Assembly: GCF_000023845.1 (NCBI RefSeq) | Contig: NC_013170.1 | Location: forward strand, 434,001-498,000 | Direction: 5' to 3' | Length of the DNA: 64,000 nt | Source of the DNA: Cryptobacterium curtum DSM 15641 | GTDB lineage: Bacteria > Actinomycetota > Coriobacteriia > Coriobacteriales > Eggerthellaceae | Shown here: positions 1 through 64,000 of the stretch, in pieces | Layout of the letters: every line of letters begins with the position of its first letter | Position numbering within the stretch: the stretch's first letter is position 1 | Program-made: the position numbers and the translations under genes | The notes under the pieces: model-generated | Told to the model about the DNA's origin: nothing | What the model saw: the letters and a program-made list of their open reading frames with translations, nothing else | The model's database searches: none

Positions 1-1
1 T

Positions 2-268
2 TCGTTTTTCTATGCTGTTGAAAGCAGTCGCAATGCAACCATTGTTATCCTTGGCGAGGTTGTGTTCGTTGTTTTCTTTGCGGCTGTTCTACCCCTCTTC
101 TTAGGGCTTGACGGTGTGTGGCTTGCGGTGGTGGCCACACAGGCATGCCTTGCCGTGTTGGCGGTGGCACTGCTGCGGCATTCGCGAGGCAACATTGCCC
201 AGGCGGCAGCGCGTCATGTCGAAAAGCATGCGGAATTGGCTGGGCAGGCAGCTGAAAGTAACGCATAA
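2..268 (+). CDS. MATE-family efflux transporter, C-terminal fragment
   Basis: This is the last 88 codons of a gene that begins left of the window; the frame is open from base 2 to the TAA at 266-268. The fragment has two strongly hydrophobic segments separated by a short loop containing LGLDGVWLA, followed by a charged, Ala-rich tail. A hydrophobic helix, then L-G-L-x-G-V-W, then a final helix is typical of the C-terminal end of MATE (multidrug and toxic compound extrusion) antiporters of the inner membrane. With only the C-terminus visible, the substrate cannot be inferred. The family assignment is likely but not certain. Confidence 0.6.
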   Translation, partial: SFFYAVESSRNATIVILGEVVFVVFFAAVLPLFLGLDGVWLAVVATQACLAVLAVALLRHSRGNIAQAAARHVEKHAELAGQAAESNA

Positions 269-470
269 AGAGCCGAGAGCAACGCGTAAAGAAGAGAAAC
301 GGCTTGCGCTGTTGTATTATTTCCTGACCAAGTATGAGAGTATGAAGAGGTCTTACTAAAAGGGTTTTACTTGCTTTACCTCATTGGGTAAGGGTCAATG
401 GGCATAGTGCAAGCCGATTGCCAGATATACGTTTTACCTGCCTATTGTAGTGTGTAAGGGAAGGATGTTC

Positions 471-1187
471 GTGAATTACCTGCTGACATTTCTCGAGGGT
501 ATTGTCACCTTCGTATCGCCCTGTTTGCTTCCATTATTGCCCGTATATGTAGCCTATTTTGCTGGTGGTCTGCCAGAGGCTTCTGGAAATGCCGCTGCGT
601 CGCAGTCAGCTTCCACAAGCGCTTCGCGCATTGCTGGTAGCAAGTTCAAAGGGGCGCTTGGATTTGTTGCTGGCTTTACTGTGTTGTTTTGTGCTTTGGG
701 AGCCATGGCGGCTTCGCTGGGTGGCTTTTTCATGCAGAACCGTCGCGCCCTTGAAGTGGTGTGCGGGCTGGTTATCATTCTGTTTGGTTTCACTTATTGG
801 GGTGTCATTAAAACGAGCATTTTTACCGGTCGTGGTGCGCGCCCTAAAACACTCTCCCAGGGGTTTGGTCCATCCTTTTTGTTTGGTATGGCGTTTGCGG
901 TTAGTTGGACTCCATGTGTGGGTGCTTTCCTGGGATCGGCGCTCTCTCTGGCCGTAACAACGGGGGATATGCTAACTGGTGCATCGCTGCTCGCATGCTA
1001 TTCACTTGGTTTGGGTGTGCCATTTATCCTGTCAGCCTTGCTGATCGACCGTCTTGAAGGTGCTTTTACGTGGGTTAAGGCGCATTATGGCATTATCAAT
1101 AAAGTTTGTGGTGCGCTGCTTGTTTTGGTGGGCGCCCTTTTGGTATCGGGCTTGTTTAGCTCGTGGATGGGAATGTTTGCAGCCTAG
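471..1187 (+). CDS. ccdA: CcdA-like cytochrome c biogenesis / thiol-disulfide transmembrane protein
   Basis: The 238-residue polytopic membrane protein belongs to the CcdA/DsbD-beta family, which carries reducing equivalents from cytoplasmic thioredoxin across the membrane to extracytoplasmic thiol proteins. The two family cysteines are visible, in FVSPCLLPLLPVY in the first helix and SWTPCVGAFLGSA in the fourth; about six hydrophobic helices follow the usual pattern. A Ser/Ala-rich loop (AASQSASTSAS) lies between helices 1 and 2. GTG 471 is preferred over GTG 450 and ATG 465 because the AAGGGAAGG ribosome-binding site ends six bases before it. A secreted thioredoxin-like protein follows 34 bases downstream, the expected electron acceptor. 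Reduction of cytochrome c or of other surface thiols are both possible. Confidence 0.9.
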   Translation: MNYLLTFLEGIVTFVSPCLLPLLPVYVAYFAGGLPEASGNAAASQSASTSASRIAGSKFKGALGFVAGFTVLFCALGAMAASLGGFFMQNRRALEVVCGLVIILFGFTYWGVIKTSIFTGRGARPKTLSQGFGPSFLFGMAFAVSWTPCVGAFLGSALSLAVTTGDMLTGASLLACYSLGLGVPFILSALLIDRLEGAFTWVKAHYGIINKVCGALLVLVGALLVSGLFSSWMGMFAA

Positions 1188-1221
1188 TGGGTGGCTTATA
1201 CATGAGTATCGGGGGAACATC

Positions 1222-1881
1222 GTGAGCAATAAGAAACAGTTGTTGATTTCAGTGGTCGTGCTTGTGGCTGTCGTTGCTGTAGCTGTTGTGGCGTATCGCG
1301 CGCTCTCTGCTGGTCAGATGTCATCTTCTACTTCAGCAGGATCTGCTTCCACTTCTTCGTCTTCAATCGATCAATCTCAAGCCCTTTCACAGAGCCCAGG
1401 CAACTCGTCTTCTGCAAATGGGTCTGGATCTGCCATGTCGGGTGGGTCTTCAGGGAACTCACAGGCGCTTCCTTCGTTTTCGGTACTTGATTCATCAGGC
1501 GCTAAGGTTTCAAGCGATTCTGTTATTGGCAAGCCTACGTTTATCGGTTTTTGGGCGACCTGGTGTCCTAACTGTGTCTCGGAAGCTCCTGACATTCAAA
1601 AGCTGTATGACACGTATGGGGATCGCGTCAACTTCATGATGATCGACTGTGTTGATGGCCAGCGTGAAACCGTTGATATCGCAAAGCAGTGGATCGAAAG
1701 CAAAGGGTATACCTATCCGGTGTACTTCGATACAACCAATCAAGCATCGCTGGCGCTACGTGTTCAGTATCTGCCGACGATTTACCTGGTTGATGCGCAG
1801 GGGAACGTGACGTCAATGAAAATTGGTTCTACCTCGTTTGATGCGATGGCAACAGCGCTCGACGGCCTGCTTGCTTCATAG
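1222..1881 (+). CDS. TlpA/ResA-like membrane-anchored thioredoxin
   Basis: The protein has 219 residues. An uncleaved signal anchor (about residues 7-25, Val/Ala-rich) is followed by a Ser/Gly-rich linker to about residue 85 and a thioredoxin fold of the TlpA/ResA (redoxin) type. The active site is WATWCPNCVSEAP, a CPNC motif in the usual position, and the cis-proline loop appears as YLPTIYL near the end. GTG 1222 is the start, preceded by GGGGGAAC. It directly follows the CcdA-like gene, so the pair probably forms a reducing relay outside the membrane: CcdA-like protein passes electrons to this thioredoxin, which reduces disulfides in apocytochrome or other exported proteins. The exact substrate is not shown by the sequence. 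Confidence 0.88.
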   Translation: MSNKKQLLISVVVLVAVVAVAVVAYRALSAGQMSSSTSAGSASTSSSSIDQSQALSQSPGNSSSANGSGSAMSGGSSGNSQALPSFSVLDSSGAKVSSDSVIGKPTFIGFWATWCPNCVSEAPDIQKLYDTYGDRVNFMMIDCVDGQRETVDIAKQWIESKGYTYPVYFDTTNQASLALRVQYLPTIYLVDAQGNVTSMKIGSTSFDAMATALDGLLAS

Positions 1882-1894
1882 TGCATAGACAATA

Positions 1895-2158
1895 TTACTG
1901 GACATGTTGAGCTCGCTCTGCAAAGCGTTTGCGGACATTTTCGCTTGTAATCCAGCCGTCTTTATCTCCAGACGTGCGGCCTGCCTCGAGCTCTGAGAAC
2001 AGGCGATTTTCAGCAGCGAGCTTGTTGTAGTCATCCATATCGAGGATGGCATACTTACCCTGCCCATTCTTCGTAAGGAATACAGGTGCACCGGGAGCCA
2101 CGCCATCAAGTACTTCGGTGTAGCTACGTAACGATGAGACTGGCATGATTGTAGGCAT
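1895..2158 (-). CDS. Phd/YefM-type antitoxin, no toxin gene beside it
   Basis: This 87-residue protein matches the Phd/YefM family by its N-terminus (MPTIMPVSSLRSY) followed by VFLTKNGQGKYAILDMDDYNKL, the usual Phd N-terminal DNA-binding and dimerisation fold. The C-terminal part, rich in charged residues, would be the toxin-binding tail. A ribosome-binding site GGAGTAAAT precedes the ATG. No RelE, Doc or other toxin reading frame lies on either side: downstream is the convergent end of the thioredoxin gene (14 bases away) and upstream is a tRNA gene. The antitoxin is therefore solitary, a domesticated antitoxin or the remnant of a lost pair. A palindrome 32 bases upstream is a candidate autoregulatory operator. 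Confidence 0.82.
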   Translation of the reverse strand: MPTIMPVSSLRSYTEVLDGVAPGAPVFLTKNGQGKYAILDMDDYNKLAAENRLFSELEAGRTSGDKDGWITSENVRKRFAERAQHVQ

Positions 2159-2189
2159 ATTTACTCCTTGCTGAATAATTTACCCCTTA

Positions 2190-2208
2190 TTTTACAGCAT
2201 GTGTAAAA
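2190..2208. promoter_or_regulatory. Inverted repeat upstream of the Phd-like antitoxin
   Basis: TTTTACA and TGTAAAA form a perfect 7-bp inverted repeat with a 5-base spacer, 32 bases upstream of the antitoxin ATG on the minus strand. Phd-family proteins bind palindromes overlapping their own promoters. Function as an operator is inferred from position and symmetry only. Confidence 0.4.
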
Positions 2209-2271
2209 CAAAACTGATTAAAGAGGTGGCTTGCATGTAGCGGCAGGCTGTGGCAGAATATTTCGGCATTC

Positions 2272-2346
2272 GGGCGATTGGCGCAGCGGGAGCGCAACTG
2301 CCTTACAAGCAGTAGGCCGCAGGTTCGAACCCTGCATCGCCCACCA
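2272..2346 (+). tRNA. tRNA-Val (anticodon TAC)
   Basis: The gene folds as a complete cloverleaf. The acceptor stem GGGCGAT pairs with ATCGCCC, the anticodon stem ACTGC pairs with GCAGT around the loop CTTACAA, and the T-arm GCAGG pairs with CCTGC around TTCGAAC. The anticodon read from the loop is TAC, for valine. The discriminator base is A and CCA is encoded (2344-2346). Confidence 0.96.
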
Positions 2347-2355
2347 TCAAAAACG

Positions 2356-2386
2356 CAGGCCAGGGTTAAAGTCTCTGGCCTGTTTT
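2356..2386 (+). terminator. Intrinsic terminator after tRNA-Val
   Basis: CAGGCCAG and CTGGCCTG form a perfect 8-bp stem around an 11-base loop, followed at once by TTTT. It starts ten bases after the tRNA CCA end and is a conventional rho-independent terminator. Between here and the next gene (2623) no other feature stands out. Confidence 0.85.
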
Positions 2387-2622
2387 CGTACAGGTGACTG
2401 GAATGCGATTGAACGCATGAGATCCAGCAGAATGTAATTGATCACACGAGATCTGGCGTCACACGATTTCATTTCCGTAGTATTTATTTGTCTGTTACTT
2501 CCTTATAGCTTGGCATCTGCCTGTAGTCCAAACCTTATTCCGCTTGTCGCTTTGCGTCGGTATCTTGCCTTCTTGGTATGTTAAAGTGAAGATGATTTCA
2601 CTTACGATTCAAGGAGGTCTCG

Positions 2623-3087
2623 ATGTATCAAAGCATCCTTGTCCCGTACGACAGGTCTGAGCATGCCAAACATGCCCTATCTGCCGCTCTTGAACTGGCA
2701 AGCACTTCATTCGAAGGAAAAGTAACGCTGCTCTACGTTGCTGAGTTGCCTGACTTTGATGACCCGACCTTTGAGGCTGCTGCTCAGATGGCTGGTGTAG
2801 CACGTGTTAGCCAGGAAGATTCACTGGCAGCTCAGCGCGAGTTTTATGAGCGCAAAAAAAAGGATCTTATTGCTGATGCAAAATCGATTGTTGGCGATTT
2901 TACCCAGGTGGTGTATCGAGTGACATCCGGCAAGCCGCATGACGCAATCGTTGAATTTGCCGAAACTGGCCAATTCGATCTTGTCGTGATGGGAAACCGT
3001 GGCTTGGGCGCGCTGCGCGGTGCTTTGGGTTCAGTGAGCTACGCGGTGCTGCGCTCAGTTGATATTCCGGTGTTGATTGTTAAATAG
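2623..3087 (+). CDS. Universal stress protein, UspA family
   Basis: The 154-residue single Usp domain begins with the family's first strand and loop (MYQSILVPYDRSEHA) and ends with the nucleotide-binding loop GNRGLGALRGALGSVS followed by IPVLIVK. The loop contains the G-x2-G...G-S pattern of ATP-binding Usp proteins, with eight rather than nine residues between the second glycine and GS. This length also occurs in the family, so ATP binding remains likely but untested. A strong AAGGAGG site precedes ATG 2623. These cytoplasmic proteins accumulate under starvation or stress; the specific role here is unknown. Confidence 0.92.
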   Translation: MYQSILVPYDRSEHAKHALSAALELASTSFEGKVTLLYVAELPDFDDPTFEAAAQMAGVARVSQEDSLAAQREFYERKKKDLIADAKSIVGDFTQVVYRVTSGKPHDAIVEFAETGQFDLVVMGNRGLGALRGALGSVSYAVLRSVDIPVLIVK

Positions 3088-3155
3088 GGTTGATACGCGG
3101 CGCACTGCCTCCTAAAGCCATTCAAAGCCAAGGGCAGTGACTGACAGGGGGGTAT

Positions 3156-3350
3156 ATGGAACACGTACGCTATCTAAAAGCGGCCAGTGCAATCTGTGGT
3201 GCGCTGGTGCTATTTGCTATTGGTATTATGCTGACAGGCTATCAGGCATGGGATGCTAAGCATATTGGCACAACCGTTGTGGTTGCTATCGCATCGGTCG
3301 TATGTGGCTATTTCGCCTATAAGAAAACACGTGCGTCTCGTACCAAGTAA
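3156..3350 (+). CDS. Small two-helix membrane protein of unknown function
   Basis: A 64-residue protein with two hydrophobic segments (about residues 12-30 and 40-55) joined by a short polar loop (AWDAKHIG) and ending in a basic tail (KKTRASRTK). No family is recognised. A GGGGGG ribosome-binding stretch stands four bases before ATG 3156. The gene sits 68 bases behind uspA on the same strand and may be cotranscribed with it. The basic C-terminal tail suggests both ends face the cytoplasm. It is judged real from its ribosome-binding site and membrane-protein composition. Confidence 0.6.
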   Translation: MEHVRYLKAASAICGALVLFAIGIMLTGYQAWDAKHIGTTVVVAIASVVCGYFAYKKTRASRTK

Positions 3351-3503
3351 CGTGCCCTGAAACAAGACAATCAAGTAGTTACTTGTAGTACTAACAGTTG
3401 TAGCGCTGACGGATAAGAAAGCACGCATATTTCGCGCTAAGTAGCGGGTTGAATAACGTCGAGATCTTTTGTATTTTAGATCGTTATACGTGCTTACTTG
3501 ACG

Positions 3504-3977
3504 TTACCCCTGGCGCGGAGGCATCTTTTCATATTCACCAACTGAAATAAATTCGACACGCTCAACAGCGCTATCGCGCAGAATCAGTATGGCGACACTA
3601 GGGTCGCTTCCGCCTCGTGGATACGAAGGGCTCCCTGGATTGATGTAGTGAACGCCGCCAATAACTTCGTTGCGGGGTATATGGGTGTGTCCGTGCACCA
3701 CAACCGCTACATCATCAGCGGGAGTTCCGATATCTTGAGGACGATGCACCATAAAGAATCGCACGCCTTCGAGGATGAATGTTGTACTTAAGGGAAGGTC
3801 AATACCGTAGTCGTTATTCCCTTTGACGGCAGTAACCGGTGCAATTGTCTGCAATTCCCAGAGTATTGGCTCAACCTCTATATCGCCTGCGCAAAGAATA
3901 CGATCGACGCCCTGCAGTGCTTCCATAACTGCAGTGGGCAGTTGACGATGGAGATCCGAAACAAGTCCGACTTTCAT
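3504..3977 (-). CDS. YfcE/MJ0936-family metallophosphodiesterase
   Basis: A 157-residue calcineurin-like phosphoesterase of the small YfcE/MJ0936 type. The metal-binding motifs appear in order: VSDLH near the N-terminus, CAGDIE, VKGNNDYG, VVHGHTHIP and YINPGSPSYPRGG. The first motif has D-L-H instead of the commoner D-T-H. The start ATG at 3977 is preceded by AAAGGGG six bases upstream; a longer upstream extension is unlikely. Members hydrolyse phosphodiesters in vitro, and the natural substrate is usually unknown. The gene is divergent from rlmB with 75 bases between them, so the two promoters share that gap. Confidence 0.88.
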   Translation of the reverse strand: MKVGLVSDLHRQLPTAVMEALQGVDRILCAGDIEVEPILWELQTIAPVTAVKGNNDYGIDLPLSTTFILEGVRFFMVHRPQDIGTPADDVAVVVHGHTHIPRNEVIGGVHYINPGSPSYPRGGSDPSVAILILRDSAVERVEFISVGEYEKMPPRQG

Positions 3978-4052
3978 GGAGTTCCCCTTTCTGCCCGTGG
4001 AATTATGCTCTCCAGGTATACGCGCCTTGCGTATTCCCTCATAATACCTGTC

Positions 4053-4955
4053 ATGGCTGAATTTATTGAAGGAAAACATCCTGTTTGGGAAGCACTGAGC
4101 ACGCACGTGCCCATCACACGTATTTTTCTTGCCGATGGCAATAAGCACGATCGGCTCTTGCAGGATATTCTGCATATGGCGGCGCGTCAGCATATTGTGA
4201 TGGAAACGGTTCCTCGTGCGCAGCTTGATAAACGTTCAAAGCGCGGTAGTCATCAGGGAATTATGGCGCAGGCGCAACCCTTTGCCTATGCGAGTCTTGA
4301 TGACATTATCGCGCGCGGAAATGATCAAGCTGTTTCGTTGGCGGTGTCGCACTCGTCGTCAGCTGCCCCTTGCGCACTTATTATTGTGCTCGATCATATT
4401 ACCGACGCTGGCAATCTTGGGGCTATCGCTCGTTCAGCAGAGTCGGTAGGAGCTGCGGGTATTATTATCCCCAACAAGCGCAGTGCATATGTCACTGCTA
4501 GCACGTATAAGAGTTCTGCTGGTGCGATCTCTCATATTCCCGTTGCACAGGTTGCTAATTTACAGCAGGCACTAGCGCGTCTCAAAAATGAAGGCTACTG
4601 GGTGGCCGGCGCTTCGGAAAAAGCTGAAGGCGGTATTTGGGATGCAAACCTTACAGGTAACGTGTGCTTGGTGATGGGCAATGAGAACACCGGTCTTGCG
4701 CGCCTTACCCAAGAGGCATGCGACTTTTTCGTATCGCTTCCTCAGCGGGGGGTAGTATCGTCGTTAAATGTGGCGCAATCAGCTACTGTGTGTATGTACG
4801 AATGGTTGCGGCAGAATCGTCTATCTCTGCAGGAATGTGCTTCTGGCACTTCCAATACCTCTCATACCCTTGCTAATGCTAATGCTAATGCCTCGAATCG
4901 TTCTAGCGCTCCCTCGTGTTGTTCGCGCGCTTCAAGCCAAGCAAAAGCGCAGTAG
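4053..4955 (+). CDS. rlmB: 23S rRNA 2'-O-methyltransferase, RlmB/TrmH family (SpoU)
   Basis: The 300-residue protein has the N-terminal substrate-binding domain (EGKHPVWEAL), then the SPOUT methyltransferase with its three motifs: DHITDAGNLGAIARSA, LVMGNENTGL and LPQRGVVSSLNVAQSA. RlmB methylates G2251 of 23S rRNA in E. coli; related TrmH-group proteins modify other sites, so the exact base is inferred. The last 35 residues are a low-complexity tail with a GCTAAT triplet repeat (4872-4889) encoding ANANAN, beyond the usual family end. No clear ribosome-binding site precedes ATG 4053. A CATAAT box lies just upstream, so a leaderless or very short-leader transcript is possible. yacP follows 21 bases downstream. 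Confidence 0.88.
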   Translation: MAEFIEGKHPVWEALSTHVPITRIFLADGNKHDRLLQDILHMAARQHIVMETVPRAQLDKRSKRGSHQGIMAQAQPFAYASLDDIIARGNDQAVSLAVSHSSSAAPCALIIVLDHITDAGNLGAIARSAESVGAAGIIIPNKRSAYVTASTYKSSAGAISHIPVAQVANLQQALARLKNEGYWVAGASEKAEGGIWDANLTGNVCLVMGNENTGLARLTQEACDFFVSLPQRGVVSSLNVAQSATVCMYEWLRQNRLSLQECASGTSNTSHTLANANANASNRSSAPSCCSRASSQAKAQ

Positions 4956-4976
4956 CTAGCGCATAGGGTGTCCACC

Positions 4977-5516
4977 ATGAAATCTCGCAACAAGCTTTTG
5001 ATTGTTGACGGCTACAACGTTTTGCGTAGTGGTAGTCGCTATCGACATATGCGCGCTATGGCCGATTACACCGACGAGGTGTACAACAAATGTCGCGAGG
5101 CTCTTATCAACGACGTAATCGCACACATGGGGCGCGATTACTGCGAGGCATACTTGGTATTCGATGGCAGGGACAACGAATTTTCAACAGGGGTGCCCGA
5201 ACGCATTGGCGGCGTGCAGGTGGTGTTTTCTCCAGCGGGGTTATCAGCTGATACGGTTATTGAAAAGCTGGCGTTTGATGCTCGTTCACGTGGGGTTGAA
5301 GTGATGGTAGTTACGAGTGACGCGACTATTCAGGACACAGTTTTTGGTCTTGGTGTCGATCGTATGAGTGCCGACGGATTCAGTCGCGAAGCAGAATTGC
5401 TCGATCAGGAAGCACGGCTGGACGAAAATCCGAAGGCCACCGTAAAGAATACGGTAGGCGAACGCATTGATGCGAGCACGCTTGCTCAGTTGGAAGCCTT
5501 GCGTGACGGGAAATAG
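4977..5516 (+). CDS. yacP: YacP-like NYN-domain ribonuclease (Rae1 family)
   Basis: The 179-residue protein is a PIN-like NYN (YacP/DUF901) domain. It starts with LLIVDGYNVLR, contains VFDGRDNEFS and VVTSDATIQDTVFGLG, and places Asp residues where the metal-binding acidic cluster of NYN nucleases lies. In Bacillus the homologue Rae1 is a ribosome-associated endoribonuclease; the same activity here is inferred. ATG 4977 is chosen over GTG 4968 because AGGGTG is then correctly spaced. It follows rlmB closely and probably shares its transcript, the common rlmB-yacP pairing. rpoB starts 328 bases downstream. Confidence 0.88.
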   Translation: MKSRNKLLIVDGYNVLRSGSRYRHMRAMADYTDEVYNKCREALINDVIAHMGRDYCEAYLVFDGRDNEFSTGVPERIGGVQVVFSPAGLSADTVIEKLAFDARSRGVEVMVVTSDATIQDTVFGLGVDRMSADGFSREAELLDQEARLDENPKATVKNTVGERIDASTLAQLEALRDGK

Positions 5517-5745
5517 GCTGCGTCATCGAAGTGCAAAGTCGTTTGCTCTGCCGAAGTACACAGCTGCCTATTTTGTAATCTCGTACAACAAAAGTAATTT
5601 ATAGTATCGAACTACTGCATGTCAGTCTCTGAGAAAGATTGATTGGTCTGTGGTCTCTGCATAGTTAAAAGAAGCTGCTGTTCTATTTTGCTGATGTCGT
5701 CTGAATTTGCCGAATGCTATCTAATAAGCAAAGAAAACACATGCT

Positions 5746-5797
5746 TCAAGAAAATTTTTCTTGACTTCACTTAAAGAAAAACGTAGCTTTAAAACTT
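5746..5797 (+). promoter_or_regulatory. Likely rpoBC promoter with overlapping palindrome
   Basis: TTGACT (5761-5766) and TAGCTT (5784-5789) are spaced by 17 bases, a plausible sigma-A promoter about 50 bases upstream of rpoB. A 9-bp perfect inverted repeat (TCAAGAAAA and TTTTCTTGA around one T, 5746-5764) runs into the -35 box. It could be an operator or an AT-rich activating tract. The rest of the 328-base gap (5517-5745) shows no recognisable feature. An AAAGGAGG site at 5828-5834 serves the rpoB GTG. Confidence 0.5.
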
Positions 5798-5844
5798 GCG
5801 ACTTTTCGCAAAAAAACGGATTTTCTTAAAGGAGGAAAAGCCCC

Positions 5845-8800
5845 GTGGCGCAAGCACAAAACAACGCTCCCAACAGCCTTTATAGGAGCCGCAGAAGCTT
5901 CGCAAAGATCCCACCCGTTATCGATATCCCCAACCTGATTGCCATTCAGACTGAAAGCTTTGACTGGTTCAAGGGTGAGGGCCTCGACCAAGCATTCCAA
6001 GATATTTGCCCCATCGAGAGCAATACGAAGAATATGCGCGTCGAGATCGGTAAGCACGAGTTCGGTGATCCGAAGTATCCGGTTGACGAATGCAAGGTCA
6101 AAGATCTGACCTATCAGGCACCCCTGTTTGCCGAAGTGCGCTTCACCAATTTGGAGACCGGCGAAATCAAAGAGCAGGACGTCTTTATGGGCGATTTCCC
6201 GCTGATGACGCCGCGCGGTACCTTTATTGTTAACGGTACCGAACGAGTGGTTGTCTCGCAGTTGGTGCGCAGCCCTGGTGTCTATTTTGGGGCCGAGCGC
6301 GACAAGACAAGCAACAAGACCATCTATAACGCCAAGGTTATTCCTTCGCGGGGTGCTTGGCTTGAATTTGAAACCGACAAGCGCGATATCCTTTCGGTGC
6401 GTATCGACCGCAAGCGCAAGCAGCCGGCAACTCTTTTGCTGCGCGCTCTAGGGCTTGCTGAAACACGCGAAGAGATTATTGAAGCGCTCGGCGATAGCGA
6501 AATGGTGCTGCGCACGATCGATCGCGATCCTGCGACAACACGCGACGAATCGTTGATCGAGCTCTACAAGCGCTTCCGTCCGGGTGAGCCGCCTACCATC
6601 GATTCGGCACGTACATTGCTTGATGGATTGTTCTTCAATCCACAGCGCTACAACCTTGCAAAGGTTGGTCGGTATAAGATCAACAAAAAGCTCGGTTTCG
6701 ACGCCGAAGGCGATTCCTCCACGCTAACCAATGACGATATCATTGCCACAATGCGCTACATTGTGGCTTTGCATAACGGTGAAGAAGGCTATGTCACCGA
6801 TGATATCGACCATTTTGGCAACCGCCGTATTCGTACGGTGGGTGAATTAATCCAGAACCAGTTCCGCATTGGCTTGTCGCGTATGGAGCGTGTGGTACGC
6901 GAGCGCATGAGCATGCAGGAGCCCGACGAAATTACGCCGCAGAGCTTGATTAACATTAGGCCTATTGTGGCTTCCATCAAGGAATTCTTCGGATCGTCTC
7001 AGCTGTCGCAGTTCATGGACCAGGCCAACCCTGTGGCGGGCGTTACGCATAAGCGTCGTCTGTCAGCATTGGGTCCGGGTGGTCTGTCGCGTGAGCGTGC
7101 AGGCTTTGAAGTGCGTGACGTTCACAATTCGCACTACAGCCGCATGTGTCCTATCGAAACACCCGAAGGTCCTAACATCGGCTTAATTGGTTCGCTTGCC
7201 ACGTATGCCCGCGTGAACAATTACGGCTTTATCGAAGCGCCGTATCGTCGCGTGGTTGAGGGTAAGGTAACGAACGACGTTGATTACCTTACCGCCGATG
7301 AAGAAGAGCATCATACTATTGCTCAGGCTAACGAGCCATACGATACCAAGACGGGTATCCTGGGAACGACCGACGAATCTGGGACCTTCCACCCAACTGA
7401 ACGTTTGCTGGCTCGTACGCGCAACTCGCATGGTGAGTTTGGCGACCCGGCTGAGGTGTCAGTTTCTCAGGTGGACTACATGGACATCTCGCCGCGCCAG
7501 ATGGTGTCGGTGGCCACTTCGCTTATTCCGTTCCTCGAACACGACGACGCTCATCGCGCCCTCATGGGTTCGAACATGCAGCGTCAGGCTGTGCCGCTTC
7601 TGCGCCCGCACGCACCGTTTGTTGGTACGGGCATCGAGCACCGTATTGCAGTTGACTCGGGTGAGATTCTTATTGCACAGAACTCTGGTCTGGTCGACTA
7701 TGTTGATGGTGAGGTTATCAATATCCTCACCGACGATGGTGAATACGACGAATACTTGATTCCGAAGTTCCAGCGCTCCAACCAGGGCTATTGCGTAAAT
7801 CATAAACCGCTCGTGCGCAAGGGCGACCGAGTGGAAGTGGGCGATGTACTTGCCGATGGTCAGTCGTGTGACCACGCTGAGCTGTCGCTGGGGCAGAACC
7901 TGCTGGTGGCTTACATGCCATGGGAAGGTTACAACTACGAGGACGCTATCGTTATTTCCGAGCGTGTTGTTGCTGAAGACTTGCTGACAAGCATTCACAT
8001 TAGCGAATACGAAGCTGATGCGCGCGACACAAAGCTGGGGCCTGAAGAGATTACTCGTGAGATTCCTAACATCAGCGAAGATATGATTGCCGACTTAGAT
8101 GGCGATGGCATTATTCGTATTGGTGCTGAAGTCAATCCGGGCGATGTGCTGGTGGGTAAGGTAACCCCGAAGGGTGAAACTGAACTAACAGCCGAAGAAC
8201 GCCTACTGCGTGCTATCTTTGGCGAAAAGGCACGTGAAGTGCGTGACACAAGCCTTAAGGTGCCTCATGGTGCCGGCGGTCGTGTAATTGGCATTCACCG
8301 CTTCAGCCGCGCTTCGGGCGATGAATTGGCGCCTGGCGTCAACGAGCAGGTGCGCGTATATGTGGCGCAGAAGCGCAAAATCCAGCAGGGCGACAAGATG
8401 TCTGGTCGTCATGGTAACAAAGGTGTTGTCTCGCGGGTACTGCCGGTTGAAGACATGCCATATTTGGCCGATGGCACACCGGTTGACATTATGCTGAACC
8501 CATTGGGCGTACCTTCTCGTATGAACGTTGGTCAGCTTCTTGAATGCCATCTTGGGTGGGCAGCTAAATGGGGCTGGTCGGATGACGAAAATTCCGACGA
8601 GGCTGTTGAAGGTCCCATCTATGTGTCGACTCCGGTGTTCGATAGCGCCACTGAAGAAGAAATTCGCGACGTTATCGAAAAGTCGAACCGCAATCTCGTT
8701 AACCTGAACCGTGAAAAGTACGGCGATGCAATGCGTGAAGAATTTGTCCCGCAGCTTAACGAATTTGGCAAGACCACGTTGTATGACGGTCGCACGGGCG

Positions 8801-9381
8801 AACCGTTCCGCGAGCCGATTACGGTAGGCTATCCCTATATGCTTAAGCTCGGCCACATGGTTGACGACAAGATTCATGCTCGCTCAACTGGTCCTTACAG
8901 CTTAATCACACAGCAACCGCTGGGCGGCAAGGCTCAGTTTGGTGGCCAGCGCTTCGGCGAAATGGAAGTGTGGGCGCTCTATGCCTACGGCGCATCGAAC
9001 GTGTTGCAGGAAATCCTGACGGTGAAGTCTGACGACACGGTTGGTCGCGTGAAGACATACGAGGCCATCGTGAAGGGCGAGAACATGCCCGATGCGGAAG
9101 TTCCCGAATCGTTCAAGGTGCTCATTAAGGAAATGCGTTCCCTGTGCTTGAATGTGGAGCTCGAAGGTCACAATAGGGAAGTGCTCGATGTGATTGAAAG
9201 CCATCCTGAACGGACGAACGACGACAATGTTCTTGCTGGTCTGGTTGAGGATGCACAGAAGACTGAACGCGAAGATGACGACATGATCGGCGACATTGCT
9301 GCCGAGCTGTCGAATCTCATCAGCGATGATTTGAAGGACGGCAATGACGGAAACGATCTCATCGGCGGAGAGGAGCGCTAA
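5845..9381 (+). CDS. rpoB: RNA polymerase beta subunit
   Basis: The full-length 1178-residue beta subunit has the normal domain order: protrusion and lobes, fork loop, catalytic DPBB region ([10 protein letters not shown]-type stretch [17 protein letters not shown]) and C-terminal clamp ([24 protein letters not shown]). The rifampicin-binding region starts at [13 protein letters not shown] and continues [13 protein letters not shown]. Residue 394 is Ala where E. coli has Asn518. Translation starts at GTG 5845 behind AAAGGAGG. rpoC begins immediately after the stop with no gap, so the two are translationally close and form one operon. The usual upstream partners rplJ and rplL are absent here; yacP is the neighbour. 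Transcription is probably driven by the promoter at 5761-5789. Confidence 0.98.
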
Positions 9382-12300
9382 ATGACCGAGTACGATGTAA
9401 ATAACTTCGACGCGCTGCGCATCTCTCTGGCGAGTGCGGAAGATATTCGCAGTTGGTCCCATGGCGAAGTCAAGAAGCCGGAGACCATTAATTACCGTAC
9501 GCTCAAGCCCGAAAAGGATGGCTTGTTCTGCGAACGCATCTTCGGTCCTACAAAGGACTGGGAATGCGCCTGCGGTAAGTACAAGCGCATTCGCTTCAAG
9601 GGCATCGTGTGCGAGCGCTGCGGTGTTGAAGTCACCAGGGCGAAGGTTCGCCGCGAGCGCATGGGTCACATTGAACTGGCTGCTCCGGTGAGTCACATCT
9701 GGTATTTCAAGGGCAGCCCAAGCCGTTTGGGGTACCTGCTTGATATTGCGCCAAAAGACCTTGAAAAGGTTCTCTACTTTGCAAGCGCTATTGTCACGTC
9801 GGTGGACAAAGAAGCGCGTGAAGAAGACGAAGCTGATCTGCGGGATGAATTAGCTGCTGACCTTGATGAACTCGATGCTGAACGCGATCGCCTGATTGCT
9901 TCAACCAGGCGTCTGTCGACCGATTACACGCCTGAAGACGACGAGTTTGTCGACGATATCGAAGACGAAGAGCGTCTGACCCCTGAAGAAGTTGAAGACG
10001 AACTAGCTGATATCTATGAGGAATTCAACGAGCGCAAGGCGCTGCGTAGTGAAGCGTTCGAAGCCTTCATGAAAATTGAACCCAAGCAGCTGGTTGCCGA
10101 TGAAACCCTCTATCGCGAAATGCGCCTGAACTACAGCGAGTATTTCAAGGGTGGCATGGGTGCTGAAGCAGTACGCGATCTGCTGGATGACATCGATCTT
10201 GACGAGGTAGCCGAGGAACTTTCCGAAATTATTGCAACGGGCAAGGGTCAAAAGCGCGCCAAAGCTGTTAAGCGTCTTAAAGTGGTTGACGCGTTCCTGA
10301 AGAGCGAAAATAAACCACACGACATGATTCTTGACGTGATTCCGGTTATTCCACCCGACCTGCGTCCAATGGTACAGCTCGATGGTGGTCGTTTTGCAAC
10401 AAGTGACTTAAACGATTTGTATCGTCGCGTTATTAACCGCAATAACCGCTTGCAGCGTCTGCTCGATCTGGGTGCGCCGGAGATTATTGTCAACAATGAA
10501 AAGCGCATGCTGCAAGAAGCTGTCGACAGTCTCTTTGACAATGGCCGCCGTGGCCGTCCAGTAACGGGTCCGGGAAACCGTGCGCTGAAGTCGCTTGCCG
10601 ATATGCTCAAAGGAAAGCAGGGGCGCTTCCGCCAGAACTTGCTGGGTAAGCGTGTCGACTATTCAGGTCGTTCAGTTATCGTGGTTGGTCCAGAACTGAA
10701 ACTGCATCAGTGCGGTCTGCCGAGTGCGATGGCGCTTGAGCTGTTCAAGCCATTCGTTATGAAGCGCCTGGTTGAACTCGAATATGCCGCTAATATCAAG
10801 GCTGCTAAACGAGCTGTTGACCGTGGGGCAAGCTACGTGTGGGACGTGCTTGAAGAGGTTATTACCGAACATCCCGTCCTGCTTAACCGTGCTCCAACCC
10901 TGCACCGTCTTGGCATTCAGGCATTTGAGCCTGTGCTGACAAACGGTAAGGCCATCAAGCTGCACCCGCTTGTTTGTACGGCATTTAACGCCGACTTTGA
11001 CGGCGACCAGATGGCAGTGCATGTACCGCTGTCCAGTGCCGCTCAGGCTGAAGCGCGCGTGCTGATGTTGTCCTCTAACAACATTAAGTCGCCAGCACAT
11101 GGCCGTCCGCTAACTATTCCGACTCAGGACATGATCATCGGTCTGTACTACCTGACGACGATTCGTGACGGGTTTGCCGGCGAAGGACGTGTCTTTGCGA
11201 GCTTCGACGATGTGCAGCATGCCTATGATGCACATGCTGATCTCGACTTGCAGGCACGTATTTCTGTGCGTCTGCCGCGCGACATGACGGTTGTTTCTTC
11301 TTATGGTCAGGCCAAGGAATGCAAAGCGGGCGAGCGTATCGAGACGAGTGCTGGGCGCGTTATTATCAACGATGTGTTGCCCGATGACTATCCGTTCCTT
11401 AACTACGAACTCGACAAGACCGAGGTCGGACGCCTGATCAGTGATTGCTCGAACCGTTATTCGACAGCTGCCATGGAGCCTATCTTGGACGGTCTCAAGA
11501 GCAACGGTTTCCACTACGCTACAAAGGCAGGTCTCACGGTGTCTATTTACGACGCCACAATTCCTGATGATAAGGATGAAATCCTCGCTGCGGCCGATGA
11601 AAAAGTAGCTGCGATTGATGGCGACTACGAAATGGGCTTGATGAGTGACGAAGAGCGCCATAAGCAGGTTGTCGACATTTGGACGGATGCAACTGAAGAA
11701 GTGGGCGAGGCTATGGCTTCTCACTTCAGCGGTCAGAACCCCATCTACATGATGGCTACCTCGGGCGCCCGCGGTAATATCAAGCAGATTCGTCAGCTGG
11801 CCGGTATGCGTGGTCTGATGGCTGACACGAAGGGTGAGATCATCGACACGCCGATTAAGGCAAACTTCCGTGAAGGTATGTCGGTACTCGAATACTTCCT
11901 ATCTTCGCATGGTGCTCGTAAGGGTTTGGCTGACACGGCACTGCGTACTGCTGACTCGGGTTATCTGACCCGTCGTTTGGTGGATGTTTCGCAGGATGTT
12001 ATCGTGCGTGAACTCGACTGCGGTACCACCGAAGGCGTGACGTATGCGCTGGTCGACAGCAAGGGCGAACTCGATGAAAATCTGGTTGGTCGGTGCCTGT
12101 CTGAAGATGTTTCTGATGCGTCTGGTACACGCTTAGCTTCCGCGGGTGACTACATCAACAGTATGGATGAACTCACTGCATGGCAGCAGGCAGGCGTTGA
12201 GGAAGTTACCATCCGCACCATCATGACCTGCCATGCCGAGCACGGCGTGTGCCAAAAGTGCTATGGCTGGGATCTTGCAACGGCTCGTCCGGTAAATATC

Positions 12301-13773
12301 GGTACAGCCGTGGGTATTATTGCTGCTCAGTCTATTGGCGAGCCGGGTACACAGCTGACGATGCGTACGTTCCACTCAGGCGGTGTCGCCGGCGACGACA
12401 TTACGCAGGGTCTTCCTCGTGTTGTCGAGCTGTTCGAGGCACGCAAGCCGAAGGGTCAGGCTGTCTTGGCCGAGATTGCTGGTACTTTGCAGATTTCAGG
12501 CGACAAGCAAACCAAGACAATCACTATTCACGATCAAGAAGGCAACTACCGCGAGTATGTCACTTCGGCACGCGTGCAGATGATGCCGGGTGTGGTAGAT
12601 GGTTCAGAAGTTACGGTTGGTCAGCAGATTACACGGGGTTCAGTGAACCCGCACGACTTACTGCGTCTGACCGACCCGAACACCACGCTGCGCTATATTG
12701 TGGGGCAAGTCCAAGATGTGTACGTCAGCCAAGGCGTCGACATCAACGACAAGCACATCGAAGTTATTGCGCGTCAGATGCTGCGTAAGGTGGCAGTGCT
12801 TGATTCTGGTGATTCCGATTATCTGCCGGGTCGTCAGGTCAATCGCTACGAATTCGAAGATGTTGCCAATCAGCTGGTGCTCGAAGGCAAACAGCCGCCC
12901 GTTGGTCAGCCGTTGTTGCTGGGCATTACGAAGGCATCGCTGGCAACCGATTCGTGGATGTCGGCCGCTTCGTTCCAGGAAACCACCAAGGTTCTTACCG
13001 ATGCAGCCATCGAAAGCAAGACCGATCAGCTGGTCGGCTTGAAAGAAAACGTTATTATCGGCAAGCCGATTCCTGCTGGTACGGGTCTCAAGCGCTATCG
13101 CAACGTGGGTCTTACTTATAAGGGTCACGCCGTGCATGAAATTACAAGCGACACGCTGCCTGATTATGCGCCTGAGGCGCTGCGCAAGGTTGAAGAACTC
13201 CTGCCGCAGCCGCAGGATTGGTCACTCGATGGTGATAGCTATCTGAACATGGGCGGTAGCTATTCGAGCTACTTCAATAGCCTTTCAGCTGGTCGTAATT
13301 CGCAGCTTTCCGATGAGGACGCACGCCTGTATATCTATGATGACCTGGGTGTCTCTCAACGCTGGGCGAATAAGTTCTCCGAAGCAGGTATTGAAACCGT
13401 GGGCGACCTTATTGGGTACTCCGAAGAAGACCTATTGCGTATCGAAGGCATCGGAGCAAAGGCGATCGAGGAACTCAAAGAGGGCTTAGAAAAGCACGAT
13501 TTGCTCCATATTATTGAGGACGACCTAAACGCCACGGGCGACGACATGAGTCAGCTTTTGGATATGGTGTTCTCGCCCGATGATACGATTCTCATTGGTG
13601 GTGATGTGCCGGCAACCTTCAACACGGAAGGCGAAGACATGCTCGGCGAAGCACTGCCACCGCGCTCGTATCAGCGCAATCTCGAAGAGCTTGATGCGAT
13701 TCTCGGCAATGTGGGCGATTTGAACCTGCATATCGATGAGTCTTCGACTGACGATTCGGAAAACGAGGAATAG
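9382..13773 (+). CDS. rpoC: RNA polymerase beta-prime subunit with an extra C-terminal domain
   Basis: The 1463-residue beta-prime subunit carries the N-terminal zinc site (Cys62, 64, 77, 80), the catalytic NADFDGD at 536-542, the trigger-loop region and the second zinc site around residues 880-970 (CGTTEGV ... [13 protein letters not shown]). The segment around 140-220 is highly acidic. After the conserved end of the subunit comes a helix-hairpin-helix stretch (about 1322-1373, with AGIETVGDL and [14 protein letters not shown]) that resembles the C-terminal domain of the alpha subunit, then an acidic tail of about 90 residues. ATG 9382 abuts the rpoB stop; a GGAGAGGAG ribosome-binding site lies inside the rpoB end. 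The extra domain is discussed in the findings. Confidence 0.98.
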
Positions 13774-13793
13774 AACCTCTACCAGAAGCAACG

Positions 13794-13819
13794 GATGGGG
13801 CGCCTGCGAGCGCCCCATC
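13794..13819 (+). terminator. Strong hairpin between rpoC and glmM
   Basis: GATGGGGCGC and GCGCCCCATC form a perfect 10-bp stem around a six-base loop, 20 bases after the rpoC stop. No T tract follows and glmM starts 35 bases later, so it may act as a U-less terminator, a partial attenuator or an mRNA-stabilising end for rpoBC. Confidence 0.55.
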
Positions 13820-13854
13820 TGCATACCATGCCAGGTAAGCGAGAAGGGACGACG

Positions 13855-15198
13855 ATGGGAAAGTTATTTGGAACCGATGGCGCACGCGGTGTAGCAAACA
13901 GCGAACTGACGTGTGAGGCAGCGTTTCGCCTCGGACAAGCAGCGGTTCACTTTCTCGGTAGCGTTATTACTGTAGGCAAAGACACGCGTCGCTCAGGCGA
14001 TATGCTGGAGTCGTCTCTTGCAGCTGGCATTATGTCGGCGGGCGGCACCGTGCAGGCACTGGGGGTTATTCCCACTCCGGCGGTAGCCCTTTTAGCGCGC
14101 ACTATGCAGGCTGATGGTGGTATTGTTATCAGTGCATCCCATAATCCACCGGAGTATAACGGCATTAAGTTTTTCGATGGGAATGGCTATAAGCTACCGG
14201 TGACGACCGAAGAAGCTATCGAAGAATACGTTTTCGCAGGTGGCCTTTCCGTTTCTGAACGTCCCACGGGTGCAGCAGTGGGGAATATTGTTTTGGTTAA
14301 CAATGCCCGTGAGGTATATATCAATCATGCGATTGAAGCCGTGCGCAGCCAGGGAATAGATCTGTCTCACTGGAAAATCGCACTCGATTGTGCTCACGGA
14401 GCGAGTTCAGTTACCTCGCCTGAGGCATTGCGGCGTCTGGGCGCTGAAGTTGTGGTGATTAATGACAATTACAATGGCTATGACATCAATGTTGATTGTG
14501 GTTCAACTCACCTGGAGCCACTCAAAGAATTGGTAGCCGCAACTGGTGCCGATATTGGTATTGCCCATGATGGTGACGCCGATCGCGTGCTCTTTGTTGA
14601 TGCGGCAGGCAATGAAATTGATGGCGACATGGTCGAAGCTGCCTGCGCACTCGATATGAAAGAGCAGGGGCGTCTCGCTGGCAACACGGTGGTGTCGACC
14701 GTTATGTGCAACCTTGGTTTTGTTCGCGCAATGGAAGCGCATGGCATTGCAGTTAAGCAGACTGCTGTGGGTGACCGTCATGTACTCGAATGCATGCGTG
14801 ATGCTGATTATCGTATTGGGGGAGAACAGAGCGGGCATACGATTTTTTTAGAATACAACTCTACAGGCGATGGTCTTATGACTGCGTGTCAGTTTCTGGT
14901 CTGTTGCGAACGGGCTGGCAAGACGCCTGCACAAGCCGCTGCAGTTATGACGCGCTACCCCCAAGAACTTATTAATGTTCGCGTGTCAAACAAAGATGCT
15001 ATTTCTTCCAATGAAGCCATTCGCGCTGCCATTACTTCGGCCGAACAAGAGATGGGCGATGCTGGGCGTGTACTCGTGCGTGCAAGTGGTACTGAGCCGC
15101 TGATTCGTGTCATGGTGGAAGCAGCAGATGAAGCCCAGGCGCGCTTGCATTGTGAAGCGATTGCCACGGTTGTGCAAAGCGAAATCGGTTGCGAATAA
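13855..15198 (+). CDS. glmM: Phosphoglucosamine mutase
   Basis: The 447-residue enzyme converts glucosamine-6-phosphate to glucosamine-1-phosphate, the step before GlmU in UDP-GlcNAc synthesis. Motifs are complete: LFGTDGARG at the start, the phosphoserine loop ISASHNPPEYNG (Ser95), the metal-binding DGDADR, GGEQSGH for sugar binding, and RASGTEPLIRVM for phosphate binding. The length is normal for GlmM. ATG 13855 is preceded by AGAAGGGA. It follows rpoC across a strong hairpin, so it may be read partly from the rpoBC transcript. glmU lies elsewhere in the window (28.5 kb). Confidence 0.97.
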   Translation: MGKLFGTDGARGVANSELTCEAAFRLGQAAVHFLGSVITVGKDTRRSGDMLESSLAAGIMSAGGTVQALGVIPTPAVALLARTMQADGGIVISASHNPPEYNGIKFFDGNGYKLPVTTEEAIEEYVFAGGLSVSERPTGAAVGNIVLVNNAREVYINHAIEAVRSQGIDLSHWKIALDCAHGASSVTSPEALRRLGAEVVVINDNYNGYDINVDCGSTHLEPLKELVAATGADIGIAHDGDADRVLFVDAAGNEIDGDMVEAACALDMKEQGRLAGNTVVSTVMCNLGFVRAMEAHGIAVKQTAVGDRHVLECMRDADYRIGGEQSGHTIFLEYNSTGDGLMTACQFLVCCERAGKTPAQAAAVMTRYPQELINVRVSNKDAISSNEAIRAAITSAEQEMGDAGRVLVRASGTEPLIRVMVEAADEAQARLHCEAIATVVQSEIGCE

Positions 15199-15315
15199 GC
15201 TGTCAAGAGTTTCAGATATTGTTGCTCCTTATACATTTCAGCGGGAATTAAGTACTTTAAACCTCCAATAAACTGGTTTTCTATTTGTAACGACCTGCCT
15301 TTTTACCGATTTTGT

Positions 15316-15326
15316 GGGGGGGGGGG
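15316..15326. repeat. Homopolymeric tract of 11 G upstream of the adhesin gene
   Basis: Eleven consecutive G residues lie about 127 bases before the adhesin start codon. They precede candidate promoter elements: TTGTAC (15336-15341) with TAAGCT (15359-15364) at 17-base spacing, or a TATATT at 15347. Tracts of this kind change length by slippage and can switch promoters. The 254-base gap has no other gene. Confidence 0.8.
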
Positions 15327-15382
15327 CGTCGTTTTTTGTACACGACTATATTTGCTGGTAAGCTAAATGTGGGTAAACAAAA

Positions 15383-15402
15383 GGGCAGCTGAGAGGCTGC
15401 CC
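15383..15402 (+). other. Hairpin in the likely 5' leader of the adhesin gene
   Basis: GGGCAGC and GCTGCCC form a 7-bp stem around a six-base loop about 50 bases before the adhesin ATG. No T tract follows. It could be a leader structure affecting stability or translation; no known riboswitch was recognised. Confidence 0.45.
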
Positions 15403-15452
15403 ACTGCGTATTTCACCCAAAAATGAGATACCAGGAGGGGGAAGGAAGGTCA

Positions 15453-17276
15453 ATGAAACGAAAACTCTCCTACCTCATGAGCGTACTGCTTGTTGCAGGG
15501 CTTATGATTCCCGCGGGGTCGCTCCAGGCGTTCGCGGACGATACGACTACTGAGTCGAGCACACCGGCTGTATCAGTCGACGCGGTAGCTCCTACATCAA
15601 CTGGTGTAGTGGATACGACAGCAGCGCCTGCTGCTGCAGATTCCACCGAGGCAACTGATGCCACTGCTACTATCAACAGCACAGATTCTGTAACTGAAGA
15701 AACCCCTACTGCTGACACGTCGTCAGCATCTTCAGCAACAGCCGATATGCAGGCTACTGTGAGTGAAGATGCGACCACGAATAGCCTTGATGTTGCAACG
15801 CCACTGGCTGTATCGAGTCTTGCGACAGATGTATCTGATGCTCTGTTGACCGCCGGCTTAACCCGTGCGGGTCCACTGCAGCGTCCTGGTGCTGGACAAG
15901 AAGTCTCTGTCAACCTGACAGGTTTCAAGTTCAAAAATATGGATCATAACGACACCACTGAAATCCGTGCCAATTACAACTTCTTTTTAAGTATGGATTG
16001 GGATGCTAGTGGTAAATCGATTCATGAGGGCGACTATTTCGATATCAAATTGCCCGATCAGATGAAATTCCCTGAGGGCAATTCCAACTTTGACATCACC
16101 GATAGCGACGGCAATGTTATTGCGCATGGCGAAATTCAACCTGGACCAGACAACAATGGTGGCAAGGTCCATGTTACTTTCACCAACTACGTGAACAACC
16201 GTTATGATATCAAGGGTAACATCCAGGTTAAAACGCGCTTCAATACTTCAAGGATTACCCCTAACGAGAATAATAACTTCACTATTGAGACCGGCGGCAA
16301 AACGAAGACAAGTACGGTTAAAGTGATTGACCCATGGAAGCTTGTTGACGAAACCGTTGGTAAGTGGGGCGAACAGGATGGCAGCGATCCAAATACCACG
16401 GTCTGGTATGTTCGTATCAACCACATGAAAGATAACCTGACTAATGTCGTGATAAGCGATCATCTCACCTCAGATCAAGGGCTCGATGGTATTCACTACA
16501 TAGCGGGTTCATTTGAATTGCAACATGTCACCATGGACGAGTTTGGGCATACGACATCGGTCATTTCACGAAATGATATCAACAGCTCCGTTCAGATTTC
16601 TGCCGATGGTACTTCTTTTACATACCCGATGGGCAACATCAATGGTGACCAGTACGTGCTGCGCTACAAGACCACGTACAAGCCCGGTATGAAGCTGTTG
16701 AATCACATTAAGCTTGTTTCAACTGAAAAGACCAAGGAAGCCAGTTCAAGCTATCATTACACCGGCTCAAACGGTAACGGTGAAGGCAGCCTGTTCAGTA
16801 AGATCAAAATCATTAAGGTTTCTGCATCTGACGAGACGGTAAAACTTGCCGGTGCTGTATTCACGATTACGAGCGTGTCAGATCCGACAAGGACCTACAG
16901 CTTGACAACCGATGAAAACGGCGAAGCAATTACGGACAGACTGGTAGCAGGTCAGTACACGATCAAAGAGGTTACTGCGCCTGAGGGATATCTCGTAAAC
17001 GATGAAACGTATACAGTAACCGTAACTTCGAATGCGGCCACGATTCAGACCGTGAAGGACGAACAGAAGCCTGAGGTTCCAGACAATCCCAATCCTGGTC
17101 CTAACCCAGAACCGTCACCGAACCCCGAACCTTCTCCTAGCCCGGAGCCTCCGACACCCGAGTCAAGTGTACTTCCGCTGACAGCCGATGGATTTATGCC
17201 ACTGGCCGGCATGCTTGGGTTTGCTGCTCTGGCTGGAGCGGGTCTTGCCGTGCGGGCTTGGCGTTGCAGCCGATAA
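15453..17276 (+). CDS. Sortase-anchored surface adhesin with Cna-B-type domain
   Basis: A 607-residue cell-wall protein. Residues 1-29 are a signal peptide (MKRKLSYLMSV ... LQAFADD). Residues 30-130 form a Ser/Thr/Ala-rich spacer. Residues 145-435 resemble the Ig-like adhesin modules of the Sdr/collagen-binding group (SIHEGDYFDIKLPDQM). Residues about 450-540 are one Cna-B/SpaA-like domain (LAGAVFTITS ... YTIKEVTAPEGY) whose Lys and Glu could form an isopeptide bond. A Pro-rich stalk of PNPEPSP repeats follows, then the sorting signal LPLTA-D-G at 574-580, a hydrophobic helix and the basic tail RAWRCSR. The motif differs from canonical LPxTG. ATG 15453 follows an AGGAGGGGGAAGG site. The ligand is unknown; an 11-G tract upstream suggests variable expression. 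Confidence 0.85.
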   Translation: MKRKLSYLMSVLLVAGLMIPAGSLQAFADDTTTESSTPAVSVDAVAPTSTGVVDTTAAPAAADSTEATDATATINSTDSVTEETPTADTSSASSATADMQATVSEDATTNSLDVATPLAVSSLATDVSDALLTAGLTRAGPLQRPGAGQEVSVNLTGFKFKNMDHNDTTEIRANYNFFLSMDWDASGKSIHEGDYFDIKLPDQMKFPEGNSNFDITDSDGNVIAHGEIQPGPDNNGGKVHVTFTNYVNNRYDIKGNIQVKTRFNTSRITPNENNNFTIETGGKTKTSTVKVIDPWKLVDETVGKWGEQDGSDPNTTVWYVRINHMKDNLTNVVISDHLTSDQGLDGIHYIAGSFELQHVTMDEFGHTTSVISRNDINSSVQISADGTSFTYPMGNINGDQYVLRYKTTYKPGMKLLNHIKLVSTEKTKEASSSYHYTGSNGNGEGSLFSKIKIIKVSASDETVKLAGAVFTITSVSDPTRTYSLTTDENGEAITDRLVAGQYTIKEVTAPEGYLVNDETYTVTVTSNAATIQTVKDEQKPEVPDNPNPGPNPEPSPNPEPSPSPEPPTPESSVLPLTADGFMPLAGMLGFAALAGAGLAVRAWRCSR

Positions 17277-17371
17277 TACCGTTCGACCGCTTACGAGGGA
17301 CTATCCACGAGACCAGGGAGTTTCCGCTCGATAACCTTATATATCTGTTAGAATAGTTCCAGTTGGCTATA

Positions 17372-17404
17372 AAACACGCGTCGCTTTATAAGTGGCGCGT
17401 GTTT
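17372..17404 (+). terminator. Hairpin terminator after the adhesin gene
   Basis: AAACACGCG and CGCGTGTTT form a 9-bp stem; an inner CGCT/AGTG helix extends it. The arm ends in GTTTGTT, a modest T-rich end. It lies 95 bases after the adhesin stop and 73 before modA, so it probably separates the two transcripts. A shorter imperfect hairpin (17442-17461) sits just before the modA ribosome-binding site. Confidence 0.6.
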
Positions 17405-17476
17405 GTTGCCAGGCGCATATATAAGTGCGCCAGAGGAATTAGATGAGCATCTGTGCTCGTCGAGAAAGGAACAGAT

Positions 17477-18376
17477 ATGAAGAACAAGGGGAAGTGGCTG
17501 ATTTCAGTTGCCTCATGCCTCGCATTTGTCTGTGCATTGGCGCTCGCTGGTTGCTCGTCGGGCACTACAGCCAGCACTGACAACGCCTCTAACGTGGACA
17601 GCTCCGCTAAAGAGACAACACAGCTACAAATTTTTGCAGCAAATTCTTTATCCAAGGCAATGGACGAAGTACAGCAGCTCTATACGCGCGATCATAGCGG
17701 CATCACGTTCGCCGATACGCAGTACAAGTCATCGGGCGAGCTGAACGAACTGCTCGCAGGTGGCGCTTCAGCTGACGTACTGATTTCTGCTTCAAAGGCG
17801 AAGATGGATGATGCTGAGAGCGCCGGCTATGTCGATGCCCCCACGCGTTTTAACATGTTCAAGAACGATCTTGTTATGGTGACAAGCGAAAAGAACGACG
17901 CTATCACTGAAGTATCGCTCGACGATATTGCTGCCGGCAAATATAAGGTTGCCGTTGGTGACGAATCGGTTCCTGCTGGCAATTATGCCTGCCAGTCACT
18001 GTCGACCGTTGGCTGCTACACCGAGCCTGATGGTACAACCGGTAAAGATGCTACTGGCAAGGGTGGCCAATTCTCTGGTGCGCTTGCTGCCGATGGCATG
18101 GTTTCACTGCAGACAAGTGTTGGAAACGTTTGCAAGCAAGCACAGTCAGGCGATGTGGATATCGCTTTCGTGTACACCTCTGATGTGTACCGCTTTGGTG
18201 GCGTCAAGGTGGTTGGCACTGTGCCAGCTAACACGCATAAGAATATTATCTATCCGGCTGCCATTACGGCTCAGACCGATCATGCTGCTGAAGCACAAGC
18301 ATTCCTCGATTGGTGCACCACCGATCCCGAGGCACTTGCTGTATGGCAGAAGTGGGGCTTTGAGATGGCTGCCTAA
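17477..18376 (+). CDS. modA: Molybdate-binding lipoprotein, ModA
   Basis: The 299-residue protein is the solute receptor of a molybdate/tungstate ABC importer. A lipoprotein signal ends in LAGC (Cys26), followed by a Ser/Thr linker and the ModA fold starting LQIFAANSLSKAMDEV. ModA signature segments are present: ADVLISAS, DLVMVTSEKN, VPAGNYACQSL, and DIAFVYTSDV. ATG 17477 is preceded by AAAGGAA. modB and modC follow on the same strand, then two molybdenum-cofactor genes, which supports molybdate over sulfate. A hairpin between modA and modB could allow more receptor than permease to be made. Confidence 0.93.
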   Translation: MKNKGKWLISVASCLAFVCALALAGCSSGTTASTDNASNVDSSAKETTQLQIFAANSLSKAMDEVQQLYTRDHSGITFADTQYKSSGELNELLAGGASADVLISASKAKMDDAESAGYVDAPTRFNMFKNDLVMVTSEKNDAITEVSLDDIAAGKYKVAVGDESVPAGNYACQSLSTVGCYTEPDGTTGKDATGKGGQFSGALAADGMVSLQTSVGNVCKQAQSGDVDIAFVYTSDVYRFGGVKVVGTVPANTHKNIIYPAAITAQTDHAAEAQAFLDWCTTDPEALAVWQKWGFEMAA

Positions 18377-18416
18377 GGCACGCTACTCTTTAGTTCTTTC
18401 TTTCAGATCTAATGGT

Positions 18417-18440
18417 AAAGGGGTCCTCTGAGGCCCCTTT
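18417..18440 (+). terminator. Intercistronic hairpin between modA and modB
   Basis: AAAGGGG pairs with CCCCTTT and an inner CCT with AGG, giving about ten paired bases with one bulged T. The position between a binding-protein gene and its permease suggests a partial terminator or 3' stabilising structure. Only a short TTT end follows. Confidence 0.55.
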
Positions 18441-18465
18441 CCACTCAGTGGATGGATAGGTAACC

Positions 18466-20058
18466 ATGGGGAACAATTTGGATAGCGCTATATGCATAGC
18501 GTGGCGGCACCTGCGCACGTGCTTTGTAGCATGTTTAGTTGCATTGATGCTGGCTTTTTTGGTTTTTCCCTCCATTGCCTGGGCGGATGATGATGCAACG
18601 GGTGATGTGGACGATCCAACCACTCGATCAAGCGCCGCAGCAAGTATCTCTCAGCAGGCAACTGCGTCAGAAAGCGCTTCATCTTCCGAAGCTGCTCATG
18701 GTACTGGTGCTGGGGGTGCCAGTAGTAGTGCTGCTGCGAGCACGGGAACTACTGCTGAGAATGCCGCTGGAAGCGCTGGTGATAGCGCAGGTTCCCTTGA
18801 AGTGTCTTCCGATAATACGGCAGCACGAAGCACGGCAGTATCCTTTGCCCTCAGTGAATTTTCGCGGGCGCAAGTGGGAAGTAACCGCGCTATTGCCGAT
18901 GCGTATCGCGGCTATGCCTATTACGCGGGGTCGCATGCTCCTTCGATGGTGCTGATTGCCACGCCCGATTACGCCGTTGTGTATGTTTCACCTGAAGCCG
19001 CTGCCCGTGAGGGGCTTACCCTTTCTGCTGAGGCCGATCGTGCTGCGTTGCGTTCAATGGTGGGTGCTCTTGATGCAGCAAATGCGAATGGTGGAGCGGT
19101 TTTAGGAAGTAGCGCGCGCTGGTACTTCACAAGCGACGAAACGTTTGAAGTTGATGGCGCTGTTTTTCACTTTAATCAAGACTTTGGTGACGGGTGCATC
19201 TACGAATGTATCACTGATACCGCTGGTGGTGATATCACCGATTCCGAGCGTGACTTACCTGATGGTGCAGTACCCATTAAGTTGACGCATGCTTGTTTTG
19301 CTGAACTAGTTGCCTTTGATGATGCTGCTATTGCACCGGCTCCAACGTGGATAGAATCGCTCGGGGGCTTTCTTTCGTCGATCGACTATTCTCCTTTGTG
19401 GGTGACGTTGAAGACCACAGGATGCGCTATCGTGTTCATCTTCGTACTGGGGCTGGCAGCGGCGTATTTCTGCTTAGGGCTTTCGGCGCGGTGGCGCGAT
19501 GTGTTCGACGCTATCTTTACCATTCCTATGGTGCTTCCGCCAACGGTATGCGGCTTCATTTTGCTGCTGGCACTCGGCAATAATACGGGGGTGGGTCGCT
19601 GGTTTATATCGGTTGGATTTCCCCTGATATTTAGCTGGCCGGCAACGGTTATTGCCGCTGTTGTAGTGGCGTTTCCGCTGATGTACCGCTCGGCGCGCGG
19701 TGCCTTTGAATCGCTTGATCCTGTAATGCTTGACGCGGCCCGCACGCTCGGTTGGAGTAACGCACGTATCTTCTTCAAGCTGATGCTGCCGCTGTCGTGG
19801 AGCAGTATTGCAGCTGGTACGGTACTTGCCTTTGCGCGCGCTCTTGGTGAATTTGGTGCCACGTTGTTCTTGGCGGGCAACTACCTTGGTGTCACACGCA
19901 CTATCCCCATTGCAATCTACTTCGAATGGATGAACGGTAACACCGACACGGCCATATTCTGGACGGTCGTAATTATGGCCTTCAGTTTCTTAGTGATCAT
20001 GTTTATTAACTTGTGGGGTCGCCGAACGGTGCGCTATCGGAAGGGGGCTACCCGATGA
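18466..20058 (+). CDS. modB: Molybdate ABC permease ModB with large extracytoplasmic N-terminal extension
   Basis: The 530-residue protein is over twice the usual ModB length of about 225. Residues about 305-525 are a normal permease with around five helices and the ATPase-coupling loop LDPVMLDAARTLGWSNARIFFKLMLP. Ahead of it stand a signal sequence (about 15-40, ending SIAWADDD), a Ser/Ala/Thr-rich spacer (about 41-115) and an unrecognised globular region (about 116-290) with segments such as FALSEFSRAQ, IATPDYAVVYVSPEAA and WYFTSDETFEV. If the first segment is cleaved or anchored, the globular part lies outside the cell beside ModA. ATG 18466 has GGATAGG upstream. modC overlaps the stop by ATGA, so translation is coupled. 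The frame is continuous and unbroken, so this is a genuine fusion. Confidence 0.9.
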   Translation: MGNNLDSAICIAWRHLRTCFVACLVALMLAFLVFPSIAWADDDATGDVDDPTTRSSAAASISQQATASESASSSEAAHGTGAGGASSSAAASTGTTAENAAGSAGDSAGSLEVSSDNTAARSTAVSFALSEFSRAQVGSNRAIADAYRGYAYYAGSHAPSMVLIATPDYAVVYVSPEAAAREGLTLSAEADRAALRSMVGALDAANANGGAVLGSSARWYFTSDETFEVDGAVFHFNQDFGDGCIYECITDTAGGDITDSERDLPDGAVPIKLTHACFAELVAFDDAAIAPAPTWIESLGGFLSSIDYSPLWVTLKTTGCAIVFIFVLGLAAAYFCLGLSARWRDVFDAIFTIPMVLPPTVCGFILLLALGNNTGVGRWFISVGFPLIFSWPATVIAAVVVAFPLMYRSARGAFESLDPVMLDAARTLGWSNARIFFKLMLPLSWSSIAAGTVLAFARALGEFGATLFLAGNYLGVTRTIPIAIYFEWMNGNTDTAIFWTVVIMAFSFLVIMFINLWGRRTVRYRKGATR

Positions 20059-21167
20059 GCTTAGAGATCACCATCAAAAAGCATCTTCCTTCTTTCGATC
20101 TTGATGTGTCATTTACGGCCAGCCGAGGAGTATTTGGCCTGTTGGGCGCTTCGGGTTGCGGCAAGACGATGACCATGCGTTGCATTGCGGGCATCGAAAG
20201 CCCCGACGAGGGCCGCATTGTTGTGAACGACGAGGTATTTTTCGATTCTGAAGCGGGCATCAATCTGTCTGCTCAGCAGCGCAAGACAGCGCTTCTGTTT
20301 CAGAACTACATGTTGTTTCCCAACTTAACGGTGGCTGATAATGTCGCGGCAGGTATTCCACGTCGGCTGCCAGCCGAAGAGCGACGGCGATTGGTGGAAC
20401 GCGAACTTGCACGTTTCGATGTGAGTCATTTTTCCAGGCGTTATCCAGCACAGCTTTCGGGTGGACAGCAGCAGCGGGTTGCTCTGGCCCGTATGTTGGC
20501 AGCTCGTCCGGGTATTCTGATGCTCGACGAGCCATTTTCGGCACTCGATGCCCATTTGAAGGACTTACTTGAGCAGAACTTATCAAGTCTGTTCGAAGCA
20601 TTTGAGGGCACCATCCTGTATGTGAGCCACGATATCGATGAGGCGGTGCGTTTCTGCGACACGATTGCGGTGATGGAAGACGGTCGCGTGCGCGAGATTG
20701 ATGCTGCTCGAAGTCTGGTTGACCATCCTCAAAGCATCGCCGCTTTGAAATTGTCGGGGGTTAAAAACGTTGCGCGTGTACAGTGGAGAGATGCGCATAC
20801 GGTGTACTGCCCTCAGTGGGGTATCGAGCTTACCTGCCCCAATACGGTGAGTGAAGACGTACAAGCTGTTGGTGTGCGTGCTTTCCATATTGAGCGTGCA
20901 GCAGCGCCGGGTGAAAACGTCTTTCGCATGCGGGTTGACCGCGCGATCGATTCTCGTTTCGATCGGTTATCACTGCTGCGCTTTCTCGATCGCGATGAAG
21001 ACGCTGCGCGCATGGTAGAAGCCGAAGAGGAAGAGATGCGTTACTTGCACCAGCGCCTTTCCTGGCGGGTGAGCTTGCTTGATACCGACGAGGCACTCTG
21101 TCCGCATGTTGGTGACGAACTGCTCGTGCGTATTCCGCCCGAACGACTGCACGTGGTGTATCAATAA
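20055..21167 (+). CDS. modC: Molybdate ABC transporter ATPase, ModC
   Basis: The 370-residue ATPase has Walker A GASGCGKT, the Q-loop LLFQNYMLFPN, signature LSGGQQQRVALARML, Walker B ILMLDEPFSALD and the switch His in YVSHDIDEA. A C-terminal regulatory region of about 130 residues follows, the place of the molybdate-binding TOBE domain in ModC, though it is divergent. ATG 20055 overlaps the modB stop (ATGA). The last two codons and the stop lie in an 18-bp tandem duplication (21158-21193). Together with ModA and ModB it forms the importer that supplies molybdate for MoaA/MoaC-dependent cofactor synthesis. Confidence 0.94.
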   Translation: MSLEITIKKHLPSFDLDVSFTASRGVFGLLGASGCGKTMTMRCIAGIESPDEGRIVVNDEVFFDSEAGINLSAQQRKTALLFQNYMLFPNLTVADNVAAGIPRRLPAEERRRLVERELARFDVSHFSRRYPAQLSGGQQQRVALARMLAARPGILMLDEPFSALDAHLKDLLEQNLSSLFEAFEGTILYVSHDIDEAVRFCDTIAVMEDGRVREIDAARSLVDHPQSIAALKLSGVKNVARVQWRDAHTVYCPQWGIELTCPNTVSEDVQAVGVRAFHIERAAAPGENVFRMRVDRAIDSRFDRLSLLRFLDRDEDAARMVEAEEEEMRYLHQRLSWRVSLLDTDEALCPHVGDELLVRIPPERLHVVYQ

Positions 21168-21193
21168 TTGGCAAAGTATCAATAATTGGCAAA
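21158..21193. repeat. Perfect 18-bp tandem duplication at the end of modC
   Basis: GTATCAATAATTGGCAAA occurs twice head to tail. The first copy contains the final Tyr-Gln codons and stop of modC; the second lies in the 175-base gap before moaA. It looks like a recent slippage or duplication event. Confidence 0.9.
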
Positions 21194-21342
21194 TCTTGAA
21201 CCGCTGGAAGGCAGCATGGTAACGACTGTGTGGCTTTCTTGCTGCGGCTTCCTGCGCGCGGTAAGCTTACAAAGCGTACAAAAAGCTATCGAAGCATGGA
21301 GAAATCTACCGAAGCAGGTAGAAAGCGGGAAGGAGGATAGCC

Positions 21343-22356
21343 GTGAAAGATTCACACGGGCGGACCATTGATTACTTGCGTATTTCGTTGACCGATCGGT
21401 GCAACCTACGCTGCGTATACTGTATGCCCGCTGACGGCATTCTCCAGGTGCCGCACGATACAATCCTACGTTACGACGAAATTGTCCGATTTGTGCAGGT
21501 GGCTGCACAGCGCGGTGTGCAGCGGGTACGTCTGACAGGTGGCGAGCCATTAGTGCGCAAAGGTGTTGCCGGCTTGATTGAGCGTCTTTCTGCTATCGAA
21601 GGCATTGATGACATCTCGTTGACAACAAACGGTGTGCTCTTAAAGAAAATGGCTCCTGAACTGCATCGCGCTGGTCTTCGGCGCGTGAATATTTCTCTTG
21701 ATACACTTGACCCTGCTCAATTTACTCAGATAACGCGTCTGGGCCACATTGAAAGTGTGCTCGAGGGAATCGATGCGGCTCTTGAAGTGGGGTTCGATCC
21801 AGTAAAGATAAATGCGGTTGCGGTGCGCAGTTTGCACCAGGACTATCTGGCTTTTGCCAAGCTTTCACTCGACCGTCCACTGCATATACGGTTCATCGAG
21901 TATATGCCTGTTGGCAATTCATCGGGAACGTGTGGGGCTGGTTGGGGTCCTGAAGATGTGGTGAGTTGCGACGACATTCGGCGCCAAATCGACGAAGGGG
22001 CGCAAGCAGCTGGTATCGGGACGCTTGTTGCTGCCGAAGGCAATAATCGGCCTGTTGGTGGCGGTCCTGCTCGCTACTATCATTTCCCACAGGCATTGGG
22101 TACCGTTGGGTTTATTTCGCCCTTATCGCGCCATTTTTGTGGCGACTGTAATCGTTTGCGCCTTACGAGTACGGGTGGACTGCGTCCGTGCCTGTTTTCC
22201 GATAAGGAATACGATGTGCGCACGCCGCTGCGTGCTGGTAATGATGCAGCGTTGAACGCGGTCATTGATGCGGCTTGCGGCATGAAGCCGAGTGAACATC
22301 ATGAAGGCGATCATGCGCGTGCAACGCAAACAAACATGAATGCAATCGGTGGCTAG
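21343..22356 (+). CDS. moaA: GTP 3',8-cyclase MoaA
   Basis: The 337-residue radical-SAM enzyme makes the first step of molybdenum cofactor synthesis, converting GTP to 3',8-cyclo-7,8-dihydro-GTP. The radical-SAM motif CNLRCVYC (Cys20, 24, 27) and the C-terminal second iron-sulfur site (CGDCNRLRLTSTGGLRPC) are both complete. The protein ends in the conserved Gly-Gly that supplies the catalytic arginine environment in MoaA. A short extension precedes the terminal GG. GTG 21343 follows GAAGGAGGATAGCC. It lies behind modC and ahead of moaC; no riboswitch was recognised in the gap. Confidence 0.96.
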   Translation: MKDSHGRTIDYLRISLTDRCNLRCVYCMPADGILQVPHDTILRYDEIVRFVQVAAQRGVQRVRLTGGEPLVRKGVAGLIERLSAIEGIDDISLTTNGVLLKKMAPELHRAGLRRVNISLDTLDPAQFTQITRLGHIESVLEGIDAALEVGFDPVKINAVAVRSLHQDYLAFAKLSLDRPLHIRFIEYMPVGNSSGTCGAGWGPEDVVSCDDIRRQIDEGAQAAGIGTLVAAEGNNRPVGGGPARYYHFPQALGTVGFISPLSRHFCGDCNRLRLTSTGGLRPCLFSDKEYDVRTPLRAGNDAALNAVIDAACGMKPSEHHEGDHARATQTNMNAIGG

Positions 22357-22389
22357 GCGTATTGATTGCCTGTGCTCGGTACGACAGTA

Positions 22390-22406
22390 ACGGTACACTG
22401 TACCGT
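22390..22406. promoter_or_regulatory. Inverted repeat upstream of moaC
   Basis: ACGGTAC and GTACCGT form a perfect 7-bp inverted repeat with a three-base spacer, 38 bases before the moaC start. It may be an operator or a small hairpin between moaA and moaC. Confidence 0.4.
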
Positions 22407-22444
22407 CAGACAGAGTAGGCGTAGTGATAGAAGAGGTTACTAAC

Positions 22445-22945
22445 ATGAGTGGCTTGACTCATATAGATGAACACGGTGCCGCACGTATGGTTGATGTAGG
22501 CGAAAAGGCGAGCACACAGCGTATTGCAATTGCCGAAGGATTCATCTCGATGAATCCTGCAACTCTGTCCATGATTGTAGATGGCACGGCCCCGAAGGGT
22601 GATGTCTTTGCATGTGCGCGCATCGCGGGCATTATGGCAAGTAAGCAGACCAGTTCACTTATTCCCTTATGTCATCCGCTGGCGATTACCAAATCGGAAA
22701 TTGAATGCAAGCCCGTATATGCGGGTGAGCGTACCGATGGGCTGGTGGGTGTTCATGTGCAGAGCACCTGCAAAGTTACCGGTCAGACTGGTATAGAAAT
22801 GGAAGCTCTGACTGCTGCGAGTGTGGCATGCTTGACCATTTATGATATGTGCAAAGCGGTTGATCGAGGCATGGAAATTCAAGAGGTGCGCCTACTCGTA
22901 AAAGACGGCGGCAAAACGGGGCTTTGGCAGCGTGAAAGCGCCTAA
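22445..22945 (+). CDS. moaC: Cyclic pyranopterin monophosphate synthase MoaC
   Basis: The 166-residue enzyme converts the MoaA product to cyclic pyranopterin monophosphate. Family features are the opening [20 protein letters not shown], the central [11 protein letters not shown], and the active-site region [11 protein letters not shown]. Length is typical. ATG 22445 is preferred over GTG 22424 because AGAGGT stands seven bases before it. It completes the molybdenum group begun by modA. Genes for later steps (moaD, moaE, mogA, moeA) are not in the window. Confidence 0.96.
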
Positions 22946-22980
22946 GCATACAGTACGAGACCGGTGTTCAGGGGGACGTT

Positions 22981-23031
22981 CATAGGAGCATGTCATTCCC
23001 TTGAACGAAATGGAAGCTTGCAGCTCCTATG
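22981..23031. other. Long inverted repeat in the moaC-yebC gap
   Basis: CATAGGAGC (22981-22989) and GCTCCTATG (23023-23031) are perfect 9-bp inverted repeats with a 33-base spacer, in the 190-base gap before yebC. They may form an mRNA stem ending the moaC transcript or flank a binding site. Confidence 0.4.
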
Positions 23032-23135
23032 GTAAACTAACAGCTTGCATGCACCTCCGGTGACGGTCTGAAAGCAGTCCTGCCTGTTCGGTGGCGCACT
23101 GCTATCGGATTGATACCTCTCAAGAAGGAAGTGCT

Positions 23136-23933
23136 ATGTCAGGGCATTCTAAGTGGGCGACTACCAAGCACCGCAAGGCAGCTCAGGACGCAAAGCGTTC
23201 TGCGCTGTTCGGCAAGCTTTCTCGTAACATTACTGTTGCGGCTAAAGAAGGGGGCGACCCCAATCCCGACAACAACGCTTCCCTTGCTGCTGCTATTGAA
23301 AAGGCTAAGGGCTATTCGCTGCCCAAGGACAAAATCAAGACAGCCATTGACAAGGCGTTTGGCTCGGGCAAGGACGCTGCAAGCTACGAGACCGTTGTCT
23401 ATGAAGGATATGGTCCAGCTGGTGTTGCAATCTATTGCGAAGCGCTTACCGATAACCGCAACCGTACTGCGGCTGACGTACGTAGTGCCTTTACGCATGC
23501 GGGTGGTTCACTTGGCACCTCTGGTTCGGTGGCGTTCCAATTTGAGCGCAAGGGTCAGATTCGCGTTGATAAGGTTATCAAGAGCGACGAAAAGAAGGTT
23601 CCCGATAAAGAAAACGCTGCTGATGAGGATGAGTTCATGCTCGCAGTAGCCGAAGCAGGCGGTAACGATTACGACGATGCCGAAGATCAGTGGATTGTCT
23701 ACACCGCTCCGGGTGACCTGATGGCGGTGAAGAAGGGTCTTGAAGAACAGGGCATTGAGACAAGCGGTGCTGAATTCGTCATGGAGCCTACAACACCAAC
23801 GACCGTATCGGTGTCTGACGCAAAGAAAGTTATGCGTTTAGTTGATCGACTTGAAGAACTCGAAGACCTGCAGAGCGTTTTCCATACGATGGACATTACC
23901 GACGAGATCGCCGAGGCGCTCGACGAAGAATAA
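23136..23933 (+). CDS. yebC: YebC/PmpR-family translational/transcriptional regulator
   Basis: The 265-residue protein starts with the family signature MSGHSKWATTKHRKAAQDAKR and continues through FGKLSRNITVAAKEGG, YEGYGPAGVA and EALTDNRNRTAADVR. YebC proteins were described as regulators and more recently as factors that help ribosomes at difficult sequences; which applies here is unknown. Compared with typical members (about 245 residues) there is a charged insertion around residues 150-170 (KSDEKKVPDKENAADED). AAGGAAG precedes ATG 23136. The division gene follows 33 bases after the stop. Confidence 0.95.
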   Translation: MSGHSKWATTKHRKAAQDAKRSALFGKLSRNITVAAKEGGDPNPDNNASLAAAIEKAKGYSLPKDKIKTAIDKAFGSGKDAASYETVVYEGYGPAGVAIYCEALTDNRNRTAADVRSAFTHAGGSLGTSGSVAFQFERKGQIRVDKVIKSDEKKVPDKENAADEDEFMLAVAEAGGNDYDDAEDQWIVYTAPGDLMAVKKGLEEQGIETSGAEFVMEPTTPTTVSVSDAKKVMRLVDRLEELEDLQSVFHTMDITDEIAEALDEE

Positions 23934-23966
23934 TCGTCAAGCTGTTTGAATTATTGAGAGGTGCCA

Positions 23967-24920
23967 ATGGCACGCCGAACGTCGGAACATGAAGCACGTA
24001 TTCTCGATTTCGAGGAAGCGCGTCGTCCTGCCCGCGAGCAGTCGACGCGTGCTGCTCGTCCGTCTACTCGTCGTGCTACTCGCACCGCGTCGTCGCGTTC
24101 TTCTGCACGTGGAGAGTCTTCTTCGCAACCAGCCCGTCGTTCTACAGGGGCGGCATCCTCTTCACAGGCGGGATCAGTCCGTCGTTCTGGTCGCCGCATT
24201 CAATCTTCCGCACGCGAAGAATCGTTTTGCCGCTCTGCGAGTACAGCGTCGTCACGCCACTCGACCCGTCCGCATGTATCTGCACGTCAACAGCAATCGG
24301 GGCGCATTACTTCTTTCTTCAAGGGCTTACAAAAAAAACGCCTCGACAAACGCTTTGATCGATCGGTGCGCACCGGTGATGACACTACCCACGAATCGTC
24401 TAACAGCGCACGTCCCAAGGCAGCACTCTATTCCACCCATATGGGACGCGTGCATCGCAAGTCAAGCCGCATGCAGAATACCGCCGCGCGTACCACGTCG
24501 CGCGCCGGCTCTGCTTCTATTGCAACATCTTCTCGACAACGGTGGGTTGTACCGGTATGCGTGGTAGCGTTTCTTGTGCTCTGTGGTGCCTTTTTGTATG
24601 CACCCGCAAAGGATTACTACATCGCTTCGCGCGACGCTGCTAAAACCCAGGCTGAATACAATCGAGTTTCGCAAGAAAATAGCCAGTTGCAGTCTGATGT
24701 CGAAAGCTTATCGACCGATGAAGGTATTGAAGATCGTGCACGTGAAGACTATGGCTGGGTTAAAGAAGGGGAGAATTCAGTTTCAGTATCAGGTCTTTCT
24801 TCCGACAGAGACCAGTCCACAAACGCCTCTTCAAAGGCGGATGCCGCATCAGAAGTGAAAGCGCCTACTACCTGGTATTCAGGAATACTCGATGCCTTTT
24901 TTGGTTATAAGGACTCGTAA
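23967..24920 (+). CDS. DivIC/FtsB-like division protein with long basic N-terminal tail
   Basis: The 317-residue protein is about three times normal size for this family. Residues 1-190 are disordered and rich in Arg, Ser and Thr, with many RRS, SSR and RAR strings. A single transmembrane helix (VVPVCVVAFLVLCGAFLY, about 194-212) follows, then a coiled coil (EYNRVSQENSQLQSDVESL) and the DivIC/FtsB-type end EGIEDRAREDYGWVKEGE. Such proteins join FtsL and FtsQ/DivIB in the septal complex outside the membrane. The big cytoplasmic basic tail could touch FtsZ, nucleic acid or the membrane. ATG 23967 is preceded by GAGAGGTG. The next gene begins directly after its stop. Confidence 0.82.
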   Translation: MARRTSEHEARILDFEEARRPAREQSTRAARPSTRRATRTASSRSSARGESSSQPARRSTGAASSSQAGSVRRSGRRIQSSAREESFCRSASTASSRHSTRPHVSARQQQSGRITSFFKGLQKKRLDKRFDRSVRTGDDTTHESSNSARPKAALYSTHMGRVHRKSSRMQNTAARTTSRAGSASIATSSRQRWVVPVCVVAFLVLCGAFLYAPAKDYYIASRDAAKTQAEYNRVSQENSQLQSDVESLSTDEGIEDRAREDYGWVKEGENSVSVSGLSSDRDQSTNASSKADAASEVKAPTTWYSGILDAFFGYKDS

Positions 24921-26000
24921 ATGGAACAGCGCATTGCAGCAATCGATATCGGAACGGTTACGTGTCGACTGCTTATTGCCGATGTTGCTGACGCACGTAT
25001 CAACGAAGTAGCTCGTGAATGCACCATTGTGAATCTTGGAGAAGGAGTCGATGCTACAGGAGTGCTTTCACCAGCAGCGATCGATCGAACGGTGGACTGT
25101 CTTGCTTCGTTTATGCACACCATTGATGCTTACCGGCAGGACGCTCCCATAACGGTACGCTGTATGGCGACATCAGCGAGTCGCGATGCCCGCAATGCCA
25201 GTGAATTGACGGCACGATTAGCGCAGCTTGGCTTAACCTTGACGGTGATATCCGGTGAAAAAGAAGCTGAGTTGTCGTTTCAGGGTGCAAGTGCGGCCTT
25301 TCCGGGTGAAGAAGTGGCTGTTGTCGATGTTGGTGGTGGATCGACCGAGATTATCGTTGGACAGGGCGGCGCCGCACCCCGAAGGTCCCATTCGTTTAAC
25401 ATAGGTGCACGACGGGCGACAGAACGCTTCATACAAACTGATCCGCCCAGTGCTGATGATATGAAGGCGATACACGACTGGTGTCGTCCGGTCTTCGAGA
25501 GCTTCTTCGCTGCTTCAGGTGCTTCAGGTACGTGTCATTCGACTGGTAATGCGTCCTGTAGTTCGTCCGACGGTACTGGTATGTCCAATAAGGCTGGTAC
25601 GTCCGACGGGGTAAGTGCGCCTAGCAATGCCAGTATGTCTAATAGTGTTGGCGCTCCTGACAATGTCATCGTCCCGCCACAGCGACTTATTGCTGTTGCG
25701 GGTACCGCGACAACAGCGGTGTCAGTTGCAGATGCGATGGAAGCTTATGATTCGTCGCGTGTGCACGGGCGCGAAATGAAAGCAGCAGAGCTTGATAACC
25801 TCATTGATCGCCTTGCGGCATTGAATCTCGCTGAACGCGAAGAGGTTGTTGGCTTACAGCCACAACGCGCACCTATTATTGTGGCAGGTCTGCTTATACT
25901 TTCTGATGCCGTACACGCGGCAGGTACTGGCAGCTTCATTGCAAGTGAATCAGATATTCTTGCAGGCATCATTATGGATACCGCTTGCCGTTCTTCTTAA
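24921..26000 (+). CDS. Exopolyphosphatase / pppGpp phosphatase family (Ppx/GppA)
   Basis: The 359-residue protein has the actin-like Ppx/GppA fold: N-terminal phosphate loop AAIDIGTVTCRLLIAD, MATSASRDARN, then VISGEKEAELSFQGA and VVDVGGGSTEII. It lacks the long C-terminal HD extension of E. coli Ppx, as in short actinobacterial forms. A roughly 50-residue insert rich in Ser, Gly, Asn and Thr (around 195-245) sits before VAGTATTAVS. The enzyme either hydrolyses polyphosphate or converts pppGpp to ppGpp; sequence does not decide which. ATG 24921 abuts the division-gene stop, so the two are one operon. Confidence 0.9.
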   Translation: MEQRIAAIDIGTVTCRLLIADVADARINEVARECTIVNLGEGVDATGVLSPAAIDRTVDCLASFMHTIDAYRQDAPITVRCMATSASRDARNASELTARLAQLGLTLTVISGEKEAELSFQGASAAFPGEEVAVVDVGGGSTEIIVGQGGAAPRRSHSFNIGARRATERFIQTDPPSADDMKAIHDWCRPVFESFFAASGASGTCHSTGNASCSSSDGTGMSNKAGTSDGVSAPSNASMSNSVGAPDNVIVPPQRLIAVAGTATTAVSVADAMEAYDSSRVHGREMKAAELDNLIDRLAALNLAEREEVVGLQPQRAPIIVAGLLILSDAVHAAGTGSFIASESDILAGIIMDTACRSS

Positions 26001-26093
26001 TTATTCTTCCATGGCTGTTTTATCTGTAGGGTCGTTCTGCCCGCGGTTTTTGTTATGATGGGGCGCGTACGTTTAATCCCGTACATGGTTATG

Positions 26094-26178
26094 GGGGAGC
26101 GTGGCGGAATTGGCAGACGCAGCGGACTTAAAATCCGCCATCTTCGGATATGTGGGTTCGAGTCCCACCGCTCCTACC
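26094..26178 (+). tRNA. tRNA-Leu (anticodon TAA)
   Basis: A class II tRNA with long variable arm. The acceptor stem GGGAGCG pairs with CGCTCCT (first pair G-T). The anticodon stem GCGGA pairs with TCCGC around CTTAAAA, giving anticodon TAA for leucine. The variable arm stems from CATCTTCGGATAT, the T-arm GTGGG pairs with CCCAC, and CCA is encoded at 26176-26178. Confidence 0.95.
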
Positions 26179-26210
26179 ACGACGATACGACAACGGTGCG
26201 TATCGTCGTT
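26178..26210 (+). terminator. Hairpin terminator after tRNA-Leu
   Basis: ACGACGATACG and CGTATCGTCGT form a perfect 11-bp stem starting at the last A of the tRNA CCA end, followed by a short TT. It should end the tRNA transcript. The next gene begins 58 bases later. Confidence 0.75.
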
Positions 26211-26268
26211 TCATGGAGGAAATAGCGTGCATCATCTTTAAGCCCATTCAGAAGGGACTATCCCGATC

Positions 26269-27333
26269 GTGTCCGACCAGACCACCCGTAGTATCCGTGA
26301 AATCATGGATTCCGTTGAAGAGACACCCGAAACATTCGAGGATTACCTTGCGTCGTACGCTGATCAGGTAGGAGATCTGGTTAACCGCTTTATTCCGCGG
26401 GGCTCCCACCCCGACATGAATAAGTATCTCTACGATCCGTTGCTTCGCTACAGCCGCAATGGAGGCAAACGACATCGTCCGCTTATCTGTTTTGCTGCCT
26501 GTCGTGCCGTGGGGGGTGACCTCGATCGTGCTCTGTCCGCAGCGGCGGCGATCGAACATTTTCACACGGCGGCACTGATTCATGATGATATTGCCGACGA
26601 AGCTGAATTGCGTCGCGGCGAGCCGTGTCTGCATCTTACCGAGGGTCTGGGCTTGGCTATCAATGCAGGTGATCTAGGGCTTTCATTGGTTAATGGCACC
26701 GTCATGGAAGATGATGCGCTTGATGATGCAACTAAGGTGCGCGTGGTGTCGGAACTGATTACCATGACGCGTCGCACGATTGAGGGTCAAGCGCTTGACA
26801 TCGGCTGGGCACGCGATGGGCGCTATGACATCACGCCAGAAGACTATCTGGTGATGGCTACCCATAAGACTGCACATTATTCCGGGGCTGTTCCATTGGC
26901 TATCGGCGCGATTGTCGGTGGTGGCACCGAAGGCGAAATCGAAGGTCTGCGTAACTATGGGCTTGATACCGGACTTGCCTTCCAGATTCAGGATGACCTG
27001 CTTAATCTTATTGGTGCTGAAGAAGCGACAAAGAAAGACTTCCGCAACGACATCACCGAAGGTAAACGTACACTTGTGGTTGTGCATGCCCTGCAGGCAT
27101 CCACGCAACGCGATCGTCTTGTTGAGATTCTTTCTTCACGAGAAAAGGATCCTCGTGTTCTTGCTGAAGCCGTTTCTCTTATGGAAGAAGCTGGCAGCAT
27201 CGAGTATGCGCGCAACTATGCCGAAAATCTTACGAGTATTGCTAAGAACCGCCTGGTCGAGATGATTAACCCAACGCCAGCTCGCGATCTTTTGGTGTCG
27301 ATGGCTGATTGGTTTGTGAATCGTCTGCGCTAG
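26269..27333 (+). CDS. Polyprenyl (geranylgeranyl-type) diphosphate synthase
   Basis: The 354-residue prenyltransferase makes a linear isoprenoid diphosphate by head-to-tail addition of isopentenyl diphosphate. The family motifs are in place: GGKRHRPLICF, the first aspartate-rich motif HDDIADEAELRRGEP, GQALDIGWA, the KTAHYSGAVPLAIGA stretch and the second motif QIQDDLLNL. Chain length cannot be read with confidence; menaquinone side chain or undecaprenyl precursor supply are both plausible. GTG 26269 has AGAAGGGA upstream at a somewhat long distance, so the exact start is uncertain. It stands alone between tRNA-Leu and a peptidoglycan-binding protein. Confidence 0.93.
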   Translation: MSDQTTRSIREIMDSVEETPETFEDYLASYADQVGDLVNRFIPRGSHPDMNKYLYDPLLRYSRNGGKRHRPLICFAACRAVGGDLDRALSAAAAIEHFHTAALIHDDIADEAELRRGEPCLHLTEGLGLAINAGDLGLSLVNGTVMEDDALDDATKVRVVSELITMTRRTIEGQALDIGWARDGRYDITPEDYLVMATHKTAHYSGAVPLAIGAIVGGGTEGEIEGLRNYGLDTGLAFQIQDDLLNLIGAEEATKKDFRNDITEGKRTLVVVHALQASTQRDRLVEILSSREKDPRVLAEAVSLMEEAGSIEYARNYAENLTSIAKNRLVEMINPTPARDLLVSMADWFVNRLR

Positions 27334-27552
27334 AGGTCTGGGGATACACAAATTCTTTCACTGTTTCTCGTGTTTTCAGTTGCTTCGTATGCAAAAATGG
27401 GCGGACGCCTGCTTGCAAACTTTAGCCGTTGAGTACTTTGTGCATGTGGCTAAACTGCGTTGAGCATAGGTACGTCAAAAGCTACCTGTGATTTTATGAA
27501 AGCTATGGGCGCATGCATGACTTTGGATGTTGAAATGGTCAGGTGCGTTACA

Positions 27553-28464
27553 ATGGCTGCCATGGAAACGATACGCAAACATGATGCCAGCGCTGCTGTA
27601 CAAGACGTGCAGGAAAAACTTGCGTCGCTGGGCTACCTGGGCACCAAACAGGTGACCGGTACATTCGATGATGCGACTATTGCGGCTCTCAAGGCGTTCT
27701 GCAAAGATTCTGGCTTCCCACCGCGCGACGAGGTTGACGATAAAGTCTGGGCACTTCTACTCGACGCCACCTTCCGTCTGGGGGATCGCACTCTGTATTT
27801 ACGTATGCCGTACTTTCATGGCAATGATGTTGCTGAACTGCAGCAGGCACTCGACGCACTAGGATTCGCCACCTCAACCGATGGCATGTTTGGTGCTCAT
27901 ACCGAATTAGCGCTACGCCTCTTTCAGATGAACATGGGCTTACCTTCCGACGGTATCGCCGGGTCGTTCACCTTTAGAGCCATTGCTAATCTGCATCATT
28001 CATGGGAAGGCAAGCCAGGCCCACAGGCTGCTAAACATGTTGGTTTTGCGCGTGCGGCAAGCGTGCTTGAACACAATGCCCTCTGCCTGTTTGGTACCGA
28101 TGAATTTACGCGGAGTGTTGCAGCACGTATGTCTAATCTGGCGTTAGCTACGAACCCCGCATCAAAGATTGTCAGTGCAGAAAACCTTTTAGTTGCTCCT
28201 GACAACGAGATGTTCCTTGTTCATATTGTGGCTGATGAAGCGCAGAAATCGGATAAGGCTCCATTCGTTTTGTACGAAAGCGAAGAAACCCTTCCATTGC
28301 GTCTTGCGGCTGCATTTGCGGCAGCATCCCAGGTGCCACCTCGTCTTGCTATTTGTCTGCCGGGTACTCAATGGGCAGATGCTGGGGTGGGGCGTTCGGC
28401 ACAACATTATGCGATTACCTTGCTGGACGCTATCTGTTCAGCACTTGCTTCCGATGCCCAGTAG
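27553..28464 (+). CDS. Protein with two peptidoglycan-binding domains and an unknown C-terminal domain
   Basis: The 303-residue protein begins with two PG_binding_1 repeats, about residues 8-70 (VQDVQEKLASLGYLG ... DDATIAALKAFCKDSG) and 82-145 (VAELQQALDALGFATSTDGMFG ... LALRLFQMNMGLPSDG). The layout recalls CwlM/SpoIID-type wall proteins, but the remaining 155 residues show no amidase His-Glu-His pattern and no known catalytic motif. There is no signal peptide, so the protein appears cytoplasmic, as CwlM is. ATG 27553 is chosen because AGGTG stands seven bases upstream; longer upstream starts lack a site. It lies 37 bases before glmU, suggesting a link to wall precursor supply. Confidence 0.78.
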   Translation: MAAMETIRKHDASAAVQDVQEKLASLGYLGTKQVTGTFDDATIAALKAFCKDSGFPPRDEVDDKVWALLLDATFRLGDRTLYLRMPYFHGNDVAELQQALDALGFATSTDGMFGAHTELALRLFQMNMGLPSDGIAGSFTFRAIANLHHSWEGKPGPQAAKHVGFARAASVLEHNALCLFGTDEFTRSVAARMSNLALATNPASKIVSAENLLVAPDNEMFLVHIVADEAQKSDKAPFVLYESEETLPLRLAAAFAAASQVPPRLAICLPGTQWADAGVGRSAQHYAITLLDAICSALASDAQ

Positions 28465-28501
28465 CGCATCGGGGCGTATTAGCTATTGGAAAGAGGAGAC
28501 G

Positions 28502-29860
28502 ATGGACGCATCGGCAATCATTCTGGCGGCGGGCGCCGGCACGCGTATGAAATCGCAACGCCCTAAAGTTCTTCACGAGGTGCTTGGTAAACCACTCGTG
28601 CGGTGGGTTGTTGATGCCGCGCATGAAGCCGGTATCGAAGACGTGGTGTGCGTGCTCGGGCACGGTCGCGATCAGGTTGAACCGTATGTTGCAGGCGACA
28701 CGCAGGTGGCGGTGCAAGAGCAGCGTTTGGGCACCGCCGATGCGGTAGCTGCTGCCTCTGATGTACTCACTAATCACCAGCAATCGGTGTTGGTTTTGTC
28801 GGGTGATTGCCCACTGATTACAGCTGAAACGATTAAAGAGCTTGCCCGCAAGCGTGCCGAAGCCGATGCTGGTGTCGTGGTGTTGACGATGCAGGCTCCC
28901 GATCCAACGGGATATGGCCGCATCGTGCGCGATGCGCAGGGTCAAATCGAACGCATTGTTGAACAAAAAGACTGCACCGATGCTGAAGCGTGTATTACTG
29001 AATGCAACGCGGGTTTCTATTGCTTTGATGGCGCACTGCTCTTTGATGCGCTTGGAAAGGTTGATAGTAATAATGCTCAAGGCGAATTTTATCTTCCTGA
29101 TGTCATCGCAATAGCGCGTGACGCAGGGCGTCCTGTTATTGGTTTGTGCGCTGCGGATGCCAGCGAGTGCTTGGGGGTTAACACCCGCGTACAGCTTGCT
29201 CAGGCATCAGCCATTATGCGTGATCGCATCAATGAGCGTCATATGCGTGCTGGTGTGACGATGCTTGATCCGTCTTCGGTATGGATCGGCCCGGAGGTGC
29301 AGATCGACACCGATGTCGAGATTCTCCCCAATGTGATGCTTATGGGTTCAACGTCTGTGGGCACTGGTACGCTCGTTGGTCCTCAGACCCGTCTGATTGA
29401 CACGCAGGTGGGAAGAAACTGCACGATTGATGAAACCATAGCGTACGAGACGTGTATCGACGACGGCTGTGTGTGCGGCCCGCGGGCATATCTGCGTCCG
29501 GGCACTCATTTGTGCGAAGGCGCTAAGGTGGGCACTCATGTGGAAATCAAGAAGTCAACCATCGGTGCGCATAGCAAGGTGCCCCATCTGTCCTACATGG
29601 GCGATACTACAATGGGTAAGGGTGTCAATATCGGGGCTGGCTCGATTACCTGCAATTATGATGGCGAAAAGAAATGGCCTACCGAAATCGGTGATGGTGC
29701 CTTTATCGGCAGCGATACTATGATGGTTGCTCCGGTAAAGATTGGTGCTCATTCTCTGGTGGGAGCCGGATCAGTAATTACCGAAGACGTGCCTGAGGAT
29801 GCCCTGGCTCTTGCTCGTGCTCGTCAGGTGGTAAAGCCCCACTGGAAGGCTTCCCACTGA
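28502..29860 (+). CDS. glmU: Bifunctional GlcNAc-1-P uridyltransferase / GlcN-1-P acetyltransferase
   Basis: The 452-residue enzyme makes UDP-GlcNAc from glucosamine-1-phosphate. The N-terminal uridyltransferase opens with the nucleotide-binding loop LAAGAGTRMKSQRPKVLHE, then QRLGTADAV and GDCPLI. The C-terminal half is a left-handed beta-helix acetyltransferase with hexapeptide repeats and the active-site stretch KKSTIGAHSKVPHLSYMGD plus GAGSITCNYDG. Length and order are standard. AGAGGAG precedes ATG 28502. It forms the frequent glmU-prs-pth series with the next two genes. Its substrate comes from GlmM (13.9 kb). Confidence 0.98.
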   Translation: MDASAIILAAGAGTRMKSQRPKVLHEVLGKPLVRWVVDAAHEAGIEDVVCVLGHGRDQVEPYVAGDTQVAVQEQRLGTADAVAAASDVLTNHQQSVLVLSGDCPLITAETIKELARKRAEADAGVVVLTMQAPDPTGYGRIVRDAQGQIERIVEQKDCTDAEACITECNAGFYCFDGALLFDALGKVDSNNAQGEFYLPDVIAIARDAGRPVIGLCAADASECLGVNTRVQLAQASAIMRDRINERHMRAGVTMLDPSSVWIGPEVQIDTDVEILPNVMLMGSTSVGTGTLVGPQTRLIDTQVGRNCTIDETIAYETCIDDGCVCGPRAYLRPGTHLCEGAKVGTHVEIKKSTIGAHSKVPHLSYMGDTTMGKGVNIGAGSITCNYDGEKKWPTEIGDGAFIGSDTMMVAPVKIGAHSLVGAGSVITEDVPEDALALARARQVVKPHWKASH

Positions 29861-29875
29861 ACAACGTTTGAAGTT

Positions 29876-29904
29876 TTCGCAGATGCCGCTCTGCTATCTG
29901 CGAA
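29876..29904 (+). other. Hairpin between glmU and prs
   Basis: TTCGCAGAT and ATCTGCGAA form a perfect 9-bp stem; ACAAC (29861) and GTTGT (29906) could add an outer helix. There is no T tract. It may partly separate glmU from prs transcripts. Confidence 0.5.
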
Positions 29905-29968
29905 TGTTGTACTGTATGCCTCCAAAGGCACAAGGTTTTTGTCTGCCGACGAGTAAGGATGGGATCGA

Positions 29969-30934
29969 ATGGCACTCAACACCGAAATGAAGAAGCGCAT
30001 GGCCATATTTTCAGGTACGGTCAACCCTGATCTGGCAAGCGAGATTGCGGGAGAACTTGGGACGACACTGGGTAACGTTCGCATTGAAAAATTTGCGAAT
30101 GGCGAAATCTATGCGCGCTATCAGGAAAGTGTGCGCGGTGCTGATGTCTTCATTATTCAGTCCATTGCCGGCGAGCACATTAACGACGCGCTCATGGAGC
30201 TACTTATTATGATTGATGCAGCCAAGCGGGCGAGTGCTCGTTCTATTTCGGCTGTAGTAACGCACTATGGTTACGCGCGCCAAGAGCGCAAAGCGGCGTC
30301 GCGCGAGCCTATTACCGCGAAACTCGTTGCTGATTTAATTTCGGTTGCGGGTGCTACCAATATGATTGCTCTCGACTTACACCAAGATGCTATTCAGGGC
30401 TTTTTCAACATACCTGTTAACCATATGACGGCCATGAGCATTTTTGCCGACTACTTTAAGCATAAAGGGTTCAACCCTGACGAACTCTGTGTTGTTTCTC
30501 CCGACGTAGGGCGCGCAAAAGCGGCGAAGAAGTTCCAGACGATGATTGATTCGGATATCGCGATTATGCACAAAGATCGTCCGCGGCATAACCAGTCTGA
30601 GATCACCGCGCTCATTGGTGATGTTGAAGACAAAATCTGCATTATCAACGATGACATGATCGATACGGGCGGCTCGTTAGTTGCTGCTGCTGAAACGCTT
30701 AAAGCGAAGGGTGCGCGCGAGGTTTACGCCTGCGCGACACACGGGCTATTCAGTGGACCAGCATATGACCGCATTGAGAATTCTTCTATTGAAGAGGTCG
30801 TTGTCACCAATGCCGTACCGGTGCCCCTTGATCGCCAAACGGGTAAAATCAGGGTCGTTTCTGTGGCGCCATTGTTTGCAAAGACTATCAAAAACGTGTA
30901 TGAGTGCGGCAGCGTATCGGCTCTGTTTGAGTAG
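29969..30934 (+). CDS. prs: Ribose-phosphate pyrophosphokinase (PRPP synthetase)
   Basis: The 321-residue enzyme makes PRPP from ribose-5-phosphate and ATP for nucleotide, His, Trp and NAD synthesis. It has the class I features: FSGTVNPDLASEIA, KFANGEIYARYQESVRG, YGYARQERKAASREPI with the flexible ATP loop, DLHQDAIQGFF, VVSPDVGRAKAAK and the PRPP-binding IINDDMIDTGGSL. A GGATGGGA site precedes ATG 29969. The purF and purM genes at the right end of the window use its product. pth follows six bases after the stop. Confidence 0.97.
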   Translation: MALNTEMKKRMAIFSGTVNPDLASEIAGELGTTLGNVRIEKFANGEIYARYQESVRGADVFIIQSIAGEHINDALMELLIMIDAAKRASARSISAVVTHYGYARQERKAASREPITAKLVADLISVAGATNMIALDLHQDAIQGFFNIPVNHMTAMSIFADYFKHKGFNPDELCVVSPDVGRAKAAKKFQTMIDSDIAIMHKDRPRHNQSEITALIGDVEDKICIINDDMIDTGGSLVAAAETLKAKGAREVYACATHGLFSGPAYDRIENSSIEEVVVTNAVPVPLDRQTGKIRVVSVAPLFAKTIKNVYECGSVSALFE

Positions 30935-30940
30935 AGTTTG

Positions 30941-31498
30941 ATGTATCTGATCGTCGGCTTGGGTAATCCGGGCGAAGAATACGAGCATACGCGCCATAAC
31001 GCGGGATTCGACACCATTGACATTCTTGCTGATGAAGCCGGTGCACGGTATTGGAAAAATGAATGCGGTGCACTGAGCGCTCGTGGGGTACTTGCCAATG
31101 AAGAAGTCGTGCTTGCTAAGCCACAAAGTTATATGAACACATCAGGTGGGCCAGTCAAACAGCTCTGCAATACGTACGGCATTGCACCTGATAATCTTAT
31201 TGTTATCCACGACGATCTTGATATTGCTCCAGGACGCATTCGGGTGAAATTTGGTGGCGGTCATGCGGGGCATAATGGCCTGCGTTCCATTTGCGACAAA
31301 TTGGGTACGCGTGATTGGTTTCGCGTACGCTGTGGCATTGGCCGCCCACCCGGACGTATGAGCGTTTCCGATTATGTGTTGTCGCGTCCGCGCCATGAAG
31401 CGCAAGACGACTTTCAGGTTGGATGTGCTACTGCAGCCGAGGCTGTTTCATTTCTCATACGTAATGGACTTGAGAAAACGCAGCAGGAATTTAACTAG
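30941..31498 (+). CDS. pth: Peptidyl-tRNA hydrolase
   Basis: The 185-residue enzyme releases tRNA from peptidyl-tRNA that has fallen off the ribosome. It begins YLIVGLGNPGEEYEHTRHNAGF, including catalytic His19, and has PQSYMNTSG, VIHDDLDIAPGRIRVK and the GGHAGHNGLRS loop. The length is normal. ATG 30941 follows prs closely with only a weak ribosome-binding site, which suggests translational coupling. The gene ends an operon; a hairpin overlaps its stop codon. Confidence 0.97.
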   Translation: MYLIVGLGNPGEEYEHTRHNAGFDTIDILADEAGARYWKNECGALSARGVLANEEVVLAKPQSYMNTSGGPVKQLCNTYGIAPDNLIVIHDDLDIAPGRIRVKFGGGHAGHNGLRSICDKLGTRDWFRVRCGIGRPPGRMSVSDYVLSRPRHEAQDDFQVGCATAAEAVSFLIRNGLEKTQQEFN

Positions 31499-31599
31499 TT
31501 AGTTGGCTTGCAACTAACTAACTAGCCTACTAATTATTAACCAACCAGCCTACCAACTAGCTAAGCAACGGGCCAGTTAGCTGATTAAGCTATCTGGCC
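31496..31599 (+). terminator. Two hairpins in an A/C/T-rich low-complexity gap after pth
   Basis: The first stem (31496-31505 with 31511-31520, TAGTTAGTTG type) overlaps the pth stop codon. The second (GGCCAG 31571-31576 with CTGGCC 31594-31599, inner TAGCT/AGCTA) is strong. Neither has a T tract. The intervening and following bases are short repeats of CTA, ACCA and ATCCA. They probably terminate the glmU-prs-pth transcript. Confidence 0.6.
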
Positions 31600-31768
31600 A
31601 TTATCTACCCATCATCCACCTATTCATCCATTTAGCTGGCATTTTAGTGGGTATGCAGTGTGCCATCGCTGCGTACCATATAAGACAATGCGGGGTTTCA
31701 GGGATCTTTCAGAGTCCAACCGTATAGTGCACCTATCGGTTGAGATAAAACGAAAACGAGGGATACCT

Positions 31769-33604
31769 ATGAAAGACTTCACCATAAACTCCTGCGCTCG
31801 CGCAAACGCCCAAGCGCAAAATGCACTATCCATCGAACGCGCCCGTAAACGCACGACGCTTCCCGCCAAGGTTGTTGCGGTAGCACTTACCGCAACACTG
31901 GCACTTGGGTCAACTCCCGCACTCGTGTATGCCGCAACCACGCAGGCGGATGCAACAACTACTGCAAGTTCCACGAGCACGACGTCGAGCGCACCGGGCA
32001 CGGGCGATGTAGCGCCAAGCATGCCCTCGGACGGCGCACAGGGTGCCGGAGCTCCTCCTTCTGGTGGTGGTCCCGGTGGCGGAGCTGATACGATGAGTTT
32101 CGACTACACCGGTTCGTATACGGGCACCTTGACGGCTGATGGTACAGCGGTGACTTCATCAGGGGAATCAATTGCTGCAACTGACGCCGACGTCAATGCT
32201 GTCCTTGCTGAAAACGGAGGCACTTTAACCTTGGAAGGCTCGACACTATCCAAGTCGGGTGATGATACAAATGGCGATAATTGCAATTTCTATGGCCTCA
32301 ACTCGGTTCTGTTGTCAGTGGGCGAAGATTCGACTGCCTATGCGTCTAACGCCAATCTGTCGGCGACATCAGAAGGCTCTAACGGCATCTTCGCAACTGA
32401 TTCGGGAACTGTGTATGCCTCGGGTGGTAGTATCTCTACAACTGCCGGTAATAGCCGCGGTCTTGATGCAACCTATGACGGGACGATCGTTGCAGATGGT
32501 ATATATATCACCACGCAGGGTGATCACAGCGCCGGCATTGCCACCGACCGTGGAGGCGGCAATATTTCAGCAAATGATATGACGATTTCTACGGCCGGTA
32601 GTGGCTCACCCGTGCTGTATTCCACTGGCGACATCGAAGTTGATAACGTAAAGGGCAGTGCTTCTGGCAGCCAGATTGCTGGCATGGAAGGACTCAACTC
32701 CATCATGATTTCGAACTCAACCCTTTCGAGTACGATTACGAAGGCAACTGCGTCCGATCCGGTGGCTGATGGAGTAATTATTTACCAGTCAACGTCAGGT
32801 GATGCTGAGTCGACCACCGGTGAGCGCGCTCTTTTCCAAGCAACGGATTCCACGCTGAGTAGTGCTATTGAGTCAGGCGCGATGTTCTATGTAACGAATA
32901 CGTCAGCCGATGTGGTGTTGTCAAATACGACACTCGATTTCGATTCAAGTGCGGCTAATCTGCTGCTGGCGGCTGGTAACGATTCCAACAACTGGGGAAG
33001 TGCCGGATCAAACGGTGCAACGCTCAGCTTTACGGGAATCGGTGAAACCATGTCAGGCGCAATACAAGCCGATACAATCAGCCAGGCAAATGTTTATCTG
33101 CTCGATTCAACAAACTGGACGGGTGCTGCTTCTATTGTTGACAACGCGAATGCTACTTCGACAAAAGATGACAACCTGACAATCAACGTGGATGCAACTT
33201 CAACCTGGACGGTAACGGCGGATTCAACCGTTTCTAATCTTAATGTTGTCTCAGGTGGCAAAGTAGTTGATACCGCTGGCAAGACGGTTTCTATCGTTGA
33301 TGCATCGGGTACTACATTAGTTTCGGGCGATTCGGATATCACGGTAGTAGTAACCGGTTCGTATGGCACAACGGTTGAAACATCTGATGCTTCATCGGTG
33401 CGTTCAGCTAATATCGATCGGGGGGCATTTGACGCCTATTTCAAAACAGGGTTTTCGCAAACGACTGGCACCAATACCGGTGTTCCGACAACTACGGTCA
33501 GTGCTGATACAAACGCAGCGTCAGCGCAATCGGCTTTCACGTCCGATGACGCGGGAAACAATCCGCTGATAGTATTCTGGAATTGGTTGGCATCGGTTTT
33601 CTAA
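31769..33604 (+). CDS. Large secreted beta-helix-like repeat protein
   Basis: A 611-residue exported protein. A signal sequence with an unusually long N-region (about 30 residues before the hydrophobic core VVAVALTATLALGSTPALVYA) is followed by a Ser/Thr and Gly/Pro spacer (APPSGGGPGGGADT). The rest is built of short Gly/Asn/Ser/Thr-rich strand-turn units (TLTLEGSTLSKSGDD, GTVYASGGSISTTAGN, GNISANDMTISTAGSG), as in right-handed parallel beta-helices. No enzyme motif, Cna-B domain or sorting signal is visible. The protein ends in a hydrophobic aromatic tail PLIVFWNWLASVF. Similar proteins of unknown function occur in gut anaerobes, by recollection rather than search. GAGGGA precedes ATG 31769. 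A role in surface attachment or glycan binding is only a guess. Confidence 0.7.
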   Translation: MKDFTINSCARANAQAQNALSIERARKRTTLPAKVVAVALTATLALGSTPALVYAATTQADATTTASSTSTTSSAPGTGDVAPSMPSDGAQGAGAPPSGGGPGGGADTMSFDYTGSYTGTLTADGTAVTSSGESIAATDADVNAVLAENGGTLTLEGSTLSKSGDDTNGDNCNFYGLNSVLLSVGEDSTAYASNANLSATSEGSNGIFATDSGTVYASGGSISTTAGNSRGLDATYDGTIVADGIYITTQGDHSAGIATDRGGGNISANDMTISTAGSGSPVLYSTGDIEVDNVKGSASGSQIAGMEGLNSIMISNSTLSSTITKATASDPVADGVIIYQSTSGDAESTTGERALFQATDSTLSSAIESGAMFYVTNTSADVVLSNTTLDFDSSAANLLLAAGNDSNNWGSAGSNGATLSFTGIGETMSGAIQADTISQANVYLLDSTNWTGAASIVDNANATSTKDDNLTINVDATSTWTVTADSTVSNLNVVSGGKVVDTAGKTVSIVDASGTTLVSGDSDITVVVTGSYGTTVETSDASSVRSANIDRGAFDAYFKTGFSQTTGTNTGVPTTTVSADTNAASAQSAFTSDDAGNNPLIVFWNWLASVF

Positions 33605-33782
33605 GCTGATGCTGTGACTCATGATTGGGCCTCTTAGCTTGAGTTCTTTGGTAAGGAAGGCGCCTTAGTTAAGTGTGTACCCATGCACCCCTCAACGCTG
33701 CTCAGCACTGCAACAGTTTGTCTATGCTGGCGTACTCGTGCATCACACATAACTGAGCGGCCGAAAGGTTAGGCATGACATC

Positions 33783-33816
33783 GAAGGCCATCTGCCTTAT
33801 CGGGCGGATGACCTTC
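33783..33816 (+). terminator. Imperfect 14-bp hairpin in the 330-base gap before recJ
   Basis: GAAGGCCATCTGCC pairs with GGCGGATGACCTTC around TTATCG, with one mismatch and one G-T pair. CGTTT follows. It is likely the terminator of the secreted-protein gene, though it stands 179 bases beyond its stop; a small RNA ending here is possible. The remainder of 33605-33934 shows nothing clear. Confidence 0.5.
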
Positions 33817-33934
33817 CGTTTGCGGATATCTTAGTTCTCGGCTCCGTGACGCTCTGCTCTTTCCGCTGACGAGGGAAGCGGGGTTGTGCGACAATAGGGC
33901 AGAAAAACAAGAGACAAACCGCAAAGGTTGTACC

Positions 33935-36900
33935 GTGCCAGCACAGTTCTATATTCACGAGGCCGATCCGGCCGCCACAGAGGTATTGTGTAAAACTCTT
34001 GGTCTGCCGCGCTTTATTGCCGCGACTTTGGTCGCACGAGGCATCTCGTCGCCGCAGGAAGCGGGGGAGTTTTTGCGCCCCTCGCTCGCTCGCGATTGGG
34101 GAAATCCGTATTGTATCCCCGGTATGGACGAAGTGGTTGGCGGCCTCGAAGCAGCGGTGCGCAGCGGTAAACGCATTATGGTGTTTGGCGATTTCGACCT
34201 CGATGGTATTTCCTCTACGGCCGTGCTTACGCGTGGGTTGCGTGAACTAGGTGGCGAGGTCGTTCCCTTTATTCCGCGCCGACAGGATGAAGGCTACGGC
34301 ATTACTGAGGCTGCTATCGAACGCTTGATGAAGGATGAACCCGACCTGCTAGTGACGGTGGACTGCGGTATTGCCTGCCGCAATGAGGTTCGCTTGCTGA
34401 AAAACCGTGGTGTCGATGTATTTATTACCGACCACCATGAACCAGCCGATCTTGTTCCTGAAGAGGTGCCGGTTTGTGACCCAAAAATTGATCCTGACTG
34501 TTCTGAATCGATTTTGGCAGGGGTGGGCGTTGCGCTAAAGCTCATTCAAGCGCTTGGCGCTCGCTTTGGTCAGCCGCATCTGTGGCGTGAATACACCGAC
34601 TTAGCGACGCTGGGGACGATTGCCGATCTTATGCCGATGCAGCAGGATAATCGCGCGCTTGTTGCCGATGGGGTAGCTCACATGAACGAATCGCCCCGTC
34701 CATGCATCGCTGCTCTCTTACATAGTGCCGGGGTAGCTGATAAGCCGGTGAGCTCAACTTCTCTTTCTTTTTCGGTTATTCCTCGCTTGAATGCCGCGGG
34801 GCGCATGGGTGATGCCATGTTGGCTCTCAATTTGCTGCTTGAAGACGACGCTCATCGCGCACAGGACATTGCCGCCGATCTTGAAGCGGTCAATAGTCAG
34901 CGTCGCGCGATTGAAGCTGAATTGGCAGAGATTGCAACCCTGCAAGCACAAGAGATCTATCAGGGGCAACGAGCGCTTATTGTAGCTGGTGAAGGATGGC
35001 ACGAAGGGGTGAAGGGCATTGTCGCGAGCCGCCTTGCTCGTTCATATGGCGTGCCAACCATCCTGTTTGCCATCGACGAAGAAGGTATTGCGCGCGGCAG
35101 CGGCCGCAGCGTGGGTAGCGTCAATCTTTTTAAAGCAGTTGAGTCCTGTTCCGACATGCTCATTCGTTTTGGGGGGCATGAAGCGGCAGTGGGCGTTACG
35201 CTGTCAGCAGCCGACTTGCCTGCGTTCACCAAGCGCTTGTGCGCCTTTATGGACGGTCTCGATAAAAATTGTTTCCATCCGCGTATTGATATTGATGCGT
35301 GCGTCAACCTTGATGAACTGACGGTTGAAAACGTCGAAGCACTCGAACAGCTTGCCCCCTTTGGTCAGGGCAATCGGCAGCCGACGTATCTGGCGCAAAA
35401 CGTTATGCTCACGCGCAGTCGTGCTGTGGGCGCGGATAAGAATCACTTTTCGACCGTGCTCACCGATGGTGCGCATACCGTATCGGGCATCATGTTTCAT
35501 TGCGCCTATATCGATCGCTTAATGCACTGCGATAGCGTGGTAAATGCCGGTTTCGAGGTGCAGGTTGACGAATGGCGCGGTCGCCGTTCGGTGAAGGCTA
35601 TGCTGTCATCGATATATCCCGCGCAGCCGTGTGTGGCCCTAGAAAGCATGCTTGATCCTGAACAGAAGAGCTTTGTTTCAGAACTGTATGCGGCAAGTGA
35701 TGCCGAACTGGTCGCCGACTGTGAGGATGCTCCTGAAGAAGTAACCCGTCTTGATGCTGAACGGGAACAAAATCGCCAGCATTGGGAGCAGGTTGCCGCA
35801 CAAGATCCGCAGAGCCTGCGCGAGGCAGTGGTACAGGCACTGATTGGCGATGGAGCCCTGTTCAACTCTCAAAAGCAGATATTATCAGCGCTCGATAACA
35901 ACATTGATACGCTTGCGGTAATGGCTACCGGGCGTGGCAAGTCACTGACCTTCCAGGTACATGCTGCTACCCGCGCGTTGGCATCAGGGCAGGCGAGTTT
36001 GTTTGTCTATCCGCTGCGGGCACTCATTGCTGATCAGGCCTATCATCTTAATCACGCGCTTCTTCCCTTTGGGCTGAATGCCGAAGTGCTTACCGGTGAA
36101 TCTGCCCCCGAAGAACGTCAGCGCATCTTTGAAGGGCTTGTTCAAGGTACCGTTGATATCGTGCTGACAACCCCGGAGTTTCTTACTATTCACGCCAATC
36201 GTCTTGCGCAATCCGGTCGTATCGGTTTTCTCGTTGTCGACGAGGCGCATCATATTGGTCAGGCACGTGCAGGCAACCGTATGGCGTATGCGTATATTGA
36301 TCGAGCGATTGCGCGGCTGGGTAATCCGTGTGTTCTTGCCTTAACCGCGACAGCAGATGCTCAGTGTGCGCAGGCAATAGAGGAAACACTTGGTTGCCAC
36401 CATCGGGTGCTTGATCGTACTGAGCGCAAGAATCTTGTTCTTGACGACCAGCGCAATCTCAAACAGAGCGATCCGTATCTGGCCAACCTTGTGTCACAGG
36501 GTGCCAAGATGGTTATCTATGTCAATTCGCGGCGTCATTCCGTGGCATTGGCGCGCAGTTTGCGCAAGCGAGTTCCCCAGATGGCACCCTTTATTGGGTT
36601 CTATAACGCAGGGCTTGCGCGTCCCGATCGCTGTCGTGTGGAAGAACTATTTCGCACCGGGCAACTGACAGTACTCGTGTCGACGTCTGCCTTTGGTGAA
36701 GGGGTAAATATCCCTGACATTCGCCATGTGGTGCTCTACCATATGCCTTTCAATGAAATCGAATTTAACCAGATGAGTGGGCGAGCCGGTCGTGATGGAA
36801 AAGAAGCAGTCGTGCACCTGCTGTTTAGTGTAACTGATGCGCGTATCAACGAGGGAATTCTTGCTGATGCAACACCCAACCACGATACGCTTGCGCAGGT

Positions 36901-37288
36901 ATATCGCGAACTGAAGCGCCTTTCTGCTGAGGCGGATGGCAGCCCCTTACGTGTTTCCGATGCTGATTTAGCGCAGATATGCAGCGATCGTCAGCCCGCT
37001 TTGCGCATGTCACAGGATTCTGTTGCCTGCGCTATCGCGGTATTTCGTGAATTGGGCCTGGTGGAAACTGAGGTTTCTGCCACGCAAGGTGAACATCGAC
37101 TGATTCGCCTAATTGAAGCGCATGGCAACAAGGCAGAGCTTACCGATAGTGTGCGGTATCGTGAAGGACTCGACGAGATTGAAATATTTCGTACCTTCTG
37201 CCACTGGGTTGGCAGTGCTACAGCACCCGTTTTGCAATCACGTATCATTCGGCCTATCTTGCCTGATGAAAGTCAAGAGGAGGTCTAG
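33935..37288 (+). CDS. recJ: RecJ exonuclease fused to a RecQ-like DEAH-box helicase
   Basis: The 1117-residue protein joins two DNA-repair modules. Residues 1-580 are RecJ: DHH motif I VFGDFDLDGISSTA, motif III ITDHHEP (about 165) and DHHA1 with FGGHEAAVG (about 412), then the OB-like domain. After a linker, residues about 645-990 are a superfamily 2 helicase: MATGRGKSLTFQ (Walker A), LVVDEAHHIG, LALTATAD, FGEGVNIPD and QMSGRAGRDG (motif VI). RecJ normally degrades 5' ends of single-stranded DNA with RecQ unwinding ahead, so the fusion would couple both steps. Motif I has D-F-D-L-D-G instead of the usual D-Y-D-A-D-G. GTG 33935 follows AAAGG; TTG 33884 lacks a site. rel starts two bases after the stop. 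Confidence 0.92.
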   Translation: MPAQFYIHEADPAATEVLCKTLGLPRFIAATLVARGISSPQEAGEFLRPSLARDWGNPYCIPGMDEVVGGLEAAVRSGKRIMVFGDFDLDGISSTAVLTRGLRELGGEVVPFIPRRQDEGYGITEAAIERLMKDEPDLLVTVDCGIACRNEVRLLKNRGVDVFITDHHEPADLVPEEVPVCDPKIDPDCSESILAGVGVALKLIQALGARFGQPHLWREYTDLATLGTIADLMPMQQDNRALVADGVAHMNESPRPCIAALLHSAGVADKPVSSTSLSFSVIPRLNAAGRMGDAMLALNLLLEDDAHRAQDIAADLEAVNSQRRAIEAELAEIATLQAQEIYQGQRALIVAGEGWHEGVKGIVASRLARSYGVPTILFAIDEEGIARGSGRSVGSVNLFKAVESCSDMLIRFGGHEAAVGVTLSAADLPAFTKRLCAFMDGLDKNCFHPRIDIDACVNLDELTVENVEALEQLAPFGQGNRQPTYLAQNVMLTRSRAVGADKNHFSTVLTDGAHTVSGIMFHCAYIDRLMHCDSVVNAGFEVQVDEWRGRRSVKAMLSSIYPAQPCVALESMLDPEQKSFVSELYAASDAELVADCEDAPEEVTRLDAEREQNRQHWEQVAAQDPQSLREAVVQALIGDGALFNSQKQILSALDNNIDTLAVMATGRGKSLTFQVHAATRALASGQASLFVYPLRALIADQAYHLNHALLPFGLNAEVLTGESAPEERQRIFEGLVQGTVDIVLTTPEFLTIHANRLAQSGRIGFLVVDEAHHIGQARAGNRMAYAYIDRAIARLGNPCVLALTATADAQCAQAIEETLGCHHRVLDRTERKNLVLDDQRNLKQSDPYLANLVSQGAKMVIYVNSRRHSVALARSLRKRVPQMAPFIGFYNAGLARPDRCRVEELFRTGQLTVLVSTSAFGEGVNIPDIRHVVLYHMPFNEIEFNQMSGRAGRDGKEAVVHLLFSVTDARINEGILADATPNHDTLAQVYRELKRLSAEADGSPLRVSDADLAQICSDRQPALRMSQDSVACAIAVFRELGLVETEVSATQGEHRLIRLIEAHGNKAELTDSVRYREGLDEIEIFRTFCHWVGSATAPVLQSRIIRPILPDESQEEV

Positions 37289-37290
37289 GT

Positions 37291-39861
37291 ATGCCTCAAA
37301 AAAGTAGGTCTCAAAAGAACGTATCGCAAAAGGATACATCTCAAAAAAGCATGCCTCAAAAATCTCAAGAGAATGCACCTCGAAACGATGCATCTCAAAA
37401 GAATGTGTCTCAAGAAAGCATGTCTCAAAAGTCTTCAAAGAGCGCATCTCACAACGATACAAAACAGGTGGACTTTTTAGGCTCTTCGCGTGATGTGGTT
37501 GGAGGAGGGGCGCGCTTTAGTGACGGCTCCGATGCGCTGATCGGGCGTGCAGGTAGTGCGGCGCTTACCTTTAAGGGTGACGCTGCCGCTGCTGATCCTG
37601 CGCCGATGCCGCATCATAAGACGCCTGAAGAACGCTTTGCCGATTTAGATGAAGCCTGTGCTGTCTATCTGAATGAAGACGAGCGCGATTTACTGAGACG
37701 AGCCTTTGAGTTCGCTCGGAGCGCGCATAAGGGGCAGTGTCGCAAAAGCGGTGAACCGTTTGTGTCTCATCCCGTTGAAGTGGCGCTGATTCTGTCTGAC
37801 CTGCGCATGGACGCTGAAACGCTGGCAGCAGCGCTCTTACATGATGTGGTTGAGGATACCGACACCACCAAAGAAGAGCTGGCACACGAATTCGGCGAGG
37901 CCGTGGCCGATCTGGTCGATGGCGTTACAAAGATCACGCGTATCGAAGTAGAGAACCTTTCTGACGAACAGGCGGCAACCATTCGCAAGATGTTCGTTGC
38001 TATGAACAAGGATATTCGGGTCATTGTTATCAAACTGGCTGACCGCTTGCATAATATGCGGACGCTTTCAGCCTTGCGTGAAGACCGACGCATCTTCAAA
38101 TCGCACGAAACGCTTGAGATATATGCCCCGATTGCTCATCGTTTGGGCATTGGGCAAATTAAATGGGAGCTCGAAGACTTGGCGTTCTTCTATTTGGAAC
38201 CAGGTAAGTTCAAGCAGATTTCGCGCATGGTGGCAGAAAGCCGCATGGAACGTGAAGAGTATCTGGGTAACGTTATCGACATTTTGCATGGAGAAATGGA
38301 AAAGGCCGATATCGGTTGTCAGATTATGGGACGACCCAAGCACCTGTATTCCATCTATCGCAAAATGACAACGCATGGAAAAGGCTTTTCCGAGATATAC
38401 GACCTTATTGCCGTGCGTATTATCGTGGATACGGTCGCTCAGTGCTATTCGGCACTTGGCGCCGTACACAGCCTATGGCACCCAATGCCGGGTCGGTTTA
38501 AAGACTACATTGCCATGCCGAAGTACAACATGTACCAGAGCTTGCATACCACGGTTATCGGTCCGGCGGGCCGGCCGCTGGAAGTGCAGATTCGCACCGA
38601 AGAAATGCATCGGATGAGCGAATATGGTGTGGCGGCTCACTGGCGTTATAAAGAGGGCGCAAAGGGCGAATCAGGGTTCGACCGTCAGCTGGCGTGGTTG
38701 CGTCAGATGATGGATTGGCAGGATGAAACGCAAGACTCGCGCGAGTTTCTTAAATCGCTCAAAGTCGATCTGGCTCCGTCGGAAGTATTTGTCTTTACTC
38801 CCCAGGGTGACGCCATGAGCTTGCGTGCGGGTGCAACACCGGTCGATTTCGCGTATGCTATCCACACGGAAGTGGGTAACCACTGCGTTGGCGCGAAGGT
38901 TAACGGCTCCATTGTGCCGCTTTCCTACGAGTTGCAAATGGGCGATCGGGTTGAGATTCTCACCCAGAAAAGTGCCGCTCCCAGCCAAGGCTGGCTATCG
39001 TTAGTGAAGACGCCGCGTGCGCGCAGTAAGATTCGCGCGTACTTTTCCCGTGCGTCCCATAGCGACGATGTGCGCGAAGGACACGAGCGCCTAACCCGTG
39101 AAATGCGCAAACATGGCTCGGGTATTTCAAGTGCAGCGGGGCAGCGGGCGCTGAAGACCGTGTCTGAGCGTATGGGCTTTAAAGATCCCGACGAAATGCT
39201 TGCAAGCGTGGGCACCGGCAAGGAAAGCGTTCAAGCGATAACGAATCGTTTGTTGAAGGCATTGGGTGAAAAAGATGCAGCGCCCACACCGTCAGCCGAT
39301 TTAGTACCGGGTGATTCTTCGACCGGTAAGCTTCCTCCGATGCTTACTTCAGTGCGTCATCCGAAGACAGCCAAGCAGCATCCGGTGTCGAAGGGCGTGC
39401 GCGTCAAGGGCGACCCCGGTATGCTCGTGCGTCTTTCGCGCTGCTGCAATCCGGTGCCTGGGGATGACATCGTTGGGTTTGTGACGCGTGGACGGGGAGT
39501 GAGTGTTCATCGGCGGAATTGCCCGAATGCGGCAAGCCTTATGGACCACCCCGAGCGCATTATTGACGTAACCTGGGATAGCGAACCATCTGCTGATACG
39601 TCATACAAGGTGGAAATCTATCTTGAGGCGATTGATCGCATGAATCTGCTGCGCGATGTGGTTGATTCACTTTCAGAATGTGGTGCCAATGTGCTGTCAT
39701 CTTCAACCACATCCCATCGGGATGGTATGGGAGAAATGCGGTTCCTTTTCCAGGTAAGTTCGGTCTCGTCTATCGACCACATTGTTCAGAAGCTTTCTGG
39801 TATCGAAGGGGTATTTGACGTGCACCGCATGATGCCTGGCGACGAAAAAAAGAAGAAATAG
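37291..39861 (+). CDS. rel: Bifunctional (p)ppGpp synthetase/hydrolase, Rel/SpoT family
   Basis: The 856-residue stringent-response enzyme has all domains in order: an HD hydrolase (LLHDVVEDTD near 184, KLADRLHNMRTL near 250), synthetase (GRPKHLYSIYRKM, YNMYQSLHTTVIGP, GVAAHWRYKEG near 445), TGS (VFVFTPQGDAMSLRAGATPVDFAYAIHT-type region near 500), a zinc-finger/RIS segment (SRCCNPVPGDDIVGF ... HRRNCPN) and C-terminal ACT. Both catalytic centres look intact. The first 60 residues are degenerate repeats of S/P-Q-K-N/S, followed by another spacer to about residue 110 before conserved sequence. ATG 37291 has GAGGAGG upstream. It is coupled to recJ (two-base gap) and followed ten bases later by a hydrolase gene. 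The Ppx/GppA protein may act on its product. Confidence 0.96.
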   Translation: MPQKSRSQKNVSQKDTSQKSMPQKSQENAPRNDASQKNVSQESMSQKSSKSASHNDTKQVDFLGSSRDVVGGGARFSDGSDALIGRAGSAALTFKGDAAAADPAPMPHHKTPEERFADLDEACAVYLNEDERDLLRRAFEFARSAHKGQCRKSGEPFVSHPVEVALILSDLRMDAETLAAALLHDVVEDTDTTKEELAHEFGEAVADLVDGVTKITRIEVENLSDEQAATIRKMFVAMNKDIRVIVIKLADRLHNMRTLSALREDRRIFKSHETLEIYAPIAHRLGIGQIKWELEDLAFFYLEPGKFKQISRMVAESRMEREEYLGNVIDILHGEMEKADIGCQIMGRPKHLYSIYRKMTTHGKGFSEIYDLIAVRIIVDTVAQCYSALGAVHSLWHPMPGRFKDYIAMPKYNMYQSLHTTVIGPAGRPLEVQIRTEEMHRMSEYGVAAHWRYKEGAKGESGFDRQLAWLRQMMDWQDETQDSREFLKSLKVDLAPSEVFVFTPQGDAMSLRAGATPVDFAYAIHTEVGNHCVGAKVNGSIVPLSYELQMGDRVEILTQKSAAPSQGWLSLVKTPRARSKIRAYFSRASHSDDVREGHERLTREMRKHGSGISSAAGQRALKTVSERMGFKDPDEMLASVGTGKESVQAITNRLLKALGEKDAAPTPSADLVPGDSSTGKLPPMLTSVRHPKTAKQHPVSKGVRVKGDPGMLVRLSRCCNPVPGDDIVGFVTRGRGVSVHRRNCPNAASLMDHPERIIDVTWDSEPSADTSYKVEIYLEAIDRMNLLRDVVDSLSECGANVLSSSTTSHRDGMGEMRFLFQVSSVSSIDHIVQKLSGIEGVFDVHRMMPGDEKKKK
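37297..37452. repeat. Degenerate TCTCAAAAG-type repeats in the 5' end of rel
   Basis: About ten imperfect copies of a (T/C)CTCAAAA(G/A) core at 12-24 base spacing encode SQK or PQK units. Spacing is in multiples of three, so length changes by whole units would keep the frame. Confidence 0.8.
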
Positions 39862-39870
39862 GAGGTTGTC

Positions 39871-40539
39871 ATGGCGCGTTTTGACGATCTGCATGAAGTA
39901 AAGGGTGGCTGCGTACCCATTTCATTTCTGGTTCTGGGACCCATCGAAAATAACGTGTACCTCATTGATGATGGAGCCGGTGGCGTCATCGTGGTTGACC
40001 CCAGCTGTGAACCTGACCTCATTATGGACGCCTTAGCGGGGCGACCGATCTCGGCACTTTTCGTCACTCACCAGCATTGGGATCATGTCGGAGCATTGCG
40101 TGCACTTGTCGATCGAACGGGTGCTGCCGTATATGCTTCCCGTATCGATGCGCCGACTATTGAATCGGGGCAGGCTGATCGCCATAGTCCTGAACGCATC
40201 CCCCCTTGTCGGGTAGACCATAAACTTTCCGATGGTGAGAGCGTTACTGTTGGAATGCTGACCTGGCGCTGTATCCTTACACCGGGTCATACAAAGGGCA
40301 GCATGTGCCTACTTGCTGAAACGGGTACGCGCCCTGGATCTCCCGTGCTTATTTCTGGTGACACGTTATTTCAAGCAAGCATTGGTCGGGTTGATTTTGA
40401 AGGCGGTAGCATGACAGATATGCGTGCTTCCCTGCGCAAGCTTTCAAAATTACCTGATGACACCATCGTTTTACCAGGTCATATGGGAACGACGACAATC
40501 GGAGCCGAACGTCACCGGGTCATTGAAGCGCTCATGTAG
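39871..40539 (+). CDS. Metallo-beta-lactamase-fold hydrolase (glyoxalase II-like)
   Basis: The 222-residue cytoplasmic protein has the five metal-binding signatures of the superfamily: THQHWDHVG, a His in TPGHTKGS, Asp in ISGDTLFQASIGRVD, and the last His in LPGHMGTTTIGAER. This pattern fits the small glyoxalase II-like hydrolases often seen next to rel in Gram-positive bacteria. Substrate is unknown; glutathione-dependent glyoxalase activity is not assumed. AGGAGG precedes ATG 39871, ten bases after rel, so it is the last gene of the recJ-rel operon. Confidence 0.9.
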   Translation: MARFDDLHEVKGGCVPISFLVLGPIENNVYLIDDGAGGVIVVDPSCEPDLIMDALAGRPISALFVTHQHWDHVGALRALVDRTGAAVYASRIDAPTIESGQADRHSPERIPPCRVDHKLSDGESVTVGMLTWRCILTPGHTKGSMCLLAETGTRPGSPVLISGDTLFQASIGRVDFEGGSMTDMRASLRKLSKLPDDTIVLPGHMGTTTIGAERHRVIEALM

Positions 40540-40705
40540 GTTTTCTGACGTAAGCCTTATACAAGCGTTTATATAAATTCTTCTTACATAAGGGTTCGGG
40601 GCAAACCTGGTGGGGAACACATGAAGTGGGAAATCTAAGCAGCTTTCTGGCGACTTTGGAGTACAATTTCCAATCGACACACCATTTCATGATGAAAGGT
40701 AGTTC

Positions 40706-41758
40706 GTGTCTATCGAATTGGGCGTCTTTTTGTCGACTCTTGTGTCGAACCCCGCGATGCTCGTGGTGGCCGTCTTAAACATTGGTGTTCTCATTGTTAA
40801 TGGGGCAACCGATGCTCCTAATGCTATTGCTACGGTAGTGTCAACGCGCTGCCTGAAGCCGACACCCGCTATTGTGATGGCGGCATGCTGTAATTTTCTT
40901 GGCTTACTTATCGTAACGCTGCTTTCCTCTGCCGTCGCCGAGACTATCTTTCACATGGTTGATTTCAGTGGCGACAGTCACCAAGCGCTCGTTGCTCTTA
41001 TGGCCGCCATGGTTGCTATTATTGTGTGGGGTGTTTCCGCCTGGTATTTTGGTCTACCGACCAGCCAAAGCCATTCTCTTATTGCTGGTCTTACCGGGGC
41101 TGCCATTGCCTTGCAAGGAGGTTTTGACGGGGTCAATTGGGATGAATGGATGAAGGTTATTTACGGTATCGTGCTCTCGACCTTCTTGGGTTTTGGGCTG
41201 GGCTGGTTGAATGCCAAGGCGATTCGTCGGTTCTGTAGCGGCTTCGACCGTCAACGCGCCGATGCCTTTTTCCGCTGGGCACAGGTTATTGCCGGTGCGG
41301 CTGGCGCTTTCATGCATGGTGCCCAAGATGGACAGAAGTTCATGAGTATCTTTATGCTCGCGTCGCTTCTTGCTGCAGGTGCAGACCTTCCCAGCACTAT
41401 TACGATACCAATATGGCTTATGGTCGTCTGTGCGTTGTCGCTGGGTACGGGTACTGGCCTGGGCGGCAAGAAGATTATTAAAAACGTGGGCATGGATATG
41501 GTTAAACTTGAACGCTATCAAGGGTTTTGCGTATCGCTTGCCTCAACGTTCTGTCTGATTATTTCCACCTTCGGCGGATTGCCTGTTTCATCAACACATA
41601 CGAATACAACTGCCATTATGGGTGTTGGGCGTGCCAAATGTAAGAGCGCTGTTCACTGGGGTGTTGCTGTTGACATGGTAAAAACTTGGATACTGACTTT
41701 CCCAGGATGCGGCATTTTGGGATATGTGACCGCACTGCTATTCTTGGCCATCTTCTAG
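40706..41758 (+). CDS. pit: PiT-family inorganic phosphate permease
   Basis: The 350-residue membrane protein has about ten hydrophobic helices and both halves of the PiT signature, NGATDAPNAIATVVSTR near the N-terminus and PVSSTHTNTTAIMGVG near the C-terminus. The first motif reads N-G-A-T-D-A-P-N where many homologues have G-F-H-D-A-A-N, suggesting a divergent subfamily. It imports phosphate (as metal phosphate or with a cation). GTG 40706 follows GAAAGG. The DUF47 partner begins 16 bases downstream, the usual PiT arrangement. No PhoB box was identified in the 166-base upstream gap. Confidence 0.93.
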   Translation: MSIELGVFLSTLVSNPAMLVVAVLNIGVLIVNGATDAPNAIATVVSTRCLKPTPAIVMAACCNFLGLLIVTLLSSAVAETIFHMVDFSGDSHQALVALMAAMVAIIVWGVSAWYFGLPTSQSHSLIAGLTGAAIALQGGFDGVNWDEWMKVIYGIVLSTFLGFGLGWLNAKAIRRFCSGFDRQRADAFFRWAQVIAGAAGAFMHGAQDGQKFMSIFMLASLLAAGADLPSTITIPIWLMVVCALSLGTGTGLGGKKIIKNVGMDMVKLERYQGFCVSLASTFCLIISTFGGLPVSSTHTNTTAIMGVGRAKCKSAVHWGVAVDMVKTWILTFPGCGILGYVTALLFLAIF

Positions 41759-41774
41759 CACAAAGGAGCCGTTG

Positions 41775-42404
41775 ATGCCTCGCAAGATGAAATACGATTA
41801 TTTCAAAGCGTTTGAAAGTCAGGTTGACATTGCCTTAGCTGAGGCTGATCTTCTTATTACCGTTATTAGGGATTTCACCACTGCTGAAGCGGTTAAGGAT
41901 ATCTTGCCCGAAGCTCATGACCTTGAGCATCGTGGCGATACCATTAACCATAACATCTATACGGCATTAGCAACCGATTTTATTACACCTATTGATCGCG
42001 ATGACATTCTGCAGATTGCTCAGGCGCTCGATAACGTGATCGACTACATTGAAGACGTTATCCGCATGTTCTACGTCATGGACGTGCATTTCATGCATCG
42101 TGATCTTGAACAGGTAGGCATTCTTATCAAAAAGAGCTGTGAAGCGCTCAAGGTAGGTATGCGTGAATTTACGAATTTCAAGAAATCCGCTACGTTCAAG
42201 CGCGTGCTCGTTGAAGTGAACGATTACGAAGAAGAAGCCGATCGCCTCTACGACGAAATGACCCACAATCTGTATACCAAAGATGCTGATAATCCGCTGC
42301 GCGTGATTGTGTGGAGCCGTATCTTCGCGAAAATTGAGAAGTGCAGCGATGCGTGTGAACATGTCGCTGACATTATGGGTACGGTGCTCTTAAAGAACTC
42401 GTAA
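41775..42404 (+). CDS. DUF47 (PhoU-like) partner of the PiT permease
   Basis: The 209-residue all-helical protein belongs to the DUF47/PhoU-like group that controls the adjacent phosphate permease. Typical segments are HDLEHRGDTINHNIY, ALDNVIDYIEDVIRM and VNDYEEEADRLYDEM, containing the paired acidic/His metal-binding motifs of PhoU proteins. ATG 41775 is used, with AAAGGAG five bases upstream. It is cotranscribed with the permease. How it senses phosphate is not evident from sequence. Confidence 0.92.
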   Translation: MPRKMKYDYFKAFESQVDIALAEADLLITVIRDFTTAEAVKDILPEAHDLEHRGDTINHNIYTALATDFITPIDRDDILQIAQALDNVIDYIEDVIRMFYVMDVHFMHRDLEQVGILIKKSCEALKVGMREFTNFKKSATFKRVLVEVNDYEEEADRLYDEMTHNLYTKDADNPLRVIVWSRIFAKIEKCSDACEHVADIMGTVLLKNS

Positions 42405-42442
42405 GCGGGTTTGGTTTACACAGCTTGCTTGCTTTTGTGGCG

Positions 42443-42459
42443 CGCTGCCCTTAGCAGCG
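42443..42459. terminator. Short hairpin between convergent genes
   Basis: CGCTGC and GCAGCG form a 6-bp GC-rich stem around five bases. It lies between the ends of the DUF47 gene and the convergent UPF0126 gene and may serve both as terminator. No T tract is present. Confidence 0.45.
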
Positions 42460-42488
42460 GTGGTGTGGTGTTGCCTGGCTTTAAACAT

Positions 42489-43322
42489 TTAGTGTCGACG
42501 TAGGCGATTCCATATTTTTGACCAGGTAGATTGCTGATCAATCTTTTTCGCGTGATGTCGTCGCGCCTTTTCATCGGCTATATTTTCGGGTGTACGATTA
42601 AGATAGCGTATGGCACGCACTGGGCGTGCCATGACATCGGCTACCGGCTCGCTTAAGTCGCGCGCTGGTCGGGTATGCCATCCGAATGCCATCGATCCAA
42701 AACGGATGCACATAATAATAACGAGGCAGATAATAGCCGAAGCACCATCAAAAATATGGTAGGTCCGCATCAGTGTGTAGACGATGGTGCCCAATACAGC
42801 AGCAGTGCCATAGAGCGACCCCGGTTGGAAGGCAGTTACCGGTCGGTTCATAATGATGTCGCGCATAACACCACCGCCGATCGATACAACCGTTCCTAAA
42901 ATGACGGCCGGCACGATAGAAAGTCCCGCTGCAAGCGCCTTGCCAGCCGAAAGGACAGCCCACATACCCACCGATAAGCCGTCAATAATATCGATAACAG
43001 GGTTGAGATAGGTGGTTATTCGCCCAAAATAGAATACGACGCAGCCGGTGAGCACGCAGGCCACGATAAGCTCAGGCTTTTGAAACGCATAAATGCCGTA
43101 GTTCTGCAATAGAATGTCGCGCATAATGCCACCAAGAAGTCCCATGATGATCGCAATCACCACAGTGCCGAACAGGTCGAATTGGGCCCGCTGCGCGCTC
43201 ATCGAGCCTGAAATGGCGCCGGTGATCGTGGCGATCATTTCAAACCAGAAGGGAACAACTAATACGGATTCGAGCATAGTGGCTTTCGATACCTCTTCTT
43301 TCGTCATTAGTGCATGCGTCAT
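42489..43322 (-). CDS. UPF0126/TRIC-like membrane protein
   Basis: The 277-residue protein consists of two repeats of a three-helix unit, each with the family signature: GLLGGIMRDILL (first) and SIGGGVMRDIIM (second). This UPF0126/YicG-type fold is related to TRIC cation channels; some members are linked to glycine transport. About seven helices are followed by a basic C-terminal tail (KARRHHAKKIDQQ) of about 60 residues. The start is uncertain: ATG codons at 43322, 43307 and 43277 are possible and none has a good ribosome-binding site. Transcribed toward the phosphate genes, alone. Confidence 0.88.
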   Translation of the reverse strand: MTHALMTKEEVSKATMLESVLVVPFWFEMIATITGAISGSMSAQRAQFDLFGTVVIAIIMGLLGGIMRDILLQNYGIYAFQKPELIVACVLTGCVVFYFGRITTYLNPVIDIIDGLSVGMWAVLSAGKALAAGLSIVPAVILGTVVSIGGGVMRDIIMNRPVTAFQPGSLYGTAAVLGTIVYTLMRTYHIFDGASAIICLVIIMCIRFGSMAFGWHTRPARDLSEPVADVMARPVRAIRYLNRTPENIADEKARRHHAKKIDQQSTWSKIWNRLRRH

Positions 43323-43473
43323 TATGTTAGGTGCATGCTAGCATCCCCAGCAGGATAAGGGCAGCAGGCAAATCGTGTCATGACGTAATTTTCTACAATT
43401 CTTGTCTATAGCAGAATCCAGCGGCCTTCGTACTGCTATGATGTGGCGCAATGCACAGAATAGAAGGAATCTA

Positions 43474-44757
43474 ATGTCCCTGATCGTAGCGAAATTTGGT
43501 GGCACGTCAGTTGCCTCACCCGAGCGGATCAAGATGGTCGCCAAGCGGCTTATTGCGATGAAGCAGGCCGGCAACGATGTTGTGGCGGTTGTCTCTGCTA
43601 TGGGTAAGACCACCGATGAATTAGTTGGTTTAGCTGCGGCGCTTTCAAGTAATCCTCCTGCGCGTGAAATGGACCGCTTGCTTTCTACCGGCGAGCAGGT
43701 ATCTATGACTCTCTTATCCATGGCAATCGACGCGAGTGGGTATCGCGCCATGAGCTTTTCGGGAAGCCAGGCGGGTATCGAAACCGACAACGAACATGCC
43801 AAGGCAAAAATCACCCTTATTCACGCAGATCGCATCAAAAGTGCTATCGCGCAAGGCATTATCCCTGTTGTAGCGGGTTTTCAAGGCATTGATAAGCGGG
43901 GCGATGTTACAACGCTCGGCCGCGGCGGTTCTGACACAACGGCGGTTGCCGTCGCGTATGGTATTGGGGCTGATGTGTGCGAGATTTATTCCGATGTCGA
44001 TGGCATCTACACGGCTGATCCGCGCGTAGCTCCTCGTGCACGCAAACTCGACGCCATCAGCTACGAAGATATGCTTGAGCTTTCAAGTTCAGGGGCAGGG
44101 GTTCTCCAGAGCCGTGCCGTTGAATTTGCCCGTCGATATGGTGTGGTCATCCATTCGCGCTCAGCGTTTTCTGATGCGCAGGGAACTCTTATCAAGGAGG
44201 CTGATTCCACGATGGAACAGGCTGTCGTCTCAGGCATTGCTCATGATACGTCCGAGGTCAAGGTAACTATTCGCGACGTACAAGACCACTCGGGCGTGGC
44301 CGCGCAGGTTTTCCAAGCACTTGCAAGTAACAGTGTCAATGTTGACATGATCATTCAAAATATTTCGGAAGAAGGCGTGACCGATATCACCTTTACGTGT
44401 CCGGGTGCCGATCTTCCTCGTGCACGCACGGTTATGGAAAGCCTGTTGGCTCCTTTAGGTGCGCGCGAATATGCCGTTGACGAAAGTATTGCGAAGGTTT
44501 CCATTGTAGGTACCGGCATGAAATCAAGCCCCGGTGTGGCAGCACGTGCCTTCCAGGCGCTGGGCGACAGTAACGTAAACATTCTACTGATCTCGACGAG
44601 TCCCATTCGCTTGTCAGTGGTTATTGATGCCTTGCAGGTTGAACAGGCTGTTCGCTGTTTACACGCAGCATTTGGACTCGATTCGGATACTGTTTTCGAA
44701 GAAAAAATGCTCTCGGCCGAAGAACTGGCTGCCAAGAAAAACAAGGGTCGCTCATAA
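43474..44757 (+). CDS. lysC: Aspartate kinase (alpha/beta type)
   Basis: The 427-residue enzyme phosphorylates aspartate at the head of the lysine, diaminopimelate, threonine and methionine pathways. It starts LIVAKFGGTSVASPERI, has TTLGRGGSDTTAVA and the YSDVDGIYTADPR nucleotide region, and ends with two ACT domains (VTIRDVQDHSGVAAQVFQAL; VSIVGTGMKSSPGVAARAFQAL) for feedback control. The layout equals the actinobacterial LysC, in which the beta subunit is made from an internal start; a suitable start lies at 44212. AGAAGGA precedes ATG 43474. asd, the next pathway gene, lies 4 kb downstream, beyond an ABC operon. Confidence 0.96.
   Translation: MSLIVAKFGGTSVASPERIKMVAKRLIAMKQAGNDVVAVVSAMGKTTDELVGLAAALSSNPPAREMDRLLSTGEQVSMTLLSMAIDASGYRAMSFSGSQAGIETDNEHAKAKITLIHADRIKSAIAQGIIPVVAGFQGIDKRGDVTTLGRGGSDTTAVAVAYGIGADVCEIYSDVDGIYTADPRVAPRARKLDAISYEDMLELSSSGAGVLQSRAVEFARRYGVVIHSRSAFSDAQGTLIKEADSTMEQAVVSGIAHDTSEVKVTIRDVQDHSGVAAQVFQALASNSVNVDMIIQNISEEGVTDITFTCPGADLPRARTVMESLLAPLGAREYAVDESIAKVSIVGTGMKSSPGVAARAFQALGDSNVNILLISTSPIRLSVVIDALQVEQAVRCLHAAFGLDSDTVFEEKMLSAEELAAKKNKGRS
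44212..44757 (+). CDS. lysC: Probable internally initiated beta subunit of aspartate kinase
   Basis: Within lysC, AAGGAGG (44194-44200) stands 11 bases before an in-frame ATG at codon 247. The encoded start MEQAVVSGIAHDTSEVKVT matches the known beta-subunit start region of Corynebacterium and Mycobacterium LysC. The 181-residue product would contain both ACT domains only, giving an alpha2-beta2 regulatory arrangement. Expression is inferred from position and homology. Confidence 0.5.
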   Translation: MEQAVVSGIAHDTSEVKVTIRDVQDHSGVAAQVFQALASNSVNVDMIIQNISEEGVTDITFTCPGADLPRARTVMESLLAPLGAREYAVDESIAKVSIVGTGMKSSPGVAARAFQALGDSNVNILLISTSPIRLSVVIDALQVEQAVRCLHAAFGLDSDTVFEEKMLSAEELAAKKNKGRS

Positions 44758-44865
44758 GGCCGGTTTGTAAGAGCCGCTCGTTTCTGCAATGCATGTAATG
44801 TCGTTCATGGCGTCTCATCTGGTATATCAGCTTGCTTGTATTCAAGCAGGGCGGGTCGGTTTGTA

Positions 44866-46521
44866 ATGATGCGTCTGCGTATTTCTCAGACAGTGGGTAT
44901 TCTTCTTGTGGTGTGCGCCGCGCTTTGTGTACTGGTGTTTTCAGTCTACCCGCTTGCAGCTCTCTTCTCTCGAAGCCTTGCTGGCGATTTTGTGACGCGG
45001 TTTACGCAAACACTTGGCGACAGCGGTCCGCTTGTTATACAGAGTGCGCAAGTGGGCATTGCGGTCGCCGTCGCTTCCACAGTTCTTGCTCTTATTGTCG
45101 CGATTTGTGCCTCGTTTTCATCGCGTGGTATGCGCCGTGCTGTTTTAGGTGCTGCGCTGGCAAGCATTGTGTCACCGCCATTTCTTGCATCCCTTGCCTA
45201 TATTGAATTATTTGGTCGTCGTGGCCTGATCACGCATGGCTTGCTGGGGCTTTCAATCAGCCCGTATGGCTTTATCGGTGTCGTGATTATGCAGTCGGTA
45301 TTCTTTTCTGCCATTAACGTGATGCTGCTGCTTTCTGCTCTTAAAGGTATCGATCCTGCGGTGATAAACGCGTCGCGTGATGCGGGGGCTTCTCCGTTGC
45401 GCACATTAGTATGTATTGTCATTCCGCTCATCAAGCACTCTATAGCTGCTTGTTTATTGCTGACATTTATTCGATCGTTGGCCGATTACGGTACGCCGAT
45501 TGTTATTGGTGGCGGTCTTGAAACCATAGCGACGGCTATTTACGAGCAGGTTGTGGGGTATTCAGATCTTGAATCGGCTGCGGTGCTTGGAGTGCTTCTC
45601 TGTTTGATTTCGATGGTGGTCTATGCGATATATGGACGCTTGATTGTGCGTTCGCGGGGTGCAAGCGGCTTGTCGGGTGCCGCGGTTGACCTGCTGGGAG
45701 ATACGACGTTTTCGTCATTGCGCTTACGTGGTGTACTTGGCATTTCTGTGCGTGTGGTGGGAATCCTGTTCGTTCTCTTTATGATTGTGCAGTATGGCAC
45801 GATCGCTCATGCCGCTCTAACGCGCGGTGTTGGATGGAATGCACCCTTTACGCTGGCAAATATCCAACATCTTATTTCGTTTGATGCAGGCTCGCTTATT
45901 TTGAGTATTGAATATGCGCTGGCAGCAGCCGTACTCTCTATTATCTTAGGCGCTCTCATCGCTTATATGCGCACGCTTTTTGCACATCCTGCATCACCCG
46001 TTGGTCGTTTGACATCGGTGCTTGAATTTGCAGCAACGATGCCGTACATGCTTCCTGGTACCTGCCTAGGTTTGGGATTAATTCTGGCCTTTAACGCGAC
46101 GCCCTTAAAGTTAACGGGTACAGGAGCAATTATCGTTTTTGCACTTGCAATCAAACAACTTGCTGTTTCTATACAATCGTTCTCGGGTGCGTTTTCCCAG
46201 TTTGATGCAAATCTCGAACGAGCTGCCCGCGATCTGGGGGCGAGTCGCCTGGAGGCTATCAGAGATACGGTTCTGCCCGTTTCCCGTCGGGCGTTTATGG
46301 TTGCTTTTGCCAATGCCTTTTCCACTGCGATGGTCTCGTATAGTGTTGTGCTGTTTTTGGTGGTACCGGGCAATAAGACCGCCATCTTTGAGCTGTTTGA
46401 TGCGCTCTCAAGTGGGAAATATGGCCAAGCGGCAGCCATATCGCTGGCGATTACCCTTGTAGTACTGGTGGTAAATGCGGTGGTCTTCCTGCTATTTGGG
46501 CGAAAAAAGGAGCGGTCCTGA
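44866..46521 (+). CDS. Iron(III)-type ABC transporter permease, double-module
   Basis: The 551-residue protein has two fused permease modules with about 12 helices, as in the FbpB/AfuB family. The two ATPase-coupling loops are visible: DPAVINASRDAGASPLRTL in the first half and LERAARDLGASRLEAIRDTVLP in the second. ATG 44866 (or 44869) is chosen; the upstream GGGCGGGTCGG is a weak ribosome-binding site. The ATPase gene overlaps the stop (TGATG). Iron is the most likely substrate by family, but aminoethylphosphonate and other small solutes use related systems. It lies 108 bases after lysC, with no clear terminator between. Confidence 0.88.
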   Translation: MMRLRISQTVGILLVVCAALCVLVFSVYPLAALFSRSLAGDFVTRFTQTLGDSGPLVIQSAQVGIAVAVASTVLALIVAICASFSSRGMRRAVLGAALASIVSPPFLASLAYIELFGRRGLITHGLLGLSISPYGFIGVVIMQSVFFSAINVMLLLSALKGIDPAVINASRDAGASPLRTLVCIVIPLIKHSIAACLLLTFIRSLADYGTPIVIGGGLETIATAIYEQVVGYSDLESAAVLGVLLCLISMVVYAIYGRLIVRSRGASGLSGAAVDLLGDTTFSSLRLRGVLGISVRVVGILFVLFMIVQYGTIAHAALTRGVGWNAPFTLANIQHLISFDAGSLILSIEYALAAAVLSIILGALIAYMRTLFAHPASPVGRLTSVLEFAATMPYMLPGTCLGLGLILAFNATPLKLTGTGAIIVFALAIKQLAVSIQSFSGAFSQFDANLERAARDLGASRLEAIRDTVLPVSRRAFMVAFANAFSTAMVSYSVVLFLVVPGNKTAIFELFDALSSGKYGQAAAISLAITLVVLVVNAVVFLLFGRKKERS

Positions 46522-47471
46522 TGTCAGTCATGGAATTTAAAAACATTACTGCTGGCTATGGCGGTCATACGGTGCTCGATAATTTTTCGCTTGCTATTGA
46601 TAAAGGCGAACTGATCTGCCTCATTGGCCCGTCGGGCTGCGGTAAGACAACGGCACTCCGTTTAGCAGGCGGTTATCTGCAGCCAAAGCAGGGACAGGTG
46701 TTTATTGATGGCGTGGATGTGACGTCGCGTCCACCCGAACGACGCCCCGTATCGACCGTGTTTCAGTCGTATGCCCTCTTTCCTCATATGACCGTAGCGC
46801 GCAATGTTGAATATGGCCTTCGCTTCCAAGGCTTTGCTGCTCATGAGCGCCACGATAGGGCGCTTGAGATGCTTCAAGCAATGCATATGGACGATCGTGC
46901 CGATGCCTATCCAGCTGAATTATCGGGTGGGCAGCAGCAACGCGTGGCACTTGCTCGATCGCTTGTCTTGAAACCGCAAGTACTTTTGCTTGACGAACCG
47001 CTTTCGAATCTTGATGAAGGCTTGCGTTTTGAAATGCGCGAAGAAATTAAAGCAGTGCAACGAGAATTCGGTGTGGCCATGCTACTGGTTACGCACGATC
47101 GTGAAGAAGCGATGGCGTTAGGCGATCGCATTGCTTTGGTGCATGATGGCCATATTGCGCAAGAGGGAAACCCGGCACACGTGTATGATCATCCATCCAA
47201 TGAGTACTGTGCACGTTTCTTGGGATGGGTGAATGTACTTAATTCTTGTGATTCACCTCGCTATTTTCGAGTTGAAGCGGTACGCTTGGGTGCGGAGGGG
47301 GCGTATACGGGTTCGGTGGAGCGCGCAATATTTTTGGGATCGTCGTGGGAATACTTTATCGACGTCGATGGTCAAAAGGTTCGCGCGCGTGGCGACCGTT
47401 CGATGCTCCTGAACGAAGGAGATGCGGTATCGTTTAATATCACGTCTCTGTTGAATTGGAAGGAAGAGTAA
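46521..47471 (+). CDS. ABC transporter ATPase, FbpC/PotA-like
   Basis: The 316-residue ATPase has Walker A GPSGCGKTT, Q-loop TVFQSYALFPHMTV, signature LSGGQQQRVALARSL, Walker B VLLLDEPLSNLDEGLR and switch LVTHDREEAMAL. After residue 230 comes a shortened TOBE-type regulatory domain. The ATG overlaps the TGA of the permease by one base. Its pairing with a two-module permease and a family 1 binding protein suits an iron(III) importer. Confidence 0.92.
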   Translation: MSVMEFKNITAGYGGHTVLDNFSLAIDKGELICLIGPSGCGKTTALRLAGGYLQPKQGQVFIDGVDVTSRPPERRPVSTVFQSYALFPHMTVARNVEYGLRFQGFAAHERHDRALEMLQAMHMDDRADAYPAELSGGQQQRVALARSLVLKPQVLLLDEPLSNLDEGLRFEMREEIKAVQREFGVAMLLVTHDREEAMALGDRIALVHDGHIAQEGNPAHVYDHPSNEYCARFLGWVNVLNSCDSPRYFRVEAVRLGAEGAYTGSVERAIFLGSSWEYFIDVDGQKVRARGDRSMLLNEGDAVSFNITSLLNWKEE

Positions 47472-47474
47472 AGT

Positions 47475-48578
47475 ATGCAGGATGCGAAGACACTGACGCG
47501 CCGCGGCTTTGTGACCTTATCGGCCGCCGCCGTATCTGCTGCTTTCTTGGGCGGTTGCTCAAGCGGCTCAGGAAATGGGTCGTCAAGTGAATCGTCGCAA
47601 GAGGGCGCGACAAAGTTAACCTCATCGTCGGGAAAGACAATGAAGGTTATTTGCACAAGCGAATCGTACAAGAAGTTGTTCGATAAGTTCACCAGTGAAG
47701 TGGGCGCTCCGGTGGAGTTTGTTTCGATGTCATCGGGTGAAGCGCTGTCCAAGTTGAAGGCAGAAGGTGGTACACCAGCTGCTGACCTGTGGTTTGGCGG
47801 TGGCGTCGATTCATTCATGTCGGCAAAAGATTCAGGTCTGCTTGAGCAGGTTAATTTCGCGGCGACTTCGCGCTTTTCTGCTGACTTCAAAGATCCTGAT
47901 AATTACTGGTTTTCAAAGGGTGCTACGGTAGTTGGCTTTATCGTCAATAACGACATCCTGGGCGAAATTGGTGCCCAAGCACCAGCAAGCTGGGCTGATT
48001 TAACCAATGCGGCCTACCGCAACGAGATTCTTATGTCGACACCGGCCGTGTCGGGCACGAATTATGCGGCTGTTGATGCTCTCTTGCAAAACCTTGGCGA
48101 CGATGCTGGCTGGGAATACTTCTCTCAGCTCAACGAGAATATCCCGTTCTACACGAAGCGCGGCAGCGATCCTTCGACGCGCGTTGGAGCAGGGGAGGCT
48201 GCCATTGGTATCACCTATATTGACGGTACACTTGATGAGCTTATTTCGGGTGGCAATCTTGAGCTTGTCTATCCGTCGGAGGGTTTGCCGTACATGCCTG
48301 ATGGTGTGGCAGCGTTCAAGAACGCTGACGACGTTGAAGATGCCAAGCTATTTATTGAATGGCTGTTCTCGAATGACGAAAACATGCGTTTTCTTGCCGA
48401 GATCGACAAGAAGAGCACCATCTTGCTGTGCATTCCCGATGTGGATGGCATCGAGGCCACCTTTGACGCGTCTCAGCTGATGAAGGAAGATGTTTCTCTG
48501 TTTGGCCCACAGCGTGAAGATGTTCTGGCCAAATGGAAAGATATGACGTCTAGTAAGGATGTTGTCAGCAGCTCATAA
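47475..48578 (+). CDS. Substrate-binding lipoprotein of the iron-type ABC importer
   Basis: The 367-residue extracellular solute-binding protein has a twin-arginine lipoprotein signal (LTRRGFVTLSAAA, lipobox LGGC, Cys28), then a Ser/Gly spacer. The mature part begins KVICTSESYKKLFDKF and matches FbpA-like family 1 proteins (ADLWFGGGVDSFM, YWFSKGATVVGFIVN, YLP-type ending in EGLPYMPDGVA). Export by Tat suggests folding before transport. A GAAGGAAG site precedes ATG 47475, three bases after the ATPase stop. The ligand is uncertain: iron(III) is the best guess. A strong terminator follows. Confidence 0.88.
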   Translation: MQDAKTLTRRGFVTLSAAAVSAAFLGGCSSGSGNGSSSESSQEGATKLTSSSGKTMKVICTSESYKKLFDKFTSEVGAPVEFVSMSSGEALSKLKAEGGTPAADLWFGGGVDSFMSAKDSGLLEQVNFAATSRFSADFKDPDNYWFSKGATVVGFIVNNDILGEIGAQAPASWADLTNAAYRNEILMSTPAVSGTNYAAVDALLQNLGDDAGWEYFSQLNENIPFYTKRGSDPSTRVGAGEAAIGITYIDGTLDELISGGNLELVYPSEGLPYMPDGVAAFKNADDVEDAKLFIEWLFSNDENMRFLAEIDKKSTILLCIPDVDGIEATFDASQLMKEDVSLFGPQREDVLAKWKDMTSSKDVVSSS

Positions 48579-48610
48579 GCTGTTGTCCTCTTAAGAGTAA
48601 GCGTACACAG

Positions 48611-48646
48611 GCGCACTCTGTTGGGATGAGCCAGCAGGGTGCGCTT
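48611..48646 (+). terminator. Strong terminator after the ABC operon
   Basis: GCGCACTCTGTTGG pairs with CCAGCAGGGTGCGC around GATGAG, a 14-bp stem with two G-T pairs, followed by TT. It begins 33 bases after the binding-protein stop and separates the ABC operon from asd. Confidence 0.8.
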
Positions 48647-48700
48647 GCTGATATTATGTACGCTCACTAAGTAAGGTGCGTCTGTTATCAAGGTTATGTG

Positions 48701-48741
48701 TGCTGCGCCGTGAATACGTACGCAGCATGCGCCTGTATAAT
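48701..48741 (+). promoter_or_regulatory. Candidate asd promoter with upstream inverted repeat
   Basis: A perfect TATAAT stands at 48736-48741, about 105 bases before the asd start. TGCTGCG (48701-48707) and CGCAGCA (48721-48727) form an inverted repeat that covers the -35 position, where no good consensus hexamer is seen. An activator or repressor site is possible. No lysine riboswitch was recognised in the leader. Confidence 0.5.
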
Positions 48742-48845
48742 GAGTCGTGAAAACTTGGTGTGGCTATTACATGCGGAAGTGCCTCTTAGGGGCTAAGCTT
48801 AGGGGTATGAACAGCTGATATGGCCTATAGGAAAAGGAGTTCATG

Positions 48846-49886
48846 ATGGCATGGACTAAACAAATGCCTGCTCGCCCGGTGGTTGCCGTATGTGGTGCGA
48901 CGGGGGCAGTAGGACAAGAATTCCTTACCGTGCTTCACGATCTTGATTTTCCTGCCGCTCAGGTAAAAGCGCTTGCGTCGGCGCGCTCGGCTGGCAAAAA
49001 AATCGCATTTGGTGGATGCGGCAATCAGCCGGCAGGTGATTTAACGGTCGAAGAAATGACGCCGGAGAGTTTTACCGGGGTTGATATTGCCCTGTTCTCG
49101 GCTGGATCAAACGTCTCAAAGCAGTTGCGCGACGCTGTCACTGCAGCTGGGGCGGTCATGATTGACAATTCGAGTGCCTTTCGTATGGATGCGGGAGTAC
49201 CGTTAGTTATTCCCGAGGTGAATCCTCAAGATGCGTATCAGCATGAAGGCGTTATTGCTAACCCCAACTGTTCCACTATCGAGATGGCGGTGGCGCTTGC
49301 GCCCCTATCGCGTGTGGTGTCCATCAAACGAGTGGTGGTATCAACCTATCAAGCAGCGAGTGGTGCTGGCCTGCCGGCTATGCATGAACTGCGTGAACAG
49401 ACCCGTCAGATGCTTGCGGGAGAAGAACCACAGGCACAAGAATTTGCTCATCCGCTGGCGTTCAACTGCATTCCGCGCATCGACGTGATGCGTGAAGACG
49501 GTTATTCCAAGGAAGAATGGAAGATGATCGCTGAAACGCGCAAGATCATGCATGCGCCTGAAATTGGCATAACTGCTACGTGTGTACGTGTGCCAGTTAT
49601 GCGTTGTCATGGCGAATCGCTCAATGTTGAGTTTGCTGCGCCAATCTCGCTTGATGAAGCGTATGCAGCGTGGGAAGCAGCACCAGGCATTGAGGTGCTT
49701 GATCAGCCGGATGAGGATATCTATCCGATGCCCGGCGTGCTGGCTGGTACCGATCCGGTATACGTGGGTCGTGTCCGTCGCGATGCGACCGTCGAAAACG
49801 GACTTGCCTTCTGGCTGGTTATGGATCAGATTCGCAAAGGGGCAGCCTTAAACGCTGTTCAAATTGCTCAGTTGCTTTTGCCGTAG
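48846..49886 (+). CDS. asd: Aspartate-semialdehyde dehydrogenase
   Basis: The 346-residue enzyme reduces aspartyl phosphate with NADPH, the second step of the lysine/diaminopimelate route. It begins with the nucleotide-binding VAVCGATGAVGQEF, has SAGSNVSKQLRDA, the active-site ANPNCSTIEMA (Cys142) and the substrate-binding VPVMRCHGESLNVEF. ATG 48846 is preferred over ATG 48843 because AAAGGAG is then better spaced. Its 3' end overlaps the convergent histidine kinase gene by 19 bases. lysC lies upstream across an ABC operon. Confidence 0.96.
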   Translation: MAWTKQMPARPVVAVCGATGAVGQEFLTVLHDLDFPAAQVKALASARSAGKKIAFGGCGNQPAGDLTVEEMTPESFTGVDIALFSAGSNVSKQLRDAVTAAGAVMIDNSSAFRMDAGVPLVIPEVNPQDAYQHEGVIANPNCSTIEMAVALAPLSRVVSIKRVVVSTYQAASGAGLPAMHELREQTRQMLAGEEPQAQEFAHPLAFNCIPRIDVMREDGYSKEEWKMIAETRKIMHAPEIGITATCVRVPVMRCHGESLNVEFAAPISLDEAYAAWEAAPGIEVLDQPDEDIYPMPGVLAGTDPVYVGRVRRDATVENGLAFWLVMDQIRKGAALNAVQIAQLLLP

Positions 49887-51418
49887 TGCTCATCGCGCTT
49901 TATTATTTCAGGAAGAACAATGGTGGCGCGAGCACCCTGGATTGTGCCATTACCTGCCAGTTGGTTTGAGAGGTTGAGCGTGCCACCGTGAGCATGTGCA
50001 ATATCGGAAGCGATAGCAAGCCCTAAACCAAAATGAGTGCTTTCAACGTTGCCGGTTGTATGACTACCTGTGCGGGATGCGTCGTCGCGATAGAACCGTT
50101 CAGTTCCATGGACAAGTGCTTCAGGCGAAAAGCCCGATCCGTCATTTTCCACCGTAATGAAGAAGGTATGCACGGTGGCGTCAAAGGAAAACACGAGTCG
50201 AACTACGCTGTGCGATGCGTAGGCGCAGGCATTATCAACCAGATTGAGCACGGCTCTCTCTAAAGCACGTGCATCCCACTGTGCACGTGTATCGGTGCTT
50301 GTTGCTGTCTGACAGCACGCATCGGTAAATGAAGAGGAGCGTGCCGTGTCAAGCGTGAATCCCCGTGCTTCAACGAGGGCTTTTGCTTCTTGCTCCAGTT
50401 GATCGGCGAGCTTTGACGGGTTGGTAGGCTTGAATTGCAAGGTGCCTGCTCCGCTGTGAGAAGCTTCGACAATTTGGCTTACAAAGCTATCCATTGAGAG
50501 CGCTGCTGTCTGAATAGCCTGTGCACTCTGAGCTTGATCGATATCAAGTGCGCCAGCAGTCGCATCTTCGATGAGCATATCTGCATTGCCTCGTACTACC
50601 GTAAGGGGTGTTTTAAGGTCATGAGCGAGGGCTGCTACTTGCTCGCGCGTGCGTTGTTCTGATTCCCACTGTGCTTCGAGCGATTGCTTGAGCGAGATGC
50701 GCATTTCATCCATGGCACGCAATACGTCATCGATCTGCGCCACATTGCTTCTTCCGGTGGCTGTATTCAAGTCTTGTCGGCCAACTGCTTGCGCCGCTTC
50801 TACCAACGGGTTCATTTTTCGTTTGATAACATTGCTCGCTCGCATAGCGATAAGTACTATCAGCACTGCTAGCGCGCCAAAGCTCCAAAACATCATATCT
50901 TGCGGATTTGGAAGCGTGTCGCGCAGGTTTTTATCAGCCCATTGAGGGGTAAGGTTGTAGCAGAGCACACAGCGCCTGCCATCAGGCAGGTTTATGGCTG
51001 TATAGAAGAATCGTTGCTGTTCTACTACCACCTGCGCGTCTTTTTCATTGGGTGATGCTGTAACGGTGCGAGCAAATTCAATCTGGCTCGCATTCATATC
51101 CGATAAGGCAATGCTGTCAGTGCTCGTAAAAAGTGCATAGCGATATGCCGAAGGGATGGCATCGGCATTGAAGGTGGGTTGAGTCGAGAGGGTTTTAGCA
51201 ACGTCATCTAAATGTACTTCACCATAATTTGCTGGCACGATGGAGCCAGATCTCATCTGTCCCGTTAAAGCAGCAAGGGGAGCTCCAATAACAATCAGGG
51301 ATCCAACAAGAAGATAGAAAAAGTAGCGCCCGATTACGAGGGCAAGCGGAATACGCAGGTGGTGTGGTTGATCAGCTTGCTCAGGGTGAGGAGGCTGCTG
51401 GCTTTCTAGGCGTGCCAT
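49868..51418 (-). CDS. Sensor histidine kinase of an antimicrobial-peptide response system
   Basis: The 516-residue kinase has two transmembrane helices (about 26-50 and 178-197) with a 125-residue extracytoplasmic region between, a HAMP-like linker, the H-box ALAHDLKTPLT, N-box NLVDNACAYAS, and G-boxes DGSGFS and FGLGLAIASDIAHAHGG. It resembles kinases linked to lantibiotic or bacitracin transporters, such as C. difficile CprK. The start overlaps the response regulator stop by 13 bases. Its 3' end overlaps convergent asd. The likely signal is a peptide antibiotic, inferred from the neighbouring transporter. Confidence 0.92.
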   Translation of the reverse strand: MARLESQQPPHPEQADQPHHLRIPLALVIGRYFFYLLVGSLIVIGAPLAALTGQMRSGSIVPANYGEVHLDDVAKTLSTQPTFNADAIPSAYRYALFTSTDSIALSDMNASQIEFARTVTASPNEKDAQVVVEQQRFFYTAINLPDGRRCVLCYNLTPQWADKNLRDTLPNPQDMMFWSFGALAVLIVLIAMRASNVIKRKMNPLVEAAQAVGRQDLNTATGRSNVAQIDDVLRAMDEMRISLKQSLEAQWESEQRTREQVAALAHDLKTPLTVVRGNADMLIEDATAGALDIDQAQSAQAIQTAALSMDSFVSQIVEASHSGAGTLQFKPTNPSKLADQLEQEAKALVEARGFTLDTARSSSFTDACCQTATSTDTRAQWDARALERAVLNLVDNACAYASHSVVRLVFSFDATVHTFFITVENDGSGFSPEALVHGTERFYRDDASRTGSHTTGNVESTHFGLGLAIASDIAHAHGGTLNLSNQLAGNGTIQGARATIVLPEIIKRDEHYGKSN

Positions 51419-52068
51419 TTATATCCCGTTCCCCATACCGTTTCTATCGAAGTGGCTCCGGCACGCTTTAGTTTCGTGCGCGCATTGCTTACATGCATAG
51501 ATATTGCGTCGTCACCCGCATCTGATGCCCAACCAAGTACTTGTTTGCGAATTTGCTGACGTGAAAATACCTGTCCCGGATGTTGAGCAAGGTATTCACA
51601 GATGGCATATTCCGTCGGCGTAAGCGCCACGAGTGCATCATTTACAAACAGTTCTCGTGCACCCATGTCGAAGCGTACCGCTCCCAAGGTAAAGGCGTGC
51701 GTATAGACGCGGTTTTCGCGGCGCAGATGCGCAGCTACTTTCGCGCGCAATTCAGCCGTTCCGAAGGGCTTGCGGATATAGTCATCAGCACCGATGGCCA
51801 AACCCTGCACTGCATCGCTTTCACCCACCTTTGCTGTTAAAAAGAGAATTGGGGCATCAACGTGGTCACGGATACGTTCAACCAGTTCAAACCCATCTAT
51901 TTCAGGCATCATGACATCGCAGATAATCAGGTCGTAGCGCGATAAATCGCAACTGAGTACAGCGGTCGGGTCGTTGAACGCATCGACACTGTACCCATCG
52001 CGCACCAGGATGCGCTGAAGCAAATCGGTGATTGCGGATTCGTCGTCGACAACCAAAAGCCGTGCCAT
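51406..52068 (-). CDS. OmpR/PhoB-family response regulator
   Basis: The 220-residue protein has a receiver domain (LVVDDESAI, phosphorylatable Asp in DLIICDVMMPEIDG, FLTAKVGE switch Thr, DYIRKPF Lys) and a winged-helix DNA-binding domain (LTPTEYAICEYLAQHPGQVFSR, ending VWGTGYKW). All key residues are present. It is placed between the immunity ABC transporter and the kinase on the same strand, so it probably activates that operon. The ribosome-binding site upstream of the ATG is weak. Confidence 0.95.
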   Translation of the reverse strand: MARLLVVDDESAITDLLQRILVRDGYSVDAFNDPTAVLSCDLSRYDLIICDVMMPEIDGFELVERIRDHVDAPILFLTAKVGESDAVQGLAIGADDYIRKPFGTAELRAKVAAHLRRENRVYTHAFTLGAVRFDMGARELFVNDALVALTPTEYAICEYLAQHPGQVFSRQQIRKQVLGWASDAGDDAISMHVSNARTKLKRAGATSIETVWGTGYKWHA

Positions 52069-52129
52069 ATGTTTTGTTTAGCCTTTCTTTCCGTATGTAG
52101 ACGGTTCTGTCAGAGTATTGTATCGCTGG

Positions 52130-53029
52130 TTATTCGCCACGCTGTGTGGGCTCAAAGCGAGAAATCCATATTGCCATACTGCCAGCAAACAGGGCACTTC
52201 CTATCATGCACAACCCCATCATTAACTGCACGGTTGAAATAACCGCATCCAGCGTGTCTGTGAAACTGGCTGCGCCTGCCGCGACAGCCCACTCTATCGG
52301 CGCTGACCCAAGAATGATAGCCCAGCTTGTTGGGAGATAAGCAAACATGTTTAAGGCGGTTGCCGTTAATTCGCCAGTCATCAAACCGTATGCAAGACCC
52401 CCGACCGAAAAGAAGGCGAGTATAAGTCCGAGCGCACCAATCGATATTGCCGCATTGCGCCCCCACTGCAGCGCGGTGGTATACAACATAAGATAGAGCG
52501 GAATACTGCCAAGTGCGAGTCCACCTATACCAGCCAGCCAGACAGACACTTCTGGCACGTCGCGTGCGGCTACTAGCAACACAAGGGCGAATATGACGAT
52601 GGTAACAGCCAACGTGCCTACTCCCATGAGCCACAGTAGTGCGATTCGTGCAAAAAGTGCCTGCTGTCTTGATACAGCGGAAAGCAATCCTGAGAGCTTC
52701 GTTGCCTCCTCTTCGGCATTGACATCTAACCCGCAGACGATGCCGGCCATAAGGGGCATAAGTGCACCAAGCAACTGTACGAAAGCATCAAACCCCAGAG
52801 TGATGTTCCACGGGCTTACAGCGAAGTATAGGCCGCATGCTAAACCCGCCACAAGAGCACAGACAAGATGGAGTGGCACGAGTGCAGAGTGGCGCAGACA
52901 CAGCATTTGAGCTTTGAGCGCACGGACAAAGGTCATGGTTGGTTTGCTGGTATGAATCGTATTGTTGGGTGTGTGGGAGTATGAGGGCTTCTTCTTGCTT
53001 TGTTGTAGTGTCGCGGTGCTATCTGTCAT
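52130..53029 (-). CDS. Lantibiotic immunity ABC permease, MutG/EpiG-like
   Basis: A 299-residue membrane protein with about six helices and a hydrophilic N-terminal stretch of about 35 residues. The family assignment comes from its place as the third gene of an ATPase-permease-permease set and from the pattern WNITLGFDAFVQLLGALMPLMAGIVCGLDVNAEEEA with the acidic motif after helix 2. ATG at 53029 is preferred (GGAGGA six bases upstream) and overlaps the previous stop as ATGA. The unit exports or expels peptide antibiotics from the membrane, giving resistance or immunity. Confidence 0.82.
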   Translation of the reverse strand: MTDSTATLQQSKKKPSYSHTPNNTIHTSKPTMTFVRALKAQMLCLRHSALVPLHLVCALVAGLACGLYFAVSPWNITLGFDAFVQLLGALMPLMAGIVCGLDVNAEEEATKLSGLLSAVSRQQALFARIALLWLMGVGTLAVTIVIFALVLLVAARDVPEVSVWLAGIGGLALGSIPLYLMLYTTALQWGRNAAISIGALGLILAFFSVGGLAYGLMTGELTATALNMFAYLPTSWAIILGSAPIEWAVAAGAASFTDTLDAVISTVQLMMGLCMIGSALFAGSMAIWISRFEPTQRGE

Positions 53030-53847
53030 CGCAGTTCCTCCGAACGGGCAAGCCATGCTGCGCCAGCAACAGCAATTAGTGCGGTGACCACACCCGCCAC
53101 AATAAGCGCCAAGACAACATTGCCAGTCTGCGCTATTGATTCAACGAGAGCCAATCCATCACTAGCAGGTTCGCCCGTTGGCAAAACGGGAAGAAAGGCG
53201 GTTGGCAACACGATGGTAGCTGTCGGCGGACACACAGGCCACAATGGAACGAGTGACCAGCTAAAACTTAATAGAAGTTGTGCAGCAAGCGGAATAAAGA
53301 TGCCACTAAGGGTACCGACACGCATCGTCAGAAAAAGCGTTGCTGGAATTATCCATGAACTGACAAGTGTCAGCGCGAGCGCGGTAGCAAACATTGAGGG
53401 CAGGCTGGCAGCACCCTGTGGTAGTACGAGTGAGAGAACCGTGTATATAACGAAGACGATAAGATTTGATACCAAAGAAAGTATCAGGCACCAAGTACAT
53501 TTCGCAACCCATATACGCTCGAGTGGCATACCGCTTGAAAGTATGGCACGATTTCCTAAGCGGGCATCAGCTTTTGCTATCGTTGTCGCAACAAGCGTTA
53601 TCGAAACGGGCATCAGCAAGGCATACCAGTAATTCCAGGGAGAATATTGCAGCCCCAGTTCGGGTGCCCGTACTGTCATGAGCGTTGCCATAAGCAAAAA
53701 GGGGAGTGTCAAGGCGCATGCCAGTTTGACCGGCGTTCCATGGCGTGACTTCATCATTTCGGCGCGCAATGCGACCAAAAAGCTGCCACGACGATACGTT
53801 GCCTGGTTTACCTGGTTATTTTGGTTTGTTTTATGTTGCCATTTCAT
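53026..53847 (-). CDS. Lantibiotic immunity ABC permease, MutE/EpiE-like
   Basis: The 273-residue protein has about six helices. A cytoplasmic start (GSFLVALRAEMMKSRHGTPVK) is followed by a first helix and the WNYWYALLMPVSI region typical of MutE/EpiE permeases. The gene overlaps the ATPase end by ATGA and its own stop overlaps the next permease by ATGA, so all three are translated together. Two different permeases with one ATPase is the LanFEG layout. Confidence 0.85.
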   Translation of the reverse strand: MKWQHKTNQNNQVNQATYRRGSFLVALRAEMMKSRHGTPVKLACALTLPFLLMATLMTVRAPELGLQYSPWNYWYALLMPVSITLVATTIAKADARLGNRAILSSGMPLERIWVAKCTWCLILSLVSNLIVFVIYTVLSLVLPQGAASLPSMFATALALTLVSSWIIPATLFLTMRVGTLSGIFIPLAAQLLLSFSWSLVPLWPVCPPTATIVLPTAFLPVLPTGEPASDGLALVESIAQTGNVVLALIVAGVVTALIAVAGAAWLARSEELR

Positions 53848-54566
53848 TGCACGTCACCCCTTGTACCCTTTTTGTAGACATTCATAAACAGGGCTTCTAG
53901 ATCTTCATCTTTATGGAGATCGTCTTCGTAGGCGAGTCGACCGTTCACAATAATCCCAACAGTATCAGCAGTGTGCTGTACTTCGGTCAGAATGTGGCTC
54001 GACAACAACACGGTGATACCTTGTTCTGGAAAGCGTCGAATAAGATTGCGCAAATCTTCAATGCCGATAGGATCGAGTCCGTTGGTTGGTTCGTCGAGAA
54101 TCAAAAGGCGTGGATGCGCCAACAGAGCTAATGCGATTCCCAGCCTCTGTTTCATGCCCATTGAGAAACGCCCGGCACGTTTTGATCCCGTATCGGTGAG
54201 ATCCACAGTGGCAAGCACTTCGTCAATACGGGAGTGCGGCAGTCCCAACAGCGTGGTGCGCACGCGGAGATTTTCCTTTGCGGTAAGGTTGGGATAGAGA
54301 GGCGCCGATTCTACTAGCGAACCGATACGGTAAAGATCGTCGCGCTGCCACGGGTGCCCTTCGAAGAGAATTCGCCCTTCGGTTGGATGAAGCATTCCCG
54401 TAATCATTTTTAAGGTGGTTGATTTGCCGGCTCCATTAGGTCCAAGTAGACCATAGACTTTTCCCTCTTCAACATGGAGGGACAGTTCGTCAACCGCTTG
54501 CTGTGCACGCTTGCCACAACCAAAGCGTTTAACAAGCTTCTGTGTTTCCAGGATGTATTTCGCCAT
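53844..54566 (-). CDS. Lantibiotic immunity ABC ATPase, LanF/BcrA-like
   Basis: The 240-residue ATPase has Walker A GPNGAGKSTTLK, signature FSMGMKQRLGIALAL, Walker B LLILDEPTNGLDP and switch LLSSHILTEVQ. Its Q-loop position carries Glu (SLVESAPLYPNLT), the E-loop described for LanF and BcrA ATPases. The start at 54566 follows AAAGGA. It is the first gene of a five-gene operon with two permeases, a response regulator and a kinase. No lantibiotic precursor or modification enzyme is nearby, so the system likely protects against peptides made by others. Confidence 0.93.
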   Translation of the reverse strand: MAKYILETQKLVKRFGCGKRAQQAVDELSLHVEEGKVYGLLGPNGAGKSTTLKMITGMLHPTEGRILFEGHPWQRDDLYRIGSLVESAPLYPNLTAKENLRVRTTLLGLPHSRIDEVLATVDLTDTGSKRAGRFSMGMKQRLGIALALLAHPRLLILDEPTNGLDPIGIEDLRNLIRRFPEQGITVLLSSHILTEVQHTADTVGIIVNGRLAYEDDLHKDEDLEALFMNVYKKGTRGDVQ

Positions 54567-54702
54567 GGTAGTCCTTTGTTCGTTCCTTTACGGCACCTTT
54601 TAGTTTGGGCGGTATTTTTAAAGAAACGTTAAAGGGTGTTTTGAAGCGTAGCCGATGGCAGAAGATACGAGAATTGGAAGGGGGAGGGGATCAGAATGAA
54701 GA

Positions 54703-55722
54703 TTATAAATTTGCATCATGCAGGATAGGGGTTGCTGGATCAGCCTGCAGATCGTAGGCATGCTCAAAGTGGTAGGCTCTATCGCTTGCAATAAGAAGGT
54801 TGTTGTCACGGTCTTGTGCCGCATACTTGCCACAGGGGATAACGTACACAAAGGCGAATACCTGCTGCAAGGTAGCAACCATTTGGCGCAGCAGCGTGGA
54901 CTGTTCGCCTTCGAGCGAACTGATGACATTGCTAAGATACATGCCACCAGGTGTTAGCAATTGCTTAATGTGTTGTGCTGCTTCTACGCTTGCTAGGTTC
55001 ATGACGGCATCGCGCCCTGCAAAGGTGTCGTTTACCACAGCATCATAGGTACAGGCAGGTGCATAGTCACCAATGGCGGCATACTGTGATGGGCGCTTGT
55101 GTATTACGGCATCGGCGTATTCATCAAGATAGGTGCGGCCGTCTTCGGTAATAATGCCCATACGACCGGTGTCGATTACATCGAATTCCTCGATAAGGCG
55201 ATCGAGAAAGAAATAGCGTTCAGCAATGCGCGTGACAGCTTCATCTGCTTCTATGACATCGACTGACGTTTCAGGATGGTGGGCGATGACATACTTCGGC
55301 CAGGCATAGCCGCCACCACCTATGGTCAAAAGACTTTTGATAGGAAAGGGCGCTTCAAACAGATGGTTGTAGAGCTTCAGATAGTCAAACACCAGCTCGT
55401 AGATGCGGCCGTCTTCCAAATAGGTAGCTGACTGAAACGCACCCTGGACATCCATAACGCGGGCGAAATCACCGGGTCGATACTCGATTGTGTACACCAA
55501 CATCAGCCCGAATTGTGTGTTGAATCGAATGAAGAGTGCATCTTCTTCGCCAACAGGCTGCTTCGTTGCAAGTGCTTTTGGTCGACGGAGTTTTGCAAGA
55601 CGCGTACGAGCCGTCTGCGCATCTTCTCGTAAGTGGCCACGGCGTGTTATTGAATAATACAGTCCCAGTGCAAGCAGAGCCGTCACCGTTATAACAATAG
55701 CAGCCTCTCCAATTGGATGCAT
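54703..55722 (-). CDS. Spermidine-synthase-like membrane-anchored protein
   Basis: The 339-residue protein has one N-terminal hydrophobic helix (about 6-22) and then a spermidine-synthase-type Rossmann fold: LLTIGGGGYAWPKYVI, VDVIEADEAVTRIAERYF, and EDGRTYLDEY. In place of the catalytic aspartate loop of true spermidine synthases stands YDAVVNDTFAG, common in uncharacterised members, so polyamine synthesis is not assumed. It may be an S-adenosylmethionine-dependent transferase acting at the membrane. AAAGGGGGAAGG precedes the start. The 136-base gap to the ABC operon holds no evident gene. Confidence 0.8.
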   Translation of the reverse strand: MHPIGEAAIVITVTALLALGLYYSITRRGHLREDAQTARTRLAKLRRPKALATKQPVGEEDALFIRFNTQFGLMLVYTIEYRPGDFARVMDVQGAFQSATYLEDGRIYELVFDYLKLYNHLFEAPFPIKSLLTIGGGGYAWPKYVIAHHPETSVDVIEADEAVTRIAERYFFLDRLIEEFDVIDTGRMGIITEDGRTYLDEYADAVIHKRPSQYAAIGDYAPACTYDAVVNDTFAGRDAVMNLASVEAAQHIKQLLTPGGMYLSNVISSLEGEQSTLLRQMVATLQQVFAFVYVIPCGKYAAQDRDNNLLIASDRAYHFEHAYDLQADPATPILHDANL

Positions 55723-55827
55723 GCCTTCCCCCTTTGCAGTTACTTATATCATACCTGTTGAAGGGTAGCTTGGCATGATTTTCATGTGGCTGAGAGGGAC
55801 TTTATCCGTCGGAGCTTTGTCTTTTCG

Positions 55828-55868
55828 CCTCGTACCTCGACGCAATTACATCACGTCGAGGTACGAGG
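55828..55868 (+). terminator. Perfect 15-bp hairpin downstream of ppk1
   Basis: CCTCGTACCTCGACG and CGTCGAGGTACGAGG pair perfectly around an 11-base loop. The T-rich end (TCTTTTAT) lies on the plus-strand side, but both flanking genes run on the minus strand. On the minus strand it is preceded by an A tract and not followed by U. It probably still ends ppk1 messages; the orientation is noted in the findings. Confidence 0.65.
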
Positions 55869-55912
55869 TCTTTTATGTTCATGCGCCCATGCATGGCACG
55901 CTCATTGTTTGG

Positions 55913-58768
55913 TTAACGCTTCTTTCGGTGGAAGAGGCGCCAGAAGAATCCATGCTGCCGTGTTTGGGCAGCGAAAGTAGCTGTGGCTGCGGTATCGGTG
56001 GCTGTGCGTGATGTCGTTTGCGCATCGGTGACCGCTTGGTCTTGAGCGTTTGCCGAGCGTGGTGCTGATGATAGGGCGGCAAGGGTGGCATCAAGGGTGG
56101 AAGCGTCTTGGGCACGTCCAGCAGTGGTGCCAGATTCAGCAGACTTAGACGTGTCGGTAGATTCAGCTTCGGTAACGGGTTCAGATTTGGTGGCAGGATC
56201 AGAGTCACTAACAAAAGCGGCAGAATCGTTACCATTTTCTGCTTGTTCCTCCAGTATTTCAGTGCGCTCAGCCGATTCAGCTTCGATTTCGGCAAAGACT
56301 TTTGCTGCGGCACGCATGAACGAAGTCAACGCTTCGCCTTCGGTACCGCCAATTTCGTGCTGCAGCGCTTCGCGATAGATCTCTTCGAGATCGCGCATTG
56401 CACGCCGCTCACGAGCTGCCGATTGACGCGAGTAATGGGCATGCATGGCAATACGTTCGTGGTCTGGTTTAGCAGCGAGTTCCGCTTCACGCGCTGCATC
56501 GGAAGCGATACGTGCTTTTTCAATCAGGTATTCATGCGAATTAAAGGGCTCGGTACCTGCTTGTACGAGTGCGCGCAGGGGCGTGTAGGTGCCATCTGCA
56601 CGTAATTCACGCAGCTTTGCGGTGTCACGCAGGCACACATGTACGTAGTCGACAACAGCATCATGAATGTGTTTGTCGCGTATTGGCCAGGCGATTTCGA
56701 TACGGTTATCCATGTTGCGCGTCATCAAATCGGCACTCGAAAGGTAAATAGTCGCTTCATCAAGTGGACCAAACGCGTAGATGCGACTGTGTTCGAGCAA
56801 CCGTCCAACAATAGAAACCACTCGCACGTTTTCGGTTGCATTTGGAATACCAGGAAGCAGGCAACTAATCCCGCGCACGATCAGTGTGATGGGTACTCCT
56901 GCCTGCGATGCTTCGGATATCTTTTCGAGAACTTCGCGATCGGTAATCGAATTCGTCTTGAAGAGCAATCCACAGGGCTCTCCCTGGCGAGCATGGGCAA
57001 TTTGGCCATCGATACCCTTCAAAATATTTTGCTTAATTTGCAACGGGGCTACCCAGATCGTGTGGTATGCGCGTGAAGCACTTTCAAGGCCCATGTTGCG
57101 GAAGAATTCAATTGCATCACGTCCGATTGCGTCGTCAACAGTGATGTAGCTGAAATCGGTGTAGAGTCGAGCCGTCTTTTCGTTGTAGTTGCCGGTTCCC
57201 AGCTGTGTAATGTGCTGAAGGCCTTGTGGGGTTTGGCGGGTGATGCAGCAAATTTTACTGTGCACCTTGTAGTCGTGAAAGCCATAGAGCACCCGTGCAC
57301 CAGCTTCTTCAAAGCGCTGAGACCACTGGATATTGTTGCTTTCGTCGAAGCGCGCGCGCAACTCAAACAGCGCTGTTACCTCTTTTCCCGCTTCTGCCGC
57401 GGTGATAAGTGCTTCGGCCAAATGCGACCGACTCGCTAGTCGATACAGGGTGATCTTAATAGAAACAACGTCGGGGTCTTCAGCTGCTTCACGTAGAAGT
57501 TGAACGAATGGATCCATGCTTTCGTATGGATACGACAGGATAACGGAGCGCTGCTGTATCTGATCGATAATGCGTTCAGAATGCGAAAGACATGCCGGCC
57601 AAGCAGGTGAGAACGGTTCGCTTGTGAGGCGTGCACGAACGACCGGGTCAACCATGCTTGGTAGGGCGAAAGCATATCCAAGATTCAAGGGTACTTCAGT
57701 GGTAAACACCTGGTGAGGAGCTAAGTGAAGACGCGAAAGTAAGAAGCTACCTACGGTAGCAGAAAGCTTGCGCTTGCTTTCAAGACGTACCGGAGCAAGG
57801 CGGGCACGCTTCTTCAAGATCTTCTTCATGTGTTCACGGTAATCTTCTTCGCCTTCGTCGGCTGTATCGGCGGCATCAAGGTCGGCATTGCGTGTGACGC
57901 AAATGATATTGGCGTGCTTCACCGTATACATCGAATAGATGCTTGCGACGTTAGCCTCTAGGAGGTCTTCAAGCAGAATGAAATTAAAACCTTCACCAGG
58001 TAGTTTAATAATGCGCTCGGCATTGCGCGGCAAGCCGACAACGCCCAGGGTAACTCCTTCGGCGCCTAAGCTTTTTACCTGACGGCGCAGCTCTTTGACA
58101 CGCTTGCGCTCTTCGCTGGTGAGGTCTGCTTTTTTGGGAGTTTCTTCACTCAAGCGCACGATAATGTAGAGTTCGCCGTTGCCCAAATGAGGGAAGGGAT
58201 GACGGGCATTGATAATCTGCGGCATAAGAAAAGGCAGCACATTGCTTCGTAAATAGTCGAGAGCGAATTCACGTTGCTCTTCGTTCAGTTCATCAAAGGT
58301 GAGACGTCGGATTCCCTCATCGGCAAGCTGGTGCTTTACCTCTGAATAAATTCGTTCCTGAACGGGGTACAGTTCGTGACACCGTGCATAGATCGCATCG
58401 AGCTGTTCGTCGGGGGTCATGTTTGACTTCGTGTCAATGACCTGTGTCTTTAACAGAGAAAGATCGGTAAGGCTGCCCACGCGCACCATAAAGAACTCTT
58501 GCAGGTTGCTGCTGAAGATAGAGATAAACTGCAGCCGTTCGAGCAGGGGTACTGTGTCATCGGATCCCTGTTCGAGTACGCGTTCGTCGAAAGTCAGCCA
58601 AGATAGTTCTCGGTTTTGCATAAACGGCATCCGTTCATGGCGACCTTTGCCATTTGATTTATGTCCGTGGGGTGTCTTTTCGCTGGTGGCATTTTGCTGA
58701 AGTGATGCACTCTCTTTGGGAGAGGAAACCATCTCGTCCGTCTGGTTGGTTGCAGCCTTTCGGTTCAT
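55913..58768 (-). CDS. ppk1: Polyphosphate kinase PPK1 with long C-terminal extension
   Basis: The 951-residue protein is about 250 residues longer than typical PPK1. The N-terminal 45 residues are polar spacer, then the conserved start QNRELSWLTFDERVLEQ. Catalytic phospholipase-D-like domains follow (RFDESNNIQWSQRFEEAGARV, DYKVHSK with the phosphorylated-His motif, LGTGNYNEKTARLYTDFS, RNMDNRIEIAWPI). Beyond about residue 730 come helical, then Ala/Thr/Glu-rich segments and the end GFFWRLFHRKKR, hydrophobic-aromatic and basic. PPK1 reversibly polymerises the gamma-phosphate of ATP to polyphosphate. TAGGAGAG precedes ATG 58768. It is divergent from the PAP gene. Confidence 0.95.
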   Translation of the reverse strand: MNRKAATNQTDEMVSSPKESASLQQNATSEKTPHGHKSNGKGRHERMPFMQNRELSWLTFDERVLEQGSDDTVPLLERLQFISIFSSNLQEFFMVRVGSLTDLSLLKTQVIDTKSNMTPDEQLDAIYARCHELYPVQERIYSEVKHQLADEGIRRLTFDELNEEQREFALDYLRSNVLPFLMPQIINARHPFPHLGNGELYIIVRLSEETPKKADLTSEERKRVKELRRQVKSLGAEGVTLGVVGLPRNAERIIKLPGEGFNFILLEDLLEANVASIYSMYTVKHANIICVTRNADLDAADTADEGEEDYREHMKKILKKRARLAPVRLESKRKLSATVGSFLLSRLHLAPHQVFTTEVPLNLGYAFALPSMVDPVVRARLTSEPFSPAWPACLSHSERIIDQIQQRSVILSYPYESMDPFVQLLREAAEDPDVVSIKITLYRLASRSHLAEALITAAEAGKEVTALFELRARFDESNNIQWSQRFEEAGARVLYGFHDYKVHSKICCITRQTPQGLQHITQLGTGNYNEKTARLYTDFSYITVDDAIGRDAIEFFRNMGLESASRAYHTIWVAPLQIKQNILKGIDGQIAHARQGEPCGLLFKTNSITDREVLEKISEASQAGVPITLIVRGISCLLPGIPNATENVRVVSIVGRLLEHSRIYAFGPLDEATIYLSSADLMTRNMDNRIEIAWPIRDKHIHDAVVDYVHVCLRDTAKLRELRADGTYTPLRALVQAGTEPFNSHEYLIEKARIASDAAREAELAAKPDHERIAMHAHYSRQSAARERRAMRDLEEIYREALQHEIGGTEGEALTSFMRAAAKVFAEIEAESAERTEILEEQAENGNDSAAFVSDSDPATKSEPVTEAESTDTSKSAESGTTAGRAQDASTLDATLAALSSAPRSANAQDQAVTDAQTTSRTATDTAATATFAAQTRQHGFFWRLFHRKKR

Positions 58769-59178
58769 AAACTCTCCTATCTACGTTGCGCGCTTTCTCA
58801 TCGAACCGGCAGCCAAAATTGGCAACGTCTATCGAAGACAAAAGCGGTATCAAGAGCGCGCATCGATCGGGGGATCTATCAGGTACCCACAGATCAATAT
58901 CTTGAGCTTTCCTCTTTAGTGTAGCCTTCTTTTCCCCTGATGTGGGCAAACTTTTGCAGACGGTTTGTTTTGCGTGGCAAATTAGAAAGAAAATTCTCGA
59001 AGTAGTACTTCTTACTTATGTGATAACCCTAGCAGCGTATCTTTCGTGAGTAAGTTTCCCTGTCATCGTGAGGTCGCAGGTCAAGTGATAAAGTTTGTAA
59101 ACAAAGAGTAAAAGTAGGAGCAGCGTAACTCAAAGCATTGGTATCGTGCGGCGCTTGCTCGGGACGACGGAAGGCGCC
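58769..59178. other. Shared upstream region of ppk1 and pap
   Basis: This 410-base divergent gap has no gene. It is AT-rich from 58960 to 59110, where promoters for both sides should lie, but no convincing -35/-10 pair stood out. TTGACC (minus strand, around 59080) and several T/A-rich -10-like strings were seen. No PhoB box was recognised. Confidence 0.5.
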
Positions 59179-61008
59179 ATGCTCGAGAGAATAGACTTTG
59201 ATTGCATTCCTATCGATCGGGATGAATACAAACCCGCGCGCGATGAATTGGTCAAGCGGCTCGTGCTGCTGCAGCAAGAAGCGCATATTAGGGGGATTGG
59301 CCTAGTCGTCCTGTTTGAAGGATGGGATGGCGCTGGCAAAGGTGGGCGCATTTCCGATTTGATGTATAACCTTGATGCGCGCTCGACAACTGTACATGTT
59401 GACGATAGTCAGCACGAAAAAGATGCTCGTAAGTTGCATGCGCGTGGGCTTTCTACTGACGGCTACTTCCCCATGATGCAGCCGTATTGGAATTCGCTTG
59501 GGCCGCGTGGCAACATGACGCTATACGATCGTGGATGGTACAACGCAGCAGCAGCTCACCTTGCTGAAGAGATCACACCGTCCTCCAAGCGTAAGCGGAT
59601 ACCGGGTGCGCTGACCGGGCCTAGTCCGATGGAGCGTTCCCTTGCTTCTATCGAAAGCTTCGAGAGGCAACTTGTCAACGATGGTTACCTAGTGGTGAAG
59701 TTCTTCCTGCACATCAGGAAGAAAACACAGCGCAAGCGCCTTGAAGGCTTGGCTGCTGATCCGGCAACTGCTTGGCGTGTCGACAAACAAGCGCTGGCAG
59801 CGATAGGAGATTACGATCGTTATTGCAAGCTGTATGACAAATTGCTTTCGCGTACAAATTACGATTTTGCACCGTGGGTCGTGCTCAATGGTGAAGATAA
59901 GCGGCGTGCAAACTTAGGTGTTGTGCGTACGCTTGTCGATGCGCTCGATCAAGCCATTGCAGCAGCCGATGCGCCAGTAGGTAGTTTTTCTGTGTCAGAT
60001 GTATCAGCAGGTAGTACTGTATCAACCGGTATGCCAGTTGACACCTCTGATCCGGCGGGGGCATCAGAAAATGGTTCTGTTTCGGCGGGTGCGCCGGTAG
60101 GTAGTACCACTTCATCAAATTCGGCGGATGTGCTTGAGGACGCTCATGCATTAGTGGACAGCACCGAAACCGAAGAAGAGTTGGCGTGGGATACACAGGA
60201 CGTTGACGTACGCCAAGAAGCTGAGGCTCAGGCTGCCAAACAGGCGTCTTTTGCACCGAGCACTTCACGTTTTCCCATTTCGAATAGTCATCCAACACTT
60301 AAGGGTGTTGATTATCACTTGCGTTTTGATCCCGCGCGCTACAAAACCGAACTCAAGGCTGAACAGAAGCGCCTTTATCGCCTTGAATTAGAAATGTACA
60401 AGCAGCGGGTTCCACTTATCTTGATGTACGAGGGCCAGGACGCAGCGGGTAAGGGCGGCAACATCAAGCGTATCGCTCAGGCGCTTGATGCGCGTTCGTA
60501 TACGATATTTCCTAGTCCGGCACCGACGAAGCCCGAGCTTGCTCATCCGTTTTTGTGGCGTTATTGGACACGTCTTCCCAAGGCGGGACATGTTGGCATC
60601 TACGATCGCAGCTGGTATGGTCGCGTGCTTGTTGAACGGGTCGAGGGGTTTGCGCGTCCCGACGAATGGGCGCGTGCTTACGACGAGATCAACGAATTCG
60701 AACGCGATCTGGTCGACTGGGGTGCTATCTTATTAAAGTTCTGGGTGGAGATAGATCGCGATGAACAGCTCCGACGGTTTGAGTCGCGTGCTGAAGATCC
60801 GGCGCGGCAGTGGAAGATCACCGATGAAGACTGGCGTAATCGGGCTAAATATCCGCAATATCGCGAAGCAGTTGAGGACATGTTCCGGTTGACTTCGACT
60901 GATTTTGCACCGTGGATTATCTTAGAGAGTAACGACAAGCGGTATGCGCGTATCAAGGCGCTCCGCATTATCAATAATGCGCTCGAAGAGCGCTTGCAGA
61001 GGAGATAG
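59179..61008 (+). CDS. pap: Double-domain PPK2, polyphosphate:AMP phosphotransferase-like
   Basis: The 609-residue protein has two PPK2 domains. Domain 1 (about 20-265) has FEGWDGAGKGGRISD and LYDRGWYNAAAAHLAEE. Domain 2 (about 385-600) has YEGQDAAGKGGNIKRIA and IYDRSWYGRVLVERVEGF. The consensus catalytic segment S-W-Y-x-R-V-L-V-E-R is intact only in domain 2, so that half is probably the active kinase. The linker of about 100 residues is Ser/Gly/Ala/Asp-rich. Two-domain PPK2 enzymes phosphorylate AMP to ADP using polyphosphate; the substrate is inferred. ATG 59179 has GGAAGG upstream. Divergent to ppk1 and one base before a sortase gene. Confidence 0.9.
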   Translation: MLERIDFDCIPIDRDEYKPARDELVKRLVLLQQEAHIRGIGLVVLFEGWDGAGKGGRISDLMYNLDARSTTVHVDDSQHEKDARKLHARGLSTDGYFPMMQPYWNSLGPRGNMTLYDRGWYNAAAAHLAEEITPSSKRKRIPGALTGPSPMERSLASIESFERQLVNDGYLVVKFFLHIRKKTQRKRLEGLAADPATAWRVDKQALAAIGDYDRYCKLYDKLLSRTNYDFAPWVVLNGEDKRRANLGVVRTLVDALDQAIAAADAPVGSFSVSDVSAGSTVSTGMPVDTSDPAGASENGSVSAGAPVGSTTSSNSADVLEDAHALVDSTETEEELAWDTQDVDVRQEAEAQAAKQASFAPSTSRFPISNSHPTLKGVDYHLRFDPARYKTELKAEQKRLYRLELEMYKQRVPLILMYEGQDAAGKGGNIKRIAQALDARSYTIFPSPAPTKPELAHPFLWRYWTRLPKAGHVGIYDRSWYGRVLVERVEGFARPDEWARAYDEINEFERDLVDWGAILLKFWVEIDRDEQLRRFESRAEDPARQWKITDEDWRNRAKYPQYREAVEDMFRLTSTDFAPWIILESNDKRYARIKALRIINNALEERLQRR

Positions 61009-61009
61009 C

Positions 61010-61858
61010 ATGAAGCACGCAGCACATGCCGCAATAGCTCCAGCCGCCCCAAAAGCCAAAAAGCCTCGGCGTCGATTACTGTGGCGCATCATATTTTGGC
61101 TGGCACTTATAGTGTTTATCGGATCAGCTGGTGTTCTCGGGTTTTATCTCTATTCATACTGGTCAGCTGATCGGGGATATCAGGATATCGCCGCACAAGC
61201 GCTTACCTCGGTATCGGCGCAGGATATGCCGGCTGATGCTGATGCGACGGAGCTTGCGGATATGACAGTTGACTGGGATTATCTGCGCAGCTTGAATCCT
61301 GATATTGTGGCATGGGTGGTTATTCCCGATACGCGGGTGAACTATCCGGTTGTACAGGGCCATGACAACGAAGAATATCTGCATAAGGATTTCAGCCAGA
61401 AAGAGGATTTTGGTGCCCGTGGCGGTGCTATCTTCCTTGAGGCATCTAATTCCCCTGATTTCTCTGATGAAAACAACGTCTTATATGGGCATCACATGCG
61501 CGATGGATCGATGTTTGCCTGCCTGTCGAAAGACTTTGTCAACGGGGATTTCTTCGATGCTCACCGCACGTTCTATGTACTTACGCCCGAAAAGAACTAT
61601 AAGCTTCAAGCATTTTCTTTGGTGTTGACCAACGGATGGGATGAAATCGTACAGACGCGCTTTGGTACCGATGATCAGCGCAGCGCCTATATAAAAGACA
61701 AAGAGCAGCGCAGTGTGGTTGCACCGGCAGGTGGCATGCCCGACCCTGCAAGCATCACTCAGCTTTTCACGCTTTCAACCTGCGACTATCAGGAGACGAA
61801 TGGACGTGCTGTGCTGTTCTCGTCCGTAGTCGACACAGTCACGCCAAGCAACGCATAA
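61010..61858 (+). CDS. srtB: Class B sortase
   Basis: The 282-residue transpeptidase has an N-terminal basic stretch, a transmembrane anchor (about 27-50) and the sortase fold. Class B features are VDWDYLRSLNPDIVAWVVIPDTRVNYPVVQG-type opening with YPVVQ, catalytic His161 in LYGHHM, Cys258 in TLSTCDY and Arg266 in NGRAVL. It attaches secreted proteins to the wall or assembles pili. The only anchored protein in the window is the LPLTA-type adhesin at 15.5 kb; whether this enzyme handles it is unknown. ATG 61010 is one base after the pap stop with GAGGAGA upstream, so it is cotranscribed. Confidence 0.9.
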   Translation: MKHAAHAAIAPAAPKAKKPRRRLLWRIIFWLALIVFIGSAGVLGFYLYSYWSADRGYQDIAAQALTSVSAQDMPADADATELADMTVDWDYLRSLNPDIVAWVVIPDTRVNYPVVQGHDNEEYLHKDFSQKEDFGARGGAIFLEASNSPDFSDENNVLYGHHMRDGSMFACLSKDFVNGDFFDAHRTFYVLTPEKNYKLQAFSLVLTNGWDEIVQTRFGTDDQRSAYIKDKEQRSVVAPAGGMPDPASITQLFTLSTCDYQETNGRAVLFSSVVDTVTPSNA

Positions 61859-61886
61859 TAAAACGAAAAGGTAGGAGACGGCTTAC

Positions 61887-63410
61887 GTGTCTTACCGCAC
61901 CGCGTTCGGAAGGGAAGCCATGGGCGACAGTGTGATGCCATCAGAAAGGCCCGACCGCCTTGAGGAAGCATGCGCCGTTTTTGGCGTGTATGCTCCGGGC
62001 GAAGATGTGGCTCGTCTGACCTGCTTTGGCCTGCAAGCACTGCAGCATCGCGGGCAGGAAAGTGCTGGTATTGCTGTTGGTGGTAATGGCACGGTTGTTG
62101 CCTATAAAGATTTAGGTCTGGTCACACAGGTCTTTAACGAAAGTACTCTGTCTGCCCTGCAGGGTGATGTAGCGGTGGGGCATTGCCGCTATTCCACAGC
62201 TGGCGGCGGGGGATGGGAATCCGCTCAGCCGCACCTGTCGGCTATCGATGATGTACTTATTGCGCTCGCGCACAACGGTACTCTGGTGAATACTACGCGA
62301 ATTCGCGCGCAGCTGGTTGGTCAAGGAGTACAGCTTTACAGCAATACCGATAGTGAAGTGGCAGCCAAGGTTATTGGTGCCGAAACCAGTCGTACTCATC
62401 ACCTTCGCGAAGGTATTCGTGCGATGATGTGCTTGCTTGAGGGCGCCTATGCGATGGTACTCGCAAGTCCTGATGCGCTCTATGCATTTCGCGACCCGAA
62501 TGGCATTCGTCCTCTTTGCATTGGGCGTCTTGACAATGGTGGCTGGGTTGTTTCAAGCGAATCCTGTGGGCTTGATATTGTGGGCGCCACGTACTTGCGC
62601 GATGTTGAACCGGGCGAAATCGTGCGGTTTTCAGCGGAAGGCATGGCAAGTGAACAGGGTGTGCCCGCCGGTCCACGCGCATCGTGCATTTTTGAATATG
62701 TGTATTTTGCTCGTCCCGATTCGGTGTTGGATGGCCAAAATGTCTATACGGCTCGCCGCGAGATGGGGCGTATTCTTGCTGCTGAGGCACCTATCGATGC
62801 CGATTTAGTGTTGGGCGTTCCCGATTCGGGCTTGCCGCCCGCTTTAGGTTTCGCTGAAGCATCGGGCATTCCGTATGCTGACGGTATTGTGAAAAACCGC
62901 TATGTGGGACGCTCGTTCATTCAACCAACTCAAGCTATGAGACAGAATGCCATTCGTATTAAGCTTAACCCATTACCGCAGGTAATTGCCGGAAAACGCT
63001 TAGTGGTTATCGACGACAGTATTGTGCGTGGCAACACGAGCCGCAAGTTAGTTGAAATGCTGAAAGCTGCGGGTGCTGTCGAAGTGCATTTGCGTATCGT
63101 GTCGCCTGAAGTGGAATGGCCATGCTTCTTCGGCATCGATACTGACACACAAGATCAGCTGATTGCTGCCAATATGAATAACCAACAGATGTGTGAATCC
63201 ATCGGTTGTGATTCACTTGCTTTTATTTCGCTTGAGGGTCTTCATCGGGCGGTAACCGCTGATCATCCGGGCTTTTGCGATGCTTGTTTTTCGGGCAATT
63301 ACGTTATCGATATTCCTGATTCTCTGCAGGAAACAGGCTTTTTCGAGCGCAATCGCGTAACGTCTTACGCAGGTGGTGCACCCAGAAGCAACACGACTAC
63401 AGAAGGCTAA
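61887..63410 (+). CDS. purF: Amidophosphoribosyltransferase
   Basis: The 507-residue enzyme makes phosphoribosylamine from PRPP and glutamine, the committed step of purine synthesis. The mature N-terminal Cys is in EEACAVFGVY, so a propeptide of about 28 residues (12 to 28 depending on start) must be removed, as in Bacillus. Glutaminase and PRPP sites are seen (CRYSTAGGGGWESAQPHL; VVIDDSIVRGNTSRKLVEM). Cys in ASCIFEYVYFA, EWPCFFGID, and the CxxC of GFCDACFSG suggest a 4Fe-4S cluster. GTG 61887 has AGGAG upstream; ATG 61920 is an alternative. purM follows 75 bases later. Confidence 0.96.
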   Translation: MSYRTAFGREAMGDSVMPSERPDRLEEACAVFGVYAPGEDVARLTCFGLQALQHRGQESAGIAVGGNGTVVAYKDLGLVTQVFNESTLSALQGDVAVGHCRYSTAGGGGWESAQPHLSAIDDVLIALAHNGTLVNTTRIRAQLVGQGVQLYSNTDSEVAAKVIGAETSRTHHLREGIRAMMCLLEGAYAMVLASPDALYAFRDPNGIRPLCIGRLDNGGWVVSSESCGLDIVGATYLRDVEPGEIVRFSAEGMASEQGVPAGPRASCIFEYVYFARPDSVLDGQNVYTARREMGRILAAEAPIDADLVLGVPDSGLPPALGFAEASGIPYADGIVKNRYVGRSFIQPTQAMRQNAIRIKLNPLPQVIAGKRLVVIDDSIVRGNTSRKLVEMLKAAGAVEVHLRIVSPEVEWPCFFGIDTDTQDQLIAANMNNQQMCESIGCDSLAFISLEGLHRAVTADHPGFCDACFSGNYVIDIPDSLQETGFFERNRVTSYAGGAPRSNTTTEG

Positions 63411-63485
63411 CCACAGAAGACCGCATGAGCCAAGCACACCTACGAGTGCCTGCGAGCTGGCGGAGACCGCAAAGGAGCAATAACG

Positions 63486-64000
63486 ATGACAGACAGGATC
63501 ACCGTGAGTGCTGCATCAGCCGACGATGCACCAGCGATGCCCAGCTGGGTTGGACAGGATTCAGTGACGTATGCACAGGCCGGTGTTGATACCGCCGAGG
63601 GCGCACGCGCCGTGGATGCCATCAAACAGTCGGTACAAAGTACTCGTCGCCCTGAAGTTATCGGAGATATCGGCGGCTTCGGGGGGCTATTTTCAATAGC
63701 AGCAGCAAAAGATATGGATGACCCCATTCTTGTATCGGGCACCGACGGTGTCGGTACGAAGCTACAGGTCGCCAAGATGGCTGGCAAACATGACACCGTG
63801 GGTATCGATCTGGTGGCAATGTGTGTCAACGATATTCTCGCTACCGGCGCCGAACCACTGTTTTTCTTAGACTACATTGCGGTGGGTAAGCTCAAAAGCG
63901 AAGCCGTTGCTGAAATTGTGGGCGGTATTGCCGAAGGCTGTCGTCAGGCTGGCTGTGCTCTTATTGGAGGGGAAATGGCCGAACATCCTGGCGTGATGGA
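63486..64000 (+). CDS. purM: Phosphoribosylformylglycinamidine cyclo-ligase, N-terminal part
   Basis: The gene runs off the right edge after 171 codons. It begins at ATG 63486 with AAAGGAG upstream. The visible part carries PurM features: SYAQAGVD-type opening ([13 protein letters not shown]), [53 protein letters not shown] and [16 protein letters not shown]. PurM makes aminoimidazole ribotide in purine synthesis. It pairs with purF in one operon. Confidence 0.97.

Follow-up and report, generated by a model that had tools for sequence, protein, structure and literature searches.

The beta-prime subunit (RpoC) of Cryptobacterium curtum almost certainly (about 0.97) carries at its C-terminus a genuine homologue of the C-terminal domain of RNA polymerase alpha (alpha CTD), which is classically the part of the bacterial enzyme contacted by promoter DNA and by activators. 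In the window, that is, the whole 64,000-nucleotide stretch that was analysed, rpoC is one open frame of 1463 residues on the + strand (9382..13773), with the RpoB frame immediately before it. The domain is assigned to the alpha CTD rather than to a NusA repeat because the sequence profile, the predicted fold and the family alignment agree. An assembly artefact or a fusion by frameshift was ruled out, since no stop interrupts the frame and 60 other RpoC tails of the class Coriobacteriia show this fusion too.

The frame matched the NCBIfam models TIGR02386 and NF011498 (PRK14906) and the Pfam Rpb1 domains 1-5. A linker of 85 residues (1236-1320, 13087..13341, +) runs from the end of the beta-prime core, IPAGTG at residue 1235, to the HMM-defined domain, and its length varied from 75 to 205 residues across 60 related tails. 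Comparison of the class tails identified within it a conserved segment of 17 residues (1259-1275, 13156..13206, +) that is present in tails both with and without the CTD-like domain, is partly invariant in alignment A1 and forms a helix in the AlphaFold model. The Pfam profile PF03118 (RNA_pol_A_CTD) matched residues 1320-1370 (13339..13491, +), and the structural extent of the domain, defined by model residues 81-152 which align to alpha CTDs, is 1310-1381 (13309..13524, +). The earlier note had placed the domain at 13342-13503, which corresponds in frame to residues 1321-1374.

PF03118 scored 39.2 bits against the whole RpoC protein and 43.6 bits against the tail alone (E=2.5e-11), with a cut-off of 23.8. 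When the genome, a single contig of 1,617,804 bases, was searched at E<=0.001, two proteins alone were recovered, RpoA with 99.8 bits and RpoC with 44.7 bits. RpoA is a separate frame of 321 residues with a normal CTD of its own, and 25 of 52 residues are identical between this CTD and the RpoC domain, which is attached to beta-prime and not to an alpha N-terminal (assembly) domain. The NCBIfam alpha-subunit models reached up to 39.7 bits on the RpoC tail; this falls short of cut-offs set for the whole protein, as it should for a single domain. A phmmer search of the PDB gave the Thermus alpha CTD (1doq) as the top match (E=2.5e-7); alpha subunits filled the first 51 of the 60 rows listed, down to E 0.18, and the first molecule of another kind among these rows was ribosomal eL32 at E 0.39. 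Furthermore, when profiles of 61 RpoC and 51 RpoA CTDs were compared by hhalign, the match covered all 52 columns with a probability of 97.9 and E=2.4e-12.

The possibility was considered that the domain is a generic helix-hairpin-helix or a NusA-type repeat with no particular relation to the alpha CTD. The HHH_5 profile does match the RpoC tail, scoring 27.6 bits on the tail alone (cut-off 27) and 22.8 bits on the whole protein, and in one tail of family f7 (L147) it scored slightly above PF03118, 27.0 against 24.0 bits (PF03118 cut-off 23.8). However, PF03118 leads HHH_5 by 16 bits on the RpoC tail and outscored it in three of the four other domain-bearing tails scanned, and the fold matches listed are alpha CTDs. 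The relation to NusA, which the earlier note had kept as its alternative, did not hold up, since nusA_Cterm_rpt (TIGR01954) gave 14.4 bits against a cut-off of 48.15; the repeat was rejected on this profile score, while the absence of NusA among the listed fold matches in itself excludes nothing. A generic or NusA-type origin is thus very unlikely. HHH_5 matched in six places in the genome, with the top score of 66.7 bits in a frame of 210 residues that reads as RuvA.

An AlphaFold2 model of RpoC residues 1230-1463 was built from an alignment of 15 rows, the window and 14 loci. The mean pLDDT was 58.7 and the pTM 0.29; 59 of the 234 residues lay between 70 and 90, and none reached 90. The block means in the domain were 68-79 (model residues 91-150) and 60 (81-90), a helix near model residues 31-50 had values of 70-74, and everything outside these blocks was lower, with block means of 40-55 over most of the acidic tail. 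Foldseek, with one row at E < 0.001, listed as its best 50 rows only alpha subunits or complexes containing them. The best Z score given by VIA-align 2 was 10.3 (8y5l_A2, rmsd 1.9, 67 residues); middling Z scores are common for helical models, and the weight rests on the agreement in family among the listed rows and on the sequence result. All 50 structural entries listed are RNA polymerase or alpha CTD by title, and residues about 239-337 of the matched chains align to RpoC 1310-1381, which is the outcome of the structure prediction and structural search that the earlier note had proposed. The alpha-CTD fold is therefore predicted with moderate confidence. Together with the PF03118 score and the hhalign probability, these matches bear out the proposal that RpoC carries a domain like the alpha CTD.

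A PF03118 search of 119 class genomes gave two or more matches in 85, a single match in 32 and no match in 2. These counts are rough in both directions; G029, for example, has one match and yet carries the domain in its RpoC tail. RpoC was found in 116 of the 119 genomes, family f14 giving none. The tails examined numbered 81, comprising 80 from 79 class genomes and the window's own, and the alpha-CTD-like domain was present in 61 of them. It occurred in all tails from f1 (9), f2 (12), f3 (8), f4 (2), f6 (7), f7 (3), f8 (3), f9 (7), f11 (1), f12 (3), f13 (1) and f15 (1), and in four of five from f10. In 19 of the 20 tails lacking the domain (f5, 13; f16, 5; f17, 1), it is replaced by two CCCH zinc-finger-like repeats; DUF5763 and zf-TRM13 were above their cut-offs in the two of these 19 tails that were scanned. 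The CCCH-repeat tails are L152-L170, and the repeats also occur at loci L046 and L047. The one remaining domain-less tail belongs to an RpoC of actinomycete type, carried by a 6.8 kb contig in G040; this second RpoC in a class genome (L183, G040:C24) is probably contamination.

A further 80 RpoC loci with record titles (L032-L111) were examined. Among L032-L048, class members by title or tail, 14 have the domain, two (L046 and L047) carry the zinc repeats instead, and L039 breaks off inside the domain. On reading, the domain was absent from the 63 titled RpoC tails L049-L111, mostly Bacillota by title, with L074 running off its contig; the absence in Bacillota rests on those 63 tails.

Outside the class, the phylum sample comprised 296 genomes, 26 of them class members and 270 others. 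At least two PF03118 matches were found in 26 of the 270, and these genomes were searched again. In eight (L213-L220; G159, G289, G347, G310, G231, G280, G290, G300) the second match lies, on reading of the tails, in RpoC: three in f42 with 48-52 bits and five in f31 with 34-44 bits; the sample's remaining six f31 genomes gave a single match each. The RpoC domain of f42 has Tyr at the position of E. coli alpha R265 and keeps GQKSLEE; that of f31 keeps R and N, with K298/S299 changed to N/N or G/N. These fusions are weaker than, and perhaps separate from, that of the class. The RpoC end motif was not found in the second-match frames of G125, G359, G223, G177, G276 and G216; those of G223, G177 and G276 are 1437-1577 residues long, yet not RpoC. 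One of the two matches in G380 is a piece of RpoA, and the remaining 11 second matches were below the family cut-off. Among 118 genomes of the phylum of the armatimonadete G391, no RpoC was found among second matches in frames longer than 1000 residues; the only such frames, in G427 (2926 residues) and G433 (1097 residues), are neither of them RpoC. The nine genomes behind the named loci of other lineages had one match each over the cut-off.

A tree of 99 rows and 52 columns, with 41 of its 96 inner branches drawn open, gives no firm count of origins. The class RpoC label needs 2 changes on this tree, and in 54% of 200 bootstrap trees a single branch separates the class RpoC rows from the rest; the Thermus alpha lies among the RpoC rows and the two f42 RpoC domains lie on the RpoA side (99/77). 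Several other alpha-CTD-like segments were observed. The RpoA of G159 (L230, f42) has an apparent second, degenerate CTD-like segment just before the true CTD. In L226 (G216:C43, a 922-residue frame of f22) and L221 (G125:C10), the match lies beside stretches that read like sigma region 4 or something similar. L223, L224, L225 and L238, all long frames of kinase-like character, contain an alpha-CTD-like stretch and recall BREX PglW; the BREX PglW model matched the RpoC tail weakly, at 15.9 bits.

N268, G296, S299 and E302 of the alpha CTD are DNA-contact residues, in addition to those named below, and the domain also docks regulators; the residue numbers used here as labels are taken to be those of E. 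coli alpha. According to PMC5101437, the residues with which alpha CTDs may contact A/T-rich DNA upstream are R265, N294 and K298. A gapless pairing with E. coli alpha aligned R1327 with R265, N1330 with N268, K1331 with C269, G1356 with N294, G1358 with G296, K1360 with K298, A1361 with S299 and E1364 with E302. The earlier note had paired R1327, N1330, G1358 and K1360 in the same way and had correctly noted the replacement of S299 by Ala; its partner for E302, E1363, pairs instead with T301, and the claim of a conserved Glu survives because E1363 and E1364 are both Glu.

Conservation of these five positions among related RpoC proteins, which the earlier note had set as a test, was found for three of them and largely for a fourth. 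The equivalents of R265, G296 and E302 are kept in 61/61 class RpoC domains and that of K298 in most (52/61; otherwise Arg 2, Thr 6, Ala 1). N268 did not follow, being kept in 36/61 (otherwise Thr 14, Lys 8, others 3) and holding in only five of the 13 domain-bearing families (f1, f2, f3, f8 and f10). In f1-f3 the set of R265, N268, Lys at 269, G296, K298 and E302 is complete in 29/29. The N294 equivalent is Gly in 61/61 and the S299 equivalent Ala in 60/61. Residues specific to the RpoC domain are Gly for E261 (61/61), Trp for S266 (58/61) and Lys for C269 (57/61). For the 51 RpoA CTDs, by comparison, R265, N268, G296 and S299 are present in 51/51 and K298 and E302 in 49 each; 54 RpoA loci had been tried, L023, L227 and L230 were dropped for a wrong or cut segment, and two of the 51 are from f31. 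The mean net charge is -4.5 for the RpoC domain (range -7 to 0) and -0.9 for the RpoA CTD (range -2 to 1).

The mean identity of the f2 and f3 domains to that of the window was 79% and 83%, while the last 130 core residues of these proteins averaged 56-57% and the linker 39-48%. In f1, domain and core were about equal, at 86% and 88%, and in more distant families the domain was 38-60% and the core 51-72% identical to the window's protein. Judged by these identities, the domain is more strongly conserved than the end of the beta-prime core within the order, and not so across the class.

The acidic tail (residues 1375-1463, 13504..13770, +) contains 24 D+E and 2 K+R. Its description in the earlier note as an acidic tail of about 90 residues was accurate, and it also holds a conserved motif of 22 residues (1387-1408, 13540..13605, +), recognised by alignment and comparison of tails. 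In f1-f3, a conserved block S-Q-L-L-x-M-V-F-[SA]-P-[DE] follows the domain; in other families, a block D-V-S-x-F-x-G-x-x-F-D-P lies ahead of the domain or ahead of the zinc repeats. A profile of the latter was built from 41 of the 52 tails outside f1-f3, 11 being without the pattern used to pick seeds. At 5 bits or more it matched 10 of the 29 tails that follow the domain, against 7 of 2900 shuffled sequences. With the threshold at 8 bits, the counts were 2 of 29 and 1 of 2900; the top shuffled score, 8.6 bits, came close to the 9.2 bits of the best real tail. The resemblance between the two motifs is only suggestive, because the 29 tails are related to one another. Locus L040 has an intermediate form. 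If the link is right, domain and motif would have changed order, and the tail would not be mere acid. The end of RpoB, NDLIGGEER (window 9352-9378), resembles ILIGGD in the RpoC tail (13588-13605), and LIG strings of similar kind end the RpoB of some relatives.

The best reading of the domain, to which we give an even chance, is that of a beta-prime-tethered module that would contact DNA and/or promoter-bound proteins. The beta-prime C-terminus adjoins omega in known polymerases, and an omega-family match is present in the genome (PF01192, 31.1 bits, cut-off 26). Held next to this site on a linker of about 85 residues that is presumably flexible, the domain could reach upstream DNA or a protein bound there, and would constitute a third alpha-CTD-like module besides the two of the alpha dimer. 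Most likely it would work as the alpha CTD does, presenting the hairpin face formed by R1327, G1358, K1360 and E1364 to upstream promoter DNA, and/or dock sigma region 4 or a promoter-bound regulator, with a presumed effect on initiation. The suggestion that beta-prime bears an additional UP-element- or activator-binding module is plausible. According to PMC12369361, two-hybrid systems recruit polymerase by way of partners fused to alpha or to omega, and PMC9638019 reports an activator that acts through omega.

The kept R265/G296/K298/E302 face and the added Lys count in favor of promoter contact. The high identity of the f2 and f3 domains, 79% and 83% against 56-57% in the core, points to a domain well constrained within the order. 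Counting against promoter contact are the partial retention of N268, the changes of N294 to Gly and S299 to Ala, the net charge, the families f5, f16 and f17, which manage without the domain, its conservation outside the order, no better than that of the core, and the only moderate confidence of the predicted fold. Since the S299 and N294 equivalents, and often that of N268, are lost and the domain is acidic, any contact with DNA is probably weaker than that of the alpha CTD, differently specific or assisted by a partner.

The same losses and acidity are also what would be expected of an alpha-CTD homologue that has given up DNA binding and serves as a dock, whether for a lineage-specific regulator, for NusA/NusG, for a factor of the ribosome or for the acidic tail itself. 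The near-invariant W266 and K269, new on the first helix, fit such a role, as does the alpha CTD itself, which docks proteins; Spx complexes (1z3e, 3gfk) are among the structural matches. Together with G261, these residues suggest a partly different job. However, a pure dock does not obviously need R265, E302 and the GxG hairpin, which are invariant, or K298, which is mostly kept. The invariance of R265 in the class is the more telling because f42 shows that an appended domain can lose this residue. A protein dock is a real possibility, at well under even odds.

A structural or assembly element, packed on omega or on the base formed by beta-prime and alpha-II and stabilising the polymerase with no promoter role, appears improbable. 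The attachment of the domain where beta-prime meets omega would suit it, and a CCCH pair can replace the domain in f5, f16 and f17, as if the site tolerates different modules. The linker of 75-205 residues, however, is better suited to a mobile than to a packed domain, and most of the linker was modelled with low confidence. Promoter or activator contact remains the preferred reading. More tentatively, the beta-prime C-terminus in the class might be a socket for swappable modules that contact nucleic acid or regulators, an alpha-CTD copy in most sampled families and a CCCH pair in others. It would act as a third, asymmetric upstream arm that reads promoters or regulators unlike the two alpha CTDs and that, in the order of Cryptobacterium curtum, is tuned by the acidic tail.

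An extra conserved copy of the alpha CTD on the catalytic subunit could change how the polymerase finds promoters, and the promoter rules of E. coli may not carry over to the class, which has gut and oral members and carries the domain in most sampled families. The fusion is also a natural case of the relocation of a domain within an essential machine. It is already represented in databases: NF011498 (PRK14906), whose CDD title we take to be a beta-prime/alpha domain fusion, scored 3016.3 bits (cut-off 1437) and spans its positions 1-1459 of 1459, covering the protein to its last residues. No paper on the RpoC domain was found in the literature searched, which is weak evidence as most subscription journals lie outside its coverage. 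In a survey of beta and beta-prime insertions (PMC11515920), the strings 'coriobacteri' and 'fusion' are absent from the text, and the figure legends state that masking was applied to extensions at the termini, outside the shared core. The domain is apparently a known one in an unstudied place.

The RpoC domain resembles the alpha CTD (PF03118) in profile, predicted fold, length and the R265, G296, K298 and E302 positions, and in being a small domain joined to the polymerase core by a linker. Unlike the alpha CTD, it sits on beta-prime beside a normal RpoA CTD, has Gly for N294 and Ala for S299, has often lost N268, has a near-invariant Trp and Lys of its own, is more acidic and, in Cryptobacterium curtum, is followed by an acidic tail. 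The Thermus alpha CTD (1doq) also departs from Asn at position 268, where it has His, and has PGIG at the hairpin; however, it is part of alpha and keeps S299, and the RpoC domain differs in both respects. Among database models, the RpoC equivalog NF011498/PRK14906 represents the whole protein including the tail, and a match to it says nothing about what the domain does, how it is distributed or the zinc repeats that can take its place.

What the first reader, a model, noticed from the sequence alone, without database searches (positions are those of the whole stretch)
15316..15341. Eleven-G tract at the adhesin promoter, candidate phase-variation switch
A run of 11 G stands about ten bases upstream of a candidate -35 (TTGTAC) and about 127 bases before a sortase-anchored adhesin. 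Homopolymer slippage changing promoter strength is a well known way to switch surface proteins in other bacteria. It is the only such tract noticed in the window.
Basis: partly seen in the sequence, partly recalled or inferred. Interest (0 to 1): 0.6.

Follow-up and report, generated by a model that had tools for sequence, protein, structure and literature searches.

The report
Slippery G-tract at an adhesin promoter
A run of eleven Gs in front of a surface-adhesin gene of the oral bacterium Cryptobacterium curtum is one of six such runs in its genome, every one placed just before a surface-protein gene, so the microbe probably uses copying slips in these runs to vary its surface coat.

Summary
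The G11 tract is real (15316-15326) and is the only G/C run of 7 or more in the window. The window lies in a 1,617,804 bp genome, the published length of Cryptobacterium curtum DSM 15641. Genome-wide, G/C runs fall off to five of length 7 and one of length 8. A second group of six follows (9, 9, 9, 10, 11, 11), all 3-144 nt upstream of the start codon of a surface protein or pilus operon. The five runs of length 7 are not at such genes. Relatives of this adhesin elsewhere in Coriobacteriia carry G8-G14 tracts upstream of the start, or G9-G11 tracts in 5' coding sequence, both in frame and out of frame. The genome lacks MutS (mismatch-binding domain) and NucS, so slips are probably uncorrected. 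The promoter-strength mechanism (TTGTAC-17-TAAGCT downstream of the tract) is plausible but unproven: the boxes are weak, no start site is mapped, no terminator separates the adhesin from glmM, and no second strain was available to show length variation. It is a known kind of system that I did not find described for this class in the papers searched.

The parts
15316..15326 (+). G11 homopolymer, candidate slippage tract
15336..15341 (+). candidate -35 TTGTAC, nine bases downstream of the tract
   Evidence: best-scoring pair of the region with -10 below (score 7.0; weak); position
15359..15364 (+). candidate -10 TAAGCT, preceded by TGG (extended -10 like), 17 nt from TTGTAC; starts 32 nt after the tract end
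   Evidence: same 32-nt distance at the tract of the pilus operon (TATAGT) and 28 nt at the 38.6 kb locus (TACAAT)
15383..15402 (+). 7-bp hairpin in the presumed leader (GGGCAGC-TGAGAG-GCTGCCC); on the minus strand it looks like an intrinsic terminator
   Evidence: leader fold z = -3.7
15433..15449 (+). Shine-Dalgarno-rich stretch AGGAGGGGGAAGGAAGG
   Evidence: sequence
15453..17276 (+). 607-aa surface adhesin: signal peptide, Big_8, Collagen_bind, SpaA, Pro-rich stalk, LPLTA and C-terminal hydrophobic anchor
13795..15198 (+). upstream gene, phosphoglucosamine mutase-like (glmM), same strand, no intrinsic terminator found between it and the adhesin
   Evidence: identity read from the protein sequence and its place after rpoB-rpoC

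Best explanation
The G11 tract is a simple-sequence contingency locus. During replication the polymerase slips on it, the genome has no known mismatch repair to correct the slip, and cells of one population therefore differ in tract length. Because the tract lies about 45-55 bp upstream of the predicted transcription start, next to the -35 box and not between the boxes, a change in length shifts or rotates upstream DNA (UP-like or activator contacts) against the core promoter. This tunes adhesin transcription in steps. It is one of six candidate switches in this genome, at a pilus operon and five other surface proteins, giving a combinatorially variable surface. Shown: the tract, its genome-wide company, the repeat of the arrangement in relatives, and the absence of MutS_I and NucS. 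Inferred: slippage in this organism, the promoter position, and the effect on expression.
For: All six G/C runs of 9 or more in 1.62 Mb lie 3-144 nt before a surface-protein start. Run lengths are bimodal: 5 of length 7, 1 of length 8, then 3, 1 and 2 of lengths 9, 10 and 11, where a decay of about 0.2 per base would predict roughly 0.25 runs of 9 or more. The 7-runs are at uvrB-like, transketolase-like, amidohydrolase-like and ruvB-like genes, not surface genes (gene identities read from sequence). The chance of 6/6 is about 1e-12 if 13 anchored genes with 150 nt each are set against an assumed 12% intergenic DNA, and 2e-6 if 150 secreted genes are allowed. The targets are a Cna-like pair, a Cna_B protein, an Sgo0707/SHIRT adhesin, a List_Bact_rpt protein and a GramPos_pilinBB/FctA pilus operon with its sortase. 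Homologous adhesins in other genera carry upstream tracts of G8, G10, G10 and G14, 76-130 nt before the start. Two orthologous promoters differ only by indel there, G5 against AGGGGAGGGG. Intragenic versions exist in frame (G043 G11; G016 G10) and out of frame (G185 G9; G016 G11; G295 G10). Homolog loci excluding the own genome: 5 of 6 tracts of 8 or more fall within 300 nt of the start, p = 4e-4. No MutS_I and no NucS were found while controls rang; PMC5290159 reports that all analysed Coriobacteriia lack both. G11 and G10 tracts at Bifidobacterium breve sortase-pilus genes are shown to slip (PMC9187656).
Against: No length variation within C. curtum is shown; no second strain was found in the collections. 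The promoter boxes are weak and the strict scan finds none. No terminator between glmM and the adhesin was found, so read-through could bypass the promoter. One of the six is a C tract in the coding direction, one lies in the leader and one abuts the start codon, so a single promoter mechanism cannot serve all six. In other, more GC-rich family members most G10 tracts are not at surface genes. About half of the adhesin homologs have no tract.
Confidence: 0.62

Rival explanations
1. The tract does vary by slippage, but acts after transcription starts. Transcription comes from further upstream (read-through of the rpoBC-glmM region or a start before the tract), so the G run is in the mRNA leader and changes leader structure or translation.
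For: No intrinsic terminator after glmM. Two of the six tracts in this genome, 48 nt before a GTG and 3 nt before an ATG, can only act in the leader or at ribosome binding. The leader fold is unusually stable.
Against: Two of the four promoter-distance tracts stand behind divergently oriented upstream genes (38.6 kb and 101 kb loci), so those intergenic regions must hold the promoter. The best promoter-like pairs in three of four lie 28-32 nt downstream of the tract.
Confidence: 0.2
2. The G run is a fixed cis-element, such as a binding site for a regulator of surface genes, whose sequence rather than its variability matters.
For: It recurs at the same distance upstream of several surface genes in the genome.
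Against: The position changes from promoter to leader, start codon and coding sequence, and one is C rather than G in gene direction. Lengths differ between homologs from 5 to 14. Out-of-frame intragenic tracts make no sense for a binding site.
Confidence: 0.1
3. Neutral or artefactual: chance homopolymer growth in a repair-poor genome, or a 454 homopolymer miscall, with no effect on expression.
For: No functional data. G10 tracts are frequent and mostly unremarkable in GC-rich relatives. Exact lengths in a 454/Sanger genome (PMC3035227) may be off by one.
Against: Six of six at surface genes in this genome, while shorter runs are elsewhere. Sanger coverage was 12.9x. The arrangement repeats in other genera.
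Confidence: 0.08

Closest known systems
Helicobacter pylori sabA promoter T-tract (rheostat; PMC4081817)
   Same: Homopolymer adjacent to the -35 of an adhesin gene; [quoted passage not shown] graded output
   Different: T tract, not G; proven with isogenic variants and strain series; here only sequence evidence
Bifidobacterium breve sortase-dependent pilus G-tracts (PMC9187656)
   Same: Actinobacterial commensal, G10/G11 tracts at sortase-dependent surface structures, slippage measured by maximum depth sequencing
   Different: Tracts lie inside the first coding gene and act by frameshift; the window tract is upstream of the gene. The intragenic tracts of Coriobacteriia relatives (L173, L171, L122, L137, L181) match that mode
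Neisseria porA/opc/fetA promoter-spacer G/C tracts (from own knowledge)
   Same: G/C homopolymer at promoters of surface proteins, transcriptional phase variation
   Different: Tract lies between -35 and -10; in the window it is predicted upstream of the -35. Some relatives (G131, G228, G294) may be of the spacer type (weak scores)
Gardnerella homopolymer tracts (PMC11287997)
   Same: Actinobacteria with abundant tracts of 8 or more, mostly upstream of ORFs, with evidence of variation
   Different: Different class of Actinomycetota; not restricted to surface genes

Membership tests
Simple-sequence contingency locus (slipped-strand phase variation) | Homopolymer long enough to slip (8 or more G/C) | tested here: met
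   G11 at 15316-15326
Simple-sequence contingency locus (slipped-strand phase variation) | Located where a length change alters expression of a surface or otherwise contingent gene | tested here: met
   126 nt before the start of a Cna-like surface adhesin; 6 of 6 tracts of 9 or more in the genome at surface genes. Location only; effect not tested
Simple-sequence contingency locus (slipped-strand phase variation) | Length varies between relatives at a conserved place | tested here: met
   Between species and genera: G5, AGGGGAGGGG, G8, G10, G11, G14 at homologous adhesins
Simple-sequence contingency locus (slipped-strand phase variation) | Length varies reversibly between cells or strains of the species | not testable with these tools
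   No second C. curtum sequence in the collections; no reads held
Simple-sequence contingency locus (slipped-strand phase variation) | Expression changes with length | not testable with these tools
   Needs transcript or reporter measurements
sabA-type rheostat (tract adjacent to the -35) | Tract adjacent to, and upstream of, the -35 of the active promoter | tested here: inconclusive
   TTGTAC-17-TAAGCT nine bases downstream is the best pair but weak; strict scan finds none
Neisseria porA/opc-type spacer tract | Tract lies between -35 and -10 | tested here: not met
   No -10-like hexamer directly follows the window tract (CGTCGT) and no spaced pair spans it; prediction only

The most novel reading that the evidence does not exclude
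Coriobacteriia, a class without known mismatch repair, use G-tract slippage as a general device for surface variation. C. curtum has six independent G-tract switches in 1.6 Mb covering most of its large cell-wall adhesins and its pilus, and homologous adhesins in other genera move the switch between promoter, leader and signal-peptide coding positions.
Probability: 0.4. Interest if true: 0.7.

Novelty: new member of a known kind. Interest (0 to 1): 0.55.

Why it matters
If true, an oral organism linked to periodontitis, and relatives in gut and mouth, hold mixed populations that differ in which adhesins they display. This would affect adhesion, immune recognition and the reading of single reference genomes, in which some genes may be recorded in an off state. 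It also ties a lineage lacking MutS and NucS to contingency loci, a simple testable link. Six tracts give up to 64 on/off combinations. The tracts are easy to genotype, so the idea is directly testable.

Tried and rejected
The search for related loci and an exact flank pattern with a variable gap in genome contigs and viral contigs found no second copy of the locus. Rfam: nothing in the leader. A common promoter motif for the four promoter-distance tracts by alignment: no convincing alignment beyond the tract. Family-wide enrichment of tracts of 10 or more at signal-peptide genes: clear only in G043 (3 of 3) and C. curtum, weak in G003 (4 of 27 against 1.1 expected) and G005 (2 of 14 against 0.9), absent in others by an automatic criterion; so I do not claim a family-wide rule. 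G003 (66% GC) tracts are mostly in repeats or unrelated genes. Spacer placement of the tract, as in porA, was considered and not supported for the window. I did not score promoters with altered tract lengths, because that would amount to designing altered sequences of an opportunistic pathogen.

Full report
Observation. The window carries G11 at 15316-15326 and no other G/C run of seven or more. TTGTAC is at 15336-15341 and the adhesin ATG at 15453 behind a strong Shine-Dalgarno stretch. The protein (607 aa) has a signal peptide, Big_8, Collagen_bind and SpaA domains and a weak sorting signal. The window is bases 434001-498000 of a single 1,617,804 bp contig, the published length of the C. curtum type strain genome, sequenced with 12.9x Sanger and 20x 454 (PMC3035227).

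Genome context. A search for every G/C run of 8 or more gives seven: lengths 8, 9, 9, 9, 10, 11, 11. Adding runs of exactly seven gives five more. In the stretches read, runs decay by a factor of about 0.14-0.22 per base, so the long runs form a second mode. All six runs of 9 or more are directly before surface-protein genes: C9 at 38587 before a 1814-aa protein; G9 at 101302 before a pilus operon with its own sortase; G10 at 428452 before an Sgo0707/SHIRT adhesin; the window tract; G11 at 1561983 before a second Cna-like adhesin (48 nt from a GTG); and G9 at 1569526, three bases before the ATG of a Cna_B protein. The five 7-runs are at housekeeping-type genes and the single 8-run is at an unrelated intergenic site. 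Surface genes without a tract include those at 170638 and 1222286, so not every surface gene is covered. The chance calculation assumes 12% intergenic DNA and round numbers of genes; even its generous version gives 2e-6.

Comparative evidence. Of 396 Coriobacteriia genomes 27 hold a relative of the adhesin N-terminal half. Several carry G tracts upstream of the start: G8 at 130 nt (two sister species), G10 at 118-121 nt, G10 at 76 nt. A further surface protein with a closely similar signal peptide (MKRKLCCLMSAVLALG), in genome G043, has G14 at 99 nt; it was found through its tract. Two congeners have almost identical promoters that differ by an indel inside the purine run, G5 against AGGGGAGGGG. 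Other homologs or paralogs carry the tract in coding sequence near the 5' end: in frame in G043 (L173) and G016 (L137), out of frame in G185 (L171), G016 (L122) and G295 (L181). In-frame and out-of-frame states of related genes are what a slippage switch predicts. Outside the own genome 5 of 6 tracts of 8 or more in homolog loci fall within 300 nt of the start (p = 4e-4; loci with an undefined start were left out). The rule is not family-wide: GC-rich relatives have many tracts elsewhere.

Repair. MutS_I and NucS_C models find nothing in this genome while ringing in control genomes. The published survey states that all analysed Coriobacteriia lack NucS and MutS-MutL (PMC5290159). Slips in a long G run should therefore persist. 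This is an inference; slippage rate was not measured.

Mechanism. The best promoter-like pair in the region is TTGTAC-17-TAAGCT with a TG before the -10, starting 32 nt after the tract end. The pilus-operon tract shows the same 32 nt (TTCCCT-16-TATAGT) and the 38.6 kb tract 28 nt (TTGGCA-18-TACAAT). This would put the window tract at about -55 to -45, adjacent to the -35, the layout of the H. [quoted passage not shown] The boxes are weak and a strict scan finds none, so this step is only a best guess. Read-through from glmM is open, because no terminator was found. Two of the six tracts must act at leader or start-codon level, so the shared property is slippage near the 5' end of surface genes rather than one regulatory geometry.

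Known or new. Slippage of G10-G11 tracts at sortase-dependent pili is shown in B. breve, where other G tracts in promoter spacers are mentioned (PMC9187656), and homopolymer variation in Gardnerella (PMC11287997). I found no open-access paper describing such loci in Coriobacteriia (the library is partial). Hence: new member of a known kind, with a clean genome-wide pattern.

Verdict.

Noticed in passing
G000 C1:38587, 101302, 428452, 1561983, 1569526 (L050, L051, L052, L054): Five further G/C tracts of 9 or more, each at a surface-protein gene or pilus operon; one is directly at the Shine-Dalgarno/ATG.
   Followed up: yes
window 15383-15402: Stable hairpin in the adhesin leader that reads as an intrinsic terminator on the minus strand.
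   Followed up: partly
L122 and L137 (genome G016): Two related signal-peptide proteins with G tracts at the same place, one in frame and one out of frame, in one genome.
   Followed up: partly
L156 (genome G003), two genes: Adjacent paralogous anchored proteins, both with a G10 tract in the signal-peptide codons (RGGGA).
   Followed up: no
L194 and L198 (genomes G131 and G228): Adhesin homologs frameshifted near the 5' end without a G tract (one at an A run just after the ATG); may be decay, error or A-tract variation.
   Followed up: no
L136 5002 (genome G073): A 60-base G run near a contig end, probably a sequencing artefact.
   Followed up: no
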